Below are positions 1 to 64,000 of a DNA stretch of 64,000 nucleotides, in pieces (positions within the stretch are counted from its first letter, which is position 1; each line of letters begins with the position of its first letter). Under the pieces are notes generated by a model that did not search any database, was not told where the DNA came from, and saw only the letters and a program-made list of their open reading frames with translations. The translations under genes were made by a program, and so were the position numbers. The stretch comes from Collinsella stercoris DSM 13279 (GTDB lineage Bacteria > Actinomycetota > Coriobacteriia > Coriobacteriales > Coriobacteriaceae), in NCBI RefSeq assembly GCF_020735465.1, contig NZ_CP085935.1, positions 868,001-932,000 on the forward strand, written 5' to 3'.

Positions 1-137
1 GGATGCGCTCCCCCATGGCCTCGATTCGCCCCCAACTGGGAAGCCGCCGGTGCAGCGCGCATCCAAGACGAGGGTACCAACGGGCATGAATACTACCACA
101 AGCCCCGTACCTGCGCGGGAACTGCATAACTTTGCGC

Positions 138-165
138 GCGGAGACCGTCGCGCGACGGTCTCCGC
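138..165 (-). terminator. 28-bp perfect palindrome 3' of the Rrf2 gene
   Basis: A perfect inverted repeat (arm GCGGAGACCGTCGC) lies about 20 bp past the stop of the Rrf2-type gene on the minus strand. It could end that transcript, but there is no clear T-run after the stem, so an intrinsic terminator is only one reading; a processing or protein-binding site is also possible. Confidence 0.4.
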
Positions 166-184
166 TCGAGCGGTGGCGCGTCGA

Positions 185-637
185 TCACAGGGCGACGTCG
201 AGCGATATCTCGGGCACATGCGCGAGCTCGGCGAGCGTCACGCCGTCAACATAGGCCTCGATCGTCTCCTCGAGGCCGGTCCAGAACTTCACGGTCGAGC
301 ACAAGTCGCTCCTTCCGCACGTGCCCTCCAGCCCCTCGCACGCGACCGTCGAGCGCTCGCCCTCGGCGGCGCGCAGGATATCGCCGGCACGGATGTCCTG
401 CGCGGGAACGGCCAGCACGTATCCGCCGCCCTTGCCGCGCACGCTCCGGAGCAACCCCGCGTTCATGAGGGGGCGCACGAGCTGCTCAAGGTACTTGAGC
501 GAGATCTGCTCGCGCTCGGCCACCTCTCGCAGGGAGACCGCGGGCGCTGCCTTGGCCCCGGCAGCCGGGTCCCCGCCGATGGCGGCGATGTAGATCATGA
601 GTTTGAGCGCATAGCGGCCCTTGGACGAGATGAGCAT
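185..637 (-). CDS. Rrf2-family transcriptional regulator, probably of the suf operon
   Basis: 150 aa with the N-terminal winged helix-turn-helix typical of Rrf2 proteins (starts MLISSKGRYALKLM, wing RSVRGKGGGYVL at about 64-75). Three cysteines at 100, 107 and 113 sit in the position where IscR-type members bind an iron-sulfur cluster. It is transcribed divergently from sufC, 191 bp away, which strongly suggests that it senses cluster status and controls the suf operon and itself. The start is supported by AAGGGGG just upstream. Ligand binding is inferred from family knowledge; other Rrf2 members sense NO or cysteine metabolites. Confidence 0.9.
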   Translation of the reverse strand: MLISSKGRYALKLMIYIAAIGGDPAAGAKAAPAVSLREVAEREQISLKYLEQLVRPLMNAGLLRSVRGKGGGYVLAVPAQDIRAGDILRAAEGERSTVACEGLEGTCGRSDLCSTVKFWTGLEETIEAYVDGVTLAELAHVPEISLDVAL

Positions 638-828
638 GGGAAGACCCCCTTGCGAACATGGGATATGAAGCGCGCGAGGCGAGCGAGAACGTCGGAATAT
701 ATACGCGAAAATCGGCTATCATCGTATCGTTAATCCGAGTGAACTTCTAGAGTTTAGCGCGGATCGCCCCGAGCGCACGCGCTTCTTGCGCATGGCGCGC
801 GGGCCGCGCCCCCTCGAAAGGACTTGAT
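638..828. promoter_or_regulatory. Divergent promoter region between Rrf2 gene and sufC
   Basis: 191 bp, locally AT-richer than its surroundings around 690-740. A -10-like TATATT on the minus strand (696-701) faces the Rrf2 gene and a TATCAT (717-722) faces sufC. Short inverted arms ATCGG and CCGAG bracket this segment and could be part of an Rrf2 operator. No good -35 boxes are visible, so exact promoters are not assigned. Confidence 0.35.
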
Positions 829-1719
829 ATGAGCGCTACGCCTTTGCTCGCCATCGAGCGCCTCACCGCCTCGGTGGACGAGAAGACCATCCTGCACGGC
901 ATCGACCTCTCCGTCGCCGCGGGCGAGACCCACGTCCTCATGGGCCCCAACGGCGCCGGCAAGTCAACCATGGGCCACGTGATCATGGGCGACCCCGTCT
1001 ACACCGTCAACCAGGGCACCATCACCTTCGATGGTGCCGACATCACCGACCTCTCCACCGACAAGCGCTCGCACGCCGGCCTCTTCCTCTCCTTCCAGGC
1101 CCCGGTCGAGATCCCGGGCGTGCCGCTGTCCAGCTTCCTGCGCGCACAGATCGCCGGGCGTCCCGGCCTGGAGATGAAGGGCAAGGAGTTCCGCCGCCGC
1201 GTCAAGGAGCTCGCCGCGGAGCTCGACATGGACACCGCCTACCTCAACCGCGAGCTCGGCGTGGGCTTTTCGGGCGGCGAGAAGAAGAAGGTCGAGATGC
1301 TGCAGCTCCTGCTGCTCCAGCCCAAACTCGCCATCCTCGACGAGACCGACTCCGGCCTGGACGTCGACGCCCTCGGCGTGGTCTCGCGCGGCATGGACGC
1401 CTACCGCCGCTCCACCGACGGCTCGCTCGTCATCATCACCCACAACACGCGCATCCTCGAGCACCTCGAGGTCGACCGCGTGCACGTCATGGTGAACGGC
1501 CGCATCGTGCGCGAGGACGATGCCTCGCTCATCCCGTGGATCGACGCGAACGGCTTCGACTCCTTCGAGCGCGAGGCCGCCCAGGCCGCGGCGGCCGACG
1601 AGGCCGATCGACCCGCAGCCTCCTCGATTCCGGTGAACCTCGGAGCGGGCATGTCGCAGTCCCTGCGATCCGTCCTGGATGCCGAGGGCCCCACCTGCGA
1701 CGCGAAGAACGCGCAGTAG
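829..1719 (+). CDS. sufC: SufC, Fe-S cluster assembly ABC-type ATPase
   Basis: ATPase of the SufBCD scaffold complex in the cytoplasm. Walker A GPNGAGKST is at 39-47, the SufC-specific signature FSGGEKKK at 147-154, Walker B LAILDETDSGLD at 167-178 and the H-loop histidine at 205. At 296 aa it is about 45 residues longer than usual SufC because of an Ala-rich C-terminal tail. A GAAAGGA ribosome-binding site precedes the ATG. First gene of a tight sufC-B-D-S-U cluster, the order common in Gram-positives except that sufD follows sufB here. Confidence 0.96.
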   Translation: MSATPLLAIERLTASVDEKTILHGIDLSVAAGETHVLMGPNGAGKSTMGHVIMGDPVYTVNQGTITFDGADITDLSTDKRSHAGLFLSFQAPVEIPGVPLSSFLRAQIAGRPGLEMKGKEFRRRVKELAAELDMDTAYLNRELGVGFSGGEKKKVEMLQLLLLQPKLAILDETDSGLDVDALGVVSRGMDAYRRSTDGSLVIITHNTRILEHLEVDRVHVMVNGRIVREDDASLIPWIDANGFDSFEREAAQAAAADEADRPAASSIPVNLGAGMSQSLRSVLDAEGPTCDAKNAQ

Positions 1720-1729
1720 GGGGCGCGCC

Positions 1730-3142
1730 ATGGCAAAGAACCGCACCGAGGTCGCGGACATCGACCGCAGCCTCTATGACTTCTCCTACGGCGAGGAGGG
1801 CTTCGAGCGCCTCGACGCCGGCCTCACGCCTGAGATCGTACGCGAGATCTCCGAGCGCAAGAACGAGCCCGCCTGGATGCTCGAGCGTCGCTTGAAGTCG
1901 CTCGAAATCTACCACAAGACCCCCAACCCCACCTGGGGCCCGGGCATCGACGGGCTAGACATGGACCACATCGTCACCTACGTCAAGCCCAACACGTCGC
2001 AGAAAAACGACTGGGACTCCGTCCCGGACGACATCAAGAACACCTTCGAGCGCCTGGGCATCCCCGAGGCGGAGCGCAGCTACCTCGCCGGCGTGGGCGC
2101 GCAGTACGACTCCGAGCTGGTCTACCACAACATGCAGGACACCGCCGCCAAGATGGGCATCGTGTACTCCGGCATCGAGGAGGCCCTGCAGGTCCCCGAG
2201 TGGGAGGCCCTGATCCACGAGAAGTTCATGACGCTCATCCCGCCCACCGACCATAAGTTCGCGGCCCTGCACGGCGCCGTGTGGTCCGGCGGCTCCTTCG
2301 TCTACGTGCCCAAGGGCGTCAAGCTCGACTTCCCCCTGCAGAGCTACTTCCGCCTGAACGCCGCGGGCGCCGGCCAGTTCGAGCACACGCTCATCATCGT
2401 CGAGGACGACGCCGACCTGCACTTCATCGAGGGCTGCTCCGCACCCAAGTACAACGTGGCGAACCTGCACGCGGGCGCCGTGGAGCTCTTTGTGGGCAAG
2501 CGCGCGCACCTGCGCTATTCGACCATCGAGAACTGGTCGAAGAACATGTACAACCTCAACACCAAGCGCGCCCGCTGCGAGGAGGAGGGCGAGATCGAGT
2601 GGATCTCGGGCTCCTTCGGCAGCCACGTGGGCTATCTCTACCCCATGAGCGTGCTCTCCGGCTGCAAGAGCCGCTCGAGCTTCACCGGCATCACGTTCGC
2701 GGGCGCCGGCCAGAACCTCGACACCGGCTGCAAGGTCGTGCTCGGCGCGCCCGACACCACCGCGACCGTGGAGACCAAGTCCATCTCCAAGGGCGGCGGC
2801 ATCTCGACCTTCCGCAGCTCCATCGTGGCCACCCCGGCCGCCGAGGGCTCTGCGGCGTCCGTCTCCTGCCAGTCGCTCATGCTCGACGACATCTCGCGCT
2901 CCGACACCATCCCGGCCATGGACATCCGCGCCAAGAACGTCGACATCGGCCACGAGGCCACCATCGGCCGCATCGGAGACGACAAGATCTTCTACCTCAT
3001 GAGCCGCGGCATCTCCGAGGAGGAGGCGCGCACCATGATCGTGAACGGCTTTGCGAACCCCGTGTCCAAGGAGCTGCCGCTCGAGTACGCCGTCGAGATG
3101 AACAACCTGATCAAGCTCGAGATGGAAGGGGCAATCGGATAA
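1730..3142 (+). CDS. sufB: SufB, Fe-S cluster scaffold protein
   Basis: 470 aa, normal length for SufB, the subunit of SufBC2D on which clusters are built. The sequence shows the long beta-helix core with the conserved stretches LHGAVWSGGSFVYVPKGV and NLDTGCKVVLG. A longer open frame begins inside sufC, but the ATG at 1730 has a GGGGG-rich ribosome-binding site and gives the usual N-terminus, so it is chosen. It starts 10 bp after sufC and its stop codon overlaps the start of sufD (TAATG), indicating translational coupling. Confidence 0.96.
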   Translation: MAKNRTEVADIDRSLYDFSYGEEGFERLDAGLTPEIVREISERKNEPAWMLERRLKSLEIYHKTPNPTWGPGIDGLDMDHIVTYVKPNTSQKNDWDSVPDDIKNTFERLGIPEAERSYLAGVGAQYDSELVYHNMQDTAAKMGIVYSGIEEALQVPEWEALIHEKFMTLIPPTDHKFAALHGAVWSGGSFVYVPKGVKLDFPLQSYFRLNAAGAGQFEHTLIIVEDDADLHFIEGCSAPKYNVANLHAGAVELFVGKRAHLRYSTIENWSKNMYNLNTKRARCEEEGEIEWISGSFGSHVGYLYPMSVLSGCKSRSSFTGITFAGAGQNLDTGCKVVLGAPDTTATVETKSISKGGGISTFRSSIVATPAAEGSAASVSCQSLMLDDISRSDTIPAMDIRAKNVDIGHEATIGRIGDDKIFYLMSRGISEEEARTMIVNGFANPVSKELPLEYAVEMNNLIKLEMEGAIG

Positions 3143-4413
3143 TGAAGATGGATGCCATGACCATTAAGAAGGCCTCCGCGATGCCCGCCCCCACCTGGAG
3201 CTGGCTCAAGATGAACAGCGTCGACATCGAGGTCCCCGATGGACTCGAGCGCCGCTGCCGTGTCGAGATCGAGGCGGCCGAGTCGCTCACCGACAACATG
3301 AAGAGCTTTGAGGGCGCGCTCGCCGAGCTGCAGGCCCGCTTGGATGAGGCCCGTGCCGCGCAAGGTGCCGCCGCCGATTCCCGCGCGGTCGTCCGCGCCG
3401 CGCGGGGCGTCGACCAGGGCGCCGCGGACCTCGACACCCCCGCGCTCTCCGCCTCCGAGCGCACGGCGGTGCTCTCCGAGGTCGCCGGAGACGCCCAGCG
3501 CGACTTCGAGACCGGCGTGGGCATCAACGCCCGCTCCTACCTGAACTTCCTCGCGGGCGGCTCCGTCGTGCTCGCCACCGAGAAGGGTGCCGTCGAGGAG
3601 GCGAGCATCCGCGTGACGGCGCAGGCAGGCGAGGCGTCCGGCGCGAGCGTCGACGTGGTGGCCGCCCCCGACTCCGCGCTCACGCTCACCGTCTCCCTGG
3701 ATTCCGATGCGAGCGAGCCTGCGTTCACGGGTTCGACGCTGCGCGTTTTCGCCGGCGCCCGCTCCCGCGTGGACGTCACGGTCTACGTGACGGGCTCCGA
3801 CGCCGTGACGGCCGTCGAGGACTCCGGCTTCGTGCTGGACGAGGGCGCCCGCGTGAACGTGCGCCACGTGGTGCTCGGCGGCCGCTTTGCCGCCACCGGC
3901 CTGGCGGCCGACCTGCGCGGCGACCGCTCGCGCATCGACATCGACACGAGCTACCTGGCCGGCGGCTCCAGCCAACGCGACTTCAACTACGTGATTCGCC
4001 ATCGCGGCAAGAAGACCGTCTCCAACATGGACGCCAACGGCGTGCTCACCGGCACCACCAAGAAATGCCTGCGCGGCACCATCGACCTCATCCATGGCGC
4101 CAAGGGCGCCGAGGGCAACGAGCGCGAGACGGTGCTGCTGGCCTCGCGCGGGGTCGACAACAAGACCATCCCCACCATCCTGTGCGACGAGGACGACGTC
4201 GCGGGCAACCACGGCGCGACCATCGGCCACGTCCGCCCCGAGCAGCTCTTCTACGCCGCATGCCGCGGCCTGTCGCAGGAGCAGACCGAGGCGCTGTTCC
4301 TCTCCGCCAAGCTCGAGGAGGCGGCGCTCACGGCCCCGACCGACGAGATCCGCGCCCATGTGATCCGTCTGGGCAACCAGATCATCCCTGATTTTGAGGA
4401 GGAGATCGCGTGA
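3142..4413 (+). CDS. sufD: SufD, Fe-S cluster assembly partner of SufB
   Basis: 423 aa in the SufB/SufD family, with the C-terminal core (RNVDNKT-type region ASRGVDNKTIPTILCDEDDV and HGATIGHVRPEQLFY) that forms the SufB-SufD interface. The N-terminal part is divergent and rich in Ala and Asp, as is common for SufD. The frame is open from 2281, but this is read-through of sufB in another frame; the true start overlaps the sufB stop codon. Followed by sufS, whose GTG start overlaps the sufD stop. Confidence 0.93.
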   Translation: MKMDAMTIKKASAMPAPTWSWLKMNSVDIEVPDGLERRCRVEIEAAESLTDNMKSFEGALAELQARLDEARAAQGAAADSRAVVRAARGVDQGAADLDTPALSASERTAVLSEVAGDAQRDFETGVGINARSYLNFLAGGSVVLATEKGAVEEASIRVTAQAGEASGASVDVVAAPDSALTLTVSLDSDASEPAFTGSTLRVFAGARSRVDVTVYVTGSDAVTAVEDSGFVLDEGARVNVRHVVLGGRFAATGLAADLRGDRSRIDIDTSYLAGGSSQRDFNYVIRHRGKKTVSNMDANGVLTGTTKKCLRGTIDLIHGAKGAEGNERETVLLASRGVDNKTIPTILCDEDDVAGNHGATIGHVRPEQLFYAACRGLSQEQTEALFLSAKLEEAALTAPTDEIRAHVIRLGNQIIPDFEEEIA

Positions 4414-5762
4414 TCGACACCGAGAACGTGACTTGCGATACCTGCACGGCTCCCTCCGAGTTCGTGTTCGACGCGTCCGACGAGCAGAGCCGCGGCTGGC
4501 CTCGCCTGGACATCGGCCTGAACCCCTTCAAGGGCGACTTCCCCCTGCTGTCTGAGCGCGACGACCTCGCGTTCCTCGACAGCGGCGCCACCGCCCAGCG
4601 CCCCGCATGTGTGCTCGAGGCTCAAAAGCGCTTCTACGAGACCATGAACGCCAACCCGCTGCGCGGCCTGTACTCCCTTTCCGTCGAGGCGACCGAGGCG
4701 ATCGCCAAGGTCCGCGCCCAGATCGCCGAGCTACTCGGAGCCGTGGACGAGCGTGGTCGCGCCCGCTCCAAGGAGGTCGTGTTCTGCCGCAACACGAGCG
4801 AGGCCCTGAACCTCGTGGCCAAGGGCTTTGCCCCTCATGTCCTGAGCGAGGGCGATGAGGTCGCCATCACCGTGATGGAGCACCACTCGAACCTGATCCC
4901 CTGGCAGCAGGCCTGCCGTGCCGCGGGCGCCAAGCTCGTGTACCTGTACCCCACGCGCACGGGCCGCATCACCGACGAGGAGATCGCCGCCAAGATCGGC
5001 CCCAAGACCAAGATCGTCGCGGCGGCGCACGTGTCCAACGTCCTGGGCGTCGAGAACCCCATCGCCAAGCTGTCCGCCGCCGCGCATGCGAACGGCGCGT
5101 ACATGGTGGTCGACGCCGCGCAGTCCGTGCCGCACATGGCCGTCGACGTCGATGAGCTCGGGGCGGACTTCCTCGCGTTCTCCGCGCACAAGGCGCTCGG
5201 CCCCATGGGCGTGGGCGTGCTGTGGGGGCACGCCGAGCTGCTCGACCGCACCGACCCCGTCCTCACGGGCGGCGAGATGATCGACGCCGTGAGCGAGCAG
5301 GATGCCACGTGGGCACCCGTCCCCGAGAAGTTCGAGGCGGGCACGCAGGACGCGGCCGGCATCTACGCCACCGGCGTCGCCCTCGACTACCTGGTCAACA
5401 AGGTGGGGTACAAGACCATCCAGGCGCGCGAGGCCGCGCTCGTCCACTATGCCATGAGCCGCATGGTCGAGATCCCCTTCGTGGACATCATCGGCTCCAT
5501 CTACTGGGACCAGCACCACGGCGCCATCAGCTTCAACGTGCGCGGCATCCACCCGCACGACGTCGCGAGCATCATGGACATGGACGGGGTGTGCATCCGC
5601 GCCGGACACCACTGCGCGCAGCCGCTGCTCACGTGGCTCGGCGTCGAGAACCTCGCCTGCTGCCGCATGAGTCTGGCGTTCTACAACGACCAGAACGACA
5701 TCGACCAGTTCATCGAGGCGCTCTATCGCGTGTGGCACACGTTCCACCCCGTGGGGGCGTAG
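4410..5762 (+). CDS. sufS: SufS, group II cysteine desulfurase
   Basis: PLP enzyme that takes sulfur from L-cysteine for cluster assembly. The PLP-binding lysine is K261 in FSAHKALGPMGVG and the catalytic persulfide cysteine is C402 in RAGHHCAQPLL. 450 aa; about 35 residues of extra N-terminus (with a CDTC motif) precede the usual start at NPFKGDFPLL. GTG start overlaps the sufD stop and has GAGGAGGAG upstream. SufU encoded next is its expected sulfur acceptor. Confidence 0.95.
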   Translation: MIDTENVTCDTCTAPSEFVFDASDEQSRGWPRLDIGLNPFKGDFPLLSERDDLAFLDSGATAQRPACVLEAQKRFYETMNANPLRGLYSLSVEATEAIAKVRAQIAELLGAVDERGRARSKEVVFCRNTSEALNLVAKGFAPHVLSEGDEVAITVMEHHSNLIPWQQACRAAGAKLVYLYPTRTGRITDEEIAAKIGPKTKIVAAAHVSNVLGVENPIAKLSAAAHANGAYMVVDAAQSVPHMAVDVDELGADFLAFSAHKALGPMGVGVLWGHAELLDRTDPVLTGGEMIDAVSEQDATWAPVPEKFEAGTQDAAGIYATGVALDYLVNKVGYKTIQAREAALVHYAMSRMVEIPFVDIIGSIYWDQHHGAISFNVRGIHPHDVASIMDMDGVCIRAGHHCAQPLLTWLGVENLACCRMSLAFYNDQNDIDQFIEALYRVWHTFHPVGA

Positions 5763-5802
5763 CGCTCGAGCAGGACAGCCGCCGCAGTCGCCGCGACCGT
5801 CG

Positions 5803-5864
5803 GGTACGCGCCTGAGGCGCAATCCCCACCCGCGGCGATCTCGCGCACGCGAACGGCGCGTACC
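5803..5864 (+). repeat. Inverted repeat in the sufS-sufU gap
   Basis: GGTACGCGCC at 5803-5812 is repeated in inverted form at 5855-5864, immediately before the sufU ribosome-binding site. In the mRNA this could form a long-range stem enclosing about 42 nt. It may influence sufU translation; function is conjecture. Confidence 0.3.
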
Positions 5865-5879
5865 GGAAAGGAAACCACC

Positions 5880-6302
5880 ATGGGCAACCTCTACAGCTCC
5901 GCGAGCTTCATGGAACACAGCTCCCACCCCGACTACAAGTACGAGATGGACGCACCCACCCACACGCACGACGGCATCAACCCCAGCTGCGGCGATGAGC
6001 TCACGCTCACGCTGCGCGTCGAGGACAACGTGATCGAGGAGGCCGCGTTCACCGGCCACGGCTGCGCCATCAGCCAGGCATCCGCCGACATCATGGCCGA
6101 CCTCATCACCGGCGAGACCGTCGAGGAGGCCCGCCGCCTGAGCGGGCTCTTCCTTGCGATGATCCGCGGCGAGGAGCTCTCCGAGGAGGATTATGAGGAC
6201 CTCGACGAGGCCGCGCAGCTGCGCGACATCTCGCACATGCCCGCGCGCGTCAAGTGCGCCGAGCTCGCCTGGCGCACGCTCGACGGCATGCTCGGCGCCT
6301 AG
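5880..6302 (+). CDS. sufU: SufU, Fe-S assembly sulfurtransferase/scaffold
   Basis: 140 aa SufU. The zinc/sulfur ligands are all present: C37 and D39 in NPSCGDE, C62 in GHGCAISQAS, and C126 in RVKCAELAW. SufU accepts the persulfide from SufS and is the typical IscU-fold partner in Gram-positive SUF systems. Last gene of the suf cluster, 117 bp after sufS, with an AGGAAA ribosome-binding site. Confidence 0.95.
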   Translation: MGNLYSSASFMEHSSHPDYKYEMDAPTHTHDGINPSCGDELTLTLRVEDNVIEEAAFTGHGCAISQASADIMADLITGETVEEARRLSGLFLAMIRGEELSEEDYEDLDEAAQLRDISHMPARVKCAELAWRTLDGMLGA

Positions 6303-6350
6303 CCCCCGCCTCAGATTCGTGCCCGTCCCTACATTGAGGTGGAAGACGCC

Positions 6351-6992
6351 GTGAGTTATTTTGCCGAACGATGGCCGGAGTGGCTCGCGCTCGTGGGCGA
6401 GCACCTGTGGATCAGCGGCCTTGCCCTGGGGGCCGCGCTTCTCATCGCCGCGCCGCTCGGCATCCTGTGCAGCGCTCGCCCTTGGGCGGAGCGCCTGGCG
6501 ACGGGCCTCACGGGCGTCCTGCGCGTCATCCCCAGCCTCGCGGTCCTCATCATCTGCGTACCGATTCTGGGCGTCGGCGACCTGCCGGCCGTCATCGCCC
6601 TCACCGTGCTCGCCATACCCCCGATCCTCATCAACACCTGCGTGGCGTTTCGCTCCGTCCCGCCGGCGATCATCGAGGCGGCGCGCGGCATGGGCATGAG
6701 CAGAACCCAGCTCTTCTTCTCCATCAAGGCGCCCTTGGCGTTCCCCCTCGCCTTCTCGGGCGTTCGGACCGCCGCCACGGAGGTCATCGCCTCCGCCTCG
6801 CTTGCCGCCTACATCGGCGCGGGTGGCCTGGGCGTGCTCATCTACACCGGCCTGGGCGCGCTCAGGACCGACCTGCTGTGGATCGGCGGCCTATCCGTCG
6901 CCGCCCTCTCCCTCATCGTCAACCGAGCGCTCGCCGCAGTCGATCGCCGCGTTCGCCGTTACGAGCGCGCGGCGGTTGCGACACGCCGCTGA
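6351..6992 (+). CDS. Osmoprotectant (glycine betaine/choline/carnitine) ABC transporter permease
   Basis: 213 aa integral membrane permease of the OpuBB/OpuCB type: the EAA loop EAARGMGMSRTQLFFSIKAPLAFP is at about 106-129, with membrane segments on both sides. The GTG at 6351 is chosen because TTGAGGTGG lies 9 bp upstream; an in-frame GTG at 6339 lacks a ribosome-binding site. First of four genes coding for a complete importer (permease, binding protein, ATPase, second permease). The exact compatible solute cannot be told from sequence. Confidence 0.88.
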   Translation: MSYFAERWPEWLALVGEHLWISGLALGAALLIAAPLGILCSARPWAERLATGLTGVLRVIPSLAVLIICVPILGVGDLPAVIALTVLAIPPILINTCVAFRSVPPAIIEAARGMGMSRTQLFFSIKAPLAFPLAFSGVRTAATEVIASASLAAYIGAGGLGVLIYTGLGALRTDLLWIGGLSVAALSLIVNRALAAVDRRVRRYERAAVATRR

Positions 6993-7014
6993 ACCCCTTG
7001 CGAAAGGACCATCC

Positions 7015-7923
7015 ATGAACTCCCCCATCACCCGTCGCGGCGCTTTCGCCCTCATGGGGACCGCCGCCCTCTCCCTCGCAGGCACGGGAGCGCTTGCCGG
7101 CTGCGGAGCCGACGGCAACGACGAAGGCGCCGTGACCGTCGGCTCGAAGGCCTTCACCGAGGGCGTCATCCTCTCCGAGCTCTACGCGCTCGCCTTGGAG
7201 GACGCCGGGATCCAAGTCAAGCGCTCGTTCGAGATATCGGGGTCGCTCATCCACACGGCGCTCACCAGCGGGGACATCGACCTGTACCCCGAATACACCG
7301 GCACCGGCCTCATCAGCGTCTTGCAGATGGCCCCCATCACCGACCCGCAGAAGGCCTACGACACCGTCAAGGAGGCCTACGCGCGCGAGTTCGACCTCAC
7401 GTGGCTCGACCAGTCTCCCGCCGCCGACGGCCAGGGGCTCGTCATCCGCACCGACGTCGCCGAGAAGTACGGCATCGAGACCATCTCCGACCTTCAGCAG
7501 CACGCCCCCGAGCTGCGCTTTGCGAGCCAGGGGCAGTTCGATGAGCGCCCCGACGGCCTGCCCGCCCTCGAGGCGACGTACGGCCCCTTCGACTGGAAGG
7601 AGCGCGCCATATTCGACGAGGGCCTCAAATACGAGGTCCTCAGGAACGACGAGATGGACGTCACGCCCGCCTACACCACCGAGGCGCAGCTCACCGATGA
7701 CGCCTTCACCCTGCTTGAGGACGACAAGCGCGTCTGGCCGCCCTACAACGTGGCACCCGTCGTGCGCAGCGAGGTCCTCGAGGCAAACCCCGCCATCGCC
7801 GAGGCGCTCAACCGCGTGAGCGCGGCCCTCACCACCGAGGACCTCACGCGGCTCAACGCGCGCGTCGACATCGATAAGGAGGAGTACGAGGATGTCGCCC
7901 GCGACTTCTACGAGTCCCTGTAG
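7015..7923 (+). CDS. Osmoprotectant-binding lipoprotein (OpuCC/ProX family)
   Basis: 302 aa. Lipoprotein signal with TRRGAF at 6-11 (twin-arginine-like) and lipobox ending at C30 (ALAGC). The mature protein begins with the family hallmark VTVGSKAFTEGVILSELYA and contains DLYPEYTGTG, the region that forms the aromatic box binding quaternary amines. Preceded by GAAAGGA. The frame is open further upstream inside the permease gene, but the signal peptide fixes this start. Confidence 0.92.
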   Translation: MNSPITRRGAFALMGTAALSLAGTGALAGCGADGNDEGAVTVGSKAFTEGVILSELYALALEDAGIQVKRSFEISGSLIHTALTSGDIDLYPEYTGTGLISVLQMAPITDPQKAYDTVKEAYAREFDLTWLDQSPAADGQGLVIRTDVAEKYGIETISDLQQHAPELRFASQGQFDERPDGLPALEATYGPFDWKERAIFDEGLKYEVLRNDEMDVTPAYTTEAQLTDDAFTLLEDDKRVWPPYNVAPVVRSEVLEANPAIAEALNRVSAALTTEDLTRLNARVDIDKEEYEDVARDFYESL

Positions 7924-7951
7924 CGAGCGCGGCGACAGAACGGGAACGGCA

Positions 7952-8713
7952 ATGACCCCGGCAGTCGAATTCAAGGACGTGACCAAGCGCTTCGCGGGCG
8001 CGGCCTCGCCGGCGCTCGACCACGTGAACCTTACCATACAACCCGGCGAGCTCGTCTGCGTGCTGGGCACGTCGGGCGGCGGCAAGACGACCCTCATCAA
8101 GCTCATCAACCGCCTGCACGACCCCGATTCCGGCACCGTACTCGTCAACGGCCGTGACGTCTCCACCATCGATCCGGTCACCCTGCGCCGCGGCATCGGC
8201 TACGTCATCCAGCAGACGGGGCTCTTCCCGCACATGAGCGTCGCGAAAAACATCGCCTGCGTGCCCACCATCCTCGGATGGGACCGCGACCGCATCGACG
8301 CGCGCGTCGACGAGTTGCTGAACCTGGTCCACCTCGATCCCGCGGTCTTTAGAGACCGCTACCCCGCCCAGCTCTCGGGCGGGCAGCAGCAACGCGTCGG
8401 CCTCGTGCGCGCCCTCGCGGCCTCCCCCGACCTCATGCTGCTCGACGAGCCCTTCGGGGCCATCGACGCCATCACCCGCGCCAGCCTGCAAGACGAGCTC
8501 CTGCGCATACACCGTGACAGCGGCAAGACCTTCATCTTCGTGACGCACGACGTCACCGAGGCGCTCAAGCTCGGCACGAAGGTCCTGGCCATCGATGAGG
8601 GGCGCATCCAGCAATACGCCGAGCCCGACGAGCTGCTCGCGCACCCCGCCACGCCATTCGTGCGCGAGCTGCTCGCGTGCCAGGGCTACACGCGCGATGG
8701 TCGGAGGGGCTAG
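7952..8713 (+). CDS. Osmoprotectant ABC transporter ATP-binding protein
   Basis: 253 aa ABC ATPase with Walker A GTSGGGKTT, signature LSGGQQQRVG, Walker B LMLLDEPFGAID and H-loop THD. OpuCA/ProV proteins usually carry two CBS domains after the ATPase core, for ionic-strength sensing; they are absent here, so osmotic gating, if present, must be elsewhere. The start at 7952 (MTPAVEFKDVTKRF) is preferred over an ATG at 7892 that lies inside the binding-protein gene. Stop codon abuts the next start. Confidence 0.9.
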   Translation: MTPAVEFKDVTKRFAGAASPALDHVNLTIQPGELVCVLGTSGGGKTTLIKLINRLHDPDSGTVLVNGRDVSTIDPVTLRRGIGYVIQQTGLFPHMSVAKNIACVPTILGWDRDRIDARVDELLNLVHLDPAVFRDRYPAQLSGGQQQRVGLVRALAASPDLMLLDEPFGAIDAITRASLQDELLRIHRDSGKTFIFVTHDVTEALKLGTKVLAIDEGRIQQYAEPDELLAHPATPFVRELLACQGYTRDGRRG

Positions 8714-9346
8714 ATGAGCGTGTTCGCCTACATGGCATCCCACGCCGACCAGCTCATCGAGGCGACGCTCGAGCACCTCGCGCTCTTGGGAGCCACGATG
8801 GGCATATCCTGCGTCTTGGCGGGATTCGTCACCCTCGCGTGCCTGCGACGCGAGCGCCTGGCGGACGCCGTGGTGGAGCTTCTGGGCGCCGTCTACTCGA
8901 TTCCCAGCATCGCCCTGTTCGCGCTGCTCATCCCGCTCACCGGGCTTGGAAGTACCAGCGCGGTCCTGGTCATGGTGGTCTACAACCAGTTCATGCTCGT
9001 CCGCAACGCCCTGGAGGGGCTGCGCGGAGTGGATGCCGACCTCATCGAGGCCGCTCGCGGCATGGGATTCAGCGAGAGGCAGGTCCTGCTCGATGTGCGG
9101 CTCCCCCTCGCCCTTCCCGCCATCATCGCCGGCGTGCGTCTCGCCTCCATCTCCACCGTCGGCATCGCCACCATCGCCGCCACCATCAACGCCGGCGGCA
9201 TGGGCGCGATTCTGCTCAGCGGCCTGCGCAGCATGAATATGGACAAGATCCTCGCGGGCACACTCTGCAGCGCCGCGATCGCGCTCGCGTGCGACGCCCT
9301 CTGCCGCGCGCTCGAGGCCCGGGTCCGCACCCGCATGCCGCGGTAA
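8714..9346 (+). CDS. Osmoprotectant ABC transporter second permease
   Basis: 210 aa membrane permease paralogous to the one at 6351, with the same EAA loop (EAARGMGFSERQVLLDVRLPLALP). It starts on the base after the ATPase stop codon. Two permeases of this kind are usual in OpuC-type systems, where they form a heterodimer. Confidence 0.9.
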   Translation: MSVFAYMASHADQLIEATLEHLALLGATMGISCVLAGFVTLACLRRERLADAVVELLGAVYSIPSIALFALLIPLTGLGSTSAVLVMVVYNQFMLVRNALEGLRGVDADLIEAARGMGFSERQVLLDVRLPLALPAIIAGVRLASISTVGIATIAATINAGGMGAILLSGLRSMNMDKILAGTLCSAAIALACDALCRALEARVRTRMPR

Positions 9347-9489
9347 GCACGCCTCGACCGCAAGGCATCGCCGGCCGCAACGTATCCATCTTGTGCACCG
9401 CGCCAATCGCCGCGCAGATCCCCCTGTTCCGGGTACACTGTGTGGGTATGCGCGCACATGCGCGCCCATCGATGACCCGGAGGCAGAGC

Positions 9490-10935
9490 ATGACGCCACA
9501 ACACGATCGCGAGCCTGAGCGAGACGGCGCTCTCGGGAACGTCGAGGGCGAGAGCGGCACCCCGGGCCGTGAGCACCGCGCGCCCAAGATCAGCGTGGGC
9601 GACGCCTCTTCCGCCCAGGACCGCAAGGCGGACTCCTCCTCGATGAAGCAGGTCCGCACCACGTTCATCTTCCTCGGCTTCGTGTCCCTCGCCTACGTCG
9701 CGTACCTGGTCGTAAGCGGTCAGGTCGACGACTTCGTGCGCGCCCTCATCGGCGTCAATCCCGCTTGGCTCATCGCGGGCGTCGTCTGCTTTTTGTGCTA
9801 TTACCTGTTCGGCATCCTCGCCTACACCGCCATCGTCGTGGTGGACCACGACTCCCCCGTCGGGTTTCGCGACCTCATGAGCGTCGAGGCGTCGGGCGTC
9901 TTCTTCATGCGCCTCACCCCCGGGGGCGCGGGCGTCATTCCCTCCCAGATCTATCGCCTGACCCGCGCGGGACTGCCCTTGGCAGACGCGTCGGCGTTGC
10001 AGTTCGTGCGCTTCACCCTGTACGAGGCGGGCGAGGGCATCTTCGCCGCCATCATGCTCCTGTTCTGCGGGGACTACTTCCTCACCACATTCTCGGACGT
10101 CAAGATCTTGGGACTCGATGTCACCCTCATCGGCATCTTCATGTTCGCCTTCAAATTCGTGCAGGTGGGCGGCGTCTTCTTGCTGTGTCTGCTGCCGGGC
10201 CCCATCCAAAAGCTCGGGGCGCTCGGCCTCAGGATCGGCCGCGCCCTGCACATCCTCAACCAGGAGCGCTACGAGCGCTACCTCGACTTCGTCACCACGC
10301 AGGTCTCCACGTTCTCGCAGGCGTTCCGCTCCGCCGCCTCCAACTGGCACGTGCTGCCCGTGGTGGAGACCCTCACCCTTCTCCAGCTTGGCTGCATGTA
10401 CGCCCTGCCCTACTTCGTCTTGCGCTCATTCGGCCTCGAGGCGGACCTGCTCATCTGCCTCGCCTCGGGCTCCATGGTCGAGCTGCTGGTGAACGCCATC
10501 CCGCTGCCCGGCGGCGCGGGAGGCGCGGAAGTCGGCTTTACCTACCTGTTCCAGAACATGTTCGGCTGGCACCTCTCGGCGGGTCTCGCCATCTGGCGCT
10601 CCATCGAGTACCTCCTACCCGTCGTGATCGCCGCGCCCTGCATGGGCATGCGCTCCACCACGGGAGAGAGCATCTACAACCGCTGGAATCGCCGCATGCA
10701 CAACATTCACCACGTGGCGCGGGGCGATTGGGGCGGCGTCAAGCGTCCCGAGGGCGTCAAGTTCAAACCCGCCGCGCGGCCGGGCGCCAATCGCTCCGGC
10801 ACCTCGACGCGCGCGAAGACCCAGCGCCTTACCGACGGCGTCCCCTTTAAGCTCCCCACCGCGTCCGCCCCGGCAAAACCCGTGCGCTCCGAACGGGACG
10901 CGCGCGACGGCGCGGAGAAAGAGGAGCGCCGCTGA
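9490..10935 (+). CDS. YbhN/MprF-type lysylphosphatidylglycerol synthase transmembrane (UPF0104) protein
   Basis: 481 aa. About 55 disordered, charged residues are followed by roughly seven or eight membrane helices with the family motif region RLTPGGAGVIPSQIYRLTRAG and the later LPLPGG-like segment NAIPLPGGAGGAEVGFTYLF. Members of this family form the flippase-like membrane domain also found in MprF; stand-alone versions are poorly characterised. A basic tail of about 80 residues (GTSTRAKTQR and similar) lies in the cytoplasm. CGGAGG precedes the ATG at 9490; the frame stays open far upstream through the permease gene but without coding sense. Confidence 0.82.
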   Translation: MTPQHDREPERDGALGNVEGESGTPGREHRAPKISVGDASSAQDRKADSSSMKQVRTTFIFLGFVSLAYVAYLVVSGQVDDFVRALIGVNPAWLIAGVVCFLCYYLFGILAYTAIVVVDHDSPVGFRDLMSVEASGVFFMRLTPGGAGVIPSQIYRLTRAGLPLADASALQFVRFTLYEAGEGIFAAIMLLFCGDYFLTTFSDVKILGLDVTLIGIFMFAFKFVQVGGVFLLCLLPGPIQKLGALGLRIGRALHILNQERYERYLDFVTTQVSTFSQAFRSAASNWHVLPVVETLTLLQLGCMYALPYFVLRSFGLEADLLICLASGSMVELLVNAIPLPGGAGGAEVGFTYLFQNMFGWHLSAGLAIWRSIEYLLPVVIAAPCMGMRSTTGESIYNRWNRRMHNIHHVARGDWGGVKRPEGVKFKPAARPGANRSGTSTRAKTQRLTDGVPFKLPTASAPAKPVRSERDARDGAEKEERR

Positions 10936-11163
10936 CGTCCCGCCGCATCGAGGACACGCGCAGCCCCGCGCCCGCGGTTCATCTCGCACCGAGGCGGCAT
11001 CTTAGCGAACGCTCATGCTTCGCCCATATTAGAACGTTTCAATCATGCTTTTCCCTCTCGATTCGCGCAAAACGGGTTAAAATGAACCTGCATGTCAGGT
11101 TTGCCTGGACGCGCCGCCGCACGGCAGGCTCGCCCGGCACCAACTACGAAAGAGAGGAGAGGC

Positions 11164-11898
11164 ATGCAGTACTCACAGGAAGTGGAGAACATGTGCCCCG
11201 TTGCCAAGGGTGCATACCACGGCCCCGCGCCCATCCCGGAGGAGGGCAAGTGGGTCCAGGCCAAGGAGATCAAGGACATCTCCGGCCTTACGCACGGTGT
11301 TGGCTGGTGCGCCCCCCAGCAGGGTGCGTGCAAGCTCACGCTTAACGTCAAGGAGGGCATCATCGAGGAGGCCCTCGTCGAGACCATCGGCTGCTCGGGC
11401 ATGACCCACTCCGCCGCCATGGCTTCCGAGATCCTCCCCGGCAAGACCATCCTCGAGGCCCTCAACACCGACCTCGTCTGCGACGCCATCAACGTCGCCA
11501 TGCGCGAGATCTTCCTGCAGATCGTCTACGGCCGCAGCCAGACCGCGTTCTCCGAGGGCGGCCTGCCCGTGGGCGCCTCCCTCGACGACCTCGGCAAGGG
11601 CCTGCGCTCCCAGGTCGGCACCATGTTCGGCACCAAGGCCAAGGGCGCTCGCTACCTCGAGCTCGCCCAGGGCTACGTGACCCGCATGGCCCTCAACGCG
11701 AACAACGAGATCATCGCGTTCGAGTTCATGAACCTCGGCAAGTTCACCGACGCCCTCAAGGCCGGCAAGACCCCCGAGGAGGCTATCGCCGGCGCCATGG
11801 GCCACTACGGTCAGTGGGAGAACGCCGCCAAGTACATCGACCCGCGCACCGACGAGGAGACCCACACGGTCGCCAACGTCTTCCCGGTTCACGAGTAG
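11164..11898 (+). CDS. NifU/IscU-like iron-sulfur assembly scaffold paired with GGGtGRT protein
   Basis: 244 aa. The first half resembles the IscU fold, with cysteines at 11, 49, 56, 77 and 106 (WCAPQQGACKLTL and ETIGCSGMTHSAAMASEIL) in the places expected for cluster ligands, but the spacing differs from SufU. Strong GAGAGGAGAGG ribosome-binding site. It lies 17 bp before the GGGtGRT gene; this two-gene pair is known from strict anaerobes but its job is not established. Codon use is very biased (mostly G/C third positions with few rare codons), suggesting high expression. Confidence 0.85.
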   Translation: MQYSQEVENMCPVAKGAYHGPAPIPEEGKWVQAKEIKDISGLTHGVGWCAPQQGACKLTLNVKEGIIEEALVETIGCSGMTHSAAMASEILPGKTILEALNTDLVCDAINVAMREIFLQIVYGRSQTAFSEGGLPVGASLDDLGKGLRSQVGTMFGTKAKGARYLELAQGYVTRMALNANNEIIAFEFMNLGKFTDALKAGKTPEEAIAGAMGHYGQWENAAKYIDPRTDEETHTVANVFPVHE

Positions 11899-11915
11899 AA
11901 AGGGAGGGATAGATA

Positions 11916-12920
11916 ATGGCTGTTACTTTCGAAGGTTACGAGCGCCGCGTTGAGAAGATCAACGCCTGCCTCGCCGAGAACGGCATCGCCTCCCTCGAGG
12001 AAGCCGAGCAGATCTGCCTCGACAAGGGCGTGAACGCCCGCGAGATCGTGCACGACACCCAGTCCATCGCGTTCCAGAACGCCGAGTGGGCTTACACCCT
12101 GGGCTGCGCGCTGGCCATCAAGAAGGGCGCCAAGAGCGCTTCTGAGGCTGCCGCCATCATCGGTGAGGGCATCCAGGCCTTCACCGTTCCGGGCTCCGTC
12201 GCCGAGGACCGCAAGGTCGGTCTGGGCCACGGCAACCTGGGCGCCATGCTCCTCTCCGAGGACACCGAGTGCTTCGCATTCCTCGCCGGTCACGAGTCCT
12301 TCGCCGCCGCTGAGGGCGCCATCAAGCTGGCCCTCAACGCCAACAAGGCCCGCAAGACGCCGCTTCGCGTCATCCTGAATGGCCTGGGCAAGGACGCCGC
12401 CCAGATCATCGCCCGCATCAACGGCTTCACCTACGTGAAGACCCAGTTCGACTACTACACGGGCGAGCTCAAGGTCGTCGAGACCATCCCCTACTCCGAT
12501 GGTCCCCGCGCTGCCGTTAACTGCTACGGCTCTGACGACGTCCGCGAGGGCGTTGCCATCATGTGGCACGAGAACGTCGACATCTCGATCACCGGTAACT
12601 CCACCAACCCCACGCGCTTCCAGCATCCCGTCGCTGGCACCTACAAGAAGGAGCGCATCGAGGCTGGCAAGAAGTACTTCTCCGTCGCTTCTGGTGGCGG
12701 CACCGGCCGTACCCTGCACCCGGACAACATGGGCGCCGGCCCTGCCTCCTACGGCATGACCGACACCATGGGCCGTATGCACTCCGACGCCCAGTTCGCC
12801 GGTTCCTCCTCCGTGCCTGCGCACGTCGACATGATGGGTCTCATCGGCATGGGCAACAACCCCATGGTCGGTGCCACCGTCGCCTGCGCCGTCGCCGTGA
12901 ACGCCGCCATCAACGAGTAG
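11916..12920 (+). CDS. GGGtGRT protein
   Basis: 334 aa, recognised by the family-naming motif GGGTGRT at residues 260-266. Other conserved-looking blocks are FTVPGSVAEDRKVGLGHGNLGAMLL and NNPMVGATVACAVAV near the end. The biochemical role is unknown; the constant association with a NifU-like scaffold suggests metal or iron-sulfur handling, which is inference. Cotranscribed with the preceding gene and followed 35 bp later by a strong terminator. Confidence 0.88.
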   Translation: MAVTFEGYERRVEKINACLAENGIASLEEAEQICLDKGVNAREIVHDTQSIAFQNAEWAYTLGCALAIKKGAKSASEAAAIIGEGIQAFTVPGSVAEDRKVGLGHGNLGAMLLSEDTECFAFLAGHESFAAAEGAIKLALNANKARKTPLRVILNGLGKDAAQIIARINGFTYVKTQFDYYTGELKVVETIPYSDGPRAAVNCYGSDDVREGVAIMWHENVDISITGNSTNPTRFQHPVAGTYKKERIEAGKKYFSVASGGGTGRTLHPDNMGAGPASYGMTDTMGRMHSDAQFAGSSSVPAHVDMMGLIGMGNNPMVGATVACAVAVNAAINE

Positions 12921-12954
12921 CACTCACGTCGCACGCCTGAAGACTCGGCATGAG

Positions 12955-12988
12955 AAAGGCCGTCGTCCGCAAGGACGGCGGCCTTTTT
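12955..12988 (+). terminator. Intrinsic terminator after the GGGtGRT gene
   Basis: A 12-bp GC-rich stem (AGGCCGTCGTCC, loop GCAA, GGACGGCGGCCT, one G-T pair) is followed by TTTTT. Clear rho-independent terminator for the two-gene operon. Confidence 0.92.
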
Positions 12989-13061
12989 GCGTCATGAGGG
13001 GCACCCGCACAGCAGCACGGCTGAAGCCTTCGAGCGTGTTCATGCAGCAACGTCATGTGGC

Positions 13062-13115
13062 GCCCCTGCGCACCTCCAAAGGCAACAGCAGGGCCATTCG
13101 GAGGCGTGCAGGGGC
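13062..13115 (-). repeat. Imperfect inverted repeat 3' of the 2-hydroxyacid dehydrogenase
   Basis: Arms GCCCCTGCGCACCTCC (13062-13077) and GGAGGCGTGCAGGGGC (13100-13115) pair with two mismatches. It lies just past the stop of the minus-strand dehydrogenase and could contribute to termination, though no T-run follows. Confidence 0.35.
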
Positions 13116-13143
13116 ACGAAAACCGTAAGGGGGAATCCTTGCC

Positions 13144-14133
13144 TTAGAGCTCGGTGGCGCACTCCCCCGCCGCCATGTCGACCACGCCGCGGACACCCTG
13201 CTCCACCATGCTGTCCACATCGATATCGGTGTAGAACGCGATGTGCTGCGTCAGGATGACGTTGGGGAACTGACGCAGGTAGGCCATGTTGCGGTTGACG
13301 AGAATATCGTGCGTGCGGTTGACGTGATAGATGCCGTCCTCCTCGGCGAACACATCCATGGCGAGGGCGCCGATCTTCTCGCTCTCGACGCCCTCGATGA
13401 GCGCGTCGGTGTCCATGAGCTCGCCACGGCTCACGTTGACAAGCACCACCCCGTCGCGCATCTTGGCAATCGCATCGGCGCCGATTATGCCGCGCGTGGC
13501 GTCCATGAGGGGCACGTGCACGGTGATGAGATCGCTCGCGCCGTACAGCTCGTCAAGATCGACATACGTCACGCCGTGCCGCTCGGCGAACTCCGCGTTG
13601 GGGTACGGGTCATACGCCAGGATCTTGCACCCGAAACCGCTCAGGTACTCGATGACGGCGCGACCGATGCGGCCGGTGCCCATAACGCCCACGGAGAGCG
13701 TGCGGAGCTCGCGCCCCTGCAACCCCGCCAGGGAGTAGTCGTTTACCTGCTGACGCCACATTGCGGGCTTGTATTTGCGCAAAGCCATGAGCATGAGCAT
13801 GACCGCAAACTCGGCAACGCCGTACGGCGGGTAGGTGGTGTTGCACACGTGGATGCCCAGACGCTTGGCGCTAGCGACGTCGATGTGGTTGTAGCCAATG
13901 CTGCGCGTGGCGATGTAACGGACACCGCGCTCGTGCAAAAGCTCGAGCATCTCGGCGTCGAGCGGGCTCTTGTTCACGATGACGATACCCTCGGCACCAT
14001 CAAGCGAATCGATGGTCTCACGGGTCAAACATGCAGGCGACCAGCTCACCTCGCACCCCTCGGGCAGCGAGGCCGCGACGCGCTCGAAAGCCTTCAGCTC
14101 ATCGTCGCGCAGTTCAAAGACTTTGATGTTCAT
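13144..14133 (-). CDS. D-isomer-specific 2-hydroxyacid dehydrogenase (D-lactate dehydrogenase-like)
   Basis: 329 aa NAD-dependent enzyme, probably reducing pyruvate or another 2-oxo acid. The Rossmann motif GVMGTGRIGRAVIEYLSGFG is present, with the catalytic Arg in NVSRGELMDT, Glu in MDVFAEEDG and His in LTQHIAFYT. Length and motif spacing match D-lactate dehydrogenases, though 2-hydroxyisocaproate and VanH-like enzymes share them. An ATG 21 bp upstream is in frame, but GGGAAG is well placed for the ATG at 14133. Confidence 0.88.
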   Translation of the reverse strand: MNIKVFELRDDELKAFERVAASLPEGCEVSWSPACLTRETIDSLDGAEGIVIVNKSPLDAEMLELLHERGVRYIATRSIGYNHIDVASAKRLGIHVCNTTYPPYGVAEFAVMLMLMALRKYKPAMWRQQVNDYSLAGLQGRELRTLSVGVMGTGRIGRAVIEYLSGFGCKILAYDPYPNAEFAERHGVTYVDLDELYGASDLITVHVPLMDATRGIIGADAIAKMRDGVVLVNVSRGELMDTDALIEGVESEKIGALAMDVFAEEDGIYHVNRTHDILVNRNMAYLRQFPNVILTQHIAFYTDIDVDSMVEQGVRGVVDMAAGECATEL

Positions 14134-14608
14134 GACGGGCACTTCCCATCTCATTCGGTGTGTACGTTGAGAAGACTATATCCCATGCCCCCGCGTTGCG
14201 CGCGACCGCCACAAAGCCTGCGCAGCCTGAGATGTCGAGCCGGCGACATGCCCAGCCAGCGACATGCGTTCGGAGATGCGTTTCCAACGATGTGCGGCAG
14301 AAGCGATGCGCGGCAGGAGACTGGTTCCGCAGACCGCGCGACGCGGATGCCGCAAGGCCGAACATCCGCGCGACGCGGATGTCGCAGGGCCGCGCGGCCT
14401 CGCACCGAGGCGCGTAACGGGCTGAACGCGGCGCGTCCAGGTTGGATGCACACGCGCACACCCCAGGCCCCCATCGACATCGCATATACGCACCGATCGC
14501 GCGCGCGATGCGACCGTCCGTGCACTTTTTTGCACGTGCCGCGCAACGCGGATTGCCGGCACTCGCGCGCTTGCGTACGCTATCACATGCATGACGCGAG
14601 GAGGACTT
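14134..14608. other. Intergenic region with a 32-bp-spaced direct repeat and a small palindrome
   Basis: 475 bp without a credible gene. It holds a direct repeat of about 27 bp (CCGCGCGACGCGGATG core) at 14334-14360 and 14366-14392, separated by 32 bp, and a small inverted repeat CGTGCA-N9-TGCACG near 14519-14539 just upstream of the flavoprotein gene. Open frames through it are compositional shadows. Confidence 0.5.
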
Positions 14609-16534
14609 ATGTGCACAAAATCCGACGTGTTGGTCATCGGCGGGGGCATCGCCGGAATCACCGCGGCGATCGAGGCGGCACGGGCCGGGGCCGCAACCAC
14701 GATAGCCTGCGCGGGGCCGCTCTTTGGCGGTTCGAGCTTCTATCCCGGAACCTGGGGGCTGGGGCTCATAGGCCCCGAGTCCGAGGCGGACGAGGCGGAC
14801 CTGATAGCGACCATCGAGGACGTTGGCTGTGGCATGGCCGACCACGAGTTGGTGGAGGTCTTCGTTCGCGGCATCCGGCCCGCCATCGCATGGCTCGAGG
14901 AAGACCTCGGCGTGCCCCTCAAGCGACCTTCCAGCGCGCAGAGCGCCAGAGACAAGACCTTCATACCGTGCTTCGACCACAAGCAGCGCCTATGGCGCGG
15001 CATCACCCGGCAGGCCTTCGAGACGGCGGCGCGGCGCACCTTGAAGGCCCTGGACGTCAATGTGCTCGAACGCACCGAGCTCATGGAGCTCGCGAGGTGC
15101 CATGAAGACGATGCGGCCGTGTGCGGCGCCGTCTTCTTCGACCACGCAAGCGCGAGCCTGCGGACATGCGCCGCTTCGAGCGTCATCCTCGCGGCGGGAG
15201 GCACGGGAGGGCTCTTCGAGCGCAGCTTGACCTCCGCGGATGTCCTGAGCTCCGTCCATGCCATCGCCATGAGTGTGGGCTGTGAGCTTGTCAATATCGA
15301 ATTCATGCAGATGATGCCGGGGCTCGTGTCGCCGGTACGGGGCATCGTGTTCAACGAGAGGACCTTCCGATACGCCATCCCCGAAGATGCGAGCAGCATC
15401 CTTCCGCGCAGTGAAGCCGCACGTGCCGACTTGCTCGAAGTCCGCTCAAGCCACGGGCCTTTTACCTGTAGGCTCGACGATGAGCGCGTCGACCGCGCGA
15501 TCGATGCGGCGGGGCCATCCGGTATGCCCATCCATTTCCGCTTCCCCAGCGATGATGTCCCGGAATTCGTGCAGACCTTCTCCACCTGGATGCAGCAGAG
15601 CCTGAATATCGTGCCCACCGACGAGCTGCGAATCGCCATGTACGCGCACGCCGCAAATGGAGGCGTTCGCATTGACCGGAATGCCTGGACGGGCGTCGAG
15701 GGGCTCTACGCTTGCGGAGAGCTCACGGGCGGCATGCACGGGGCCGACCGTATCGGCGGCCTCTCGAGCGCGAACGGCCTGGTGTTTGGTAGGATCGCCG
15801 GCAAGGCGGCCGCCCGTCACGCCAAGCAGGTGCCATGCGCCGATCAGCCCCTGGACCATGGCCGTACGCGGGGCGGAACATCATTGCATCGAGATGATGC
15901 CGAAGCGTCACACGCTCGTATGGACGACGTAGGCGCATCGACCTGCATTTCGTCGCAGCGAGATGATGTCGCGATGCTTCATGCCCGTATGAACGAAGCG
16001 GCTGAATCGACCTGCATTTCTCCGCAGCGGGAGGATGCCGCGACGTCTTACGCCTACATGGATGAGATGTGTGCATCGGCCTGTATTTCGTCGGATCGAG
16101 ATGATGCAGCGATGCCCCAAACACGCATAGATGAAGTGGGGACATCGACGCACGCTGTCGAACGGCCGCGGAGCGCTTCGTGCGAGGAAGCCCTCGGCGC
16201 GGCGCTCAATGGCCTGAGGATGAACGCGGCGCCCCTGAGCGCAGCGGACGCGGACCGTATCGCACGGGACATGCGGCACATCATGGGTCAACACGCCATG
16301 ATCACGCGAACGGAAGACGGCCTTAGCGAGGCGCTTGCGGATATAGAACGCCTGCAACGCGAAGCCGGCTACCACCAGGCATGCCGCGGCTGCGATATCC
16401 CCTCCGATGTATCGATAGCCAGAGGAGTACGTGTGGCATCCCAACTTACTCTCGCCCGCGCCATGCTACGAGCCATGCTCAATCGCCGCGAAAGCATCGG
16501 CTCGCACCTGAGGATCGACACCTTTAAAGACTGA
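14609..16534 (+). CDS. FAD-dependent oxidoreductase (fumarate reductase/L-aspartate oxidase family) with internal tandem repeat
   Basis: 641 aa. The FAD-binding Rossmann motif SDVLVIGGGIAGITAA is at the N-terminus, and the C-terminal FAD motif GVEGLYACGELTGGMHGADR with the following GGLSSANGLVFGRIAG is typical of FrdA/NadB proteins. The usual catalytic-region motif (QFHPT in relatives) reads QMMPG, so substrate chemistry may differ. Residues 428-519 are four copies of a 23-residue unit (RDD...CISSQ) inserted between the FAD domain and the helical C-terminal domain. GAGGAGG precedes ATG 14609; an in-frame ATG at 14591 is less well placed. Not next to nadA or nadC, so an aspartate oxidase role is unproven. 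Confidence 0.82.
   Translation: MCTKSDVLVIGGGIAGITAAIEAARAGAATTIACAGPLFGGSSFYPGTWGLGLIGPESEADEADLIATIEDVGCGMADHELVEVFVRGIRPAIAWLEEDLGVPLKRPSSAQSARDKTFIPCFDHKQRLWRGITRQAFETAARRTLKALDVNVLERTELMELARCHEDDAAVCGAVFFDHASASLRTCAASSVILAAGGTGGLFERSLTSADVLSSVHAIAMSVGCELVNIEFMQMMPGLVSPVRGIVFNERTFRYAIPEDASSILPRSEAARADLLEVRSSHGPFTCRLDDERVDRAIDAAGPSGMPIHFRFPSDDVPEFVQTFSTWMQQSLNIVPTDELRIAMYAHAANGGVRIDRNAWTGVEGLYACGELTGGMHGADRIGGLSSANGLVFGRIAGKAAARHAKQVPCADQPLDHGRTRGGTSLHRDDAEASHARMDDVGASTCISSQRDDVAMLHARMNEAAESTCISPQREDAATSYAYMDEMCASACISSDRDDAAMPQTRIDEVGTSTHAVERPRSASCEEALGAALNGLRMNAAPLSAADADRIARDMRHIMGQHAMITRTEDGLSEALADIERLQREAGYHQACRGCDIPSDVSIARGVRVASQLTLARAMLRAMLNRRESIGSHLRIDTFKD
15890..16165 (+). repeat. 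Four 69-bp (23-aa) in-frame tandem repeats inside the flavoprotein gene
   Basis: Units at 15890-15958, 15959-16027, 16028-16096 and 16097-16165 each start with Arg-(Asp/Glu)-Asp and the first three end in Cys-Ile-Ser. They are exactly 69 bp long, so gain or loss of a unit would keep the frame. Divergence rises in the last copy. Confidence 0.9.
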
Positions 16535-16552
16535 TAGGGGCAGCCCGCGTCC

Positions 16553-16641
16553 ACCAACGTAAGTACGCCGAGTGAGCGCTTTTCCAACGTTTGAAGGTGT
16601 CCAAACGTTGGCAAAGCGCTCACTCGATATAAAGGGAGTCC
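16553..16641 (+). repeat. 89-bp hairpin element, copy A
   Basis: Contains 25-nt arms (16569-16593 and 16602-16626, one mismatch; core GTGAGCGCTTTTCCAACG) around an 8-nt loop. The whole 89 bp recurs in inverted orientation at 17295-17383, on the other side of the tRNA cluster. Looks like a miniature mobile or REP-like element. Confidence 0.85.
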
Positions 16642-16771
16642 CGTGGGGAGCTTACGAGTCCACTCCTTGTTGGGCGCCGACGCTCCCCCTGCTACATGCT
16701 GGTGCTCGGAGGCGCAATCGATCGCATCTTTCGCCGCCGGCAAATAGTTCAAATTTTTCTGAGATTACCCC

Positions 16772-16800
16772 TTGCATTGAGTTCGATAAGCATGCATAAT
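16772..16800 (+). promoter_or_regulatory. Promoter of the tRNA cluster
   Basis: -35 TTGCAT (16772-16777), 17-bp spacer, -10 CATAAT (16795-16800), about 24 bp before the tRNA-His gene, in a locally AT-rich stretch. Confidence 0.65.
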
Positions 16801-16823
16801 ACTCTTCGCTGTGTGACAGACAT

Positions 16824-16901
16824 GGTGGGTGTAGCTCAGTTGGCTAGAGCGACGGGTTGTGGTCCCGTAGGTCGAGGGTTCGAGTCCCTTTACCCACCCC
16901 A
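16824..16901 (+). tRNA. tRNA-His (GTG)
   Basis: Cloverleaf with acceptor GTGGGTG pairing TACCCAC, anticodon GTG in loop TTGTGGT, T-arm TTCGAGT. The extra G at 16824 facing discriminator C at 16898 is the histidine identity feature. CCA is encoded (16899-16901). Confidence 0.95.
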
Positions 16902-16927
16902 TTCCCTTTCACACGGTAGATGCAAAT

Positions 16928-17004
16928 GGACCGTTAGCTCAGCTGGCTAGAGCAGGGGACTCTTAATCCCAAGGTCCAGGGTTCGAATCCCTGACGGTCC
17001 ACCA
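16928..17004 (+). tRNA. tRNA-Lys (CTT), copy 1
   Basis: Acceptor GGACCGT pairs ACGGTCC, anticodon loop CTCTTAA gives anticodon CTT, T-arm TTCGAAT, discriminator A and encoded CCA. Only the acceptor stem and 3' end differ from the second copy. Confidence 0.95.
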
Positions 17005-17025
17005 CATTGCATCCTTTGGATATAC

Positions 17026-17099
17026 GGGCGATTAGCTCAGCTGGCTAGAGCAGGGGACTCTTAATCCCAAGGTCCAGGGTTCGAATCCCTGATCGCCCA
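17026..17099 (+). tRNA. tRNA-Lys (CTT), copy 2
   Basis: Acceptor GGGCGAT pairs ATCGCCC; the D, anticodon and T arms are identical to copy 1. After discriminator A the sequence is CCCA rather than CCA, so the 3' CCA is not exactly encoded and would need to be added or trimmed. Confidence 0.94.
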
Positions 17100-17113
17100 C
17101 CCATTGAATTTTT

Positions 17114-17138
17114 CAGTCCCATTTGGGACTGTTTTCTT
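17114..17138 (+). terminator. Terminator of the tRNA cluster
   Basis: Stem CAGTCCC/GGGACTG with loop ATTT, followed by TTTTCTT. Confidence 0.9.
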
Positions 17139-17294
17139 ATACCTCTATAGAATGCCCCGCGATATATGAGTCGTAGAGCATATCACGCTATATGACACGA
17201 ATCACATCTACGCTTTAGACGGGCACCGCGTCTGCGGGTTCCCAATCGAGATACATCGATGTGCCGCTTGCGGGCATGGTGTATCTTCTCCCGC

Positions 17295-17383
17295 GGACTC
17301 CCTTTATATCGAGTGAGCGCTTTTCCAACGTTTGAAGGTGTTCAAACGTTGGAAAAGCGCTCACTCGGCGCACTCACGTTGGT
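17295..17383 (-). repeat. 89-bp hairpin element, copy B (inverted relative to copy A)
   Basis: Arms 17310-17334 and 17343-17367 are perfectly complementary over 25 nt. Flanking bases on both sides also match copy A when reverse-complemented, so homology covers the full 89 bp and not only the stem. Confidence 0.85.
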
Positions 17384-17441
17384 AAACGCGAGCAACGGCG
17401 CAAACGCCGCAAACAGCGCAAACGGACCAAACAAAACGAGT

Positions 17442-17918
17442 CTATGGACGAGCCTTGCGATGCCTCAGAAGACGCACCACACAGAACCGCAGCACCATGG
17501 CTGCGGCAGCACCGCTGCAATCGAGCAGAACATCGGCCACCTGGCCGGAGCGACCCGCCACAAAGAGCTGAATGGTCTCATCGACGGCGGGGACGAACGC
17601 GCACAGGACGGCAGCGGCCGTGAGCGCGCCACGCGACAGGGTCCTTTTGGGATCGAGCGCCTGGGACGCGATGAGCCCCAGCACGAAATACTCGGTAAAA
17701 TGCGCGGTCTTTCTCACCAGGAAATTCGTGACCCACGCATAGGGCAATCCGAGGGAGCGAAGCAGCGAATGGGCCGCCTCCATCACGGCGAGGCTCAGCG
17801 ACCCGCTCCCCTCCCCAGGAACGAGCGAATTGCCCCAAATGAACAGCGCAAAAAACAAAGTAAGCAGCAACCAGGGCAGGCTCACCTTGGAACGCAGCTG
17901 GCGAAACAGGGAGTCCAC
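17442..17918 (-). CDS. VanZ-family membrane protein
   Basis: 158 aa with about four membrane segments. The VanZ signatures RKTAHFTEYFVLG and DETIQLFVAGRSGQVADVLLD are intact. VanZ-like proteins can raise teicoplanin tolerance, but most are of unknown role. The GTG start lies 5 nt past the stop of the upstream gene with GGAGG overlapping that gene's end, so translation is probably coupled. Confidence 0.88.
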   Translation of the reverse strand: MDSLFRQLRSKVSLPWLLLTLFFALFIWGNSLVPGEGSGSLSLAVMEAAHSLLRSLGLPYAWVTNFLVRKTAHFTEYFVLGLIASQALDPKRTLSRGALTAAAVLCAFVPAVDETIQLFVAGRSGQVADVLLDCSGAAAAMVLRFCVVRLLRHRKARP

Positions 17919-17923
17919 GCGAA

Positions 17924-19114
17924 TTACGCCTCCGCGGTTTGAAGCGAGGGCATGGCCGCGGTACCACCCTCGATGACCTTGAGATATTCATGCGCCGTAT
18001 GATGCACGCTCTTGGAGGGCACGCGATTGAACTCCTCCTCGATCAGCTCGTTCACATGGCTGTGCTCGCGCGTGGCGCGGTTACCCTCGGCGATGGCCGC
18101 CATGCGACGCGCATCGATGTGCGAGGTATCTACGGTAGGAGAAGCCTTGGCGGCGGCTGCCGCGACATGGGCGGCTGACGCGACATGGGCGGCATGGGCG
18201 CCGGGAGCGGCCATGGAAGGCTCGAGCTCCTGGAGAATCGCAAGTGCGGCGGCCCACATACCCTCGTGCCCCGAGTAGTCAGCAACGGGGACCGAAATGT
18301 CGTCTTCGCGAGACGCAGCCGGTGCCTCGGATACGGCGGAACCCGACTGCACCTGCGCAGGCGCCGCGTTCGTTCGATCAGCTGAGGACGCAGCCTGCAC
18401 CGCGACAGCCGGTGCGAGTGCGGACGCCGCGGACATGTTGGGAAGGACGGGGGCATAGGAGCGCTGCACCACGGCATCGCCGTACAGGGCGGCCATGGCC
18501 TCGTTGCGAGCGTTCGCCTCATCCGCGTCGCCCGCATACGCGGAAGACCCCGTGGAGGCCACATCAGCCTGCGGAGCGGACTGCGTCTGGGCGGCTGCGC
18601 GCTCAGCCTTGAGAAGCTCCTCGAGGGCGATTTGGTACATGTCCTTGGAACGAGCGGGATCGCAGCTGATCGGCGAGTCCTCGTTGAACATGGCGTCGAT
18701 CTCGGCCCATGCCTCCATCTCGTCAAGGGCATCGACCGCGCGCGAGATGACCGGAACACCCGCGGGAGCGCCGCCACGTGCAAAGCGCTTTCCACGGGGC
18801 GCGGCGCCCTTCGTCATCATCTGCGCTGAATCGGCGCGCGTGGAGGAGCCGTCATACAAGGAGGCGAACCGTGCCGCCTCGGCCTCGTCCTCCGCGACGC
18901 GCTCGGCATGCCGGTCGATCAGGTGGCCGGTGAGGGCGAGCATGCCCACGCCGGCGACGATGCCCGCCGCGAACGGCAGGGCGTCCGCGCGCGCCGCGTC
19001 GTTCACGCCGTCGAACGGCAGCGTCGCGGCGTAAACGGCGAGCGGCAGCGCGATGCCCAGACCGGCCGAGATGCCGATTGCATTTCCGCGATACCCGATT
19101 TTAGCTGCGGCCAT
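17924..19114 (-). CDS. Ala-rich membrane-anchored protein of unknown function
   Basis: 396 aa. Two membrane segments near the N-terminus (about residues 11-29 and 45-62) are followed by a long cytoplasmic or external region rich in Ala, Ser and Asp, much of it probably disordered. The C-terminal part has a helical block (REHSHVNELIEEEFNRVPSK and HTAHEYLKVIEGG). I recognise no domain. GAGGGAG supports the ATG at 19114, giving MAAAKIGYRGN; the open frame continues 40 codons further upstream without a better site. Forms a pair with the vanZ-like gene. Confidence 0.7.
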   Translation of the reverse strand: MAAAKIGYRGNAIGISAGLGIALPLAVYAATLPFDGVNDAARADALPFAAGIVAGVGMLALTGHLIDRHAERVAEDEAEAARFASLYDGSSTRADSAQMMTKGAAPRGKRFARGGAPAGVPVISRAVDALDEMEAWAEIDAMFNEDSPISCDPARSKDMYQIALEELLKAERAAAQTQSAPQADVASTGSSAYAGDADEANARNEAMAALYGDAVVQRSYAPVLPNMSAASALAPAVAVQAASSADRTNAAPAQVQSGSAVSEAPAASREDDISVPVADYSGHEGMWAAALAILQELEPSMAAPGAHAAHVASAAHVAAAAAKASPTVDTSHIDARRMAAIAEGNRATREHSHVNELIEEEFNRVPSKSVHHTAHEYLKVIEGGTAAMPSLQTAEA

Positions 19115-19471
19115 GGCGCGCTCCCTCAACAACCTCACGATTACGTACGGCTTCCCCGCACCCGCATGGACGGGCGCGAGAACCGGTCGGATGGAAAAGA
19201 TGAAGAGCATGGCTTTAGGGCGAAAGGCACCCAAAGCAACGGATGGTGGTTCGTTTCATCTGCGTTTTCCGTCGCGATCTGTGATGATTATCCGAGAATT
19301 CGCAGGTATTTTCAAGCGCGTTCGGTAAATGGAGACGCCGCGCGCGCAAACCGCGCGCCATGGTTGGCGAACCCCATATTGGGGAACAAGATTCTCGAAA
19401 GAGACGCCGCGTGACGGCGAGGACATTCGTAACATACGTCGCGCGACGGCGAGGATATCAAAGGAGCGATC
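19115..19471. other. Divergent intergenic region with a 32-bp-spaced direct repeat
   Basis: 357 bp between diverging genes. Holds a 22-bp direct repeat (GACGGCGAGGA core) at 19405-19426 and 19437-19458, just before the SDR gene's ribosome-binding site; the spacing of 32 bp puts both copies on the same helix face, as for operators. No gene is supported here. Confidence 0.45.
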
Positions 19472-20248
19472 ATGACGCGCATTGCCATCGTCACAGGGGC
19501 CAGCTCGGGCCTGGGAAAGGAATTCGTCAAGCACATCGATGCCGGAGCGAGCGGGCAAATCGACGAGATATGGGTGGTCGCCCGCCGCCTTGAACGGCTC
19601 GAGGCGCTCCAACGCACATGCGGGACGCCGGTGCGGCCCTTCTGCCTCGACCTCACCGACCCGGCATCGTTCGAGGTGATCGAAGGGGCTCTGGGCCAGA
19701 CCCCGGGCGCCGAGGTCGCGCTGCTGGTGAACAACGCGGGGTTCGGCGTCTTTGGAAACGTCGCCATGCAGGACAAGCGCGACGGCGGAGCGATGGTGCG
19801 CCTGCTCATGCAGGCCCCCGTCGAGCTGATCTACCGTGCGCTCCCCTATCTGCGCCGGGGGTCGCGCATCATCAACATCGCCAGCGTCGCGGCGTTCCTC
19901 CCCCAACCCAATCTCGCGGTCTACTCGGCAGCCAAGCGGTTCATCCTCGATCTATCGCGTTCGCTCGACGCCGAGCTCGGGGGCTCCGACATCCATGTGA
20001 CCGCGGTCTGCCCCAAGTTCATGCAGACGGAGTTCCTCGATACCCCGGGCGATGCGACCGCCGCCCGCGCAATGACGGCGATCGGATTCGAGCGCGCCGA
20101 CCGCGTGGCCGCCCGGGCCCTGCGCGCATCGCGCCGCGGGCAATCGCTGTACATTCCGTCGCTCGACATGAAGGCCTACTACGTCGCCTCGCGCGTACTT
20201 CCCTACAAGACGGCACTGGCCGCAGAGCGGGCGCTGGGCATCATCTAG
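19472..20248 (+). CDS. Short-chain dehydrogenase/reductase (SDR)
   Basis: 258 aa NAD(P)-dependent oxidoreductase. Cofactor motif TGASSGLG at 8-15, NNAG near 90, catalytic Ser in NIASVAAF and YSAAK with the Tyr/Lys pair near 150. The substrate cannot be predicted; the sequence resembles the DltE/YqjQ-like group that acts on hydrophobic substrates. AAAGGAG precedes the start. Confidence 0.88.
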   Translation: MTRIAIVTGASSGLGKEFVKHIDAGASGQIDEIWVVARRLERLEALQRTCGTPVRPFCLDLTDPASFEVIEGALGQTPGAEVALLVNNAGFGVFGNVAMQDKRDGGAMVRLLMQAPVELIYRALPYLRRGSRIINIASVAAFLPQPNLAVYSAAKRFILDLSRSLDAELGGSDIHVTAVCPKFMQTEFLDTPGDATAARAMTAIGFERADRVAARALRASRRGQSLYIPSLDMKAYYVASRVLPYKTALAAERALGII

Positions 20249-20329
20249 CGCACCATCGCACTGCGCCGGACCGTATCCGGAACGACGGCGCACTCAGGTC
20301 CATCCAACCAGATTTTTCCATCTACCGCC

Positions 20330-20375
20330 AAAAAAGAAGCCCTCCCTGCCATCGAACGAAAAGCAGGGAGGGCTT
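20330..20375 (-). terminator. Terminator downstream of rho
   Basis: 13-bp arms AAGCCCTCCCTGC and GCAGGGAGGGCTT around a 13-nt loop, followed on the minus strand by CTTTTTT. It may also stop plus-strand transcription from the SDR gene. Confidence 0.88.
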
Positions 20376-20517
20376 ACTGCACTCAAGCGGGCGCCTCGAT
20401 CAGCCCACGGGAAACGCTCCGCCAGCGGCAGACGCGGTCGATCCCAAGCGAAGGACGGACGAAACCTTGCCCCATCGCTGCGCATGAGATCGCACGGGCA
20501 AACGATCCTTAAGCTCG

Positions 20518-22974
20518 TTAGAGCGCATCCGGGTGATCGGCGGCCTTCTTGGCCGTGCGGATGAGGAAGTCCTGGTTGGAGTTCGTCCCCTTGAGGCCCT
20601 TGATGAAGGACGCGGCGGCGCGCTCGGTGTTGTTCATGCCGGCGAGGATGCGGCGGATGCCCCACATGAACGGGCGCATCTGCTCGTCCACCAGCAGGTC
20701 CTCGTTGCGTGTGCCGGAGGCGATGGGGTCGATCGCCGGGAAGATGCGGCGGTCGGCCAGGTCGCGGTCGAGCTTGAGCTCCATGTTGCCGGTGCCCTTG
20801 AACTCCTCGAAGATGACCTCGTCCATCTTGGAGCCCGTGTCGATGAGCGCGGAGGCCAGGATGGTGAGCGAGCCGCCGTTCTCGATGTTGCGCGCTGCGC
20901 CCAAAAAGCGCTTGGGCGGGTACAGCGCGGCGGAATCCACGCCGCCGGAGAGGATGCGGCCGGACGCGGGCGCGGCGATGTTGTACGCGCGGGCGAGGCG
21001 CGTGATGGAGTCGAGCACCACAACCACGTCGCCACCCATCTCCACGATGCGCTTGGCGCGCTCGATCACGAGCTCCGACACGCGGGTGTGGTTGTCGGCA
21101 GGCATGTCGAACGTGGAGGCGACCACATCGCCCTTGATGGAGCGCTGCATGTCCGTGACCTCCTCGGGGCGCTCATCCACCAGCAGGCAGATGAGGTGCA
21201 CCTCGGGGTTGTTGATGGCGATGGACTGGCAGATCTTCTTGAGGATGGTGGTCTTGCCGGCCTTGGGCGGCGAGACGATGAGGCCGCGCTGACCCTTGCC
21301 GATGGGGCTCACGATGTCGATGGCGCGCCCGGTGATCGAGTCCTTGCCGTGCTCCATCTTGAGCGGCTCGTTGGGATAGATGGGCGTGAGGTCGGAAAAC
21401 TTGGGGCGCTTCTTGACCTGCTCGGGATCCAAGCCGTTCACGGAACGGAGCTTGGCCAGGCCGGGAAGCTTGTCGTTGGCGCGCATGGGGCGCAACGTGC
21501 CCGCGATCAGGTCTCCGGGGCGAAGACCGGCGGAGCGGATCATCTGCGCGGGAACGAACGCGTCGTCGCGGCTGGGCATATAGCCGTGCGCGCGCACATA
21601 GCCGAAGCCCTGGTTGTCGATATCCAGGATGCCCTCGATGTCGCGGAAGCCCTCTGCGCGCGCGGCAGCGGCGTAGACGACCTCGATGAGCTCGGGCTTC
21701 TTGATGCCGGTGGGGTCGATCTCGAGCTCGCGGGCCTTCTCGCGGAGCTCGGCGACCTTCATAGCGGCGAGCTCCTCGCGGGTGAGCGAGGGCTCCGCGG
21801 GCGCAAAGCGGTTGTTGCGCTGCTTGCGGTTGTCCTTCTGGCGCTCACGGCGGTCGCGACGGTCGTTCGCCTTGCCGGTATTGCCCTTATCGGCGCGGTC
21901 AGAGCGATCGGGGCGGTCGGCGTCACGGCGCCCCTTGTGCGTGCGCGGTGCCTGCTTGGCATCCGCGGCGCCCTCGGCGCAAGCGTCCTGCGGCACATCC
22001 GTCGAGGCCTGGTCGGCACCCTCGGTGGCGTTGGCGCCCTTGGCGGCGTCACGCGCGGCGGACTTGCGGGCGCGCGACCCGCGACCGGGACGCGCATCCT
22101 TCTTCACGTCCTCGGAATCCACATGCCCCGAACCCGTGGCATCCTGCGTTTTCACGGCGGCGGCGTCACCAGGTGCGTCCGTGCGCTCCTCGGCGGCGCC
22201 TTCCGCACGCTGCTGATCGCGTGCGGCCATGAGGGCCGCCTGACGCGCGGCGAGCGCGGCCGCGGCGGCCTTCTCGGCCTCGATGTACGCCTTGGGCTTG
22301 CGTCCGCGACGATGCGGGCGCAGCGCCGGGTCGATCACGGGAACGGCGGGAAGCTCCACATCGACCAAGGGGGCGACAGGAGTGTCGGAAGGTACCGGAT
22401 CGGAGGCGGGCTTCGCCTTGACCCGATCATTCTCGACGCGCTCGGGAGCGGGCATCACAGGGGCACCGGACGCGGCGGCGTCGGCGGGAGCATCGGAGCG
22501 GGTCGCCCTTTTGGGCTTTGCCGGGCGCTCATCCATTTGCTCGTCAGAATCAGCAGCGAGCATCTCGGCCGCACGCTCAGCCGCACGGCGCTGACGGCGC
22601 ACGACCGACGCCTGGCTGATCTGCGCAAGCGCGCGGGCCTGTATGATCTCGCTCGAAGCGGGGGCCGCCTCCTCGCGGACGGCGGCGTTCTTGGGCTTGC
22701 GGCCACGGCGCTTGGGCGCCGCGGGGCGATCGCCGGCCTCATCAGGGCCATTGGGGGAAGCATCGGCAGGAGCATCCTGCGACGCGCCGGCCTCCGCCTT
22801 GGGCGTACGGCCACGGCGCTTGGGCTTCGTCTCCTGCGGGGTCGTCGCCTCGGCGCTCGTCGCAGCCGTCACGTCGGCAGACGCGGGCGTATCGGACTTC
22901 TCGTCAGACGGGGCGACAGGCTCGACGATGGGAGCCTTCTCGATCGCGTTCTCGGTATTCATTTCTTCAGACAC
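20518..22974 (-). CDS. rho: Transcription termination factor Rho with long disordered N-terminus
   Basis: 818 aa, about twice the length of E. coli Rho. The C-terminal half (from about 395) has the Rho N-domain and cold-shock RNA-binding fold (FGYVRAHGYMPSRDDAFV), Walker A PPKAGKT at about 569-575, Walker B VVVVLDSITRLARA and the secondary RNA-binding loop region. The first about 390 residues are Ala/Arg/Lys-rich and disordered and carry three AT-hook-like motifs (KRRGRTPK, KRRGRKPK, HRRGRKPK). Long inserts are usual in high-GC Gram-positive Rho and add RNA affinity. GTG start at 22974 with AGAAAG upstream; an ATG four codons later is an alternative. Confidence 0.95.
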   Translation of the reverse strand: MSEEMNTENAIEKAPIVEPVAPSDEKSDTPASADVTAATSAEATTPQETKPKRRGRTPKAEAGASQDAPADASPNGPDEAGDRPAAPKRRGRKPKNAAVREEAAPASSEIIQARALAQISQASVVRRQRRAAERAAEMLAADSDEQMDERPAKPKRATRSDAPADAAASGAPVMPAPERVENDRVKAKPASDPVPSDTPVAPLVDVELPAVPVIDPALRPHRRGRKPKAYIEAEKAAAAALAARQAALMAARDQQRAEGAAEERTDAPGDAAAVKTQDATGSGHVDSEDVKKDARPGRGSRARKSAARDAAKGANATEGADQASTDVPQDACAEGAADAKQAPRTHKGRRDADRPDRSDRADKGNTGKANDRRDRRERQKDNRKQRNNRFAPAEPSLTREELAAMKVAELREKARELEIDPTGIKKPELIEVVYAAAARAEGFRDIEGILDIDNQGFGYVRAHGYMPSRDDAFVPAQMIRSAGLRPGDLIAGTLRPMRANDKLPGLAKLRSVNGLDPEQVKKRPKFSDLTPIYPNEPLKMEHGKDSITGRAIDIVSPIGKGQRGLIVSPPKAGKTTILKKICQSIAINNPEVHLICLLVDERPEEVTDMQRSIKGDVVASTFDMPADNHTRVSELVIERAKRIVEMGGDVVVVLDSITRLARAYNIAAPASGRILSGGVDSAALYPPKRFLGAARNIENGGSLTILASALIDTGSKMDEVIFEEFKGTGNMELKLDRDLADRRIFPAIDPIASGTRNEDLLVDEQMRPFMWGIRRILAGMNNTERAAASFIKGLKGTNSNQDFLIRTAKKAADHPDAL

Positions 22975-23151
22975 GCGGTTCTACTTTCTTCTCGCGTTTC
23001 ATATGCGAGCGCTCTCATCACGCCGGGAACGAGCTCGAAAGGGAATTCGCTATAGAAGGGGATTGAAAGCGCAGGTCGCGTTGGCAGAAATATACCACAT
23101 TCGCGCATTGCGGCAATATTGAGCTGCAAGTTTGCAAAAAGCAGCGTATAC

Positions 23152-23185
23152 AGAAAGCCGCCCGCGCAAAACAGGCGCGGGCGGC
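23152..23185 (-). terminator. Terminator of argS
   Basis: Perfect 11-bp stem GCCGCCCGCGC/GCGCGGGCGGC with a 7-nt loop, followed on the minus strand by TTTCTG. Confidence 0.85.
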
Positions 23186-23218
23186 AATGGGGCGCTATCG
23201 CAAAATCGGATGCAAGAG

Positions 23219-25063
23219 TTACATCTTGGTGGGGGCGGAGACGCCGATAAGGCTCAGAACCAGGTCGAGGACGGAGCGGACGGCGTCGCAGGCGGCGAGG
23301 CGCGCACGGGTGACCTCGGGCTCGACCGGACGGCCCTCGCTCGGCAGCACCTGGCAGGCCTGGTAGAAGCTGTGAAAGCCGGCGGCCAGCTCCTCGGCGT
23401 AGTGGGTCAGGCGGAACGGGGCGCGGTCGCGGGCGCACCCGGCGATGAGGTCCTCGAGCTCGGAGATCTTGCGGGCGAGCGCAAGCTCGGTCGGGTCGGT
23501 CAGCAGGGAGTAGTCGACATTGGCGCCGATGGCCTTGACGGCAACGTTCTCCATGCCCATGAGCTCAGCCTGCTCGAAGGTGACGCCAGCGGCCTTGCGA
23601 AGGATGGAGCAGATGCGGGCGTGGGCGTACTGGACGTAGTACACCGGGTTGGACTGGCTCTTCTCCTTGACGGCATCGATGTCGAAGTCGATGGTCTGGT
23701 TGGAGGAGCGGCTCACCAGGGTGTAGCGGGCGGCGTCGGCACCGACCTCGTCGATGAGCTCGCGGAAGGTAATCATCGTGCCCTTACGCTTGGACATACG
23801 GACCGGCTTGCCGGAGCGGAGCAGGTTGACGAACTGACCCAGCGGCACCTCGAACTGGCCGGGGTAGCCCAGGGCGTCGCAGACGGCCTTGACGCGGGGG
23901 ATGTAGCCGTGGTGGTCGGCACCCCAGATGTCGAGGACGAGGTCGACGCGCTGGAACTTGTTCCAGTGGTAGGCGATGTCGGAGGAGAAGTAGGTGTAGT
24001 CGCCGTTGGACTTCTTGATGACGCGGTCCTTGTCGTCGCCGAACGCGGTCGACTTGAACCACAAGGCTCCGTCCTCGGTGGTGTAGAGGTAGCCCATCTT
24101 ATCGAGCTTGTCGTAGGCGCGCTCGACCGGGGACGTGCCCGTCCAGTCCTTCTGGTACATCGTGCGCTCGGACATCCAGACGTCGAAGTCGCAGCGCACG
24201 TCGTGGCAGGTGTCCTTCATGTCCTTGAGCATCTTCTGGTAGCCGCGCTCGCGGAAGGAGAGCATGCGCTCCTGGGGGTCCGCATCGACCCACTTGTCGC
24301 CGTCGGACTTCCAGAAGGCCGCGGCCTCGTCGATGATGTAGGTGCCGCCATAGGAGTCCTTGCCGAGATCGGCGGTGAACTCATCCATGTAGGGATGCGA
24401 GTCGAGGTGCTCGTCGGCCTCGTCCTGGACGTAGTTGTCGCGGTCTTGGGCCAGGAAGTCGCGGGCGGCATCGATGTCGCAACCCTGCTTGGCCATGATG
24501 TCGGCGAGCTGCATGTAGCGCTTGGAGATGGAGTTGCCGAACGTGTTCATCTGGTTGCCGTAGTCGTTGATCCAGAACTCGCGCTCGACCTCGTAGCCCG
24601 CATGCTGCATGACGTTGCACATGGAGTCGCCCAGCGCCGCCCAGCGGCCATGGCCCACGTGCATGGGGCCGACGGGGTTGGCGGACACGAACTCGATCTG
24701 GGTCTTGACGCCCCCGCCCACGTTGGACTTGGCGAAGTCGCGACCCTGCTCACGCGCCACGCCGAAGATGGCGTTGTTGGCGGCGGCGTTGAGATAGAAG
24801 TTGATGAAGCCAGGCCCGGCGACCTCGACGTGCTCGATCTCGGCGCTCTCGGGCATGTGCGCCACGACGGCGTCAGCGATCTTCCTAGGCGCGCAATGGG
24901 CGAGCTTAGCGGACTTCATGGCCATCGTGGAGGTCCACTCACCATGAGAAGTGTCGGCCGGTCGCTCCATACCACAATCCTCAAGCTCGAATGCGGGCAG
25001 GTCGCCAGCCTCCTGAGCAGCGGCCAGTGCAGCACGTACCAGCTCTTCAATCTTCTCCGGCAT
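23219..25063 (-). CDS. argS: Arginyl-tRNA synthetase
   Basis: 614 aa class I synthetase. The HIGH-type motif is in SANPVGPMHVGHGR, the KMSKS-type motif in VRMSKRKGTM, and the N-terminal Add-1 and C-terminal anticodon-binding DALR domains are present (HARICSILRKA). AGGAGG 7 nt before ATG 25063 fixes the start; longer in-frame starts lie 5 and 21 codons upstream. Confidence 0.96.
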   Translation of the reverse strand: MPEKIEELVRAALAAAQEAGDLPAFELEDCGMERPADTSHGEWTSTMAMKSAKLAHCAPRKIADAVVAHMPESAEIEHVEVAGPGFINFYLNAAANNAIFGVAREQGRDFAKSNVGGGVKTQIEFVSANPVGPMHVGHGRWAALGDSMCNVMQHAGYEVEREFWINDYGNQMNTFGNSISKRYMQLADIMAKQGCDIDAARDFLAQDRDNYVQDEADEHLDSHPYMDEFTADLGKDSYGGTYIIDEAAAFWKSDGDKWVDADPQERMLSFRERGYQKMLKDMKDTCHDVRCDFDVWMSERTMYQKDWTGTSPVERAYDKLDKMGYLYTTEDGALWFKSTAFGDDKDRVIKKSNGDYTYFSSDIAYHWNKFQRVDLVLDIWGADHHGYIPRVKAVCDALGYPGQFEVPLGQFVNLLRSGKPVRMSKRKGTMITFRELIDEVGADAARYTLVSRSSNQTIDFDIDAVKEKSQSNPVYYVQYAHARICSILRKAAGVTFEQAELMGMENVAVKAIGANVDYSLLTDPTELALARKISELEDLIAGCARDRAPFRLTHYAEELAAGFHSFYQACQVLPSEGRPVEPEVTRARLAACDAVRSVLDLVLSLIGVSAPTKM

Positions 25064-25123
25064 AGAGGTCCTCCTCATCGTATGGCCCTGAGATGTCCTT
25101 CTCGCAGGGCTCACGTACAGACG

Positions 25124-25143
25124 CACTGTACTTTAGCACAGTG
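25124..25143. promoter_or_regulatory. Inverted repeat in the argS leader/promoter
   Basis: CACTGT and ACAGTG separated by 8 nt, overlapping a TGCTAAAGT extended -10-like sequence on the minus strand. Plausible argS promoter with an overlapping operator. Confidence 0.35.
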
Positions 25144-25384
25144 AATCCTCGAGACATCCTGAAATGGAGGTATTTGCATACTCCAGACGCGTTTTCTTTG
25201 CCTTTTTCACATCATGACGAATAATCCTCGTTCGGATTATCAGTTAATCGATTTGTCTTCACTGGATTTTGCATTTGCTTATTCATTTGAATTATCAGGT
25301 TTTGGTGCTATTTACCTAATTTCCGCACGTATTCGTGGTAATATAAAACCTATAGAGCGCGTAGAGTATTCAGTTGGAGGAAGC
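25144..25384. promoter_or_regulatory. AT-rich region upstream of carD
   Basis: About 240 bp that are markedly AT-richer than anything else in the window, with an inverted repeat ATAATCC-N6-GGATTAT near 25221-25240 and TAATATAAA (25339-25347) as a probable extended -10 for the carD-like gene. An open frame from 25214 runs through it but reads as non-coding. Confidence 0.5.
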
Positions 25385-25888
25385 ATGTTTCACGTTGGCC
25401 AGCACGTCATCCACCCCGGGCAGGGAGTCTGCACCGTCACCGGATTCACCGAGGACGCAGTGCATCCCATGATCTTGCTCAGTGCGAAGTCCGGCCACAC
25501 GGAAACCCACCTCATGTACCCCCTGGCGCAGCAGGACCGCCTGCATGCCGTCATCTCGCGAGAGGACGCCGAGGATCTCTTGGGCGGCTACGCCGATTTG
25601 GATGTCGACACCTTCACCGAGCGCAACAGCTCCCTTGAGGAGACGCACTTCAAGCAGCAACTCAAACTCGGCGCGCCCGAGACCGTGCGCGTCGCCAAGA
25701 CCATGCGCGCGCGCATCAGCGAGGCCGAGGCCCATGGCAAGAAGCCGAGCAGCTACTACACGCGCGTGCTCAAGGAGGCGAGGCGGCGTTCCGTGGAGGA
25801 GTTCGCCGTGGCACTCCACGTCGACGAGGACGCCGTCGAGGAGCGCTTCGAGCAGGCTATCGCCCAAGCCGCCATCGCTTCGAATTGA
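25385..25888 (+). CDS. CarD/CdnL-family RNA polymerase-binding regulator
   Basis: 167 aa. The N-terminal Tudor-like RNA polymerase-interacting domain is recognisable from VGQHVIHPGQGVCTVTGFTED, and the C-terminal half is helical and basic (KKPSSYYTRVLKEARRRS), as in CarD proteins that stabilise open complexes. The start has TTGGAGGAAG upstream. A 57-codon upstream extension is rejected because it lies in the AT-rich promoter region. Confidence 0.87.
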   Translation: MFHVGQHVIHPGQGVCTVTGFTEDAVHPMILLSAKSGHTETHLMYPLAQQDRLHAVISREDAEDLLGGYADLDVDTFTERNSSLEETHFKQQLKLGAPETVRVAKTMRARISEAEAHGKKPSSYYTRVLKEARRRSVEEFAVALHVDEDAVEERFEQAIAQAAIASN

Positions 25889-25973
25889 GGCCTGCCCCTT
25901 AATTGAGGTTTGAGCCGACGAGGCCCCGACCGTCAGAAGACCCGAAAAGAGCTTCCATGATTTGGGGACAGGG
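25888..25973. repeat. REP-like inverted repeat after carD
   Basis: GGCCTGCCCCTTAATTGAGG just after the carD stop faces ATTTGGGGACAGGGCC about 55 bp on. The first half is similar to the sequence that ends the HD-domain gene at 26766, suggesting a dispersed repeat that may also act as terminator. Confidence 0.4.
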
Positions 25974-26020
25974 CCGGGTCGAGGTCGCATCGGCATGACC
26001 GGTTACGCGCCAGCGCGTGC

Positions 26021-26138
26021 TATAGTGTGGTGCAGTAAGCCTCCCCCTTCACCGAATGGGGGAATCAAGGTGTCCGGTCCCCGGCCGTAGGTGCGGCGCT
26101 TCCAAGGCGTCGAAGATCGGGGGCCCGGGCGCCTTTTT
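26021..26138 (+). ncRNA. Candidate small RNA or regulatory leader upstream of the HD-domain gene
   Basis: An extended -10 TGCTATAGT (26018-26026) is followed by about 105 bp with a CCCCC-N10-GGGGG hairpin (26043-26062 region) and ends in a terminator-like stem AAGGCG/CGCCTT plus TTT (26104-26138). The HD-domain start is only 31 bp further on. Either an independent small RNA or a leader that attenuates the HD gene; it does not match a riboswitch I know. Confidence 0.45.
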
Positions 26139-26168
26139 GCACTTCGGCGCCATCACCTAGGAGGAACC

Positions 26169-26768
26169 ATGGCACAGATCAACGCCGGCATGACCCGCGA
26201 GGCAGCATTCGACCTGCTCTGCGAGCACAACAAGGACCCCTTCCACATCGAGCACGCCGAGACGGTCGAGCAGACGATGCGCTATTTCGCGCGCGAGTAC
26301 GACCCTGAGAACGAGGAGTTCTGGGGCATCGTGGGGCTGCTGCACGACCTCGACTGGGAAGAGCACGACGACGACCCGATGAACCACACCATCTACGCCG
26401 CGAAGGACATCGAGGCGGCCGGCGGCAGCCACGAGCTCATCCGCGCGATCCAGACGCACACGAGCGACTTCAACACGAGCCTTCCCAAGCCTGAGCTCCA
26501 GATGGAGAAGATTCTGTTCGCCACCGAGGAACTCACGGGCCTCATCGGCGCCGCCGTGGTCATGCGCCCCTCCAAGAGCGTGATGGACTTCAACGTCAAA
26601 TCGCTCAAGAAGAAGTTCAAGGACAAGCGCTTCGCCGCGGGCGTCTCCCGTGACGTCATCCGCTCCGGTGCCGAGATGCTCGGCTGGGAACTCGACGAGC
26701 TGTTCGCGCGCACCATCGAGGCCATGCAGAGCTTCGCCCCCGACCGCGACACCTTCACCTCAAATTAG
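26169..26768 (+). CDS. HD-domain metal-dependent phosphohydrolase
   Basis: 199 aa. HD signature: H29 in HIEHAETVEQ and H59-D60 in GLLHDLDWEEH, with further metal ligands likely at H88 and the TDF-like region. Proteins of this length and pattern are common and probably hydrolyse nucleotides; the substrate is unknown. TAGGAGGAACC precedes the ATG. The stop codon is part of the palindrome TTAGGGACTGTCCCTAA. Confidence 0.85.
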   Translation: MAQINAGMTREAAFDLLCEHNKDPFHIEHAETVEQTMRYFAREYDPENEEFWGIVGLLHDLDWEEHDDDPMNHTIYAAKDIEAAGGSHELIRAIQTHTSDFNTSLPKPELQMEKILFATEELTGLIGAAVVMRPSKSVMDFNVKSLKKKFKDKRFAAGVSRDVIRSGAEMLGWELDELFARTIEAMQSFAPDRDTFTSN

Positions 26769-26783
26769 GGACTGTCCCTAAAT
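26763..26783. repeat. Palindrome at the convergent end of the HD-domain gene and proA
   Basis: TTAGGGA-CTG-TCCCTAA at 26765-26781 fills the 21-bp gap between two convergent genes and supplies the HD gene's stop codon. Together with the following ATCGAGGTTTA it resembles the sequence after carD (25890-25910). Confidence 0.55.
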
Positions 26784-26789
26784 CGAGGT

Positions 26790-28055
26790 TTACGGCCGCA
26801 CCTGCCCCGCGCCTCGGAGCTCATACTTGTACGTTGTGAGCGCCTCAGCGGCAAATGGGCCACGAGCGTGCAGTTTCTGGGTCGAAATGCCGATTTCGGC
26901 GCCCAAGCCGAACTCGCCGCCGTCGGTGAAGCGTGTGCTCGCATTCGCGTACACGGCGGCGGCGTCCACCTCGCGCAGGAAGCGCTCGCACGCGGCCTCG
27001 TCCTCGGCGACGATCGCCTCGGAGTGGCCCGTGCCGTAGCGGTTCACGTGCGCGATGGCCTCATCGATCCCGCTCACGACTCTCACGCTGATCTCGAGCG
27101 CAAGATACTCGCGCCCCCAATCCTCTTCCGTCGCATCGACGAACTCACCGGCAAAGGCGACGCCGCGGACGCGCTCATCGCCGTGAATCACCACGCCGGC
27201 GGAGCCGAGCTCGGAGAGCGCCTCTGGCAGGAAGGCATCGGCGATCGAGTCGTCCACAAGCAGGGACTCGCACGCATTGCACACGCCTACGCGCTGGGTC
27301 TTGGCGTTCATGATGATCGCGCGAGCCTTGGCAAAATCGGCGCTCTCATGAACGTAGATGTGACAGTTGCCCGTGCCCGTCTCGATAACCGGCACCAGGC
27401 TCTCACGAACACAGCGCTGGATGAGGCCGGCACCACCGCGCGGAATCAGAACATCCACCACTCCGCGCAGCGCCATGAGCGCCCCCGTTGCAGCGCGATC
27501 GGTCATCTCGATGATGGAAACCGCCGCCCTGTCGAATCCGCTCGCCTCTACGGCATCCGCCAAGATGCGGGCGATTGCGACACAGCTGTTCTGAGCGATG
27601 GAACCTCCACGCAAAATGCAGGCGTTACCCGTGCGGACGCAGATGCCGGCGGCGTCGGCGGTCACGTTGGGACGTGCCTCGTACACCATCGCGACAAGCC
27701 CCAAAGGCACGCTCACGCGCCTTAGATGAACGCCCTCGCTGATGTCGCGCTCATCGAGCACGCGCCCCACGGGGTCGGGCAAATCGGCGAGCTTATCGAG
27801 GCCTGCGGCCATGCCCTCGACGCGCTTCGGCGTGAGCAGTAAACGGTCGAGCAAACCCTCGGATGTACCCGCGGCGCGCGCGGCGTCCATATCGAGGGCG
27901 TTCGCCTCGAGAACCTCGTCGGCACGCTGGCGAAGCGAGGCGGCCATGGCGCGCACCGCGGCGCGGCGGGCCTCGTCGGAGGCAAATCCCAATGAACGCG
28001 AGGCTTCCTTCGCGTTTCGAGCAAGCTCCTCTACATAAGCGTTGATGTCTGCCAT
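26790..28055 (-). CDS. proA: Glutamate-5-semialdehyde dehydrogenase (gamma-glutamyl phosphate reductase)
   Basis: 421 aa aldehyde-dehydrogenase-fold enzyme, second step of proline synthesis from glutamate. The family blocks VPLGLVAMVYEARPNVTADAA, CILRGGSIA and the catalytic cysteine region RVGVCNACESLLV (C259 likely nucleophile) are intact. proB lies 6.7 kb away, separated by the beta-glucoside PTS operon, although both run on the minus strand; in many genomes they are adjacent. Confidence 0.96.
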   Translation of the reverse strand: MADINAYVEELARNAKEASRSLGFASDEARRAAVRAMAASLRQRADEVLEANALDMDAARAAGTSEGLLDRLLLTPKRVEGMAAGLDKLADLPDPVGRVLDERDISEGVHLRRVSVPLGLVAMVYEARPNVTADAAGICVRTGNACILRGGSIAQNSCVAIARILADAVEASGFDRAAVSIIEMTDRAATGALMALRGVVDVLIPRGGAGLIQRCVRESLVPVIETGTGNCHIYVHESADFAKARAIIMNAKTQRVGVCNACESLLVDDSIADAFLPEALSELGSAGVVIHGDERVRGVAFAGEFVDATEEDWGREYLALEISVRVVSGIDEAIAHVNRYGTGHSEAIVAEDEAACERFLREVDAAAVYANASTRFTDGGEFGLGAEIGISTQKLHARGPFAAEALTTYKYELRGAGQVRP

Positions 28056-28065
28056 AGTTGCCCTT

Positions 28066-28308
28066 CTAAACCGCGATGCTCAACTCATACAGCTCATGGG
28101 GAGCGATATCCTGACCATTCGGCCAGGAAATGCCCCTGCCTCCAGCAAGCATACTGACGCAGTTGAAATAACTTGGCTCAAGCAGCTCACCGAACCAAGA
28201 TCCCGTCATATACGGAGCGACGTCAAAAACCCTGCGCTCACCCGAATCATATTCAAGAAGAAGACAGTGCCCGTCCTGCGGGGTCACGCTCGTCAAAAGC
28301 GGATACAT
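28066..28308 (-). CDS. DUF2442-family small protein
   Basis: 80 aa: MYPLLTSVTPQDGHCLLLEY with later GRGISWPNGQDIAPHELY, typical of DUF2442. Encoded right after a DUF4160 protein (9-bp gap), a pairing that recurs in bacteria and has been suggested to be toxin-antitoxin-like. AGGAG sits 6 nt before this ATG but abuts an earlier one, so the later ATG is chosen. Confidence 0.8.
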   Translation of the reverse strand: MYPLLTSVTPQDGHCLLLEYDSGERRVFDVAPYMTGSWFGELLEPSYFNCVSMLAGGRGISWPNGQDIAPHELYELSIAV

Positions 28309-28317
28309 GGTCATCTC

Positions 28318-28584
28318 CTAACGAAGGGGATCGATACGGAAGGACTGCTCTCCAGCGGAAAGCAGGTCCCAGTTCGCCCGCAGTTCGTCCTTATGTATTT
28401 CCATCCATGCCAGCAACAACTTGAGCTTGCTCTTGGGAATGGAACCTTCGAGTATTTCGCCCTCGAGGCTGACGACGATTTCGTCACCAGAAAACATCGC
28501 ATGGACATGCGGGAGCTTGTGCTTGCCGCCAAGCTCCCGATACATATAGACGACGATACCGAAAAACATACTCAACGCCGGCAT
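28318..28584 (-). CDS. DUF4160-family small protein
   Basis: 88 aa starting MPALSMFFGIVVYMY with the family-typical KLPHVHAMFSGDEIVVSLEG and LKLLLAWMEIHKDELRANWDLL. GGGGG precedes the ATG at 28584; a longer frame has no ribosome-binding site. First gene of the DUF4160-DUF2442 pair; molecular function unknown. Confidence 0.8.
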   Translation of the reverse strand: MPALSMFFGIVVYMYRELGGKHKLPHVHAMFSGDEIVVSLEGEILEGSIPKSKLKLLLAWMEIHKDELRANWDLLSAGEQSFRIDPLR

Positions 28585-28756
28585 AGGACCCCCAAAATAA
28601 TAACCGTTCCCCAAGTCTACCCAACATGAACGGCGATGTGCAAAATGCACCCTTATCCAGATTAATCATCGGGGGTCCGTCGCATCGATTCCAAGGTCGA
28701 CTTCTCCATGCGATCGATTCGGCCCCGAGCGCATACGACAAAACCATCAAACGCGA

Positions 28757-28788
28757 AAACGGTCGCCTGCATATGCAGACGACCGTTT
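28757..28788 (-). terminator. Terminator of the beta-glucoside PTS operon
   Basis: 32-bp near-perfect palindrome (AAACGGTCG and CTGCATATGCAG core, one mismatched pair) about 65 bp past the glucosidase stop; on the minus strand it is followed by TCGCGTTT. Confidence 0.7.
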
Positions 28789-28854
28789 AACAAATCATGC
28801 GGCGAAGCGCTCACTTCTCACGCGGAAACCGAATATCGGTCCGTCATCGAAGCG

Positions 28855-30345
<1,491 letters not shown>

Positions 30346-30418
30346 TCAAAGCGGGGCGCGACTCACGTGCGCCCCGCACACGACGAGCGGTACGTACCCA
30401 GTTGGAATGAACGGCGGG

Positions 30419-31705
30419 TTACTCAGACGCGGTCTCGTTCGCCAAGCACTGCTTGTCGTACATCTTGACGAACGGGGCGTAAATGAGGAAGCCCAGGACG
30501 AAGCCGATGACGGGCAGCAGGCAGTTCTGCCAAGCAAGGGACTGCAGGAACTCCTGCAGGATGACGGGCAGGGCGGTCATGATGAGCACATGCGGTGGCT
30601 GGAAGAACCCAACCATGAAACCAGCGTAGAAGATGGCGGTCATGATCACGGCGTTCAGGATGAACGGAATGCACAGGATCGGGTTGAACATGATCGGCGC
30701 GCCGAAGACAATCGGCTCGGAAATATTGAAAATCGCGGGCACGACGCTCGCCTTGCCGATGGCGCGGCACTGCTCGGACTTGGCGTGCAGGAAATGGACG
30801 GCCAGCGGCAAGGTGTTACCCGTACCGCCGCAGCATGCAGCGGCGCCGAACAGGAAAACGGGATTGAACACGGGGTCGGCGCCAGAGGCGACCAGCTCGG
30901 CGTTCACGCCGTACGCCTGCATCATGACGGGCATGATGACCATATAGGCGATCATGGTGCCGTGGATGCCGACGCTCCAGAAAAGCATGGCTATGAACAC
31001 GATGACGATCATGCCGGGACCGGAAACAAGTGCGTTGAGCGGGATGGACAAGATGCCCATGATCGCCGCAGGGATGTTCGCGCCCATGACGTTCTGCAAC
31101 AGCGTGTTGAGGCCGAGCCAAAGCACGATATTGGCGAGCAGCGGAATGAGCGTGGCAAAGGAGTCGGAGAGGAACGGCGGCACGGAATCGGGCATCTTGA
31201 GGGCGATGTGATGGTCCTGGAAGAACTTGATGATACGCACGACCAAGATCGCCATGATCATGGCGGTGAACATGCCGCTGCCGCCCAAGAAGGAGGTGTC
31301 GAGCATGCTCTTGGTGGAGCCGTCGGCGAGCGTGACCTGCTGGACGGGAGCGCACACCATCATGAACAGGAACATGGACACGAAGCCGTTTGCAACCTCG
31401 CCCTTCATCTCCAGGTTCTTGGTGTAGCTATAGGCGACGCCGAACGACGCGGCAAGGCCCACGACGCCCATCGTCATGTTGTAGGGCAGCTGAAGCCACT
31501 GGTAGACGGGATCGGTGGTCTCCAAGATGCCGGAGATGTTGAGCAGCATCGAGATGATGGAGAACACCGCGCCGGCGAGGATGAGATTCATCGTGCCCAT
31601 CATGCCGCCGCTGATGGAGCTGAATATCTTGTTGGACTGCATCTTGCCGCCGAGCTCCTGTAGCATCTGGATCGGCTTCGATTCAAACAACTTGTCAAAA
31701 TTCAT
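30419..31705 (-). CDS. celB: PTS lactose/cellobiose-type EIIC permease
   Basis: 428 aa integral membrane transporter with about ten membrane segments, starting MNFDKLFESKPIQMLQELGG. Typical CelB length. AGGAGG precedes the start, and EIIB is encoded 12 bp upstream. Transports and, with EIIA/EIIB, phosphorylates a beta-glucoside. Confidence 0.92.
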   Translation of the reverse strand: MNFDKLFESKPIQMLQELGGKMQSNKIFSSISGGMMGTMNLILAGAVFSIISMLLNISGILETTDPVYQWLQLPYNMTMGVVGLAASFGVAYSYTKNLEMKGEVANGFVSMFLFMMVCAPVQQVTLADGSTKSMLDTSFLGGSGMFTAMIMAILVVRIIKFFQDHHIALKMPDSVPPFLSDSFATLIPLLANIVLWLGLNTLLQNVMGANIPAAIMGILSIPLNALVSGPGMIVIVFIAMLFWSVGIHGTMIAYMVIMPVMMQAYGVNAELVASGADPVFNPVFLFGAAACCGGTGNTLPLAVHFLHAKSEQCRAIGKASVVPAIFNISEPIVFGAPIMFNPILCIPFILNAVIMTAIFYAGFMVGFFQPPHVLIMTALPVILQEFLQSLAWQNCLLPVIGFVLGFLIYAPFVKMYDKQCLANETASE

Positions 31706-31717
31706 AATCTGAGCCTC

Positions 31718-32017
31718 CTATCCCTGAACGAGCCCATCGATGAGCTTGAAGATGTTCGCGCAGTTGCCGATACCGTAATCTGCGGGCGGAATGACGGCGA
31801 CGGGGATCGGGTCGACGGCCTTCTCGACATTCGCCTTCTGATAGGAGACCTGAGGCCCCATGAGGACGCAATCGGCGCCCTCGCACTCGACGGCGGCGTT
31901 GCTCACGCCCGTCGCCGAGATCTCGAACTCGATGCCCTGCTCGGCGGCGTACTTCTCCAGCTTCTTCATGAGAATGCTGGTGGACATGCCCGCAGCGCAA
32001 ACCAATAAGACTTTCAT
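31718..32017 (-). CDS. celA: PTS cellobiose-type EIIB
   Basis: 99 aa; phosphorylated cysteine is C7 in LLVCAAGMSTS, the family P-loop. Accepts phosphate from the neighbouring EIIA and passes it to sugar bound in EIIC. Confidence 0.94.
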   Translation of the reverse strand: MKVLLVCAAGMSTSILMKKLEKYAAEQGIEFEISATGVSNAAVECEGADCVLMGPQVSYQKANVEKAVDPIPVAVIPPADYGIGNCANIFKLIDGLVQG

Positions 32018-32083
32018 GGCTGTTCCTTCCTATCCGAGCGCCCCTCCCTGTGGGCGCTTGAGACGCCTTCCGCGCGCGACGAC

Positions 32084-32434
32084 CTACTCGGCGTGCGCCA
32101 TCTGCTTGTAGAGGTACACGATCTCCTCGATGAGTTCTTGGGCCAACATCGAGGTCATCAGATGGTCCTGGGCATGGACGAGCATGACGTCCACGGGCGT
32201 GTGCTCGCCGTTCGCCTCCTTCACCAAGAGCCCCGTCTGCTGGTGATGAGCTTCAATGCCCGCCTGCTTGGACTGCTCGAGCAGCTCGTCGGCGCGGTCG
32301 AAGTCACCCTCGCGCGCCGCGTGCAGCGCCTCGAAGGCAAGGCTGCGCGCGTTGCCGGCTGCGGCGATGAGGCCGAACGAGAACATCTCCATGCCCTCGT
32401 CGGCACCTCCATTCTCAACGTCATGCTCTGCCAT
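32084..32434 (-). CDS. celC: PTS lactose/cellobiose-type EIIA
   Basis: 116 aa helical EIIA. Active histidine H87 in MLVHAQDHLMTS, with D90 as the metal-site aspartate. About 12 extra residues precede the core. AAAGGAG upstream. First enzyme gene of the operon, directly after the regulator. Confidence 0.94.
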   Translation of the reverse strand: MAEHDVENGGADEGMEMFSFGLIAAAGNARSLAFEALHAAREGDFDRADELLEQSKQAGIEAHHQQTGLLVKEANGEHTPVDVMLVHAQDHLMTSMLAQELIEEIVYLYKQMAHAE

Positions 32435-32529
32435 GTTTCTCCTTTCCTCGTGGGCTACCAGCCCGTTTCCTCGAATCCGCGACGGGCGCGTCTGGCGCCC
32501 GCAGAATCCACTCCGTAGACATGCGCTCC

Positions 32530-34287
32530 TCAGGGGCTCTCAAGCTGGAAAAGCTCCATGAGGGTCGACCAATCCTGATGCTCGATGAGCCGCGAGATCG
32601 CCTCCTCGTCGGTGAAGACGTCAGCCAGGGCGCTCAAGAAGGCGTCGAGTTCCGGTCCGCCGATGCGCGAGAAGCAGATGAGGAACACCGCTCGCACGCA
32701 GGTGCCTATCTCGTCCCAAACGACCGGCTGGTCGAGCAGCGCGACAGCGACGACGGTGTCGTCGCTCACCGACTCCAGCGGGTGAGGCATGGCGACCATG
32801 TTGCCGAACGAGGTCGTCGCGGCGGCCTCTCGCTCGAAGACGAGCGGCTCCAGCTCCTCATAACCCGAACGGCCATCGCGCACGGCGGCGCACAGGAAGT
32901 GCAGGACCTCATCCTTCGACGTAAGACGCATATGGGGAAAGAACAGCTCGGGATCGAAATGACCGGCGACTATGCACCCTTTGTCCCCAAAGCGCAGCAA
33001 GTCGCGGATCTCATCCGCCGCCGCGTCATCGAAAAAGAACGGGACCTCGCGTACCGGGACGGGGAGCTTCGCGGAGATGGGCACCGTGGTGAACACATAA
33101 TCTATACGGGAGAAGTCCACGTCGGCGACGTGCATGACATCACAGGTCTCTATGGACTCGACATATGAGCCGAACTCCTTTTGGCAGCGGCACTTCAGCA
33201 ACCGGGCGCTCCCCGCGCCGGAAGCGCACACCACGAGGAGGCGCTTGCGGGGCGCTTGGCTGCGTTGGCGCTCCAAGGCGAGCGCAAACGCCATGGCGAT
33301 GTAGCCGATCTCGTCGTTGGACGGGGCGGTCCCGAATTCCCGGTGCAAGACCTCGCAGGCATCGACCGCCATGGACCACGCTAGCGGGTAATGAGTCGTG
33401 ATATCCCCCAACAAGGGGTTCTTGAGGTTCATCTGGCTGCGAAGACGGACCGCAAGCGGAACGAGGTGCCGCGCGAGGTTCATACGCAGCTCGATGTCCT
33501 CGTCGAAATCGAAATGAAAATGCGTTCGGACGGAATCGAGCATGTCGCTCACGAGCGCCCAGATCTCATCGGATATCACAAGGCCGCCCTCGGGCTCCTC
33601 GTTGCTCAGGGCGTCATTCAGCGTGCGCTTGCCCGCAAGGTGAATCGCGATGTAGGCGACCTCCTCCTCGGGCAGCTCCATGCCAAGCCGGGACTTGATT
33701 CCCCCAGCGACGCGGCGGGCGGCTGCGTACTCACTGCGGCGCTCGATGTCGGACATGTCCTCGGACGCCAAGGGGACGTAGCATCCCGCGTTGATGCGCA
33801 CGAGCGCGATGGCGATGTGCACCAGCAGATTCTGATATGAGATGGCATTGATGTTGATGGGGCCGTCGGTAAGAGCGTCCTCCACACTCGCCGCGATCAC
33901 CTCGAGAGACTCGCGCTGCATCCCCATGCGCTGGAACAACGATTCGGGAGCGGACGATGGGGCGGGCGCGGCGTCACCGATACCGCCGAGGAGGCACGTC
34001 GCATCGCCCATGGCGCTGGCGGCAAGGCACAGGCGCCGATTGAGCTCGAGACCGGAGACCCGCATGCCGTAGCGGGGACGGCGCTCCAATACCAAATCGT
34101 ACCGGTTGAGGATGCGCTCGACGTCACGCAGGTCGAGGGAAAGCGTGCTGCGTGAACATGCGCAAGCATCGGCGAGATCGTCGGCGAATACCCAGTCGTT
34201 GCGCATGAGCAGGTCGTTCAGCAGATAGACCACTCGCTCGGCGCGCGTCGCGGGAACCCCGTGAACGAGAGAGGGGGAGCTGTGCAT
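32530..34287 (-). CDS. PRD-containing PTS-regulated activator (LicR/CelR type), main part
   Basis: 585 aa from the first ATG in this frame. Order: Mga-type HTH (about 14-78), PRD1 (H157, H216), PRD2 (H274 region), EIIB-like domain (C354 in LLVVCASGAGSARLL) and EIIA-like domain (H502 in MPHPLES). Such activators bind upstream of beta-glucoside PTS operons when phosphorylated by HPr and unphosphorylated by EIIB. The normal family N-terminus (first HTH) lies just upstream in another frame (34320-34499), separated by a G12 tract; with 10 or 13 Gs the two would join. The ATG at 34287 has no obvious ribosome-binding site, so expression of this fragment alone is doubtful. Confidence 0.88.
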   Translation of the reverse strand: MHSSPSLVHGVPATRAERVVYLLNDLLMRNDWVFADDLADACACSRSTLSLDLRDVERILNRYDLVLERRPRYGMRVSGLELNRRLCLAASAMGDATCLLGGIGDAAPAPSSAPESLFQRMGMQRESLEVIAASVEDALTDGPININAISYQNLLVHIAIALVRINAGCYVPLASEDMSDIERRSEYAAARRVAGGIKSRLGMELPEEEVAYIAIHLAGKRTLNDALSNEEPEGGLVISDEIWALVSDMLDSVRTHFHFDFDEDIELRMNLARHLVPLAVRLRSQMNLKNPLLGDITTHYPLAWSMAVDACEVLHREFGTAPSNDEIGYIAMAFALALERQRSQAPRKRLLVVCASGAGSARLLKCRCQKEFGSYVESIETCDVMHVADVDFSRIDYVFTTVPISAKLPVPVREVPFFFDDAAADEIRDLLRFGDKGCIVAGHFDPELFFPHMRLTSKDEVLHFLCAAVRDGRSGYEELEPLVFEREAAATTSFGNMVAMPHPLESVSDDTVVAVALLDQPVVWDEIGTCVRAVFLICFSRIGGPELDAFLSALADVFTDEEAISRLIEHQDWSTLMELFQLESP

Positions 34288-34319
34288 GAGGGCACGGTAT
34301 GCGCCCTCATCGGCGATCT

Positions 34320-34499
34320 CTAGGAAGTATCCCCCCCCCCCCGACGCTTTGCGAGGGAGGCCGCACGTCCGAGGCGCTCATTCGCCTCGCGCGCGAAGGA
34401 GCGGATGCTGCGCGTGCTCACACCCATGCGGGCGGCGATGGCATCGGGAGTGATACCGGGCTCGGCCTCGACGCATTCGAGCAACTCGCGCCAGCGCAT
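34320..34499 (-). pseudogene. N-terminal HTH segment of the PRD regulator, out of frame
   Basis: 59 codons from ATG 34499 encode an HTH_11-like domain (LLECVEAEPGITPDAIAARM, GVSTRSIRSFAREANERLG) with a strong GAGAGGGGGGAG ribosome-binding site, then reach the G tract and a stop (TAG at 34320-34322). Reading across the tract in the other frame gives GYFLEIADEGAYRAL and then the main regulator, the natural continuation in LicR-type proteins. A joined protein would be about 656 aa. Could be a phase-off state, a true mutation or a homopolymer sequencing error. Confidence 0.85.
34331..34342. repeat. Homopolymer C12 (G12 in the coding strand)
   Basis: Twelve consecutive C on the plus strand inside the regulator coding region. 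Only 10 or 13 would keep the frame. By far the longest homopolymer noticed in the window. Confidence 0.97.
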
Positions 34500-34784
34500 G
34501 CTCCCCCCTCTCTCAGACGCACGCCGCCCCGCGGCGCCACATTCGCTTCCAAGGGAAGTCTAACCCGAGGGGGAGCATCCGCTCCAACGCGACTCTTGCC
34601 GTGAATATTGGCAAAGTCTCGGATGGAGACAGGATTGCCAGATAAACAGGGTTCTAGGCCGAGTCGACGCCGAAGACGGCATCGGAGCTGGCACCGCGCG
34701 GTGGAAGAGGCGCGCCGTTCACGGAAAGATTCAGACCGCTCACGGGCGAGAGAACGGCCGAGCATCAATGACGGGCGCAGTCCC

Positions 34785-35903
34785 TTACGCGAAGACGATC
34801 AGGTTGTCGCGGTGGATGGCGGGCTTGTTGGCGAGCGCGGCGAGCAGGTGGTTACCCGCGATGTCCTCCTGGCGGCGCCCGGCGGCGAGCTCGAGTACGT
34901 CGCGGCCGGCCTCCGCGATGCCGCGGGCGAGCACGAACCCGCTCGCGTCGCGCACATCGAGGACGTCGCCCGCCGCAAAGGAGCCCTCGACGGATGAGAT
35001 ACCGACCGGCAGCAGCGAGCTCCCCCGCTTCACAAGCGCGTCGGCCGCGCCCGCATCAACCGTCACCGACCCATGGGCGCTATCGCCGAGCGCGATCCAG
35101 AGCTTGCGCGGAGCGATCTCCAGACGGCCCGTGGGCGGCACGAACCGCGTGCCCACCTGCTCGCCGTTTGCAAGGCGCACCAGCGGGAGCTCCTCGGCAC
35201 CCGAGCAGATGACGCTCTCGATGCCGGCCGTCATAAGGATGCGGCAGCTGCGGATCTTGGTGATCATGCCGCCCGTGCCCACCGTGGTGGTCGAATCTCC
35301 CGCAGAGCCGATGATCGCGGCGTCGATCTTGTCCACACGCGGAATGAACTCGGCATTCGGATCAAGCGAGGGGTTGGCCGTGTACAGGCCGTCGATATCG
35401 GAGAGCGTCACGCACAGATCAGCGGAAACCAGGCAGCTCACAAGGGCGGCGAGCGTGTCGTTATCGCCGAACTTGATCTCGTCGACAGCGGTGGTGTCGT
35501 TCTCGTTCACGATGGGCACCACGCCCAAATCGACGAGGCGCGTGAGGGCATCGCGAGCATGCAGATACGAGGTACGGCGTGCCGTGTCACCACGCGTGAG
35601 CAGGACGAGTGAGGTGAGAAGACCCACCGCCCGAAACTCCTCATCGTAGGCGGCGGAGAGTACGCACTGCCCCACCGAGGCGCACGCCTGCAGGCTCGGC
35701 ATGTCCGCGGGCCTGCGCTCAAATCCGAGCAAAGGCGCGCCGCACGCGATGGCGCCGGAGCTCACTACGACGAGATTCCACCCGGCCTCGCACAGGTCGC
35801 GCGCTTGGGAGGCGAGGGCGGAGATGAAATCACGCCGCAGCTCACCGTCCTCGACCAGTGTCGAGGATCCGATCTTCACGACCATGGTCTTACGTGCAGT
35901 CAT
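34785..35903 (-). CDS. proB: Glutamate 5-kinase
   Basis: 372 aa with an amino-acid-kinase domain (VVKIGSSTLVEDGELR, VSSGAIACG, GDNDTLAALV) and a C-terminal PUA domain (from about 280), the standard ProB architecture. First step of proline synthesis. Its ATG overlaps the stop of the upstream nicotinate phosphoribosyltransferase gene (TGATG), so the two are probably translationally coupled even though pathways differ. Confidence 0.95.
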   Translation of the reverse strand: MTARKTMVVKIGSSTLVEDGELRRDFISALASQARDLCEAGWNLVVVSSGAIACGAPLLGFERRPADMPSLQACASVGQCVLSAAYDEEFRAVGLLTSLVLLTRGDTARRTSYLHARDALTRLVDLGVVPIVNENDTTAVDEIKFGDNDTLAALVSCLVSADLCVTLSDIDGLYTANPSLDPNAEFIPRVDKIDAAIIGSAGDSTTTVGTGGMITKIRSCRILMTAGIESVICSGAEELPLVRLANGEQVGTRFVPPTGRLEIAPRKLWIALGDSAHGSVTVDAGAADALVKRGSSLLPVGISSVEGSFAAGDVLDVRDASGFVLARGIAEAGRDVLELAAGRRQEDIAGNHLLAALANKPAIHRDNLIVFA

Positions 35904-37414
35904 CACTTTGCCTTCCAGGGGAGAACGGAGGGCGTGGCAGCCATGCGCTCGCGAACGAGCTCGTCGCACACGGCGGCGAGGCCCGCCTCCATGCCCACCA
36001 CGTACGACTGTGGATACAGAAAACGCTTGTAGGCATCGTCAAGTGACTCCAAGGCACTCGCGCAACGAGCCCGCGCCACCTCAATGTCCTCGCGCGGCGA
36101 CGCCGCCGCGCCATTGCGGACCTGCGGTACGAGGAGCTCGCGATAGAAGAACTCGGAAACGTCCGTCACCAGGGCCGCGTCATTCACCGCCACCAACGTG
36201 TGGCCGCGGCACTCGCCCTCCACCATAAGATGATCGGGGTCGTAGATCATATCGCACACAGGTGCACCCGCGGTATCCATATAACGGCGCACCTGCTGAA
36301 CGCCCGGGATCGTGCGCTTGTAGGGCTGCTCGGAAAACTTCATGACGGGCGTCCAGGCTTCCGATGCGCCGTCGCGGCGCGCCGAGAGCTTATACACGCA
36401 GCCAAGCGCTGGCTGGTCGTAGCAGGTCGCCAACTTGGTGCCCACGCCGAACGCATCGACCGGGGCGCCCTGGCCCAACAGGGAGCTGATGGTGTGCTCG
36501 TCGAGATCGTTCGACACGACGATCTTCACGTAGCCGAGGCCCTCCTCATCGAATCGACGGCGCGCATAGGCGGAAAGCTTGGCGAGATCGCCCGAATCGA
36601 TGCGGATGCCGGACAAGCGCTCGCCTTCCGCCTCCATCTCCCGCGCCACGGTGATGGCGTTTTCCACGCCCTCGCGCACGTCGTAGGTGTCCACGAGCAG
36701 GGTGCAGTTCTTGGGCGAGCTCTTGGCGAATGCGCGGAACGCCTCCAACTCGGTTGGGAAACTCAGGACCCAGCTGTGCGCGTGCGTGCCCGAGACGGGG
36801 ATGCCGTAGCGCCGCCCCGCGAGCACGTTGGACGTCGAGGCGCAACCGGCCACGTAGCTCGCGCGCGCCACCGCCACGCCGCCGTCCGGGCCTTGGGCGC
36901 GGCGCAGGCCGAACTCCGCGACGGGCCTGCCCTGAGCCGCCTGGACCACACGGGCGGTCTTGGTCGCCACGAGGGTCTGAAACCCGATGATGTTAAGCAG
37001 GGCGGTCTCAAGCAGCTGGCAATCGAGCATGGGGGCGCTCACGCGCACCATGGGCTCGCGCGCGAACACGAGCTCGCCCTCGGGGATGGCGTCGATATCC
37101 ACCTGCGGACAAAAGCCGCGCAGGAACTCGAGGAAGCCGGGTTTAAACAGGGCACCGCCACCCGGAGCCTCAAGCTCGGCCAGATACGCGATGTCCTCAT
37201 CCGTGAACCGGAAGTTCTCGATGAACTCACCGAGCTCGGCGGTGCCGCACATGACGGCGAAGGAGCTGCCGAAGGGCGCTTCGCGGAAAAACGCGGTGAA
37301 GCAGCCCTGCTCCTCCACCTTGCCGCTCTCCCACAGGCCCTGCGCCATGGTGAGCTCGTACAGATCGGTATTCATGGAGACGTCGGTGGGCCTGGTTATG
37401 TCGGTCAAGGCCAT
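35903..37414 (-). CDS. pncB: Nicotinate phosphoribosyltransferase
   Basis: 503 aa. N-terminus STDLYELTMAQ-like (MNTDLYELTMAQGLWESG), the phosphorylated-His motif SGTHAHSW and SGDLAKLSAYAR phosphate loop are diagnostic. It makes nicotinate mononucleotide in NAD salvage; the amidating NAD synthetase is encoded at 52945. AAAGGAT precedes ATG 37414. Confidence 0.93.
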   Translation of the reverse strand: MALTDITRPTDVSMNTDLYELTMAQGLWESGKVEEQGCFTAFFREAPFGSSFAVMCGTAELGEFIENFRFTDEDIAYLAELEAPGGGALFKPGFLEFLRGFCPQVDIDAIPEGELVFAREPMVRVSAPMLDCQLLETALLNIIGFQTLVATKTARVVQAAQGRPVAEFGLRRAQGPDGGVAVARASYVAGCASTSNVLAGRRYGIPVSGTHAHSWVLSFPTELEAFRAFAKSSPKNCTLLVDTYDVREGVENAITVAREMEAEGERLSGIRIDSGDLAKLSAYARRRFDEEGLGYVKIVVSNDLDEHTISSLLGQGAPVDAFGVGTKLATCYDQPALGCVYKLSARRDGASEAWTPVMKFSEQPYKRTIPGVQQVRRYMDTAGAPVCDMIYDPDHLMVEGECRGHTLVAVNDAALVTDVSEFFYRELLVPQVRNGAAASPREDIEVARARCASALESLDDAYKRFLYPQSYVVGMEAGLAAVCDELVRERMAATPSVLPWKAK

Positions 37415-37559
37415 GGGAAGATCCTTTCCGAAGTGATGCGTAAGGGGCGCTAGGCGCGTCGTGCAGACGAACGAGGTCGATCGACGCACGTCCGCGCGAC
37501 ATGAATCCACCCTCGTGCGGGCATGCCGAGCGGCCGGAACGCCACGGCGTGCCGGACGG

Positions 37560-38066
37560 CTAGCGCGTCACGGTGTAGATGGCAAACGCCACGAGAGCGA
37601 TGCAGGCGATGACGAGGATGATCTTTTGCGCCATGGGCATGGTGGGGATGCCATCCCCATCCACGGCGTCGGAGGTCACCATGCGCTCGCCAAAGCTCTT
37701 GGATGCCGAACCGCCCTGCGGATCACCCTGCGATGGCGCCGAAGGGGGCGTCGCGAACGAGACAACACGGGCGGAGGCGGCGGAGGAGGGCACCTTCTCG
37801 GACCGCCCCGCTGCGGCCTGCCCCTCTGCGGACGACGCACCTGCGGGCTGCCGGGCGGCCTCATGTCGCTGCTCGGCACACTCGGCCAAAGCACGCTCGG
37901 CCAAAATCTCGGCGTCGATGCGCTCCTGCTCGGCGCGCAGCGCCTCGAGCTCCTCGCGCTCGCGACGGGTACGCTCTTCCTCCTCGCGGCGAGCCTTCTC
38001 GGCGCGCAGGGCCTCGAGCTCCTCGCGCTCCTCGTCGGTCAGCGGGTTTGCGGTCGTATCGGTCAT
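37560..38066 (-). CDS. Coiled-coil, C-terminally membrane-anchored protein
   Basis: 168 aa. Residues about 10-65 are a Glu/Arg-rich heptad-like coiled coil with repeated REELEALRAE units, followed by a disordered linker and a single C-terminal membrane segment (AQKIILVIACIALVAFAIYTV). No known domain recognised. GGAAGGG upstream of the ATG. The topology suggests a tail-anchored cytoplasmic protein. Confidence 0.7.
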   Translation of the reverse strand: MTDTTANPLTDEEREELEALRAEKARREEEERTRREREELEALRAEQERIDAEILAERALAECAEQRHEAARQPAGASSAEGQAAAGRSEKVPSSAASARVVSFATPPSAPSQGDPQGGSASKSFGERMVTSDAVDGDGIPTMPMAQKIILVIACIALVAFAIYTVTR

Positions 38067-38225
38067 AGCGAACCCTTCCCATGGCAAAGGCGGCAGCCGC
38101 GGCGCCGCCATCGCATATGTATACAGATGGAATGCAGTATACCCGTTCGACGCAGCGGCCTTCCAGTACGGGCCGCACAGCCGGAAATCGACTCATCGAC
38201 GCGATGCCGCAGACGCCGCCTCGAC

Positions 38226-39170
38226 CTAGCCCGCGTTCGCCGATCGCAGCACGCCCGTCGTGTCGAAGGCCGGGGTGAAGCTCTCGTCCACCGCACCGCC
38301 CTCCTGCCAGAACATCGTGGTGAACCCCACGTCGTCGGCGTGGTCGAGCACGAGCTCGTACTCCTCATCCGTCACCGGCCGGGCGAGCTCCCCTCCCACG
38401 GCGCGCATGCGCGCATTGGGGGTGTATTGGTTCATCACGGAGATGGGCACGTCGCCCGCGACCCGCCAGATGCGATCGAGCACATCGCGCGAGTCGTCGG
38501 CGTGCCCCGGGAGCACCAGGTGCCGCACGATGACGCCGCGCCTCATGAGGCCGTCACCATCGACGAGCTCGCCGCCGCGTCGCGCCACCTCGGCGCACAT
38601 GCGGGCCAGCGAGCGCGAGGCGACGACCGGGTAATCGGGAACATGGGATAATTTGCGGCCGAGCTCGGCGCTGGCGTATTTGTAATCGACGAGCCAGACG
38701 TCGACCAGGTCGCCGAGCTCCGACACGGCCTCCTCGCGCTCGTAGCCGCTCGTGTTGTAGACGATGGGAACCGCAAGGCCCCGAGCGCGGGCGGCGCGGA
38801 TGGCCTCGGGCAGCAGATGCGCGTAATGGGTTGCCGTGACGAGGTTGATGTTGTGCGCGCCCTGCTCCTGCAGCTCGAGCATGATCTCGACCAGGCGCCC
38901 CGGCGTGACCTCGATGCCGAATCCGCCCGTCGAGATCTCGTGGTTTTGGCAGTAACAGCACTTGAGCGGGCATGACGAGAAGAACACCGTGCCGGAACCG
39001 CGCTCCCCCGAAATGGGAGGCTCCTCCCAAAAATGCAGGGCGGCGCGCGCGATCTTGAGCGTTGCATCGGCCCCGCAAACACCGCGCGTGCCCGCCGCGC
39101 GGTTTGCCCCGCAACGACGGGGACACAGCTCGCAATGGGCAAGACTGGACGGACTGAGCAGCTGGGCCAC
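38226..39170 (-). CDS. Radical SAM protein, PFL-activase-like (YfmB/AmmeMemoRadiSam-type relatives)
   Basis: 314 aa. The radical SAM cluster motif CxxxCxxC is CPLKCCYC, preceded by an N-terminal Cys cluster (CELCPRRCGANRAAGTRGVCG) typical of this subgroup of pyruvate formate-lyase-activase homologues. Function unknown; an activating enzyme role is possible. The GTG at 39170 is preferred because GGAAGGGAAG lies 7 nt upstream; the longer frame to 39323 has no such site. Confidence 0.85.
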   Translation of the reverse strand: MAQLLSPSSLAHCELCPRRCGANRAAGTRGVCGADATLKIARAALHFWEEPPISGERGSGTVFFSSCPLKCCYCQNHEISTGGFGIEVTPGRLVEIMLELQEQGAHNINLVTATHYAHLLPEAIRAARARGLAVPIVYNTSGYEREEAVSELGDLVDVWLVDYKYASAELGRKLSHVPDYPVVASRSLARMCAEVARRGGELVDGDGLMRRGVIVRHLVLPGHADDSRDVLDRIWRVAGDVPISVMNQYTPNARMRAVGGELARPVTDEEYELVLDHADDVGFTTMFWQEGGAVDESFTPAFDTTGVLRSANAG

Positions 39171-39297
39171 GCCTGACTTCCCTTCCGGATCACGCTGGTA
39201 TACAAAGAAAGCCGCATTGACGCGGCTCCGTCCCCCATCGTCTCCCAACAAGTTTTCTAAGTCAAGACTGGTATCGTAAATCGCATGCCGTATGATG

Positions 39298-39449
39298 AAG
39301 GTGTTCCGCCCCCCGCGGAGCAACTGGGTGAACCGTCGCGTTTATTTAGGGAGCCCGCACAGTCGTGCACAGTACAGGTATCCTTCGTTGTTAAGGAAGC
39401 TGGAACCGCTCGATGAGGGCACCCACCTTGCAGAGGTGGGTTCATTTTC
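39298..39449 (+). ncRNA. Structured RNA candidate with T-box-like core and terminator
   Basis: Contains hairpins TCCGC/GCGGA, GCAC-AGTC-GTGC and TCCTT/AAGGA, then AAGCTGGAACCGCTCG, which matches the T-box core AGGGTGGNACCGCG at most positions, and ends with the terminator ACCCACCT/AGGTGGGT plus TCATTTT (39421-39449). GAACC of the core can alternatively pair with GGTTC of the terminator. No protein gene follows; the next feature is tRNA-Ala. Could instead be an unrelated small RNA. Confidence 0.35.
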
Positions 39450-39621
39450 GTGAAGTGGGGGGCGGTTTTCCATGCCGCGGCAAACCCCTCTCTCGCACAT
39501 CGAAATCGCGCCTGGTCGGATCGCAGTCGCACGCTCCGGGTAACAGGCCCGCTCGCCGCCCGCAACATAAAATCGATCGACGCCGGTGGCGTAGGCCGAA
39601 AAAAAGATGTCGATTTTTCCG

Positions 39622-39649
39622 TTGACATCGTGCGAATGGTTGCTAATAT
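39622..39649 (+). promoter_or_regulatory. Promoter of tRNA-Ala
   Basis: Consensus -35 TTGACA (39622-39627), 16-bp spacer, extended -10 TGCTAATAT (-10 at 39644-39649), 13 bp before the tRNA. Confidence 0.85.
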
Positions 39650-39662
39650 ATTCACTTGTCCT

Positions 39663-39738
39663 GGGGACGTAGCTCAGCTGGGAGAGCGCCTCGGTCGCAT
39701 CGAGGAGGTCGAGGGTTCGATCCCCTTCGTCTCCACCA
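39663..39738 (+). tRNA. tRNA-Ala (CGC)
   Basis: Acceptor GGGGACG/CGTCTCC has the G3-U70 wobble pair that defines alanine tRNA; anticodon loop GTCGCAT gives CGC, reading GCG codons, which are frequent in this high-GC genome. Encoded CCA at 39736-39738. Confidence 0.95.
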
Positions 39739-39749
39739 CAGGATATGTC

Positions 39750-39774
39750 AAGGCCTCGGTAACGAGGCCTTTTT
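39750..39774 (+). terminator. Terminator of tRNA-Ala
   Basis: Stem AAGGCCTCG/CGAGGCCTT with GTAA loop, followed by TTT. Confidence 0.92.
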
Positions 39775-40084
39775 CATGCCTATCGTCTCTATTGTCTCCG
39801 CGCTGCAGCGGCATGCACCGTCCGCAGGCGCAGGGTTGCGCTTAAAAACATACGCGTTGCGTGATGCGTCTCACCACCCGCACCCGGCCGGCATCGCCTC
39901 CTCACGCAACGAGCCTTGATATCACCCGCGCACGCGGCATATCAGACGGTATGCTATACATCACACATCGGCTGCGGATGCGCTCGCGCGCACGCGGGGT
40001 CGTCCCAACACCCCGCCAGAAACCGCAGACGCAGGTCACCGCAGAGAACCCGCAACGTCGGTCACCGCTCAGAAAGGCCATGCC
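39775..40084 (+). promoter_or_regulatory. Region upstream of the m5U methyltransferase gene
   Basis: 310 bp without a gene. TGCTATACAT at 39952-39961 is a probable extended -10 element on the plus strand, leaving a leader of about 115 nt. Nothing else recognised. Confidence 0.45.
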
Positions 40085-41398
40085 ATGAGGCTCACCATCG
40101 AAACCATGACGTACGGACCGGACGGGCTCGCCCGCACGCCCGAGGGCAAGGCCGTCTTTGTCGCGGGCGGCCTCATCGGCGACACCGTCGAGGCGCGCAT
40201 TTGCGAGGACGGCCCCTCGTTCTCGCGCGCGGTAGTCGAGGAGGTGCTCGAGCCCTCCCCCGACCACGTCCAGCCCCCCTGCCCCTTCATCGGCATCTGC
40301 GGCGGCTGTCCCTGGGGCGGCTTGTCACACGAGGCCCAGCTCCAGGCGAAGGAGGAGAACCTGCGCTCCGCGCTCGCGCGCATCGGCAAGTTCTCGCCCA
40401 AAGAGGTCGACGATCTCATGCGGCCCATCCGCCACGCCAAGGACGCCTGGGGGTACCGCAACAAGATCGAGCTCGCCCCCGTACACGAAAACGGCAAGTT
40501 CCGCCTGGGGATGCATGGACGCGACGCCAGCCAGATCATCAAGGTCGACGCCTGCCCGCTCTTCGAGAAGAAGCACGCCAAGGCCGTCAAGGCGGTCGCC
40601 GGCGCCCTCGGGTTCCTCGGCAATTCGCGCGATCTCCAACTTGAGCGCGTGGCCATCCGCTCGAGCCGTCGCACCGGGGCCCTCGAGGTCGCGCTGTGGA
40701 CCCCCACGGGGGCGTTCCCCCGCGCGCAGGTCTCCCGCGTCCTCGGCGATGCCGTCCGCGCCACGAGCGTGGTCCGCGTCATGTCCAAGGGCGAAAAGCG
40801 CGCCCGCCGTGTCTCGGGCGTCGAGGCGCTCGCCGGTGAGGGTTCATGGACCGAGAAGATCGGCGATGAGACCATGCGCCTGTCCGCCCCCTCGTTCTTC
40901 CAGGTGAACACCCGCGCGGCGGAAATTCTCATCGACCTGGTGATGGAGGCGCTCGATCCGCAGCCGCACGAGCTCGGCATCGACCTGTACTGCGGCGCGG
41001 GCACCTTCACCCTGCCGCTCGCCCGCCGCTGCGAGTTCGTGAGCGCCGTCGAGTCCTACGGCCCGGCCGTGCGCGACCTGCGCCGCAACCTCGACATCGC
41101 CAACATCACCAACGTGGACGTGATCGGCGGCGACGCGGTGCGCGAGTTCCCCGACGAGGACGCCGACGTGCTCGTGGTCGACCCGCCGCGCGCGGGGCTT
41201 GCGCCCGAGGCGATCGACCTCATCGCGAGCACGAGCGCCCGCGACGTGGCGTACGTGAGCTGCGACCCCGCCACCCTCGCCCGCGACCTGCGCCGTTTTG
41301 TGGAGGAGGGCACCTTCCGTCCCGTCTGGGCCACGCCGGTCGATCTGTTCCCGCAGACCTTCCACTGCGAGACCGTGGTGAGGCTCACGCGCGCATAG
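40085..41398 (+). CDS. 23S rRNA/tRNA uracil-C5 methyltransferase (TrmA/RlmD/RumA family)
   Basis: 437 aa. N-terminal TRAM-like domain, then four cysteines for a 4Fe-4S cluster (C66, C72, C75 in CPFIGICGGCPW and C157 in DACPLF), AdoMet motif DLYCGAGTFTLPLA and the catalytic loop VSCDPATLARD. Acts on uridine in rRNA or tRNA; which one cannot be told from sequence. Iron-sulfur cluster need ties it to the SUF machinery. Confidence 0.93.
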   Translation: MRLTIETMTYGPDGLARTPEGKAVFVAGGLIGDTVEARICEDGPSFSRAVVEEVLEPSPDHVQPPCPFIGICGGCPWGGLSHEAQLQAKEENLRSALARIGKFSPKEVDDLMRPIRHAKDAWGYRNKIELAPVHENGKFRLGMHGRDASQIIKVDACPLFEKKHAKAVKAVAGALGFLGNSRDLQLERVAIRSSRRTGALEVALWTPTGAFPRAQVSRVLGDAVRATSVVRVMSKGEKRARRVSGVEALAGEGSWTEKIGDETMRLSAPSFFQVNTRAAEILIDLVMEALDPQPHELGIDLYCGAGTFTLPLARRCEFVSAVESYGPAVRDLRRNLDIANITNVDVIGGDAVREFPDEDADVLVVDPPRAGLAPEAIDLIASTSARDVAYVSCDPATLARDLRRFVEEGTFRPVWATPVDLFPQTFHCETVVRLTRA

Positions 41399-41492
41399 GC
41401 GAGCACCCCGGGCATTTGGGGGCGAAACGAATGGCCTGAGGGCGATACGGGTATAACCTCGGCGTCGCTGCACCTGACCGAGAGGATTTGCC

Positions 41493-42038
41493 ATGCCCGG
41501 AGTCGCCATTCTTGCCGCCGATGGATTCGAGACCATCGAATGCCTGACCGTCGTCGACGTCCTGCGGAGGGGCGGCGTCCACGCCGCGCTCGTCTCCGTC
41601 ATGGACACGCGAGACGTGGTGACCTCGCAGCAGATCCCGGTGACCTGCGACGTGACCCTCGACGAGGTCGACTTCTCCAACTACGACTACTTGGTGCTCC
41701 CCGGCGGCATGCCCGGTGCGACCAACCTGCGCGCCGACGAGCGCGTCTGCGACCTCGTGCGCGAGTTCGCCGCGACCAAGCACGTGGCCGCCATCTGCGC
41801 CGCCCCCTTCATCCTGGCCGAGCTCGGCGTCCTCGAGGGACATCGCGCCACGTGCTTCCCGGGCTTCGAGGCGAGCTTCCCCGAGGGGTGCCACGCCGGT
41901 GAGCGCACCGTGGTGGTCGACGGCAACATCATCACCGCGTCGGGCATGGGACAGGCCCTCCCCTTCGCCCTCGCCATCCTCGAGGACATCGCCGGTGAGG
42001 TGGCCGTCGAGAAGGTCAAGGACGGTATCCAGCTGTGA
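41493..42038 (+). CDS. DJ-1/PfpI (YajL) family protein
   Basis: 181 aa. Nucleophile-elbow cysteine C102 in VAAICAAPFIL and E13 in the DGFETIE motif match DJ-1. Members act as chaperones, deglycase-like enzymes or oxidative-stress sensors; the exact role is debated. GAGAGGAT precedes the ATG. Stop codon overlaps the start of maf. Confidence 0.9.
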   Translation: MPGVAILAADGFETIECLTVVDVLRRGGVHAALVSVMDTRDVVTSQQIPVTCDVTLDEVDFSNYDYLVLPGGMPGATNLRADERVCDLVREFAATKHVAAICAAPFILAELGVLEGHRATCFPGFEASFPEGCHAGERTVVVDGNIITASGMGQALPFALAILEDIAGEVAVEKVKDGIQL

Positions 42039-42586
42039 TCCTCGCATCCCAATCCCCGCGCCGCATCGAGCTCATGCGTGAGGCCGGTTTTGACGTACAG
42101 GTCATCCCCGCCGACATCGATGAGTCCGCACGTCCGGGCGAAGGTCCGTTCGAGCTGGTCGAGCGCCTCGCGCGTGCCAAGGCGGAGGCGGTCTCCAGCG
42201 CGCATGCCGCACCTGGCGAGACGGTCGTCGCCGCCGACACGATCGTGGCGCTCGACGGTGAGCTCCTCGGAAAACCCGCCGATGAGGCAGATGCCCGCCG
42301 CATGCTCCGCGCCCTATCCGGCAAGACGCATCAGGTCGCCACGGGCGTGTGCATCGCACGTGGCGAGCGCATCGACTCCTTCGTCGATATCACCGACGTC
42401 ACCTTCTACGAGTTGAGCGACGCCGAGATCGACGCATACGTTGCAACCGGAGAGCCCATGGACAAGGCGGGGGCCTACGGCATTCAGGGCACGTACGGCC
42501 GCATGCTCGTCGAGCGCATCGACGGGGACTTCTACAACGTGGTGGGCCTTCCCATCGCGAAGGTCGTGCGTGCATTGAATACCTAA
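42035..42586 (+). CDS. maf: Maf family nucleotide pyrophosphatase
   Basis: 183 aa. N-terminal SQSPRRIELMREAGF is the Maf signature, followed by VVAADTIVALDG and the C-terminal GAYGIQGTYGRMLVERIDGDFYNVVGLP. Hydrolyses non-canonical or unpaired NTPs and affects septum formation in some species. GTG start overlaps the DJ-1 gene stop. Confidence 0.94.
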   Translation: MILASQSPRRIELMREAGFDVQVIPADIDESARPGEGPFELVERLARAKAEAVSSAHAAPGETVVAADTIVALDGELLGKPADEADARRMLRALSGKTHQVATGVCIARGERIDSFVDITDVTFYELSDAEIDAYVATGEPMDKAGAYGIQGTYGRMLVERIDGDFYNVVGLPIAKVVRALNT

Positions 42587-42590
42587 CATG

Positions 42591-42709
42591 TGTCCCGAGC
42601 CGGGCGTATAAGGCCCGTCGCGAGTTCCGCACGAGCCGGAGGCCCCTGTGGGGCCTCCGTGCGAGCAGGACTGTTCGAGCAGCGGGTCTTATACGCCCGG
42701 CTCGGGACA
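42591..42709. repeat. 119-bp palindromic element with 27-bp terminal inverted repeats
   Basis: Terminal arms 42591-42617 and 42683-42709 match at 26 of 27 positions (ends TGTCCCGAGCCGGGCGTATA). A second hairpin GGAGGCCCC-TGT-GGGGCCTCC lies in the centre. It fills the gap between maf and the P1 peptidase. No obvious target-site duplication. It resembles a miniature inverted-repeat element and may also attenuate read-through. Confidence 0.88.
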
Positions 42710-42759
42710 CCAGACGGGCTTTCATTACGAAACCACACCTCAAGCGAGAAGGAACACCC

Positions 42760-43785
42760 ATGTCGCAGCTCACGCCCATCCCCATCACGTCCATCCCGGG
42801 CTTTGCGTTCGGGCATTACACCGACCTCGACGCGGGCACGGGCTGCACCGCCATCGTGGCGCCCGAGGGCGCCGTGGGCGGTGTGGACGTTCGCGGCGCG
42901 GCACCCGCCTCGCGCGAGACGGACTTGCTGAGGCCCGAGAACACCGTGGATCGCGTGCACGCGGTCGTGCTCTCCGGCGGCTCAGCCTTTGGGCTCGAGG
43001 CGGCCTCGGGCGCCATGCGCGAGCTTGAGGAGCGCGGCATCGGCCTCGACGTGGGCGTGGGCAAGGTTCCCATCGTCTGCTCGAGCTGCCTGTTCGACCT
43101 CGCCTTTGGCCGTGCAGATGTGCGCCCCTCGAGCATGAGCGGCATCCTCGCAGTGCGCGACGCGTTCGACAGGACCGAGCGTAACGAAACCGGCCTTGAA
43201 GAGGGCTGCGTGGGTGCGGGGACGGGCGCGACCGTGGGCAAGCTCGCGGGCCCCGAGCGCTGCATGAAGGCCGGCCTTGGCGCACGCGCGTTCCAACTCG
43301 GCCCGCTCATGGTCGGCGCGGTCTCCGCCGTCAACGCCGTGGGAAACGTCATTGACCCCGCTACCCTCCGGCCCATCGCCGGCATGCGCGCAACTGCGGA
43401 TGGGGTGGACATCCTCAACATGGAGGAGGCCATGCTCGCCATGGCGGATCAGCTCGCCATGCCGCTCGACCGAACGAACACCACCATCTCGTGCATCGTC
43501 ACGAACGCCACCCTCACCAAGGCGCAGGCCACCAAGGTGGCCCAAATGGCGGCAGACGCCTACGCGCACACCATTCGCCCCACGCACACCACCAACGACG
43601 GGGACTCCATCTACGTGCTGGCATCCGGCTCGCTTCCGGCAGATGCGAGCGAGCGCATCCCCCTCGACCTGATGGGCCTTGTCGCCACCCGCACCCTCGA
43701 AGCCGCCATCGTCGCCGGCTGCACCGAGGCCACGGGGCTGCTCGGCATCCCCGCACAGAGGGACCTGACATCCGATGTCGCGTAA
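42760..43785 (+). CDS. P1 family (S58, DmpA-like) peptidase
   Basis: 341 aa. N-terminal IPGFAFGHYTDLDAGTGCTAI and VVLSGGSAFGLEAASG are typical; the autoprocessing/nucleophile region is DRTNTTISCIVTNATLTKAQ. DmpA-type enzymes are N-terminal-nucleophile aminopeptidases that act on short peptides or beta-peptides. AGAAGGA before ATG 42760; the frame is open upstream through the palindromic element but that part is not coding. Confidence 0.88.
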   Translation: MSQLTPIPITSIPGFAFGHYTDLDAGTGCTAIVAPEGAVGGVDVRGAAPASRETDLLRPENTVDRVHAVVLSGGSAFGLEAASGAMRELEERGIGLDVGVGKVPIVCSSCLFDLAFGRADVRPSSMSGILAVRDAFDRTERNETGLEEGCVGAGTGATVGKLAGPERCMKAGLGARAFQLGPLMVGAVSAVNAVGNVIDPATLRPIAGMRATADGVDILNMEEAMLAMADQLAMPLDRTNTTISCIVTNATLTKAQATKVAQMAADAYAHTIRPTHTTNDGDSIYVLASGSLPADASERIPLDLMGLVATRTLEAAIVAGCTEATGLLGIPAQRDLTSDVA

Positions 43786-44134
43786 GAGCAAGGCGGTCTG
43801 CATCATTCTCGACGCACTCGCCGCGGGCATCGCGCTCATTCCCATAGCGTGGTTTTTCGCCGGCGCGTCGTCGTTTCCACCCGAAGTCCCGCTGCACTTT
43901 GGCGTTGGGGGCGCAGATCGATGGGGAGACCCCATGGAGCTCGCGCCGGTCGCATTCCTCCCCTTATGCCTCACCGCGTTTTGCATCGTGTCCCAAATTC
44001 TCAATCTCGCGAACCTGCCTCTGGTCGTCACGCGCGAAAAGCGAACGGTCATCGTGGCGGTCATAACGCTGGCGAGCTCCATCGCGGCTGTCGCGCTATC
44101 GATGTGGCTTTTCGGCTTGTCGTTTGGCGGATAG
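43775..44134 (+). CDS. DUF1648-type small membrane protein
   Basis: 119 aa with three membrane segments and the DUF1648 motif FPPEVPLHFGVGGADRWGDP between the first two. Related to the N-terminal part of SdpI-like proteins. The ATG overlaps the last 11 bp of the peptidase gene, implying cotranslation. Function unknown. Confidence 0.75.
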   Translation: MSRKSKAVCIILDALAAGIALIPIAWFFAGASSFPPEVPLHFGVGGADRWGDPMELAPVAFLPLCLTAFCIVSQILNLANLPLVVTREKRTVIVAVITLASSIAAVALSMWLFGLSFGG

Positions 44135-44225
44135 GACCCGATACCCGCCGATTGGCGTTTTGAGCCCGCGCGCAAAAGCGGTACGGTATGAAAGATACGA
44201 CCGCACCGAGACGGAAACAGGGCAC

Positions 44226-45700
44226 ATGGACGACTCAACCGCTCAATCCACCGGCAGCACGCGCGGCATCAGCCTTATCGGCCTCATCGCGCTCGTCATC
44301 AGCTCCTCGATCGGCTCGGGCGTCTTCGCCCTTTCCACCGACATCTCCGCCGCCGCGGCCCCGGGACCCGCGCTCATCGCCTGGCTCATCACGGGCATCG
44401 GCTTCATGGCGCTCGCCACCACCTTCGGCAGGCTCTCCGTGGTGCGCCCCGACCTCAACGGCATCGTGGACTACGCGCGCGAGGGCTTTGGGCCCTTCGT
44501 GGGCTTTGTCTCGGGCTGGGGATACTGGCTGTCCATCTGGATCGGCAACGTCGCGTTCGGCGTCATGCTCGTCACCGCCATCGGGTACTTCTTCCCGCCG
44601 TTCTCGAGCGGGCTGACGGCCGCGGGCGTCGCCTTCATCTCCGTGCTCAACTGGGCCATCGTCCTGCTCGTCAACAGGGGCGTCGAGGAGGCGAGCGCGC
44701 TCAACGCCATCGTCATGGTGTGCAAGCTCGTGCCCATCTTCGCCTTCATCCTCGCCATGGTCGTCATGTTCGACCCCGCGGTGTTCGCCGCCGATTTTTG
44801 GGGAAACCTCGCCAACAACCTCTCCGACCCCGCGCTCGCCCCCGGATCGGTACCCACCCAGATCGTCAACTGCTTCATGGTCATGATGTGGGTGTTCGTC
44901 GGCATGGAGGGAGCCAGCGCGCTCGGGCACCGCGCGCGGCGCAAGTCAGACGTGAGCCGCGCGACCATCTTGGGGTGCACCGCGCTCGTGGTCATCTACG
45001 TCGCCGCCTCCATCCTGCCGTACGGCTACCTCACCCGTGAGGAGCTCATGGCGCTCGGATCGCCCTCCATGCCCTATATCTTCGAGCGCGTGGTGGGTCC
45101 CCCTGGGGAGGCGCGTTCATCTCGGGCGGGCTCATCATCTCGATTTTCGGCGCGTGGCTCTCCTACACCATCTTGGCCTCGGAGGCCATGCACGGCATGG
45201 CGCGCATGAAGCTGCTGCCCAGCGCGTTCGACCGGCTCAACACGTACAGCGCCCCCACGGCCTGCCTGTTCACCACGGGAGCCATGATTCAGCTGCTCTC
45301 GATCGTGATGCTCTTCTCCGAGCGCGCCTATCAGTTCGCCTACTCGCTGTGCACCGCGTCGATCGTGATCAGCTGGACGCTCGCCGCCGCGTACATGGCC
45401 AAGGCGTGGCTCGCGCAGGAGCGCGGGCAGGGGGCATCTGAGGCCCCGCGCATCCGCGCCGTCGACGGCATCTGCGCCGCATGCTCCGCCGCGTTCCTCG
45501 TCGTCGCCATCGCCGTCTCGGGCGTCGAGCAGCTCATGATGTGCTGCATCGCCTACATCCCGGGCATCGCCTGCTACATATGGGCGCGCGTCGAACAGCA
45601 CCAGAAGGTCTTCACCGCGCGTGAGCGTCTTTTGGCCATCATCCTCGTCGCAATCGGCATCTTCATGATCGGCTACGTGGGCGCTAACGGCATCCTGTAG
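44226..45700 (+). pseudogene. APC-superfamily amino acid antiporter (APA type), frameshifted
   Basis: Two overlapping frames together encode about 490 aa of a basic amino acid/polyamine antiporter-like protein. Frame 1 (44226 to about 45100, start MDDSTAQSTGSTRG) has the first eight or so membrane helices with SSSIGSGVFAL. At the C5 run 45099-45103 the frame shifts; the natural continuation GGAFISGGLIISIFGAWLSY and the last four helices lie in another frame up to 45700. Three or six Cs would restore the reading frame. Could be a mutation, a sequencing error or, less likely, programmed slippage. Confidence 0.85.
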
Positions 45701-45845
45701 GCACGACCCCTTCGCCTCCCCCTATGCCCCGCCGAAGGCACCGCTCATCTGATTGGTGGTGATCGCGGGGGCGGAGCGCAGGCTTTCGAGGTAGCAAAAG
45801 GCTGGATTCGTGCACCATGGCACGCGGCTCTCATAGGAGGAAGCA

Positions 45846-46097
45846 ATGGGCTTTTTCAGCAAGATCAAGGGCGTGACCCACAACGTCGAGGAGGCGGGTG
45901 ACATCGTGGCCGCCGGCCAGCCGATCCTGACGTTCGATGGCGAGGCCATCAAGGCCGCGGGTCACGACGACGTGGTGACCCGCGTGGTGAGCAACCCGCA
46001 GGACTTCGATTCCATCGAGCTCACCGGCTCGTCCAACACCCTGCTCGGCGGCCGCCCGCTCGTCAAGGTGGGCGATCCCCTCATGGTGACGAAGTAG
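45846..46097 (+). CDS. EIIA-Glc-like domain fragment lacking the phosphorylation site
   Basis: 83 aa with a perfect AGGAGG. After an N-terminus MGFFSKIKGV like that of EIIA-Glc, it continues directly with AGDIVAAGQPILTFDGEAIKAAG and VVTRVVSNPQDFDSIEL, matching the last third of the EIIA-Glc beta-barrel. The middle part with the two active histidines is missing. Either an internal-deletion remnant or a small regulatory protein. Similarity judged by eye. Confidence 0.6.
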   Translation: MGFFSKIKGVTHNVEEAGDIVAAGQPILTFDGEAIKAAGHDDVVTRVVSNPQDFDSIELTGSSNTLLGGRPLVKVGDPLMVTK

Positions 46098-46164
46098 CCC
46101 CCGCGCCCCAACACCCGCGCAGACATGCGCGTGCGAAGCGGCGCTCACGACAACGACCCCGATA

Positions 46165-46210
46165 GACCGCGCCCCGAAGGACCTGAAAGCCCTTTGGGGC
46201 GCGGTCCTTT
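46165..46210 (+). terminator. Strong hairpin terminator between convergent genes
   Basis: Arms GACCGCGCCCC and GGGGCGCGGTC with inner pairing AAGG/CCTT, followed by CTTTC. Serves the EIIA-like gene and possibly the convergent nucleoid-protein gene. Confidence 0.75.
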
Positions 46211-46289
46211 CATGCGGCGAAGATCGCCCTCCCGAGCCCCGTCACCCGGCTACGCGACGACACACACGACGCGCTGACGCCCGGGCGCC

Positions 46290-47294
46290 CTACCGGTTCT
46301 CGATGCTGCCGATGTTCTTGAGCTCGATGGAGATCAGGCCGTTCGGCTCGTTGACGAACTGCACGTACTGGGAGTCCTTGAGCATCTCGGCGGGAAAGCT
46401 GATCTCGATGCCCGTGTCGGTGCGGATCTTGTGGTTGCGCACAGGGGCGCGCTCCACCACGGCACGCTCGACCGGCACGCGCTCGGGCAGGCGCTCCTCG
46501 CGCACGCGCTCCTCCACGCGCTCCTTGAGCACCGGCTCGTCCTCGAAGATCTCCTCCGCGATATCCCACGGGGCGATCTCCTCGTCGGCCTCGACCACCT
46601 CGGCGACGGCGGCCTTCGCCTTGGCGAGCGCCACGGCCGTGTTGGCGCCGTGCTCCTCGGCGACCTCCTCGACGATGCGCGTCACGGTCTCGATGACCTC
46701 CTTGCCCGACACGCCCGCCTCGCACTGGAGCAGGCCCTCGGGGATGATCATCGTGTCCTCGCCCATGATCTTGCGCTTCTTGTCCACGTACAACGCCTCC
46801 ATGGAGCTCGCGCGGACCAGGGCGTAGGAGCTGACCTTTTGCGAGGGGGCGGGCAGGATCGCGTAGCGCTTGGCGATGTCGTTGCGCACCTCGCCGGCCT
46901 CGCGCGCGACCTCGTGCATGAAGGCGGTACGGCTCGCCATGAGCAGGACCGCGAACCAGCGCACGTCCTCGTCGTCCTCGAAGTCGGCCACGAGCACGTC
47001 GGTGGACTCGAGTTTGTCGGCCTTGGCGAGCTCGGCGCCGAAGAACTCCGCGATTTGCTGGGAGAGGTCCACGAACTCGCGCTCGCCGAAGAAGTACCCC
47101 TTGAGCTCGCCGGCAAACGCGCTGTCCTCGGCAAAGCTCGCGCGGCGGTTGTCCACGCTCGTGCGGGCGCGACGCAGGTGAGAGGTCACGAACGAGCGGA
47201 CCGCGCGCGTATCGAAGTCGAGCTCGCGCTCGCTCATGACGTTGACGGCGGAGTCGAAGTCGAGGATATGCAGGATGGCGTGGTTAATCTTCAT
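46290..47294 (-). CDS. Nucleoid-associated protein, NdpA/YejK family
   Basis: 334 aa. Typical start MKINHAILHILDFDSAVNVMSERELD and the ADFEDDEDVRWFAVLLMASRTAF block fit the 37-kDa nucleoid-associated family. It contains a Glu/Arg-rich charged segment (about 235-275). Upstream AAAGGGAG. Other members bind DNA non-specifically or appear with defence and mobile genes; here it stands alone. Confidence 0.82.
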   Translation of the reverse strand: MKINHAILHILDFDSAVNVMSERELDFDTRAVRSFVTSHLRRARTSVDNRRASFAEDSAFAGELKGYFFGEREFVDLSQQIAEFFGAELAKADKLESTDVLVADFEDDEDVRWFAVLLMASRTAFMHEVAREAGEVRNDIAKRYAILPAPSQKVSSYALVRASSMEALYVDKKRKIMGEDTMIIPEGLLQCEAGVSGKEVIETVTRIVEEVAEEHGANTAVALAKAKAAVAEVVEADEEIAPWDIAEEIFEDEPVLKERVEERVREERLPERVPVERAVVERAPVRNHKIRTDTGIEISFPAEMLKDSQYVQFVNEPNGLISIELKNIGSIENR

Positions 47295-47670
47295 GCGGTC
47301 GGGCTCCCTTTGACGTCGTTCGAACGCTCGCCATTATACCCGTGGGCGCATGTGCGGCGGACTTGGTGACAAAGTCACAGACAGCGGCCGCGTGGATGCG
47401 TATCGCCTGCGTGGGCGACTGCGGCCTGCCCGTGGGCGCGTAAACGCGACCCCACGCGTCCGCGTACTTCCGCAGGCATAGACCCGCCCCTACGTTCACT
47501 TCGCCCGCGTGGCGCACCCTCCCCCTTCGCGCCGTCAGCGAACGCCGGGCTCCGTTTTTGTCCCTCGGCATCACAAGGTGCCGAGGGGCTCGTGCCGTAA
47601 CGGCGAATCAGAAGAACGCCGGCTCCACCTGTACAATGGACCCGTCCCCGTTTACCCATTTGGAGCCGGC
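47295..47670. promoter_or_regulatory. Divergent region with Crp-like palindrome
   Basis: 376 bp between diverging genes. GTGAC-AAA-GTCAC at 47366-47378 is a perfect palindrome similar in type to Crp/Fnr half-sites and may be an operator for the regulator encoded downstream. A further 9-bp hairpin CCCTCGGCA/TGCCGAGGG is at 47562-47587. A TACAAT at 47632-47637 could be the -10 for the Crp-type gene. Confidence 0.4.
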
Positions 47671-48336
47671 ATGAACGAAGAAGACCTCGCGCGCCTGGTG
47701 CCGTTTTGGCGCGAGCTCACCGACAACCAGCGGGCGATTATCGCCGAGCGGAGCCGCCATGCGCGCTATGCCGCCGGCGAGCACGTGCAGGGAGCCGACC
47801 ACGGCTGCGCGGGCGTCGTCTTTGTGAAGACAGGGCGCCTGCGTGCGTTCATGCTCTCCGAGCAGGGTCACGAGGTCACGTTGTTCCACGTGGGTCCAGG
47901 CGAATGCTGCGTGCTGGCCGCCTCGTGCATCCTGCCCATGATCACATTCGACATCGCCCTCGACGCCGCCGAGGACTCCGACCTGCTCGTCATCGACTCC
48001 CAGACGTTCGGCGCGCTCGCCCAGGACAACATCTACGCCGAGGTCTTCACCTACCGCCAGGCGACCGAGCGCTTCAGCGACTGCATGTGGGTCATGCAGC
48101 AGGTGCTCTTCATGGGGCTCGACGCCCGCCTCGCCATCTGGCTGCTCGACGAGGCCGCCCGCGGCGGAAGCCCGCGCATCGTCGGCACGCACGACGAGAT
48201 CGCGCGGCATCTGGGATCGGCGCGCGAGGCCGTGAGCCGTATGCTCAAGTATTTCGCCCGCGAGGGGCTGGTGCGGCTGTCGCGTGGGGCGGTCGAGATA
48301 GCGGACGCCCGCCGGCTCCGGCAACTCACGGCGTAG
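47671..48336 (+). CDS. Crp/Fnr-family transcriptional regulator
   Basis: 221 aa. Cyclic-nucleotide-binding-like beta-roll (residues about 15-130) and C-terminal winged HTH (THDEIARHLGSAREAVSRMLKYFAREGLV). The effector-domain cysteines C86-C87 and C93 are not spaced like the Fnr cluster ligands, and the cAMP-binding Arg/Ser pair is not evident, so the signal is unknown. The longer frame upstream covers a hairpin region and is not used. Confidence 0.9.
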   Translation: MNEEDLARLVPFWRELTDNQRAIIAERSRHARYAAGEHVQGADHGCAGVVFVKTGRLRAFMLSEQGHEVTLFHVGPGECCVLAASCILPMITFDIALDAAEDSDLLVIDSQTFGALAQDNIYAEVFTYRQATERFSDCMWVMQQVLFMGLDARLAIWLLDEAARGGSPRIVGTHDEIARHLGSAREAVSRMLKYFAREGLVRLSRGAVEIADARRLRQLTA

Positions 48337-48362
48337 CGGGCAAGACGCGCGCCGCGCGCCGA

Positions 48363-49598
48363 CTACCCCTCGTCCTCCGCACCCGGCGCGCCGGAGCCCA
48401 GCAGGGGCCGCGCGCTCTTGATGGTGTCGATCAGGCCGCTCGCCGCGCCGCCCACCTTCTCCACGGTCGCGGTGCGCGCAAACGAGCGGATCACATCCTT
48501 GACGAACTGCTGCAGATCCGGATCGAGCCCGTCGATCGCCTCGAGCATGAGCGGGGCGTTCGTCTTGATGTCCGCCATGATGTCCGAGAATCGGCTCGCG
48601 CCCGTCACGCCGATCACGTCGAAGAGCGCGTCGACGAACCGGCCGCGCTCGGCGAGGGAGTATTTGTCCATCCACGCGTCGAGCGTCGAATCGAAGAACC
48701 GAGAGGATGCGGTAAAGCCGTCGGCCGCAACGAACGTCGCCGACCGGACATCGACCTCCCACAAGAAGGGGTTGTGCTGGAACAGGGAGAACCCCTCGCT
48801 CTCCACGATGACAGGAGCGAAGTCGGGCGACTCGGAGAGCACCGCGCCGATCATGGTCGATTTGGGCACGGTCTTCTCCATGATCGGCATGACGCGGCGG
48901 TAGGGCTCACCGGCGCAAAACGCACGGTGGAAGCCAGGGCCGTCATGCGAGAACACGCGCCGCACGCGCGAGCGCACCTGCTCAGAGCACATGGCGACCG
49001 CATACACGGCCAGGTTGCCGCCCTTTGAGTGTCCGCCCACGTATAAGGGACCGCTCGTCGTGGCAGCGACCTCCTCCAAGTAGGCCGCGGCCTCCTCCTG
49101 AGCCGGCACGGGGCTCAGAAACGTCATGTTGAAGTCCTCTTTCCACCCCACCACGGTGGAATCGGTCCCGCGAAACGCCACGTACGACGTCCCGTCGGGC
49201 AGGCGGAAGGTCATCGCGGCGAACTGCTCCTCACTCACCTTGTCGGTCTTGAAGCGAAAGTCCGTAAGCCGCGCGCAGCGAAAGCGCGGGCTCGCGCAGA
49301 CGGCGAACAGCAGGTCGCGGCTGCCCTGGGCGTCCCAGGTCGAGCCGAACATCTCATCGAAGTCCTCGGCGCGTAGCAACTCATGCAGGGCGATGCCGCG
49401 CACCGTGCAGGCGCGGTCGTGTGCGGTGGTGAGATGGGTGTAGGCGAGCCAGGAGAACACCAGGCTGTCGATGGAGCATAAGGGCCGCTCGGAAAACGAC
49501 TCCATCCGCTCGCGCGCGTACGCGAGAAAATTCCCCGTCTCACGTGTATCTCGAGATTCCCGAGCCTTGAGAACCCGCGCGACCTTCTCCTCGACCAT
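48363..49598 (-). CDS. DUF2974 (Mbeg1-like) alpha/beta hydrolase
   Basis: 411 aa. Lipase-type nucleophile elbow GGHSKGG with S191, preceded by VAFRGTDSTVVGWKEDFNM, which is typical of the Mbeg1-like family. The substrate is unknown; lipids or acyl esters are likely by fold. GGAAAGG precedes ATG 49598; in-frame ATGs at 49634 and 49658 lack such a site. Confidence 0.85.
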   Translation of the reverse strand: MVEEKVARVLKARESRDTRETGNFLAYARERMESFSERPLCSIDSLVFSWLAYTHLTTAHDRACTVRGIALHELLRAEDFDEMFGSTWDAQGSRDLLFAVCASPRFRCARLTDFRFKTDKVSEEQFAAMTFRLPDGTSYVAFRGTDSTVVGWKEDFNMTFLSPVPAQEEAAAYLEEVAATTSGPLYVGGHSKGGNLAVYAVAMCSEQVRSRVRRVFSHDGPGFHRAFCAGEPYRRVMPIMEKTVPKSTMIGAVLSESPDFAPVIVESEGFSLFQHNPFLWEVDVRSATFVAADGFTASSRFFDSTLDAWMDKYSLAERGRFVDALFDVIGVTGASRFSDIMADIKTNAPLMLEAIDGLDPDLQQFVKDVIRSFARTATVEKVGGAASGLIDTIKSARPLLGSGAPGAEDEG

Positions 49599-49731
49599 GC
49601 GCCCACGCCTTTCCTGTGCCGATGTATCGCTCATTGTAATGCGCCGAGGGGCAGCCACCCCGCACCGCGCGCGATGTGTTGAGAATACAGACGACCGTCT
49701 TCATGATGCCCGTCCGGGCTGTACGCATGGG

Positions 49732-49776
49732 AAAACCCCGACCCGGCATGGGAGCTCTCCGCATGCCGGGCCGGGG
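49732..49776 (-). terminator. Terminator of ldh
   Basis: Stem CCCCG-CCCGGCATG pairs CATGCCGGG-CGGGG around an 11-nt loop; on the minus strand it is followed by TTTTCCC. Confidence 0.85.
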
Positions 49777-49828
49777 CCTCACCGGGCGGGCGTGCACAGG
49801 CACGCCCGCGCACGTATTCGCGTATGCG

Positions 49829-50779
49829 CTAGTCGTTCAGACCGGCGTCGTCGATGATGGCCTTGAGGGCGGCGGCGGACTTCTGGAACTCGGCGTTCTC
49901 ATCATCGGACAGGGCGACGGGAACGCGCGTCACCACGCCGTTGCGGCCGATGACGGTCGGCACGGAGATGCACAGGTCGTTGAGTCCGTACTCTCCCACC
50001 ATGAGGCTGGATACCGGCAGGACCGTGTCCTCATCGCGCATGATGGCGGTGCAAATGCGGCGCACGCTCATGGCGATGCCGTAATAGGTGGCACGCTTCT
50101 TCTCGATGATCTCGTAGGCGCTGTTCTTCACGTCGTCGGCGATACGAGCCTCCGCGGCCTTATGGTCAAAATGGCCGTGCAGCTCACAGTAATCATTCAG
50201 CGGCACGCCGGCAACTGTGGCGCTGGACCAAGCGGCGACCTCGGAATCGCCATGCTCACCCACGATGTAGGCGTGGACGTCGCGCGGATCGACGCTCAGG
50301 TGCTCCCCCAACATGTACTTGAGGCGGGCGGTGTCGAGCACGGTGCCCGAGCCAATGACCTGGCACTCGGGCAGGCCGCTCATCTTGATGGCGGCGTACG
50401 TGAGAACGTCGACCGGGTTGGACACGATGAGCAGGATGCCGTTGAAGCCGCTCTCGCGAATCTGCGGGATGATGCTGCCGAAGATGGCGACGTTCTTGTT
50501 GACGAGGTCGAGGCGGGTCTCGCCGGGCTTTTGGGCGGCGCCGGCGGTGACCACGATCACGGCGGCGTCGGACACGTCGGAGTAATCACCGGCGTAGATC
50601 TTCATGGGGCTGCCAAAGGACACGCCGTGCGCGATGTCGAGGGCCTCGCCCTCGGCGCGGTTGCGGTCAACGTCGATGAGGACCATCTCGGAGAACAGGC
50701 CGCTCTGCATGAGGGCGAAGGCCGAGGAGGAACCGACGAAGCCGCAACCGATGACGGCGACCTTGCGATCGTTCACCAT
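49829..50779 (-). CDS. ldh: L-lactate dehydrogenase
   Basis: 316 aa. NAD motif GCGFVGSS, specificity residue Q83 in AAQKPGETR (lactate rather than malate), catalytic H176 in VGEHGDSE. Regenerates NAD in fermentation; together with the D-type enzyme at 13144 the cell could make both lactate forms. GGAAG precedes the ATG. Confidence 0.95.
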   Translation of the reverse strand: MVNDRKVAVIGCGFVGSSSAFALMQSGLFSEMVLIDVDRNRAEGEALDIAHGVSFGSPMKIYAGDYSDVSDAAVIVVTAGAAQKPGETRLDLVNKNVAIFGSIIPQIRESGFNGILLIVSNPVDVLTYAAIKMSGLPECQVIGSGTVLDTARLKYMLGEHLSVDPRDVHAYIVGEHGDSEVAAWSSATVAGVPLNDYCELHGHFDHKAAEARIADDVKNSAYEIIEKKRATYYGIAMSVRRICTAIMRDEDTVLPVSSLMVGEYGLNDLCISVPTVIGRNGVVTRVPVALSDDENAEFQKSAAALKAIIDDAGLND

Positions 50780-50848
50780 GTGAACACTTCCTTTCTGCCG
50801 CCAACCGTGCGCAGGCGGCTTGTACCTATGCCTGATGGCATTTCACGG

Positions 50849-50905
50849 ATTAATTGCCTACGTTCGCCGAATTAATACTTGCGCTCGTTAGCAGACTCGA
50901 TTATA
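50849..50905 (-). promoter_or_regulatory. ldh promoter and leader palindrome
   Basis: TATAAT on the minus strand at 50900-50905 is a consensus -10 for ldh. Inside the leader, ATTAATT (50849-50855) and AATTAAT (50870-50876) form an inverted repeat with a 14-nt spacer, a candidate redox-regulator site, though it does not match the known Rex consensus. Confidence 0.5.
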
Positions 50906-50924
50906 TGACATGGGACCGGTAAAC

Positions 50925-52091
50925 CTACCCGAAAATACCGGCCTTCTCAATTGCCGCGACCGCCTCGGCGAGACCGGCGGGCGGCAGCACGAGCGCCATG
51001 CGGACATAGCCCTCGCCGTGCGGCCCAAAACTCGCCCCCGGGGTGACGATGACGCCCGCGCGCTCCATGAGCTCCTCGCAAAACGCCATGGAGTCGGTGC
51101 GCCCGCCCGGCAGCTTGACCCACACGAACATCGAGCCGTGCGCATTGGGGCGCTGCCACCCCAGGCGCTCCAGGCCGTCGCACAGGGCGTCGCGGCGCTC
51201 CTGATACTTGAGGCGCTGCTCCTCGACCTGATCGAGCGGGCCCTCGAGCGCGGCGATCGCGGCCCTTTGGATGGGCATGAACATGCCAAAGTCGATCTGG
51301 CTGCGCAGCTTGGAAAAGGCGGCCACCACATCGGCGCGTCCCACCAAAAAACCGATGCGCGCACCCGTGACGTTGAAGGACTTGGAGAGCGAGAGGAACT
51401 CGACGCCCACCTCGAGCGCACCGGGATGCGCCAGGAAGCTGCCGCCGGCGGGGCCGTCGAACACGATGTCCGAATAGGCGTTGTCGTGCACGATGAGCAG
51501 GTCGTGCTCACGGGCGAACGCGATGATCTCGTCGTAGAGGGCGTCGTTGCCCACGGAACCCACCGGGTTCGCCGGCAGCGACACGATCATGTACTTGGCG
51601 CGATCGGCGACGGCCGGGTCGATGCCGCCCACGTCGGGCAAAAAGCCGTGCTCGGCGTCGAGCGGGTAATAGGCGAGCTCGGCGTCGGCGATCTTGGCGC
51701 CGGCCTCGAACACGGGGTAGCACGGGTCGGGCACGAGAATCGTGTCGCCGGGGTTGAGCAGGGCGAGACCCAGGTGCCCCACGCCCTCCTGCGTGCCGTT
51801 GCACGACGCCACCATGTTGGGTGTGATGCCCTCCACGCCAAAGCGGCGGGCATAGTAATCGCACACCGCCTGCTTGAGCTCGGGCAGGTCGCGCAAGGAG
51901 TACTTCCACATCTGCGGGTCTTGCGCCGCGCTCGTGAGCGCCTCGACCACATGCGGGTACGGGGCGAAGTCGGGGGTGCCCACCGAGAGGTTGTAGATGG
52001 TGCGCCCCTGCTCCTCGAGCGCCACGCGCCGGGCGTTGAGGGAGGAGAACACCTCCGCGCCGAAGCGGTCGAGCCTATCTGCGAATTCCAT
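50925..52091 (-). CDS. PLP-dependent class I/II aminotransferase
   Basis: 388 aa fold-type I aminotransferase. PLP lysine K237 in SLSKSFNVTGARIG, N175 in PANPVG, and D203/Y206 in DNAYSD. Closest in look to alanine/aspartate or LL-diaminopimelate-type aminotransferases; substrate not determinable. GAAAGG supports ATG 52091. Confidence 0.9.
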   Translation of the reverse strand: MEFADRLDRFGAEVFSSLNARRVALEEQGRTIYNLSVGTPDFAPYPHVVEALTSAAQDPQMWKYSLRDLPELKQAVCDYYARRFGVEGITPNMVASCNGTQEGVGHLGLALLNPGDTILVPDPCYPVFEAGAKIADAELAYYPLDAEHGFLPDVGGIDPAVADRAKYMIVSLPANPVGSVGNDALYDEIIAFAREHDLLIVHDNAYSDIVFDGPAGGSFLAHPGALEVGVEFLSLSKSFNVTGARIGFLVGRADVVAAFSKLRSQIDFGMFMPIQRAAIAALEGPLDQVEEQRLKYQERRDALCDGLERLGWQRPNAHGSMFVWVKLPGGRTDSMAFCEELMERAGVIVTPGASFGPHGEGYVRMALVLPPAGLAEAVAAIEKAGIFG

Positions 52092-52193
52092 ATCGGACCT
52101 TTCTCTCAATGCGCGAACGCGTCCATTATGGCACGCCCGGGGCGAGCGGGATGAAACAGGTTCAAGGGCGCGGGGGCGTCCGCAAGACGGGCC

Positions 52194-52910
52194 CTACCCT
52201 TCCGCACCTCCCGGAGCCGCCCATAGGACGACGTTGGAACCCGGGAGGTACTCGAGCTGCAGCGATGCGGCGGACACGTCGCGAAAATGCTCGTAGAACC
52301 CCCTATCGACGACGCTGTAGAAGGACTCGCCCTCGCGCGTGGTCCCCGACAGCGAGTAATTGCCCTTGCGGCTGCGGCTCACCTCGAACTCGACGAGCTC
52401 GGTGTTGCTCGGATGCCATGCGCCGGACGCATCGATGAGCGGCAAGATGCCGAACGCCCAGAAAATACCAACGCCCAAAAGGAGCGAGGACGGCGCCGCG
52501 AGGCAGCGCATGAGGCACCCCTCCCCCAGCCCCGGACGCTTGCCGTCCGCATCCGGCACCGAGCGCTCAAACATCAAGTGCAGGCCGATATACAGGAAGA
52601 AGACGCCGACGACAAGACCGAAGGGAGCCCCGCCGACCCGCAAAAGCACCGCGATCCATCCCGTCTCGATACCGGACATCATGCGGATGAAGACCGTAAG
52701 CAGGCTCAAGCCGCACACGGCGACGGCGATGCGAGGGGCGATCTTCTTGAACGGACGGGGCGCGAGGCGCTGAACGCGGGTATAGAGGTACGTCGCCGGC
52801 TCGATCCGACCATCCGCGTAGACACCGTCCGGTCCCAGCGGCGAGGTCTCCACGTCGCAAGCGTCGTGGAGAGCCTCGAGCACCCTGTCCTCATCATGGC
52901 GTTCGTCCAT
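52194..52910 (-). CDS. Membrane protein of unknown function
   Basis: 238 aa with three likely membrane segments (after PRIAVAVCGLSLLTVFIRM; GLVVGVFFLYIGLHLMF; SLLLGVGIFWAFGILPLI) and a C-terminal soluble part of about 75 residues. No domain recognised. GAGGGG before ATG 52910. Lies 34 bp after the nadE stop in the same direction, so it may be cotranscribed with it. Confidence 0.65.
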   Translation of the reverse strand: MDERHDEDRVLEALHDACDVETSPLGPDGVYADGRIEPATYLYTRVQRLAPRPFKKIAPRIAVAVCGLSLLTVFIRMMSGIETGWIAVLLRVGGAPFGLVVGVFFLYIGLHLMFERSVPDADGKRPGLGEGCLMRCLAAPSSLLLGVGIFWAFGILPLIDASGAWHPSNTELVEFEVSRSRKGNYSLSGTTREGESFYSVVDRGFYEHFRDVSAASLQLEYLPGSNVVLWAAPGGAEG

Positions 52911-52944
52911 CACAAGCCCCCTCAAATCCCCCTTGTCGCCTCGA

Positions 52945-55095
52945 TCACGCGCTCAGGCTGTCGATCTCCTCGAGCCAAAGGGCCGCGCTCGCGTCGCTCG
53001 GCATGCGCCAGTCGCCGCGCGGGCTCACGGAGACCGATCCCACCTTGGGCCCGTCCGGCAGGCAGCTGCGCTTGAACTGCTGGGCGAAGAAGCGCCGGTA
53101 GAAGGTGCGCAGCCAATACAGGATCGTGGCCGGCGCGTAGGCGGGAGCGCCCTCGCCTTCGGGCTTTGCGAACGCGCGGCACGCCATGCGGTAGATCTTG
53201 CCCGGGGCGAACCCATGGCGCATCATGTGGTAGAGGAAGAAGTCGTGCAGCTCGTAGGGGCCGACGAGCTCCTCGGTGCACTGCGCGATCTGGCCGTCGC
53301 CCGTCGGCGGCAAGAGCTCCGGCGAGACGGGGGTGGCGAGCACGTCGCGCAGGGTCGTCGCGGTCTCGCCGCCGAAGACGTCGGCCGCGTAGGCCACGAG
53401 ATGGCGCACGAGTGTCTTGGGCACACCCGCGTTGACGCCGTACATGCTCATGTGGTCGGCGTTGTACGTGGCCCATCCGAGGGCGAGCTCGGACAGGTCG
53501 CCCGTGCCGATGACGAAGCCGCCGACCTCGTTGGAGAGGTCCATGAGGATCTGGGTGCGCTCGCGCGCCTGGGCGTTCTCGTAGGTCACGTCGGTCACGC
53601 TCGGGTCGTGCCCGATGTCGGCGAAGTGGCGACTCACCGCCTCGCCGATGGTGATGGTGCGGAAGTCGACGCCCAGGTGCTCGGCCAGGCGTTCGGCGTT
53701 GGACTTGGTGCGGCTCGTGGTGCCAAAGCCGGGCATGGACACGGCGTGGATGCCGGAGCGCGGCAGACCCAGCGCGTCGAAGGCGCGCACCGTGACGAGC
53801 AGGGCGAGCGTGGAGTCGAGCCCACCGGAAAGGCCGATGACCGCATGCTTGGTGAAGGTGTGCGCAAGACGGGTCTTGAGGCCCGCCGCCTGCAGGTTGA
53901 AGATGGTCTCGCAGCGCTCGGCGCGCGCCGTCTCGCCCGCGGGCACGAACGGGGTGCGCGGAGCGACGCGCGAGGCATCGAGGGCGGAGCGCATGATGGG
54001 ATACACGTTCGCGGGGACCAAGCCCATCTCGGCGACCTGCTCCGGGGTCGGTCTGGTCCCGTCATCGTCGACGGCGAACGTGCAGGACATGAAACCCTCC
54101 CCCGTCGACATCGCGGGAGCGAGCATGCCGCCCGCGCCGCCGAAGGAGAAAGCAACCTCGCGATGCATCGCAGGCTCCCCCGCCGGGCGCGCCCACGTGT
54201 TGGAGCGGCGGCGCTCGGCGACGAGCATGTCGAGGTCCACGTCGGCCACGGCCATATCGCGCGTGAACAACTCGGTGCGTGCGAGCAGGGATCCGTTCTC
54301 CGCGATGAGGTTCTCGCCGGCGAAGACGAGGTCCGTGGTGGACTCGCCCTCCCCCGCATTGGCGTACGCGTAGGCGCAGTACAGGCGCGCAGACTGGCCG
54401 CGCACGAGGTCCCGGCGGTAGGCGGACTTGCCGATCACCTCGTCGGAGGCGCTGAGGTTCAAGATCGCGGTCGCCCCGCCCTCGAGCGCCATCGCCGTGG
54501 AGGGCGGGTTGGGGACCCACAGGTCCTCGCAGATCTCGACGCCGATGACCACGTCCGAGCAGCCCTCGTCGATGCAGCGGTACACGAGGCCCGCGCCGAA
54601 GGGAACCGATCGATGGGCGATCGGACGCGTCGTGTAGCACGGGCCAGAAGGCGCCGGGGAAAACCAGCGGCCCTCGTAGAACTCGCGGTAGTTGGGCAGG
54701 TGGCTCTTGACGCTCATACCGAGTAGCTGGCCCGCGCAGCAACAGGCGGCGCAGTTGTAGACGCCCGCGTCGTTCGAGTACGGCATGCCCACGGTGAAGA
54801 ACACGGGCACGGTGCTGGTCTTATCGAGCAGCCAGGCGAGCGCGTTCTCGCACGCGCGCAGGAGGGCGCGGTCGTGGAAGAGGTCGGCGCAGGTGTACCC
54901 GGTGAGGCAGAGTTCGGGAAGCACGAGGACGCGCACCCCCTCGTCCGCCGCGCGGCGCACGCACGCGAGGATCGCCTCGGCATTGCCCTTCACGTCGCCC
55001 ACGCGAATCTGGGGCGTCGCGGCGGCGATGCGGAGGAACCCGTCGCCGGCACCCGCGTCCACCGTGCCATCGCCTGCAAGCTTCAACTCGTCCAT
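52945..55095 (-). CDS. nadE: Glutamine-dependent NAD(+) synthetase
   Basis: 716 aa. N-terminal nitrilase-type glutaminase with E61 (LPELCLTGY), K130 (VKSHLPNY) and C189 (GVEICEDLW); C-terminal synthetase with PP-loop SGGLDS at 423-428. Last step of NAD synthesis, using glutamine; links to nicotinate salvage by the enzyme encoded at 35903. GGGAGG precedes the start. Confidence 0.96.
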   Translation of the reverse strand: MDELKLAGDGTVDAGAGDGFLRIAAATPQIRVGDVKGNAEAILACVRRAADEGVRVLVLPELCLTGYTCADLFHDRALLRACENALAWLLDKTSTVPVFFTVGMPYSNDAGVYNCAACCCAGQLLGMSVKSHLPNYREFYEGRWFSPAPSGPCYTTRPIAHRSVPFGAGLVYRCIDEGCSDVVIGVEICEDLWVPNPPSTAMALEGGATAILNLSASDEVIGKSAYRRDLVRGQSARLYCAYAYANAGEGESTTDLVFAGENLIAENGSLLARTELFTRDMAVADVDLDMLVAERRRSNTWARPAGEPAMHREVAFSFGGAGGMLAPAMSTGEGFMSCTFAVDDDGTRPTPEQVAEMGLVPANVYPIMRSALDASRVAPRTPFVPAGETARAERCETIFNLQAAGLKTRLAHTFTKHAVIGLSGGLDSTLALLVTVRAFDALGLPRSGIHAVSMPGFGTTSRTKSNAERLAEHLGVDFRTITIGEAVSRHFADIGHDPSVTDVTYENAQARERTQILMDLSNEVGGFVIGTGDLSELALGWATYNADHMSMYGVNAGVPKTLVRHLVAYAADVFGGETATTLRDVLATPVSPELLPPTGDGQIAQCTEELVGPYELHDFFLYHMMRHGFAPGKIYRMACRAFAKPEGEGAPAYAPATILYWLRTFYRRFFAQQFKRSCLPDGPKVGSVSVSPRGDWRMPSDASAALWLEEIDSLSA

Positions 55096-55198
55096 ACGAA
55101 CCTCCCGACCTGTCCTTCAGTTCATACGCGTCTCATTGTACCTGCCCGCAGGGACGAAGGGGTCTCGCGCGCGGCTTGGGACCTTTGGCCCTCGAGAC

Positions 55199-55933
55199 CT
55201 AGTCCACGCGCTCCGGCGCGGCCAGCAACGGCCCGGCGACCTTGGTATACACGGCCAGCCAGATCAGCGAGGCGCAAAACCCGGCGATGACGTCGGACGC
55301 GTAGTGGACGCCCAGGTACACGCGGGAGAACCCCACGACGACGATCGCGATGCACAGCAGGGCGCAGAGCCCCGTGCGCAGGCGCGGGTCGCGAACGCGG
55401 TGCCACACGAGCCAGACGAGCAGCCCGAAGAACGCCATGGCCGCCATGGAGTGCCCCGAGGGAAAGCTGAACCCGCCGATGTCGACCAGGCGCAGGGAAA
55501 CGTCGGGGCGCGGGCGCTGGATGATGAACTTGAGGACCTGGTTGAGGACGGTCGAGCCCACCAGGTTGACCGCGCACAGCGCCCCCACGCCGCGAACACC
55601 GCGGGCGCGGGCGCCGAGCGAAATCGCGAAGAGGCAGGCGATGAGCGGGATGGGCGTGACCATGAACGAGATGACTTCCATGATGGGCGTCAGCCATGCG
55701 GCACGCACGTGCCCCACCATGAGCGCGATGGCCGCCCGGTCGAGCGTCAAGATCTCACCGGCGAGGACGCGGTTGAGCAGGACGAGGAAGACCAAAAGAC
55801 ACACGGCGCACACCACGAGCCGCCGGTTCTCGACGACCAGCTCGCGCAGGCGCCCAAACAGTGAGGTGCGCGACCGCTCCGCCGTGTCCTCGACCCGCTC
55901 TTCCACGTGCCGTTCCCGCATATCCCCCGCCAT
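55199..55933 (-). CDS. PAP2-family membrane phosphatase
   Basis: 244 aa with about five membrane segments and the three PAP2 motifs: KFIIQRPRP, FPSGHSMA and SRVYLGVHYASDV. Likely dephosphorylates a lipid phosphate such as undecaprenyl pyrophosphate or phosphatidylglycerol phosphate. CGGAGGTC supports ATG 55933; an ATG 11 codons upstream is an alternative. Confidence 0.9.
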   Translation of the reverse strand: MAGDMRERHVEERVEDTAERSRTSLFGRLRELVVENRRLVVCAVCLLVFLVLLNRVLAGEILTLDRAAIALMVGHVRAAWLTPIMEVISFMVTPIPLIACLFAISLGARARGVRGVGALCAVNLVGSTVLNQVLKFIIQRPRPDVSLRLVDIGGFSFPSGHSMAAMAFFGLLVWLVWHRVRDPRLRTGLCALLCIAIVVVGFSRVYLGVHYASDVIAGFCASLIWLAVYTKVAGPLLAAPERVD

Positions 55934-56051
55934 ATGACCTCCGTCGGGCGCATGCCCATCGAACATGTTGTGCCGTTTCCATGGGGCGCATTGTACCCGC
56001 ATACCGCCCCGAGCAGCGGGCCTTCGCCAAACGCACAGCTCCCTGCGGCAT

Positions 56052-56110
56052 TTGACTTCTGTCCGCACGCACTCGTAGTATCGAACATGGGTTCTAGAAA
56101 CGTATGTTCG
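56052..56110 (+). promoter_or_regulatory. SOS promoter with two LexA boxes
   Basis: -35 TTGACT (56052-56057), 18-bp spacer, -10 TAGTAT (56076-56081). Two Gram-positive-type LexA boxes follow directly: CGAACATGGGTTCT (56082-56095) and GAAACGTATGTTCG (56097-56110), 15 bp apart. Drives the Y-family polymerase gene. Confidence 0.85.
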
Positions 56111-56123
56111 ATAGGAGGATGAC

Positions 56124-57713
56124 ATGGAGACCTGCACAGGCGGCGCGGGTTTCAGCCAAGCGAACGGGGCGCGCGAAACGGGGCGCGGCGTCCGTCTCCA
56201 AGGCGAGCGGGAGCACGGACGTGAGCGCGTCTACATCTGCATCGACCTCAAGACGTTCTACGCCTCCGTCGAGTGCGTGGAGCGCGGGCTCGACCCGTTC
56301 ACGCAAAACCTGGTGGTTGCGGACACCGCGCGCGGCACCTCGACCATCTGCCTGGCCATCACGCCCGCCATGAAGAAGCTCGGCGTGCGCAACCGCTGCC
56401 GCATCTTCGAGATCCCGCAGAACATCGACTACATCGCCGCCAAGCCCCGCATGCGCCACTACATGGAGATGTCGGCGCGCATATACGGCATCTACCTCGA
56501 ATACGTGAGCCCGCAGGACATCCACGTGTACTCGATCGACGAGTGTTTCATCGACGCGACCCCCTACCTGCCGCTCTACGGCCTCAGCGCGCGACAGTTC
56601 GCCGACGAGCTGCGCGGCGCCGTATTCGCCCGCACGGGCATCACGGCGACCGCCGGTATCGGCCCCAACCTCTTTTTGGCGAAGGTCGCGCTCGACATCA
56701 CCGCCAAGCACGCGCCCGACGGCATCGGCGTGCTGGACCAAGAGCGCTTTCGGCAAGACGTGTGGAGGCACCGCCCCATCACGGACATCTGGGGGATCGG
56801 CCCGGGCATCGCCAGCCGCCTCGCCAAATACCGCGTCCACGACCTCATGGGCGTTGCGGCCCTGGACGAGCGCATCCTCTACCGCGAGTTCGGCGTGAAC
56901 GCCGAGTACCTCATCGACCACGCGCATGGCCGGGAGCCCTGCACCATCGCCGAGATCCAGGCGTACCGCCCCCAGGCGAGCTCGATGGTGAACGGCCAGG
57001 TGCTCTCCCGCAACTACAGCTACGACGAGGCCCTCACCGTCCTGCGCGAGATGGTGGACGCCTCCGTGCTCGATCTGGTCGACCAGGGCGTGGTAGCCAG
57101 CTCGATATCGCTCTACGTGGGGTACGCGAGCGAGGCGCGCGAGGTGCGCCGCCTGGATGTGAGCGGCAGCGCCTCCTACCGCGATGGCTGCGGAAGACGG
57201 CGCAGCAGCACGGCGGAGGACATCCCGCGCAGCACCTCCCGCCCGGGACAGGGAGGGACGGGGCGACGCCCGCAGGCGGGCCCGGGCGCCACGCGCGACC
57301 TCATGGCCGAGGCCGCCCGGGGCGACGAGACGTTCACCGGCGAACACGGCACACGGCGCGTGGGCGCCAAGAGCGGCTACGCGCACGCCGGCAAGCAGCA
57401 CAAGCTGGGAGAACGCACCAATTCGCGCAGGAGGCTCATGGCCTACTTCGAGCAGCTGTACGCGGAGTCGGTCGATCCCCGGCGCCCCGTCAAGCGCATC
57501 AGCATCGGCTTTGGCGACCTGCTGCCCGAGGAGCTCGCGACCGTCGACCTGTTCACCGACGTCGAGGCCGAGGCGCGCGAGCGCGACCTGCAAAAGGCGA
57601 TCATCGGCGTCAAGGGGCGCTACGGCAAAAACGCGCTCGTGATGGGCAGGAGCCTGCGCCCCGAGGCCACGGGGCGGGAGCGCAACGAGCAGGTGGGAGG
57701 ACACCATGCATGA
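56124..57713 (+). CDS. Y-family DNA polymerase (UmuC/UvrX type)
   Basis: 529 aa translesion polymerase. Metal-binding D41 in ICIDLKTFYASVE and D139-E140 in YSIDECFID; helix-hairpin-helix segment DIWGIGPGIASRLAKY. About 40 extra N-terminal residues and a basic low-complexity insertion (about 350-400) in the little-finger region are unusual. SOS control by the LexA boxes upstream. Ends 8 bp inside the YolD-like gene, its usual partner in Gram-positives. Confidence 0.92.
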   Translation: METCTGGAGFSQANGARETGRGVRLQGEREHGRERVYICIDLKTFYASVECVERGLDPFTQNLVVADTARGTSTICLAITPAMKKLGVRNRCRIFEIPQNIDYIAAKPRMRHYMEMSARIYGIYLEYVSPQDIHVYSIDECFIDATPYLPLYGLSARQFADELRGAVFARTGITATAGIGPNLFLAKVALDITAKHAPDGIGVLDQERFRQDVWRHRPITDIWGIGPGIASRLAKYRVHDLMGVAALDERILYREFGVNAEYLIDHAHGREPCTIAEIQAYRPQASSMVNGQVLSRNYSYDEALTVLREMVDASVLDLVDQGVVASSISLYVGYASEAREVRRLDVSGSASYRDGCGRRRSSTAEDIPRSTSRPGQGGTGRRPQAGPGATRDLMAEAARGDETFTGEHGTRRVGAKSGYAHAGKQHKLGERTNSRRRLMAYFEQLYAESVDPRRPVKRISIGFGDLLPEELATVDLFTDVEAEARERDLQKAIIGVKGRYGKNALVMGRSLRPEATGRERNEQVGGHHA

Positions 57714-58203
57714 CGAGAGGCGGCGACGCGGCGGTGTGGGGCAGCCCACCTGGGCTCCCCTCGACGCAGGCGCCGCGCGGGGACAAGACCACGGCACCGC
57801 GGCGAGCCGGCAGGGCGGGGCGGCGCCCGCGGCGGGATTCACCGCGAACGGGCGGCCGCGCGCCAGTCGCGCCGCCCAGTTCATGCCCTTCGCGGCCCTC
57901 ACGGGTTATTACGAGCTGGCGCGGCGGCAAGAGCGCATCACCGAAGAGCGCCACGAGCTCACCGAGGACGAGGCGATCGCGCTCTCGCGCACCATCACGC
58001 AGATCAAGAAGGGCGACCTGGTCCGCGTGACCTATTACGACTGGGATGCCTACCGGACCGTGTCCGGCATGGTCGCGCGCATCGACACGACGTTTCGCCG
58101 GCTGCAGGTGGTGCAGACCGTCATACCCTTCGACGATATCCGCAACATCGAGCGCGATGCGCATGGAACGGGCCATAATGGACATACGGGACACGCCATA
58201 TGA
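57706..58203 (+). CDS. YolD-like protein
   Basis: 165 aa. The YolD motif RAAQFMPFAALTGYYELARRQE starts at about residue 55, after a disordered Gly/Ala-rich leader longer than usual; the C-terminal half (KKGDLVRVTYYDWDAYRTVSGMV) is the conserved beta domain. YolD proteins accompany UmuC/UvrX polymerases and are thought to play the UmuD-like role. Overlaps the polymerase gene. Confidence 0.85.
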   Translation: MHDERRRRGGVGQPTWAPLDAGAARGQDHGTAASRQGGAAPAAGFTANGRPRASRAAQFMPFAALTGYYELARRQERITEERHELTEDEAIALSRTITQIKKGDLVRVTYYDWDAYRTVSGMVARIDTTFRRLQVVQTVIPFDDIRNIERDAHGTGHNGHTGHAI

Positions 58204-58214
58204 CGGGAGGAATC

Positions 58215-58853
58215 ATGGATAACGTGCAACGCGCGGCGCACCGCGCAACGGCGAGCGCCATCATACGAAAGCTGTCTTTGCGCAACATGACCGGGCACTA
58301 CTGCGACACGGCGCACGAGGCCGTCGCGCTCGCGCAGAGCCTGGTGGCGCCCGGCCAGAGCGTCACATGGGGCGGCAGCGTCTCGTTCACCCAAAGCGGC
58401 ATCAAGGCGGCCCTCGAGGCCGACGGGCACACCATGATCGACCGCGCCCTCGCCACGACGCCCGAGGAGCAGGAGGAGATGTGGCGGCGCCAGGTGAGCG
58501 CCGACTGGTTCTTCATGGGCGCCAACGCCATCACCCTCGACGGCGAGCTCGTGAACATCGACGGCAACGCCAATCGCCTCGCCCTGCTGCTCCACGGCCC
58601 CAAGCACGTGTGCGTCATCGCGGGCATGAACAAGGTCGTCGCCGACGTCGAGAGCGGCCTCAAGCGCATCCGCACCGTGACCTGCCCGCTCAACGCGGCG
58701 CGCCTGCACACGGCCACGCCCTGCGAGCTCACGGGCGTCTGCGCAGACTGCCACGCCAAGGGCTGCATGTGCTGCCAGGAAGTCATCACGCGGCACTCGC
58801 GCCACGCCGACCGCATACACGTCGTGCTCGTGGGCGAGAGCCTGGGCTACTAA
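58215..58853 (+). CDS. LUD-domain protein (LutC-like/DUF162)
   Basis: 212 aa. SVTWGGSVSFTQSGIKAALEADGH and DWFFMGANAITLDGELVNIDGNANR are LUD-domain hallmarks. The C-terminus has a Cys-rich cluster (CELTGVCADCHAKGCMCC) that may bind metal. LUD proteins take part in lactate oxidation in LutABC, but this short stand-alone type is uncharacterised. GGGAGG precedes ATG 58215, 11 bp after the YolD-like gene. Confidence 0.87.
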   Translation: MDNVQRAAHRATASAIIRKLSLRNMTGHYCDTAHEAVALAQSLVAPGQSVTWGGSVSFTQSGIKAALEADGHTMIDRALATTPEEQEEMWRRQVSADWFFMGANAITLDGELVNIDGNANRLALLLHGPKHVCVIAGMNKVVADVESGLKRIRTVTCPLNAARLHTATPCELTGVCADCHAKGCMCCQEVITRHSRHADRIHVVLVGESLGY

Positions 58854-58868
58854 CGCGAAAGGACACCC

Positions 58869-60110
58869 GTGAACAACTTCACCTTCTGCTCCCCCACCAA
58901 ATTCGTGTTCGGGCGCGGGGTCACCGACCATGTGGGCGAGGAGCTCGCCGCAGCGGGCCACACCCGGGCCCTCATCGTCTACGGACAGGGTTCCGTCGTG
59001 CGCACCGGGACGCTTGCGCGCGTCATAGCGTCCCTCGATGCGGCGGGAGTCTCGCATGTCGAGCTCGGCGGCGTGCGCCCCAACCCCGAGATCGGGCTCG
59101 TGCGCGAGGGCGTCGCCCTGGCGCGCGCCGAGCAGGTGGATGTCATCTTGCCGGTCGGCGGCGGTTCGGCCATGGATTGCGCCAAGGCCATCGCGATCGG
59201 GGCCTGCTACGACGGCGACCCGTGGGATTTCTGGGCAAAGAAGGCGACCGTCTCGCGCTGCCTGCCGGTCGCGGCCGTGGTGACCATCCCCGCATCGGGA
59301 TCGGAGGCGTCCAACTCCTGCGTGATCAGCAACGACGAGGTGGGGCTCAAATGCGGCTGCAACAGCGAGCTCATCCGCCCCGCCCTCGCATTCCTCGACC
59401 CCGAGCTCACGTTCACCCTGCCGCCCTACCAGACGGCGGCCGGCGTCACCGACATGATCGCCCACATCATGGAGCGCTTCTTCTCCGGCGAGACCGCGGT
59501 TCACGCCACGGACAACCTCGCCTGCGGCCTCATCCGGGCCGCCATCGACGCCGCCGAGGTCGTGATGGCGGACCCCAAGAACTACGACGCGCGCGCCGAG
59601 CTCATGTGGATTGGAACCCTGGCCCACAACGGCATCGCGGGCTGCGGCCTGGGCATTCCCGGAAAGCGCGACGGCGACTGGACCTGCCACGGCCTCGAGC
59701 ACGAGCTCTCCGCCCTCGATCCCGCCATCACGCACGGGGCGGGCCTTGCCGTGATCTTCCCCGCATGGATGCGCCATGTGTGGACGTCCCATCCCGAGCG
59801 GTTCCTGACCTTTGGCGCGGAGGTCTTCGGCATCGAGCCGGTCGACCCGGACGTGGACGACCTGTCCGACATCGATGAGGAAGTCACGCCCGAGCGCGCC
59901 GTCCACGACGCCGTCGAGGCCACCATCGACGCGCTGCAGGAGTTCTTCATATCCATCGGCATGCCCGAGACGCTCGGCGAGCTCGGCGTCACCGAGAAGG
60001 ATATCGACCAGCTCCTCGCGGGCCTCAAGGTCAACCGAGGCGAGTCGTTCGGTACGTTCGCAGCCCTCACGCTCGAGGACGCGCGAACGATCTACGAAAG
60101 CGCGCTGTAG
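58869..60110 (+). CDS. Iron-containing alcohol dehydrogenase (YugJ/BdhA-like)
   Basis: 413 aa group III ADH. NAD motif VGGGSAMDCAKAIA and iron ligands from ITH (about 286) and other conserved His/Asp (TDMIAHIMERFF, HGLEHELSA). Closest to butanol or lactaldehyde-type dehydrogenases. GTG start with GAAAGGA. 15 bp after the LUD gene, so the two probably work together or at least share a transcript. Confidence 0.92.
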   Translation: MNNFTFCSPTKFVFGRGVTDHVGEELAAAGHTRALIVYGQGSVVRTGTLARVIASLDAAGVSHVELGGVRPNPEIGLVREGVALARAEQVDVILPVGGGSAMDCAKAIAIGACYDGDPWDFWAKKATVSRCLPVAAVVTIPASGSEASNSCVISNDEVGLKCGCNSELIRPALAFLDPELTFTLPPYQTAAGVTDMIAHIMERFFSGETAVHATDNLACGLIRAAIDAAEVVMADPKNYDARAELMWIGTLAHNGIAGCGLGIPGKRDGDWTCHGLEHELSALDPAITHGAGLAVIFPAWMRHVWTSHPERFLTFGAEVFGIEPVDPDVDDLSDIDEEVTPERAVHDAVEATIDALQEFFISIGMPETLGELGVTEKDIDQLLAGLKVNRGESFGTFAALTLEDARTIYESAL

Positions 60111-60431
60111 CTACACACCGCTGGCGTTTAAAGGGATGCGCACCGACCACACGCCGTCGTCTCCCACGGGGAGACGCGCCAGCCACGCGCCGCAGCGGAC
60201 CGCCAGCCACACGCCGCAACCCCGCCCAAAGAGAAACGCCGGCCAGACGCCGCAGCCGCTCACAGGGGGATGCACCAACCACGCCTCGCGGCCGCCCGCA
60301 AAGGGCGACCTGAGAAAGCGCTGCCACGCCCACTCGATGCAGCTGTCCGCAGTGCAATGCACGGAAGCGCTCAACTGCTTGCAAGATGAAGACCGACGTA
60401 AGCCTTGGGACAAAGAAGACCCGTGCCAGAG
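60111..60431. repeat. Degenerate repeat field downstream of the alcohol dehydrogenase
   Basis: Five degenerate copies of a 19-bp unit (CGCCAGCCACACGCCGCAG) at 60139, 60177, 60201, 60237 and 60271, spaced 24-38 bp. No gene is supported in the 417-bp gap; open frames on both strands are shadows of the repeats. Confidence 0.6.
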
Positions 60432-60473
60432 AAAAGCCCCACGCGCGCAAGACACCGCAAGCGCACGTGGGGC
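60432..60473 (-). terminator. Terminator of the large membrane protein gene
   Basis: GCCCCACG/CGTGGGGC stem extended by GCGC/GCGC across a mismatch; on the minus strand it is followed by TTTTCTC. Confidence 0.75.
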
Positions 60474-60527
60474 GATTCGGCAAAGACCAACTCTCAAGGT
60501 CTTTCGTAGGACCGTTCGTCGCCGCCG

Positions 60528-62684
60528 TTATGCCGCGTCCGACATCTCGGAACGCGACGCCTCGGCACCGGACACCTCCGAACCCTCAGCGCCGCTCTCG
60601 TCCGCACCGGCAGAGGGCTTCGCACGCTTGCCGCCCAAACTGGTCACCGTGCGAAGTCCGGACGCATCCGCGGCCCCATCCTCGTCGTTCTTCCCGTCGC
60701 TCGGCTTGGCGTAGCCCAATGTCACCTGATCGCCCACGCCGTAGCGCACGATGTCCACCAGTCCGGGCAGCTCAACGTCATAAATCGCACTGTCACCCTC
60801 AAGCGTGAGGTAGAAGTGCGAGTTCCCGTCGATGACGGCCTGCGCCATGGACTCGATCGTGCCCGACACCTCGACCTCGGCGCCCGACTGGGCGACCTCC
60901 TCCTTCGAGAGCGCGCCCGAGGAGGCGAGCATCTGCAGATAGCTCTCCTGCGTGGCCGCCACCGTGGAGCCGGTCGCCACGCTCTGGTAGTGCTCGACGT
61001 TGATCATGGCGTACATCTTGACGAGCCCCGCGCTGTCCTTGAGGGCCATGAAGTAGGTGGGCTGCCCAGCAACGTTCAGCAGCAACGGATACGTGGCCTG
61101 ATACCGCAGGTTCTGCACCTGGCCCTCGGCGGAGGCCATCGCGGAATCCTCGGTGGCACCCGCCACCGGATAGTAATGGGACTCGCCCGTGCGCTGGTTC
61201 ACCAAGATGAAGCCCACGTTGGAGCTGTCCGCGGTCACGGAGCTCACGCCGGTGTAGAGGTAGATGTCATCGCCTTGCGCCAGGTAGTTGTAGCCCAGCT
61301 CGCCATCGGTGCCCTGCGTGGTGCGCACCACGCCCTGCTGGCCGAGCCAGGAGTTGAGCCAGCCGTTCTTGTATGCGCCGCTCCAGTTGTACTGCTCGAT
61401 AATCAAATCGCTCGGATACGCACGGTCCACCCACGTGGGGCAATCCTTGATGGCGTAGTCGGCCGTCTCGCCCGTGCAGGCGTTCACGAGCACCACGCGC
61501 TGGATGGTCGTTCCCTCGAACAGCCCGATGGTGCGGCGCTGCACGGGGAACACCCACCAGGGCGTGCCGTCCTCGTCAAGCTCGAAGCTCTTCTGGTCGA
61601 ACATGTAGGTGGGGTACTTGAGCTGCACGTAGCGGTCGACGTTGCGCGCGAGCGGCTCGCTCTCGGAGTAGCGGATGGGATCCTTGAGGCGCACGACCTC
61701 GGCCTCCTGCGTGACCATATCGACCAGCACGTAGGCGGGGATGCCCTCGGAGCGGTTTCTCAGCCACTTGAACAGATCGGCGTACGTGAGCGGGCTCACG
61801 CGCACGGGGCGGCCCTGGTAGTTGATCTGGCTGTAGGCATCGGAGATCTCGAACTGGCTCACGAACTCCGGAATGGATCCCATGGCGCGCGAACCAAGCA
61901 GCTGGGCGGACGCGCGGTCGATCACGGGCACGTCCTCGTAGTCGACCTCCTGGATGTCCTCGGCAAAATCGCCCTCGGTGGTATCGAGGACCGTGGCGTA
62001 GCGCTCGGCATTGCCGGGCATGAACGGCTCGCCCATGAGCACGCCGATAAAGAACGCCAGAATCACGCCGAGGGGCAGCAGGGTCAGACGGTTCAGGAGC
62101 GTGGCATGGCGCACGGAGCGCAGGGACGCGACCTTGAGCCACACCACCGCAACGATGGCGATGAGGATGATCCAGCTCCACACACGGGGGCTGTGCACAT
62201 TGAGCGCCGGATGGAACCACCAGTAGCTCACCGCGGCGGCAGCGGCAATCGCCACGAGCAGGATGACGAAGGCGCGACGGCTCCATTGCGCCATGCGCTC
62301 CATGAACGGGGCAACGGGGATATCCGGGCGAACGCGCGCCGAGCGGCCCGCCCCTTTGGCCTTTGCGCGGGCGGCCTTCTTGCGCTCGCGAGCGGAATTC
62401 TTGCGTTCGCCAGCAGATTTCCCGCGGTCACGGGCGGACGCGCCAAACTTCGCCGAGGCGCCAGTCCGCGCCGAGGCGCCATTGCCCTCGGAGTCGCCAG
62501 CCCCTCGCGATGAACGCGGGCCTTCCTGCGAATTCGAGCCGGCGGAGGAGCTGTCGGATGAAGCCCCGGATGAAGCGCCAGCTGGGATGTCCTCCACCTC
62601 GACCTCCACATCAATGGGCTCCTCACCTCCCGGTACCTCGACACCGGCGCGGCGCAGCATCTCCAAAATCTCGTCATGGTTCAT
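60528..62684 (-). CDS. Large membrane protein of unknown function
   Basis: 718 aa. A disordered, Ser/Ala/Lys-rich N-terminus (about 125 residues, with repeats of GASAR type) precedes three membrane helices at about 139-156, 169-184 and 201-218, then a soluble domain of about 480 residues with repeated beta-type blocks (GTPWWVFPVQRRTIGLFEGTTI, DDIYLYTGVSSVTADSSNVG). A Ser/Glu-rich tail ends it. No family recognised with confidence. The ATG at 62684 is chosen; its ribosome-binding site is inside a hairpin (62692-62728). Confidence 0.75.
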   Translation of the reverse strand: MNHDEILEMLRRAGVEVPGGEEPIDVEVEVEDIPAGASSGASSDSSSAGSNSQEGPRSSRGAGDSEGNGASARTGASAKFGASARDRGKSAGERKNSARERKKAARAKAKGAGRSARVRPDIPVAPFMERMAQWSRRAFVILLVAIAAAAAVSYWWFHPALNVHSPRVWSWIILIAIVAVVWLKVASLRSVRHATLLNRLTLLPLGVILAFFIGVLMGEPFMPGNAERYATVLDTTEGDFAEDIQEVDYEDVPVIDRASAQLLGSRAMGSIPEFVSQFEISDAYSQINYQGRPVRVSPLTYADLFKWLRNRSEGIPAYVLVDMVTQEAEVVRLKDPIRYSESEPLARNVDRYVQLKYPTYMFDQKSFELDEDGTPWWVFPVQRRTIGLFEGTTIQRVVLVNACTGETADYAIKDCPTWVDRAYPSDLIIEQYNWSGAYKNGWLNSWLGQQGVVRTTQGTDGELGYNYLAQGDDIYLYTGVSSVTADSSNVGFILVNQRTGESHYYPVAGATEDSAMASAEGQVQNLRYQATYPLLLNVAGQPTYFMALKDSAGLVKMYAMINVEHYQSVATGSTVAATQESYLQMLASSGALSKEEVAQSGAEVEVSGTIESMAQAVIDGNSHFYLTLEGDSAIYDVELPGLVDIVRYGVGDQVTLGYAKPSDGKNDEDGAADASGLRTVTSLGGKRAKPSAGADESGAEGSEVSGAEASRSEMSDAA

Positions 62685-62691
62685 GCGAACG

Positions 62692-62728
62692 ATCATCCCT
62701 CCATATACAGACAGTATGGAGGGATGAT
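62692..62728 (-). promoter_or_regulatory. Perfect 14-bp hairpin sequestering a ribosome-binding site
   Basis: ATCATCCCTCCATA (62692-62705) and TATGGAGGGATGAT (62715-62728) are fully complementary with a 9-nt loop. In the minus-strand mRNA, GGAGGG lies in the 3' arm, 7 nt plus part of the stem before ATG 62684. No T-run, so not a terminator. Suggests translational control, for example by temperature, a small RNA or a protein. Confidence 0.75.
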
Positions 62729-62788
62729 ACCCAGTTCGATCAGGCCCCAACGCGGATCATTTAAACCAGCCCACACGCGGCCGCTCTG

Positions 62789-63075
62789 CACCCGGCACTA
62801 GCACGTGCCCGCTCCGCACCCGGCACTAGCACGTGCCCGGCAGCGTTACACACACGGTGTCAACGCACCCGGCAGCGTTGCGCACACGGCATCCGCGCGC
62901 ACGGCGTCAACGCACGCGGCAGCGTTGCGCACGCGGGGTCAATGCGCACACGGCCTCAACACACACGCTACCGGTATGCACGGCGTAAATGCACGCGGTG
63001 CCAACGCGCACACGGTTCCAGCGCGCACACGGTGTCAACGCACACGGCACCGGCATGCATGATGCCAACGCACAA
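62789..63075. repeat. Degenerate minisatellite field
   Basis: Starts with an exact 28-bp tandem duplication (GCACCCGGCACTAGCACGTG core, 62789 and 62817), then many degenerate copies of an approximately 17-bp motif like CGCACACGGTGTCAACGCAC up to about 63075. All frames through it give low-complexity shadows, so no gene is called. Confidence 0.8.
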
Positions 63076-63189
63076 ACAGGCCTCACCCGCACGCAATTCT
63101 CTCGCGCAAGGACCCTCACGCACGAGCCCTGTCTGCGCACAAGAGGCCTCCACTCCCCACCCGTGGTCATTATCCAAAGGTTGGAGAAT

Positions 63190-63472
63190 GTAGGATATGA
63201 ACGATTGTTTTTTCTGGACTCAAATCCTCTTATCATCTCCGCAGGTAAACGGCATGACAAAAACGGAGGATATGAATGATTCGTTCATATCCTCCGCCAG
63301 CGCCAATGAAATCGTTCACAACCTCCGGTCGTTCATATCCTCCTGCCGTTCATACCCTCCAACCGTTCATATCCTCCCAATAGGTCAAATCAGGACCCAC
63401 GTCGTTCTGCCCGCGTCGAGCGACCGCATCGCCATGATCCTCCCAACAGGTCAAATCAGGACCCACGTCGTT
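63190..63472. repeat. Array of GTTCATATCCTCC repeats and a 65-bp duplication
   Basis: GTTCATATCCTCC or close variants at 63283, 63314, 63331, 63348 and 63365 (last four exactly 17 bp apart), with inverted copies at 63190-63202 and 63265-63277 forming a 12-bp hairpin with the first. AGGTCAAATCAGGACCCACG and its neighbours occur twice, at 63382 and 63448. Locally AT-richer. Iteron-like in layout. Confidence 0.8.
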
Positions 63473-63604
63473 AGGGCTCCTTAGGTGCGCTGTCAGGGCC
63501 CCTTATGTGCACCGTCAAACCTCCTTAAGCGCGCTGTTAGGGCCCCTTAAGCGCGCTGCCAAATCTCCTTAGATGCGCCGCTGGCTTTCCCCGGATGCGT
63601 CGCT
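63473..63604. repeat. Six 22-bp tandem repeats
   Basis: Units of exactly 22 bp begin at 63473, 63495, 63517, 63539, 63561 and 63583 (type AGGGCCCCTTAAGCGCGCTG plus two bases). The array runs to the stop codon of the following minus-strand gene. Confidence 0.88.
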
Positions 63605-63986
63605 AGGCCTCCTTGGACACCGTGAAGAACAGCCAGCCGACCATGATGGCGATGCCGCCCCAAATGAGAATCTGGCTCCACGCAGTCATGACAAGGAACA
63701 AGCTGGCAAACGCCGCGACGAGCGTGACGGCACCCACCACCAAGACAAACCGCAAACGTACATCAAGCTCTCCGGCAACCGCCTCCGCGCGAGCATTGTA
63801 GGAGGCGACATCGATGCGGCGCGCCATGAGGTGCCCGTACATAGCCACGAGCGTAGCAGCGGCAAGACACACCACCAAAGAGCTCAGGCCGCCCGACACG
63901 TGCTGCAGCGCGGTGCTCTGAATGGCGGCGATAGCCGCCCCAAGCGCCGCGAGCGCCCAGGCCGCACCGCGAGAGAACGCGCTCAA
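63603..63986 (-). CDS. Small membrane protein, possibly partial at the window edge
   Basis: 127 aa from a TTG near the window end; the true start may lie outside. Four membrane segments in two hairpins (WALAALGAAIAAIQ; LVVCLAAATLVAMYGHLM; RFVLVVGAVTLVAAFASLFLV; ILIWGGIAIMVGWLFFTV). No family recognised. Its stop codon falls in the last 22-bp repeat unit. Confidence 0.55.
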   Translation of the reverse strand: MSAFSRGAAWALAALGAAIAAIQSTALQHVSGGLSSLVVCLAAATLVAMYGHLMARRIDVASYNARAEAVAGELDVRLRFVLVVGAVTLVAAFASLFLVMTAWSQILIWGGIAIMVGWLFFTVSKEA

Positions 63987-64000
63987 GCGACGCGCCCGCA

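Follow-up and report, generated by a model that had tools for sequence, protein, structure and literature searches.

We found that a run of exactly twelve Gs splits the gene of a LicR-type PTS regulator into two reading frames in Collinsella stercoris DSM 13279, within the 64,000-nucleotide stretch of genomic DNA analysed here (the window). From comparison with related sequences, we consider it likely that this tract is a contingency locus and that the regulator is phase-variable by replication slippage. An earlier note, made from the letters of the window, had proposed that slipped-strand changes in tract length switch beta-glucoside use on and off. Phase variation of this kind is still the best reading, one in which this strain would switch. 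It draws on a G13 tract in a paralog and on an ortholog pair with G9 and G10, and is further backed by differences in length between sister species at other G tracts and by the lack of matches to MutS and NucS. We favour it over an isolated error because a second LicR-type paralog of this genome and one member of the ortholog pair, from another genus of the family, show the same kind of break.

The split regulator and its operon

The tract was read directly from the sequence, in the minus-strand context ...AAAGCGTC-G12-ATACTTCC... (Table 1). The reading frame that starts at ATG 34499, with the strong ribosome-binding site that the earlier note had assigned to it, crosses the tract as Arg-Gly-Gly-Gly and, 59 codons long, ends at a TAG (34322-34320); the remaining part of the regulator (GGGGYFLEIADEG...) lies in a different frame, open from the tract to 32530. 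The homopolymer sits, as had been claimed, where the N-terminal HTH segment meets the remainder of the protein, and the two parts, out of frame at present, would be joined by a tract of 10 or 13 Gs. By length arithmetic the joined regulator would have 655-656 aa, in agreement with the approximately 655 aa first given. Alignment with intact relatives places the tract in the wing (the R-GGGY turn) of the first HTH. Among the hallmarks of contingency loci are a homopolymer in a coding region, long enough to slip, a product that depends on the frame, a tract length that differs among isolates or within one clone, and a phenotype that changes reversibly; for the first two we found here G12 and two separate frames, and for the third, length differences between species at homologous tracts of other genes and regulators.

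Table 1. Features of the regulator locus and the downstream operon (window coordinates)
Feature	Position	Strand	Basis
Ribosome-binding site GAGGGGGGAG by ATG 34499	34501..34510	-	direct reading
N-terminal regulator piece, HTH_11-like, 59 codons	34320..34499	-	translation, HTH_11 E 1.7e-4
G12 homopolymer splitting the regulator frame	34331..34342	-	direct reading, alignment with intact relatives
Rest of regulator: second HTH, PRD1, PRD2, EIIB-like stretch, EIIA_2	32530..34342	-	open frame and domain matches
PTS EIIA, lactose/cellobiose type, intact	32084..32434	-	PF02255 E 8e-34
PTS EIIB, lactose/cellobiose type, intact	31718..32017	-	PF02302 E 8e-19
PTS EIIC, cellobiose/lactose family, intact	30419..31705	-	PF02378 E 6e-43; TIGR00410 E 2e-69
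GH1 6-phospho-beta-glucosidase, intact	28855..30333	-	PF00232 E 3e-124; NF007158 E 5e-182

Pfam profile matches identified two PRD stretches (PRD, E 1.4e-32) and PTS_EIIA_2 (E 7e-16) in the remainder, giving the LicR-type hallmark of two PRDs and a C-terminal fructose/mannitol-type EIIA. The match of the N-terminal piece to HTH_11 was slightly below the gathering score in bits; the N-terminal hallmark was found in an intact ortholog from another species of the window's genus (G044), which matched HTH_11 (E 4e-10) and the Mga HTH (E 3.5e-7). The EIIB-like stretch between PRD2 and EIIA carries the VVCASGAGSARLL motif and had no Pfam match at threshold. On these matches, in the two pieces and in the intact ortholog, the G12-bearing gene is a LicR-type PTS regulator (HTH_11, Mga HTH, two PRDs and EIIA), the identity that it had been given from the letters.

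The regulator adjoins a predicted beta-glucoside PTS operon (IIA, IIB, IIC and GH1), and the earlier view that a PTS operon follows the regulator was borne out by four intact downstream genes. LicR of Bacillus subtilis is an HTH-HTH-PRD-PRD-EIIB-EIIA activator of the licBCAH operon, and the arrangement is alike in the two cases: a regulator of this type beside genes for lactose/cellobiose-type EIIB, EIIC and EIIA and for a 6-phospho-beta-glucosidase. We know of no homopolymer switch in LicR. The adjacency is kept in G044, where the gene order is as in the window (nicotinate phosphoribosyltransferase-like, regulator, IIA, IIC, GH1, proA-like, with names given from similarity to genes of the window). 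This syntenic ortholog, with its HTH_11, Mga HTH, two PRDs and EIIA, is free of any tract and encodes the identical GGGY by GGC GGC GGT instead of a G run; the long G run was therefore probably derived in the lineage of the window.

Long G runs in the genome and in related regulators

G/C runs of this size are rare in the window, which has six runs of length 6 and, beyond these, a single one of 12, with none of 7-11. Under independent bases about 35 runs of at least 7 were expected, and G12 was the only one observed; its length is far beyond chance. GGG accounts for just 17% of the Gly codons in window genes. Across the 2.46-Mb genome, a single contig in the record, yet with an estimated contamination of 5.51%, window-count arithmetic put the G/C runs of length 7 at 31, those of length 8 at 14 and those of length 9 or longer at 18. 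Genome tracts came from a pattern search, followed by local reading of the sequence.

The two longest G tracts of the genome (12, at genome 902331, and 13) each split a LicR-type paralog. The G13 tract (at genome 1608591) falls in the linker that joins the second HTH to PRD1 and splits its gene there; this gene precedes lactose/cellobiose-type PTS genes of its own. The two sites are non-homologous, one being in the HTH wing and the other in the linker before PRD1, and the two genes belong to separate clades. Four members of the LicR-type subfamily were found in the genome, and the chance that both longest tracts would hit four genes of ~2 kb is near 1e-5 if these are taken as random targets, a post-hoc figure; tract-bearing regulators were counted after the first one had been seen. 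A further LicR-type paralog (genome 1542315-1543691) consists of a single open frame from which the PRD1 region is missing.

Among 84 regulators of the family from the order, we counted 209 runs of length 5 and 11 of length 6, and for lengths 7 to 13 there were 1, 1, 2, 1, 0, 1 and 1, respectively. Runs of at least 7 are thus scarce in these genes (7 in 165 kb, versus the 209 of length 5). In three of the 84, a long G run splits the frame: the window gene, the 1608591 paralog and one in G122. Tract-bearing regulators are hence a minority, which counts against phase variation. Regulator splits in G044 (L100) and G148 (L232) were also considered as tract splits and left uncounted, having no G/C run of at least 7, and poly-G counts from G008, G033, G034 and G035 were left out as probable assembly artefacts. 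The split regulator of G122 has G10, with a broken frame, whereas its LicR-type ortholog in G212 has G9 in the same linker and an open frame; both genomes are from g5, another genus of the family, and the DNA identity of their orthologous regulators is 76-90%. Tract-bearing regulator genes fall in separate clades, and therefore the tracts probably arose more than once.

Differences in length were also observed between closely related genomes. The sister species G006 and G013, of the window's genus, differ at two tracts (10 versus 12, and 9 versus 10), with identity of ~98.7-98.9% around them. A G8 in G241 was dropped as a candidate switch, since it lies at a probable ribosome-binding site and a near-identical homolog has G6. 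For the window tract itself, no length variants were detected in a scan of viral contigs, and a scan of genome contigs for a second isolate of the species gave distant relatives alone.

The earlier note had named a homopolymer sequencing error as the main alternative, and we keep it as a rival, though an improbable one: the tract would be real and its true length in the strain in frame, the recorded length resulting from sequencing or assembly. Homopolymers of 12-13 are the commonest site of such miscounts, and a systematic miscount could put all four gene-splitting coding tracts of the genome out of frame. On phase variation there would be no need for all four tracts that clearly split a frame to read out of frame, as they do. 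However, an error leaves unexplained why the two longest tracts of the genome occupy two paralogous regulators, as well as the open and broken orthologs in other assemblies. The other genes in the window appear intact, with long open frames, and even a true G10 or G13 would remain slippery in the gene.

Mismatch repair and the proposed switch

We found no match to MutS_I in 44 of the 45 genomes searched; the single match, in a 3249-aa frame, is unlikely to represent MutS. NucS had no match in the window's genome, and weak NucS_C matches in relatives were rejected as NucS (frames of about 160-220 aa, mostly below the cut-off). Consistently, Castaneda-Garcia et al. reported that NucS and MutS-MutL are both missing from all Coriobacteriia analysed (PMC5290159). 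Unrepaired slippage is the likely driver of tract-length change, and the sharp fall in runs >6 would fit selection against slippery runs unless they are useful or harmless.

The lack of MutS and NucS matches would also suit one-way decay, in which a short G run was lengthened by neutral slippage without mismatch repair, leaving the regulator a young pseudogene. Many of the long tracts are intergenic, and a third paralog lost PRD1 in frame, a sign of evolutionary looseness in the family here. Apart from the split, however, the two halves of the regulator are intact, as is the entire operon, and despite the strong depletion of runs >6 in regulators, long G runs recur in separate clades, and near the starts of surface proteins too; decay is in our view unlikely. 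Programmed slippage, by which RNA polymerase or the ribosome would slip on the tract and the 12-G gene would yield some full-length regulator in a fixed proportion, is very hard to credit: the G run might serve as a slippery site, and 20 nt past it begins a strong hairpin (atgagggcgc / gtgccctcat, window 34285-34311, z about -3), but this distance is greater than the one usual at -1 frameshift sites, no comparable hairpin follows the tract in the other tract-bearing genes compared, and tract position and length differ among regulators, of which an in-frame G9 version exists.

Under phase variation, replication slippage would add or remove Gs, and with MutS-MutL and NucS both missing such changes would go uncorrected. 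One length class in three would leave the LicR-type activator in frame. Lengths within this class would differ in glycine number alone; the tract forms glycine codons in a loop, the HTH wing, and steps of three bases should therefore leave the activator working. The remaining two classes would end translation right after the tract. The sequenced copy would belong to an OFF class: cells would produce an HTH stub of 59 residues but hardly any activator or none, and the downstream IIA-IIB-IIC-GH1 beta-glucoside operon would stay uninduced. Rare slips would restore ON cells, so that the population could hedge between use and non-use of beta-glucosides. We infer that switching in this strain is reversible, that activation is lost in the OFF state and that the arrangement is of benefit.

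Homopolymer switches of this kind have been described in other bacteria. In Bordetella pertussis, one extra base in the poly-C tract of bvgS cuts the regulator short and shuts down its regulon (PMC1891110). The window gene likewise has a G/C homopolymer within a regulator gene; however, bvgS encodes a virulence sensor kinase with C6/C7, whereas the tracts here are G9-G13, affect a sugar-PTS activator, recur in paralogs and occur in bacteria without known mismatch repair. In Mycobacterium tuberculosis, homopolymer frameshifts in the G7 run of glpK toggle carbon use, as described in PMC11898584; on that account, as in our proposal, an actinobacterial carbon-use function is placed under a homopolymer frameshift, but there the run is short and lies in the enzyme itself, and here it is long and lies in the regulator of the operon. 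Gardnerella, another actinobacterial host-associated genus with homopolymer tracts, although from a different class, has many G/C tracts of at least 8, partly at surface-protein genes and with length variation in vitro; in the available part of the report PTS regulators are not named among the targets (PMC11287997). A search of the open-licence literature, where absence is weak evidence, turned up no report of phase variation through homopolymer tracts in Collinsella or any other member of the Coriobacteriia. The mechanism is already known in kind, and within that literature the taxon and the target appear to be unreported.

Other G tracts in the genome and the genus

A broader proposal, on which we are evenly divided, is that Coriobacteriaceae, with neither of the known mismatch-repair systems, operate poly-G switches across the genome, and that LicR-type activators gained such switches several times independently, which would give each cell a random, heritable and reversible choice of dietary or host sugars. 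Phase variation has been described mostly for surface structures of pathogens; in this member of the Coriobacteriaceae, the likely targets include sugar-uptake regulators, glycosidases that are secreted, and genes close to loci for exopolysaccharide and pilins. A strain taken for sugar-negative, or a gene called a pseudogene, may be merely OFF, and the lineage offers a natural experiment on homopolymer behaviour in the absence of MutSL and NucS.

Two of the frame-splitting tracts are in genes for large predicted secreted proteins. A GH20 protein is interrupted in its signal-peptide region, out of frame, by G11 (genome 2393525-2393535), and a ~1000-aa protein with an F5/8 C domain has an out-of-frame G9 (genome 2242897-2242905) at the end of the signal peptide. 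Other tracts precede genes: a G10 immediately upstream of a SpaA-type pilin gene, a G10 positioned 111 nt before a Wzz gene, a G9 ahead of an RpiR regulator gene and a G11 a few bases ahead of a zinc-ribbon gene. Several long tracts are plainly intergenic. Flp-like pilin genes across the window's genus carry G6-G10 at one homologous position. These pilin genes have overlapping ATGs in two frames, followed by the tract, and G9 and G10 each fit a different start codon.

We also observed features of the sequence around some tracts. A long inverted repeat (gatttgttgcagtg... / ...cactgcaacaaatc) encloses the G10 at genome 2356565-2356574 in its loop. A transposase-like ORF ends ~300 bases upstream of the GH20 G11 tract, and a near-identical ORF is found near the tract at 1893896. 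This last tract and the one at genome 590198 have an identical 13 bases, tcttcatggcttt, close behind them.
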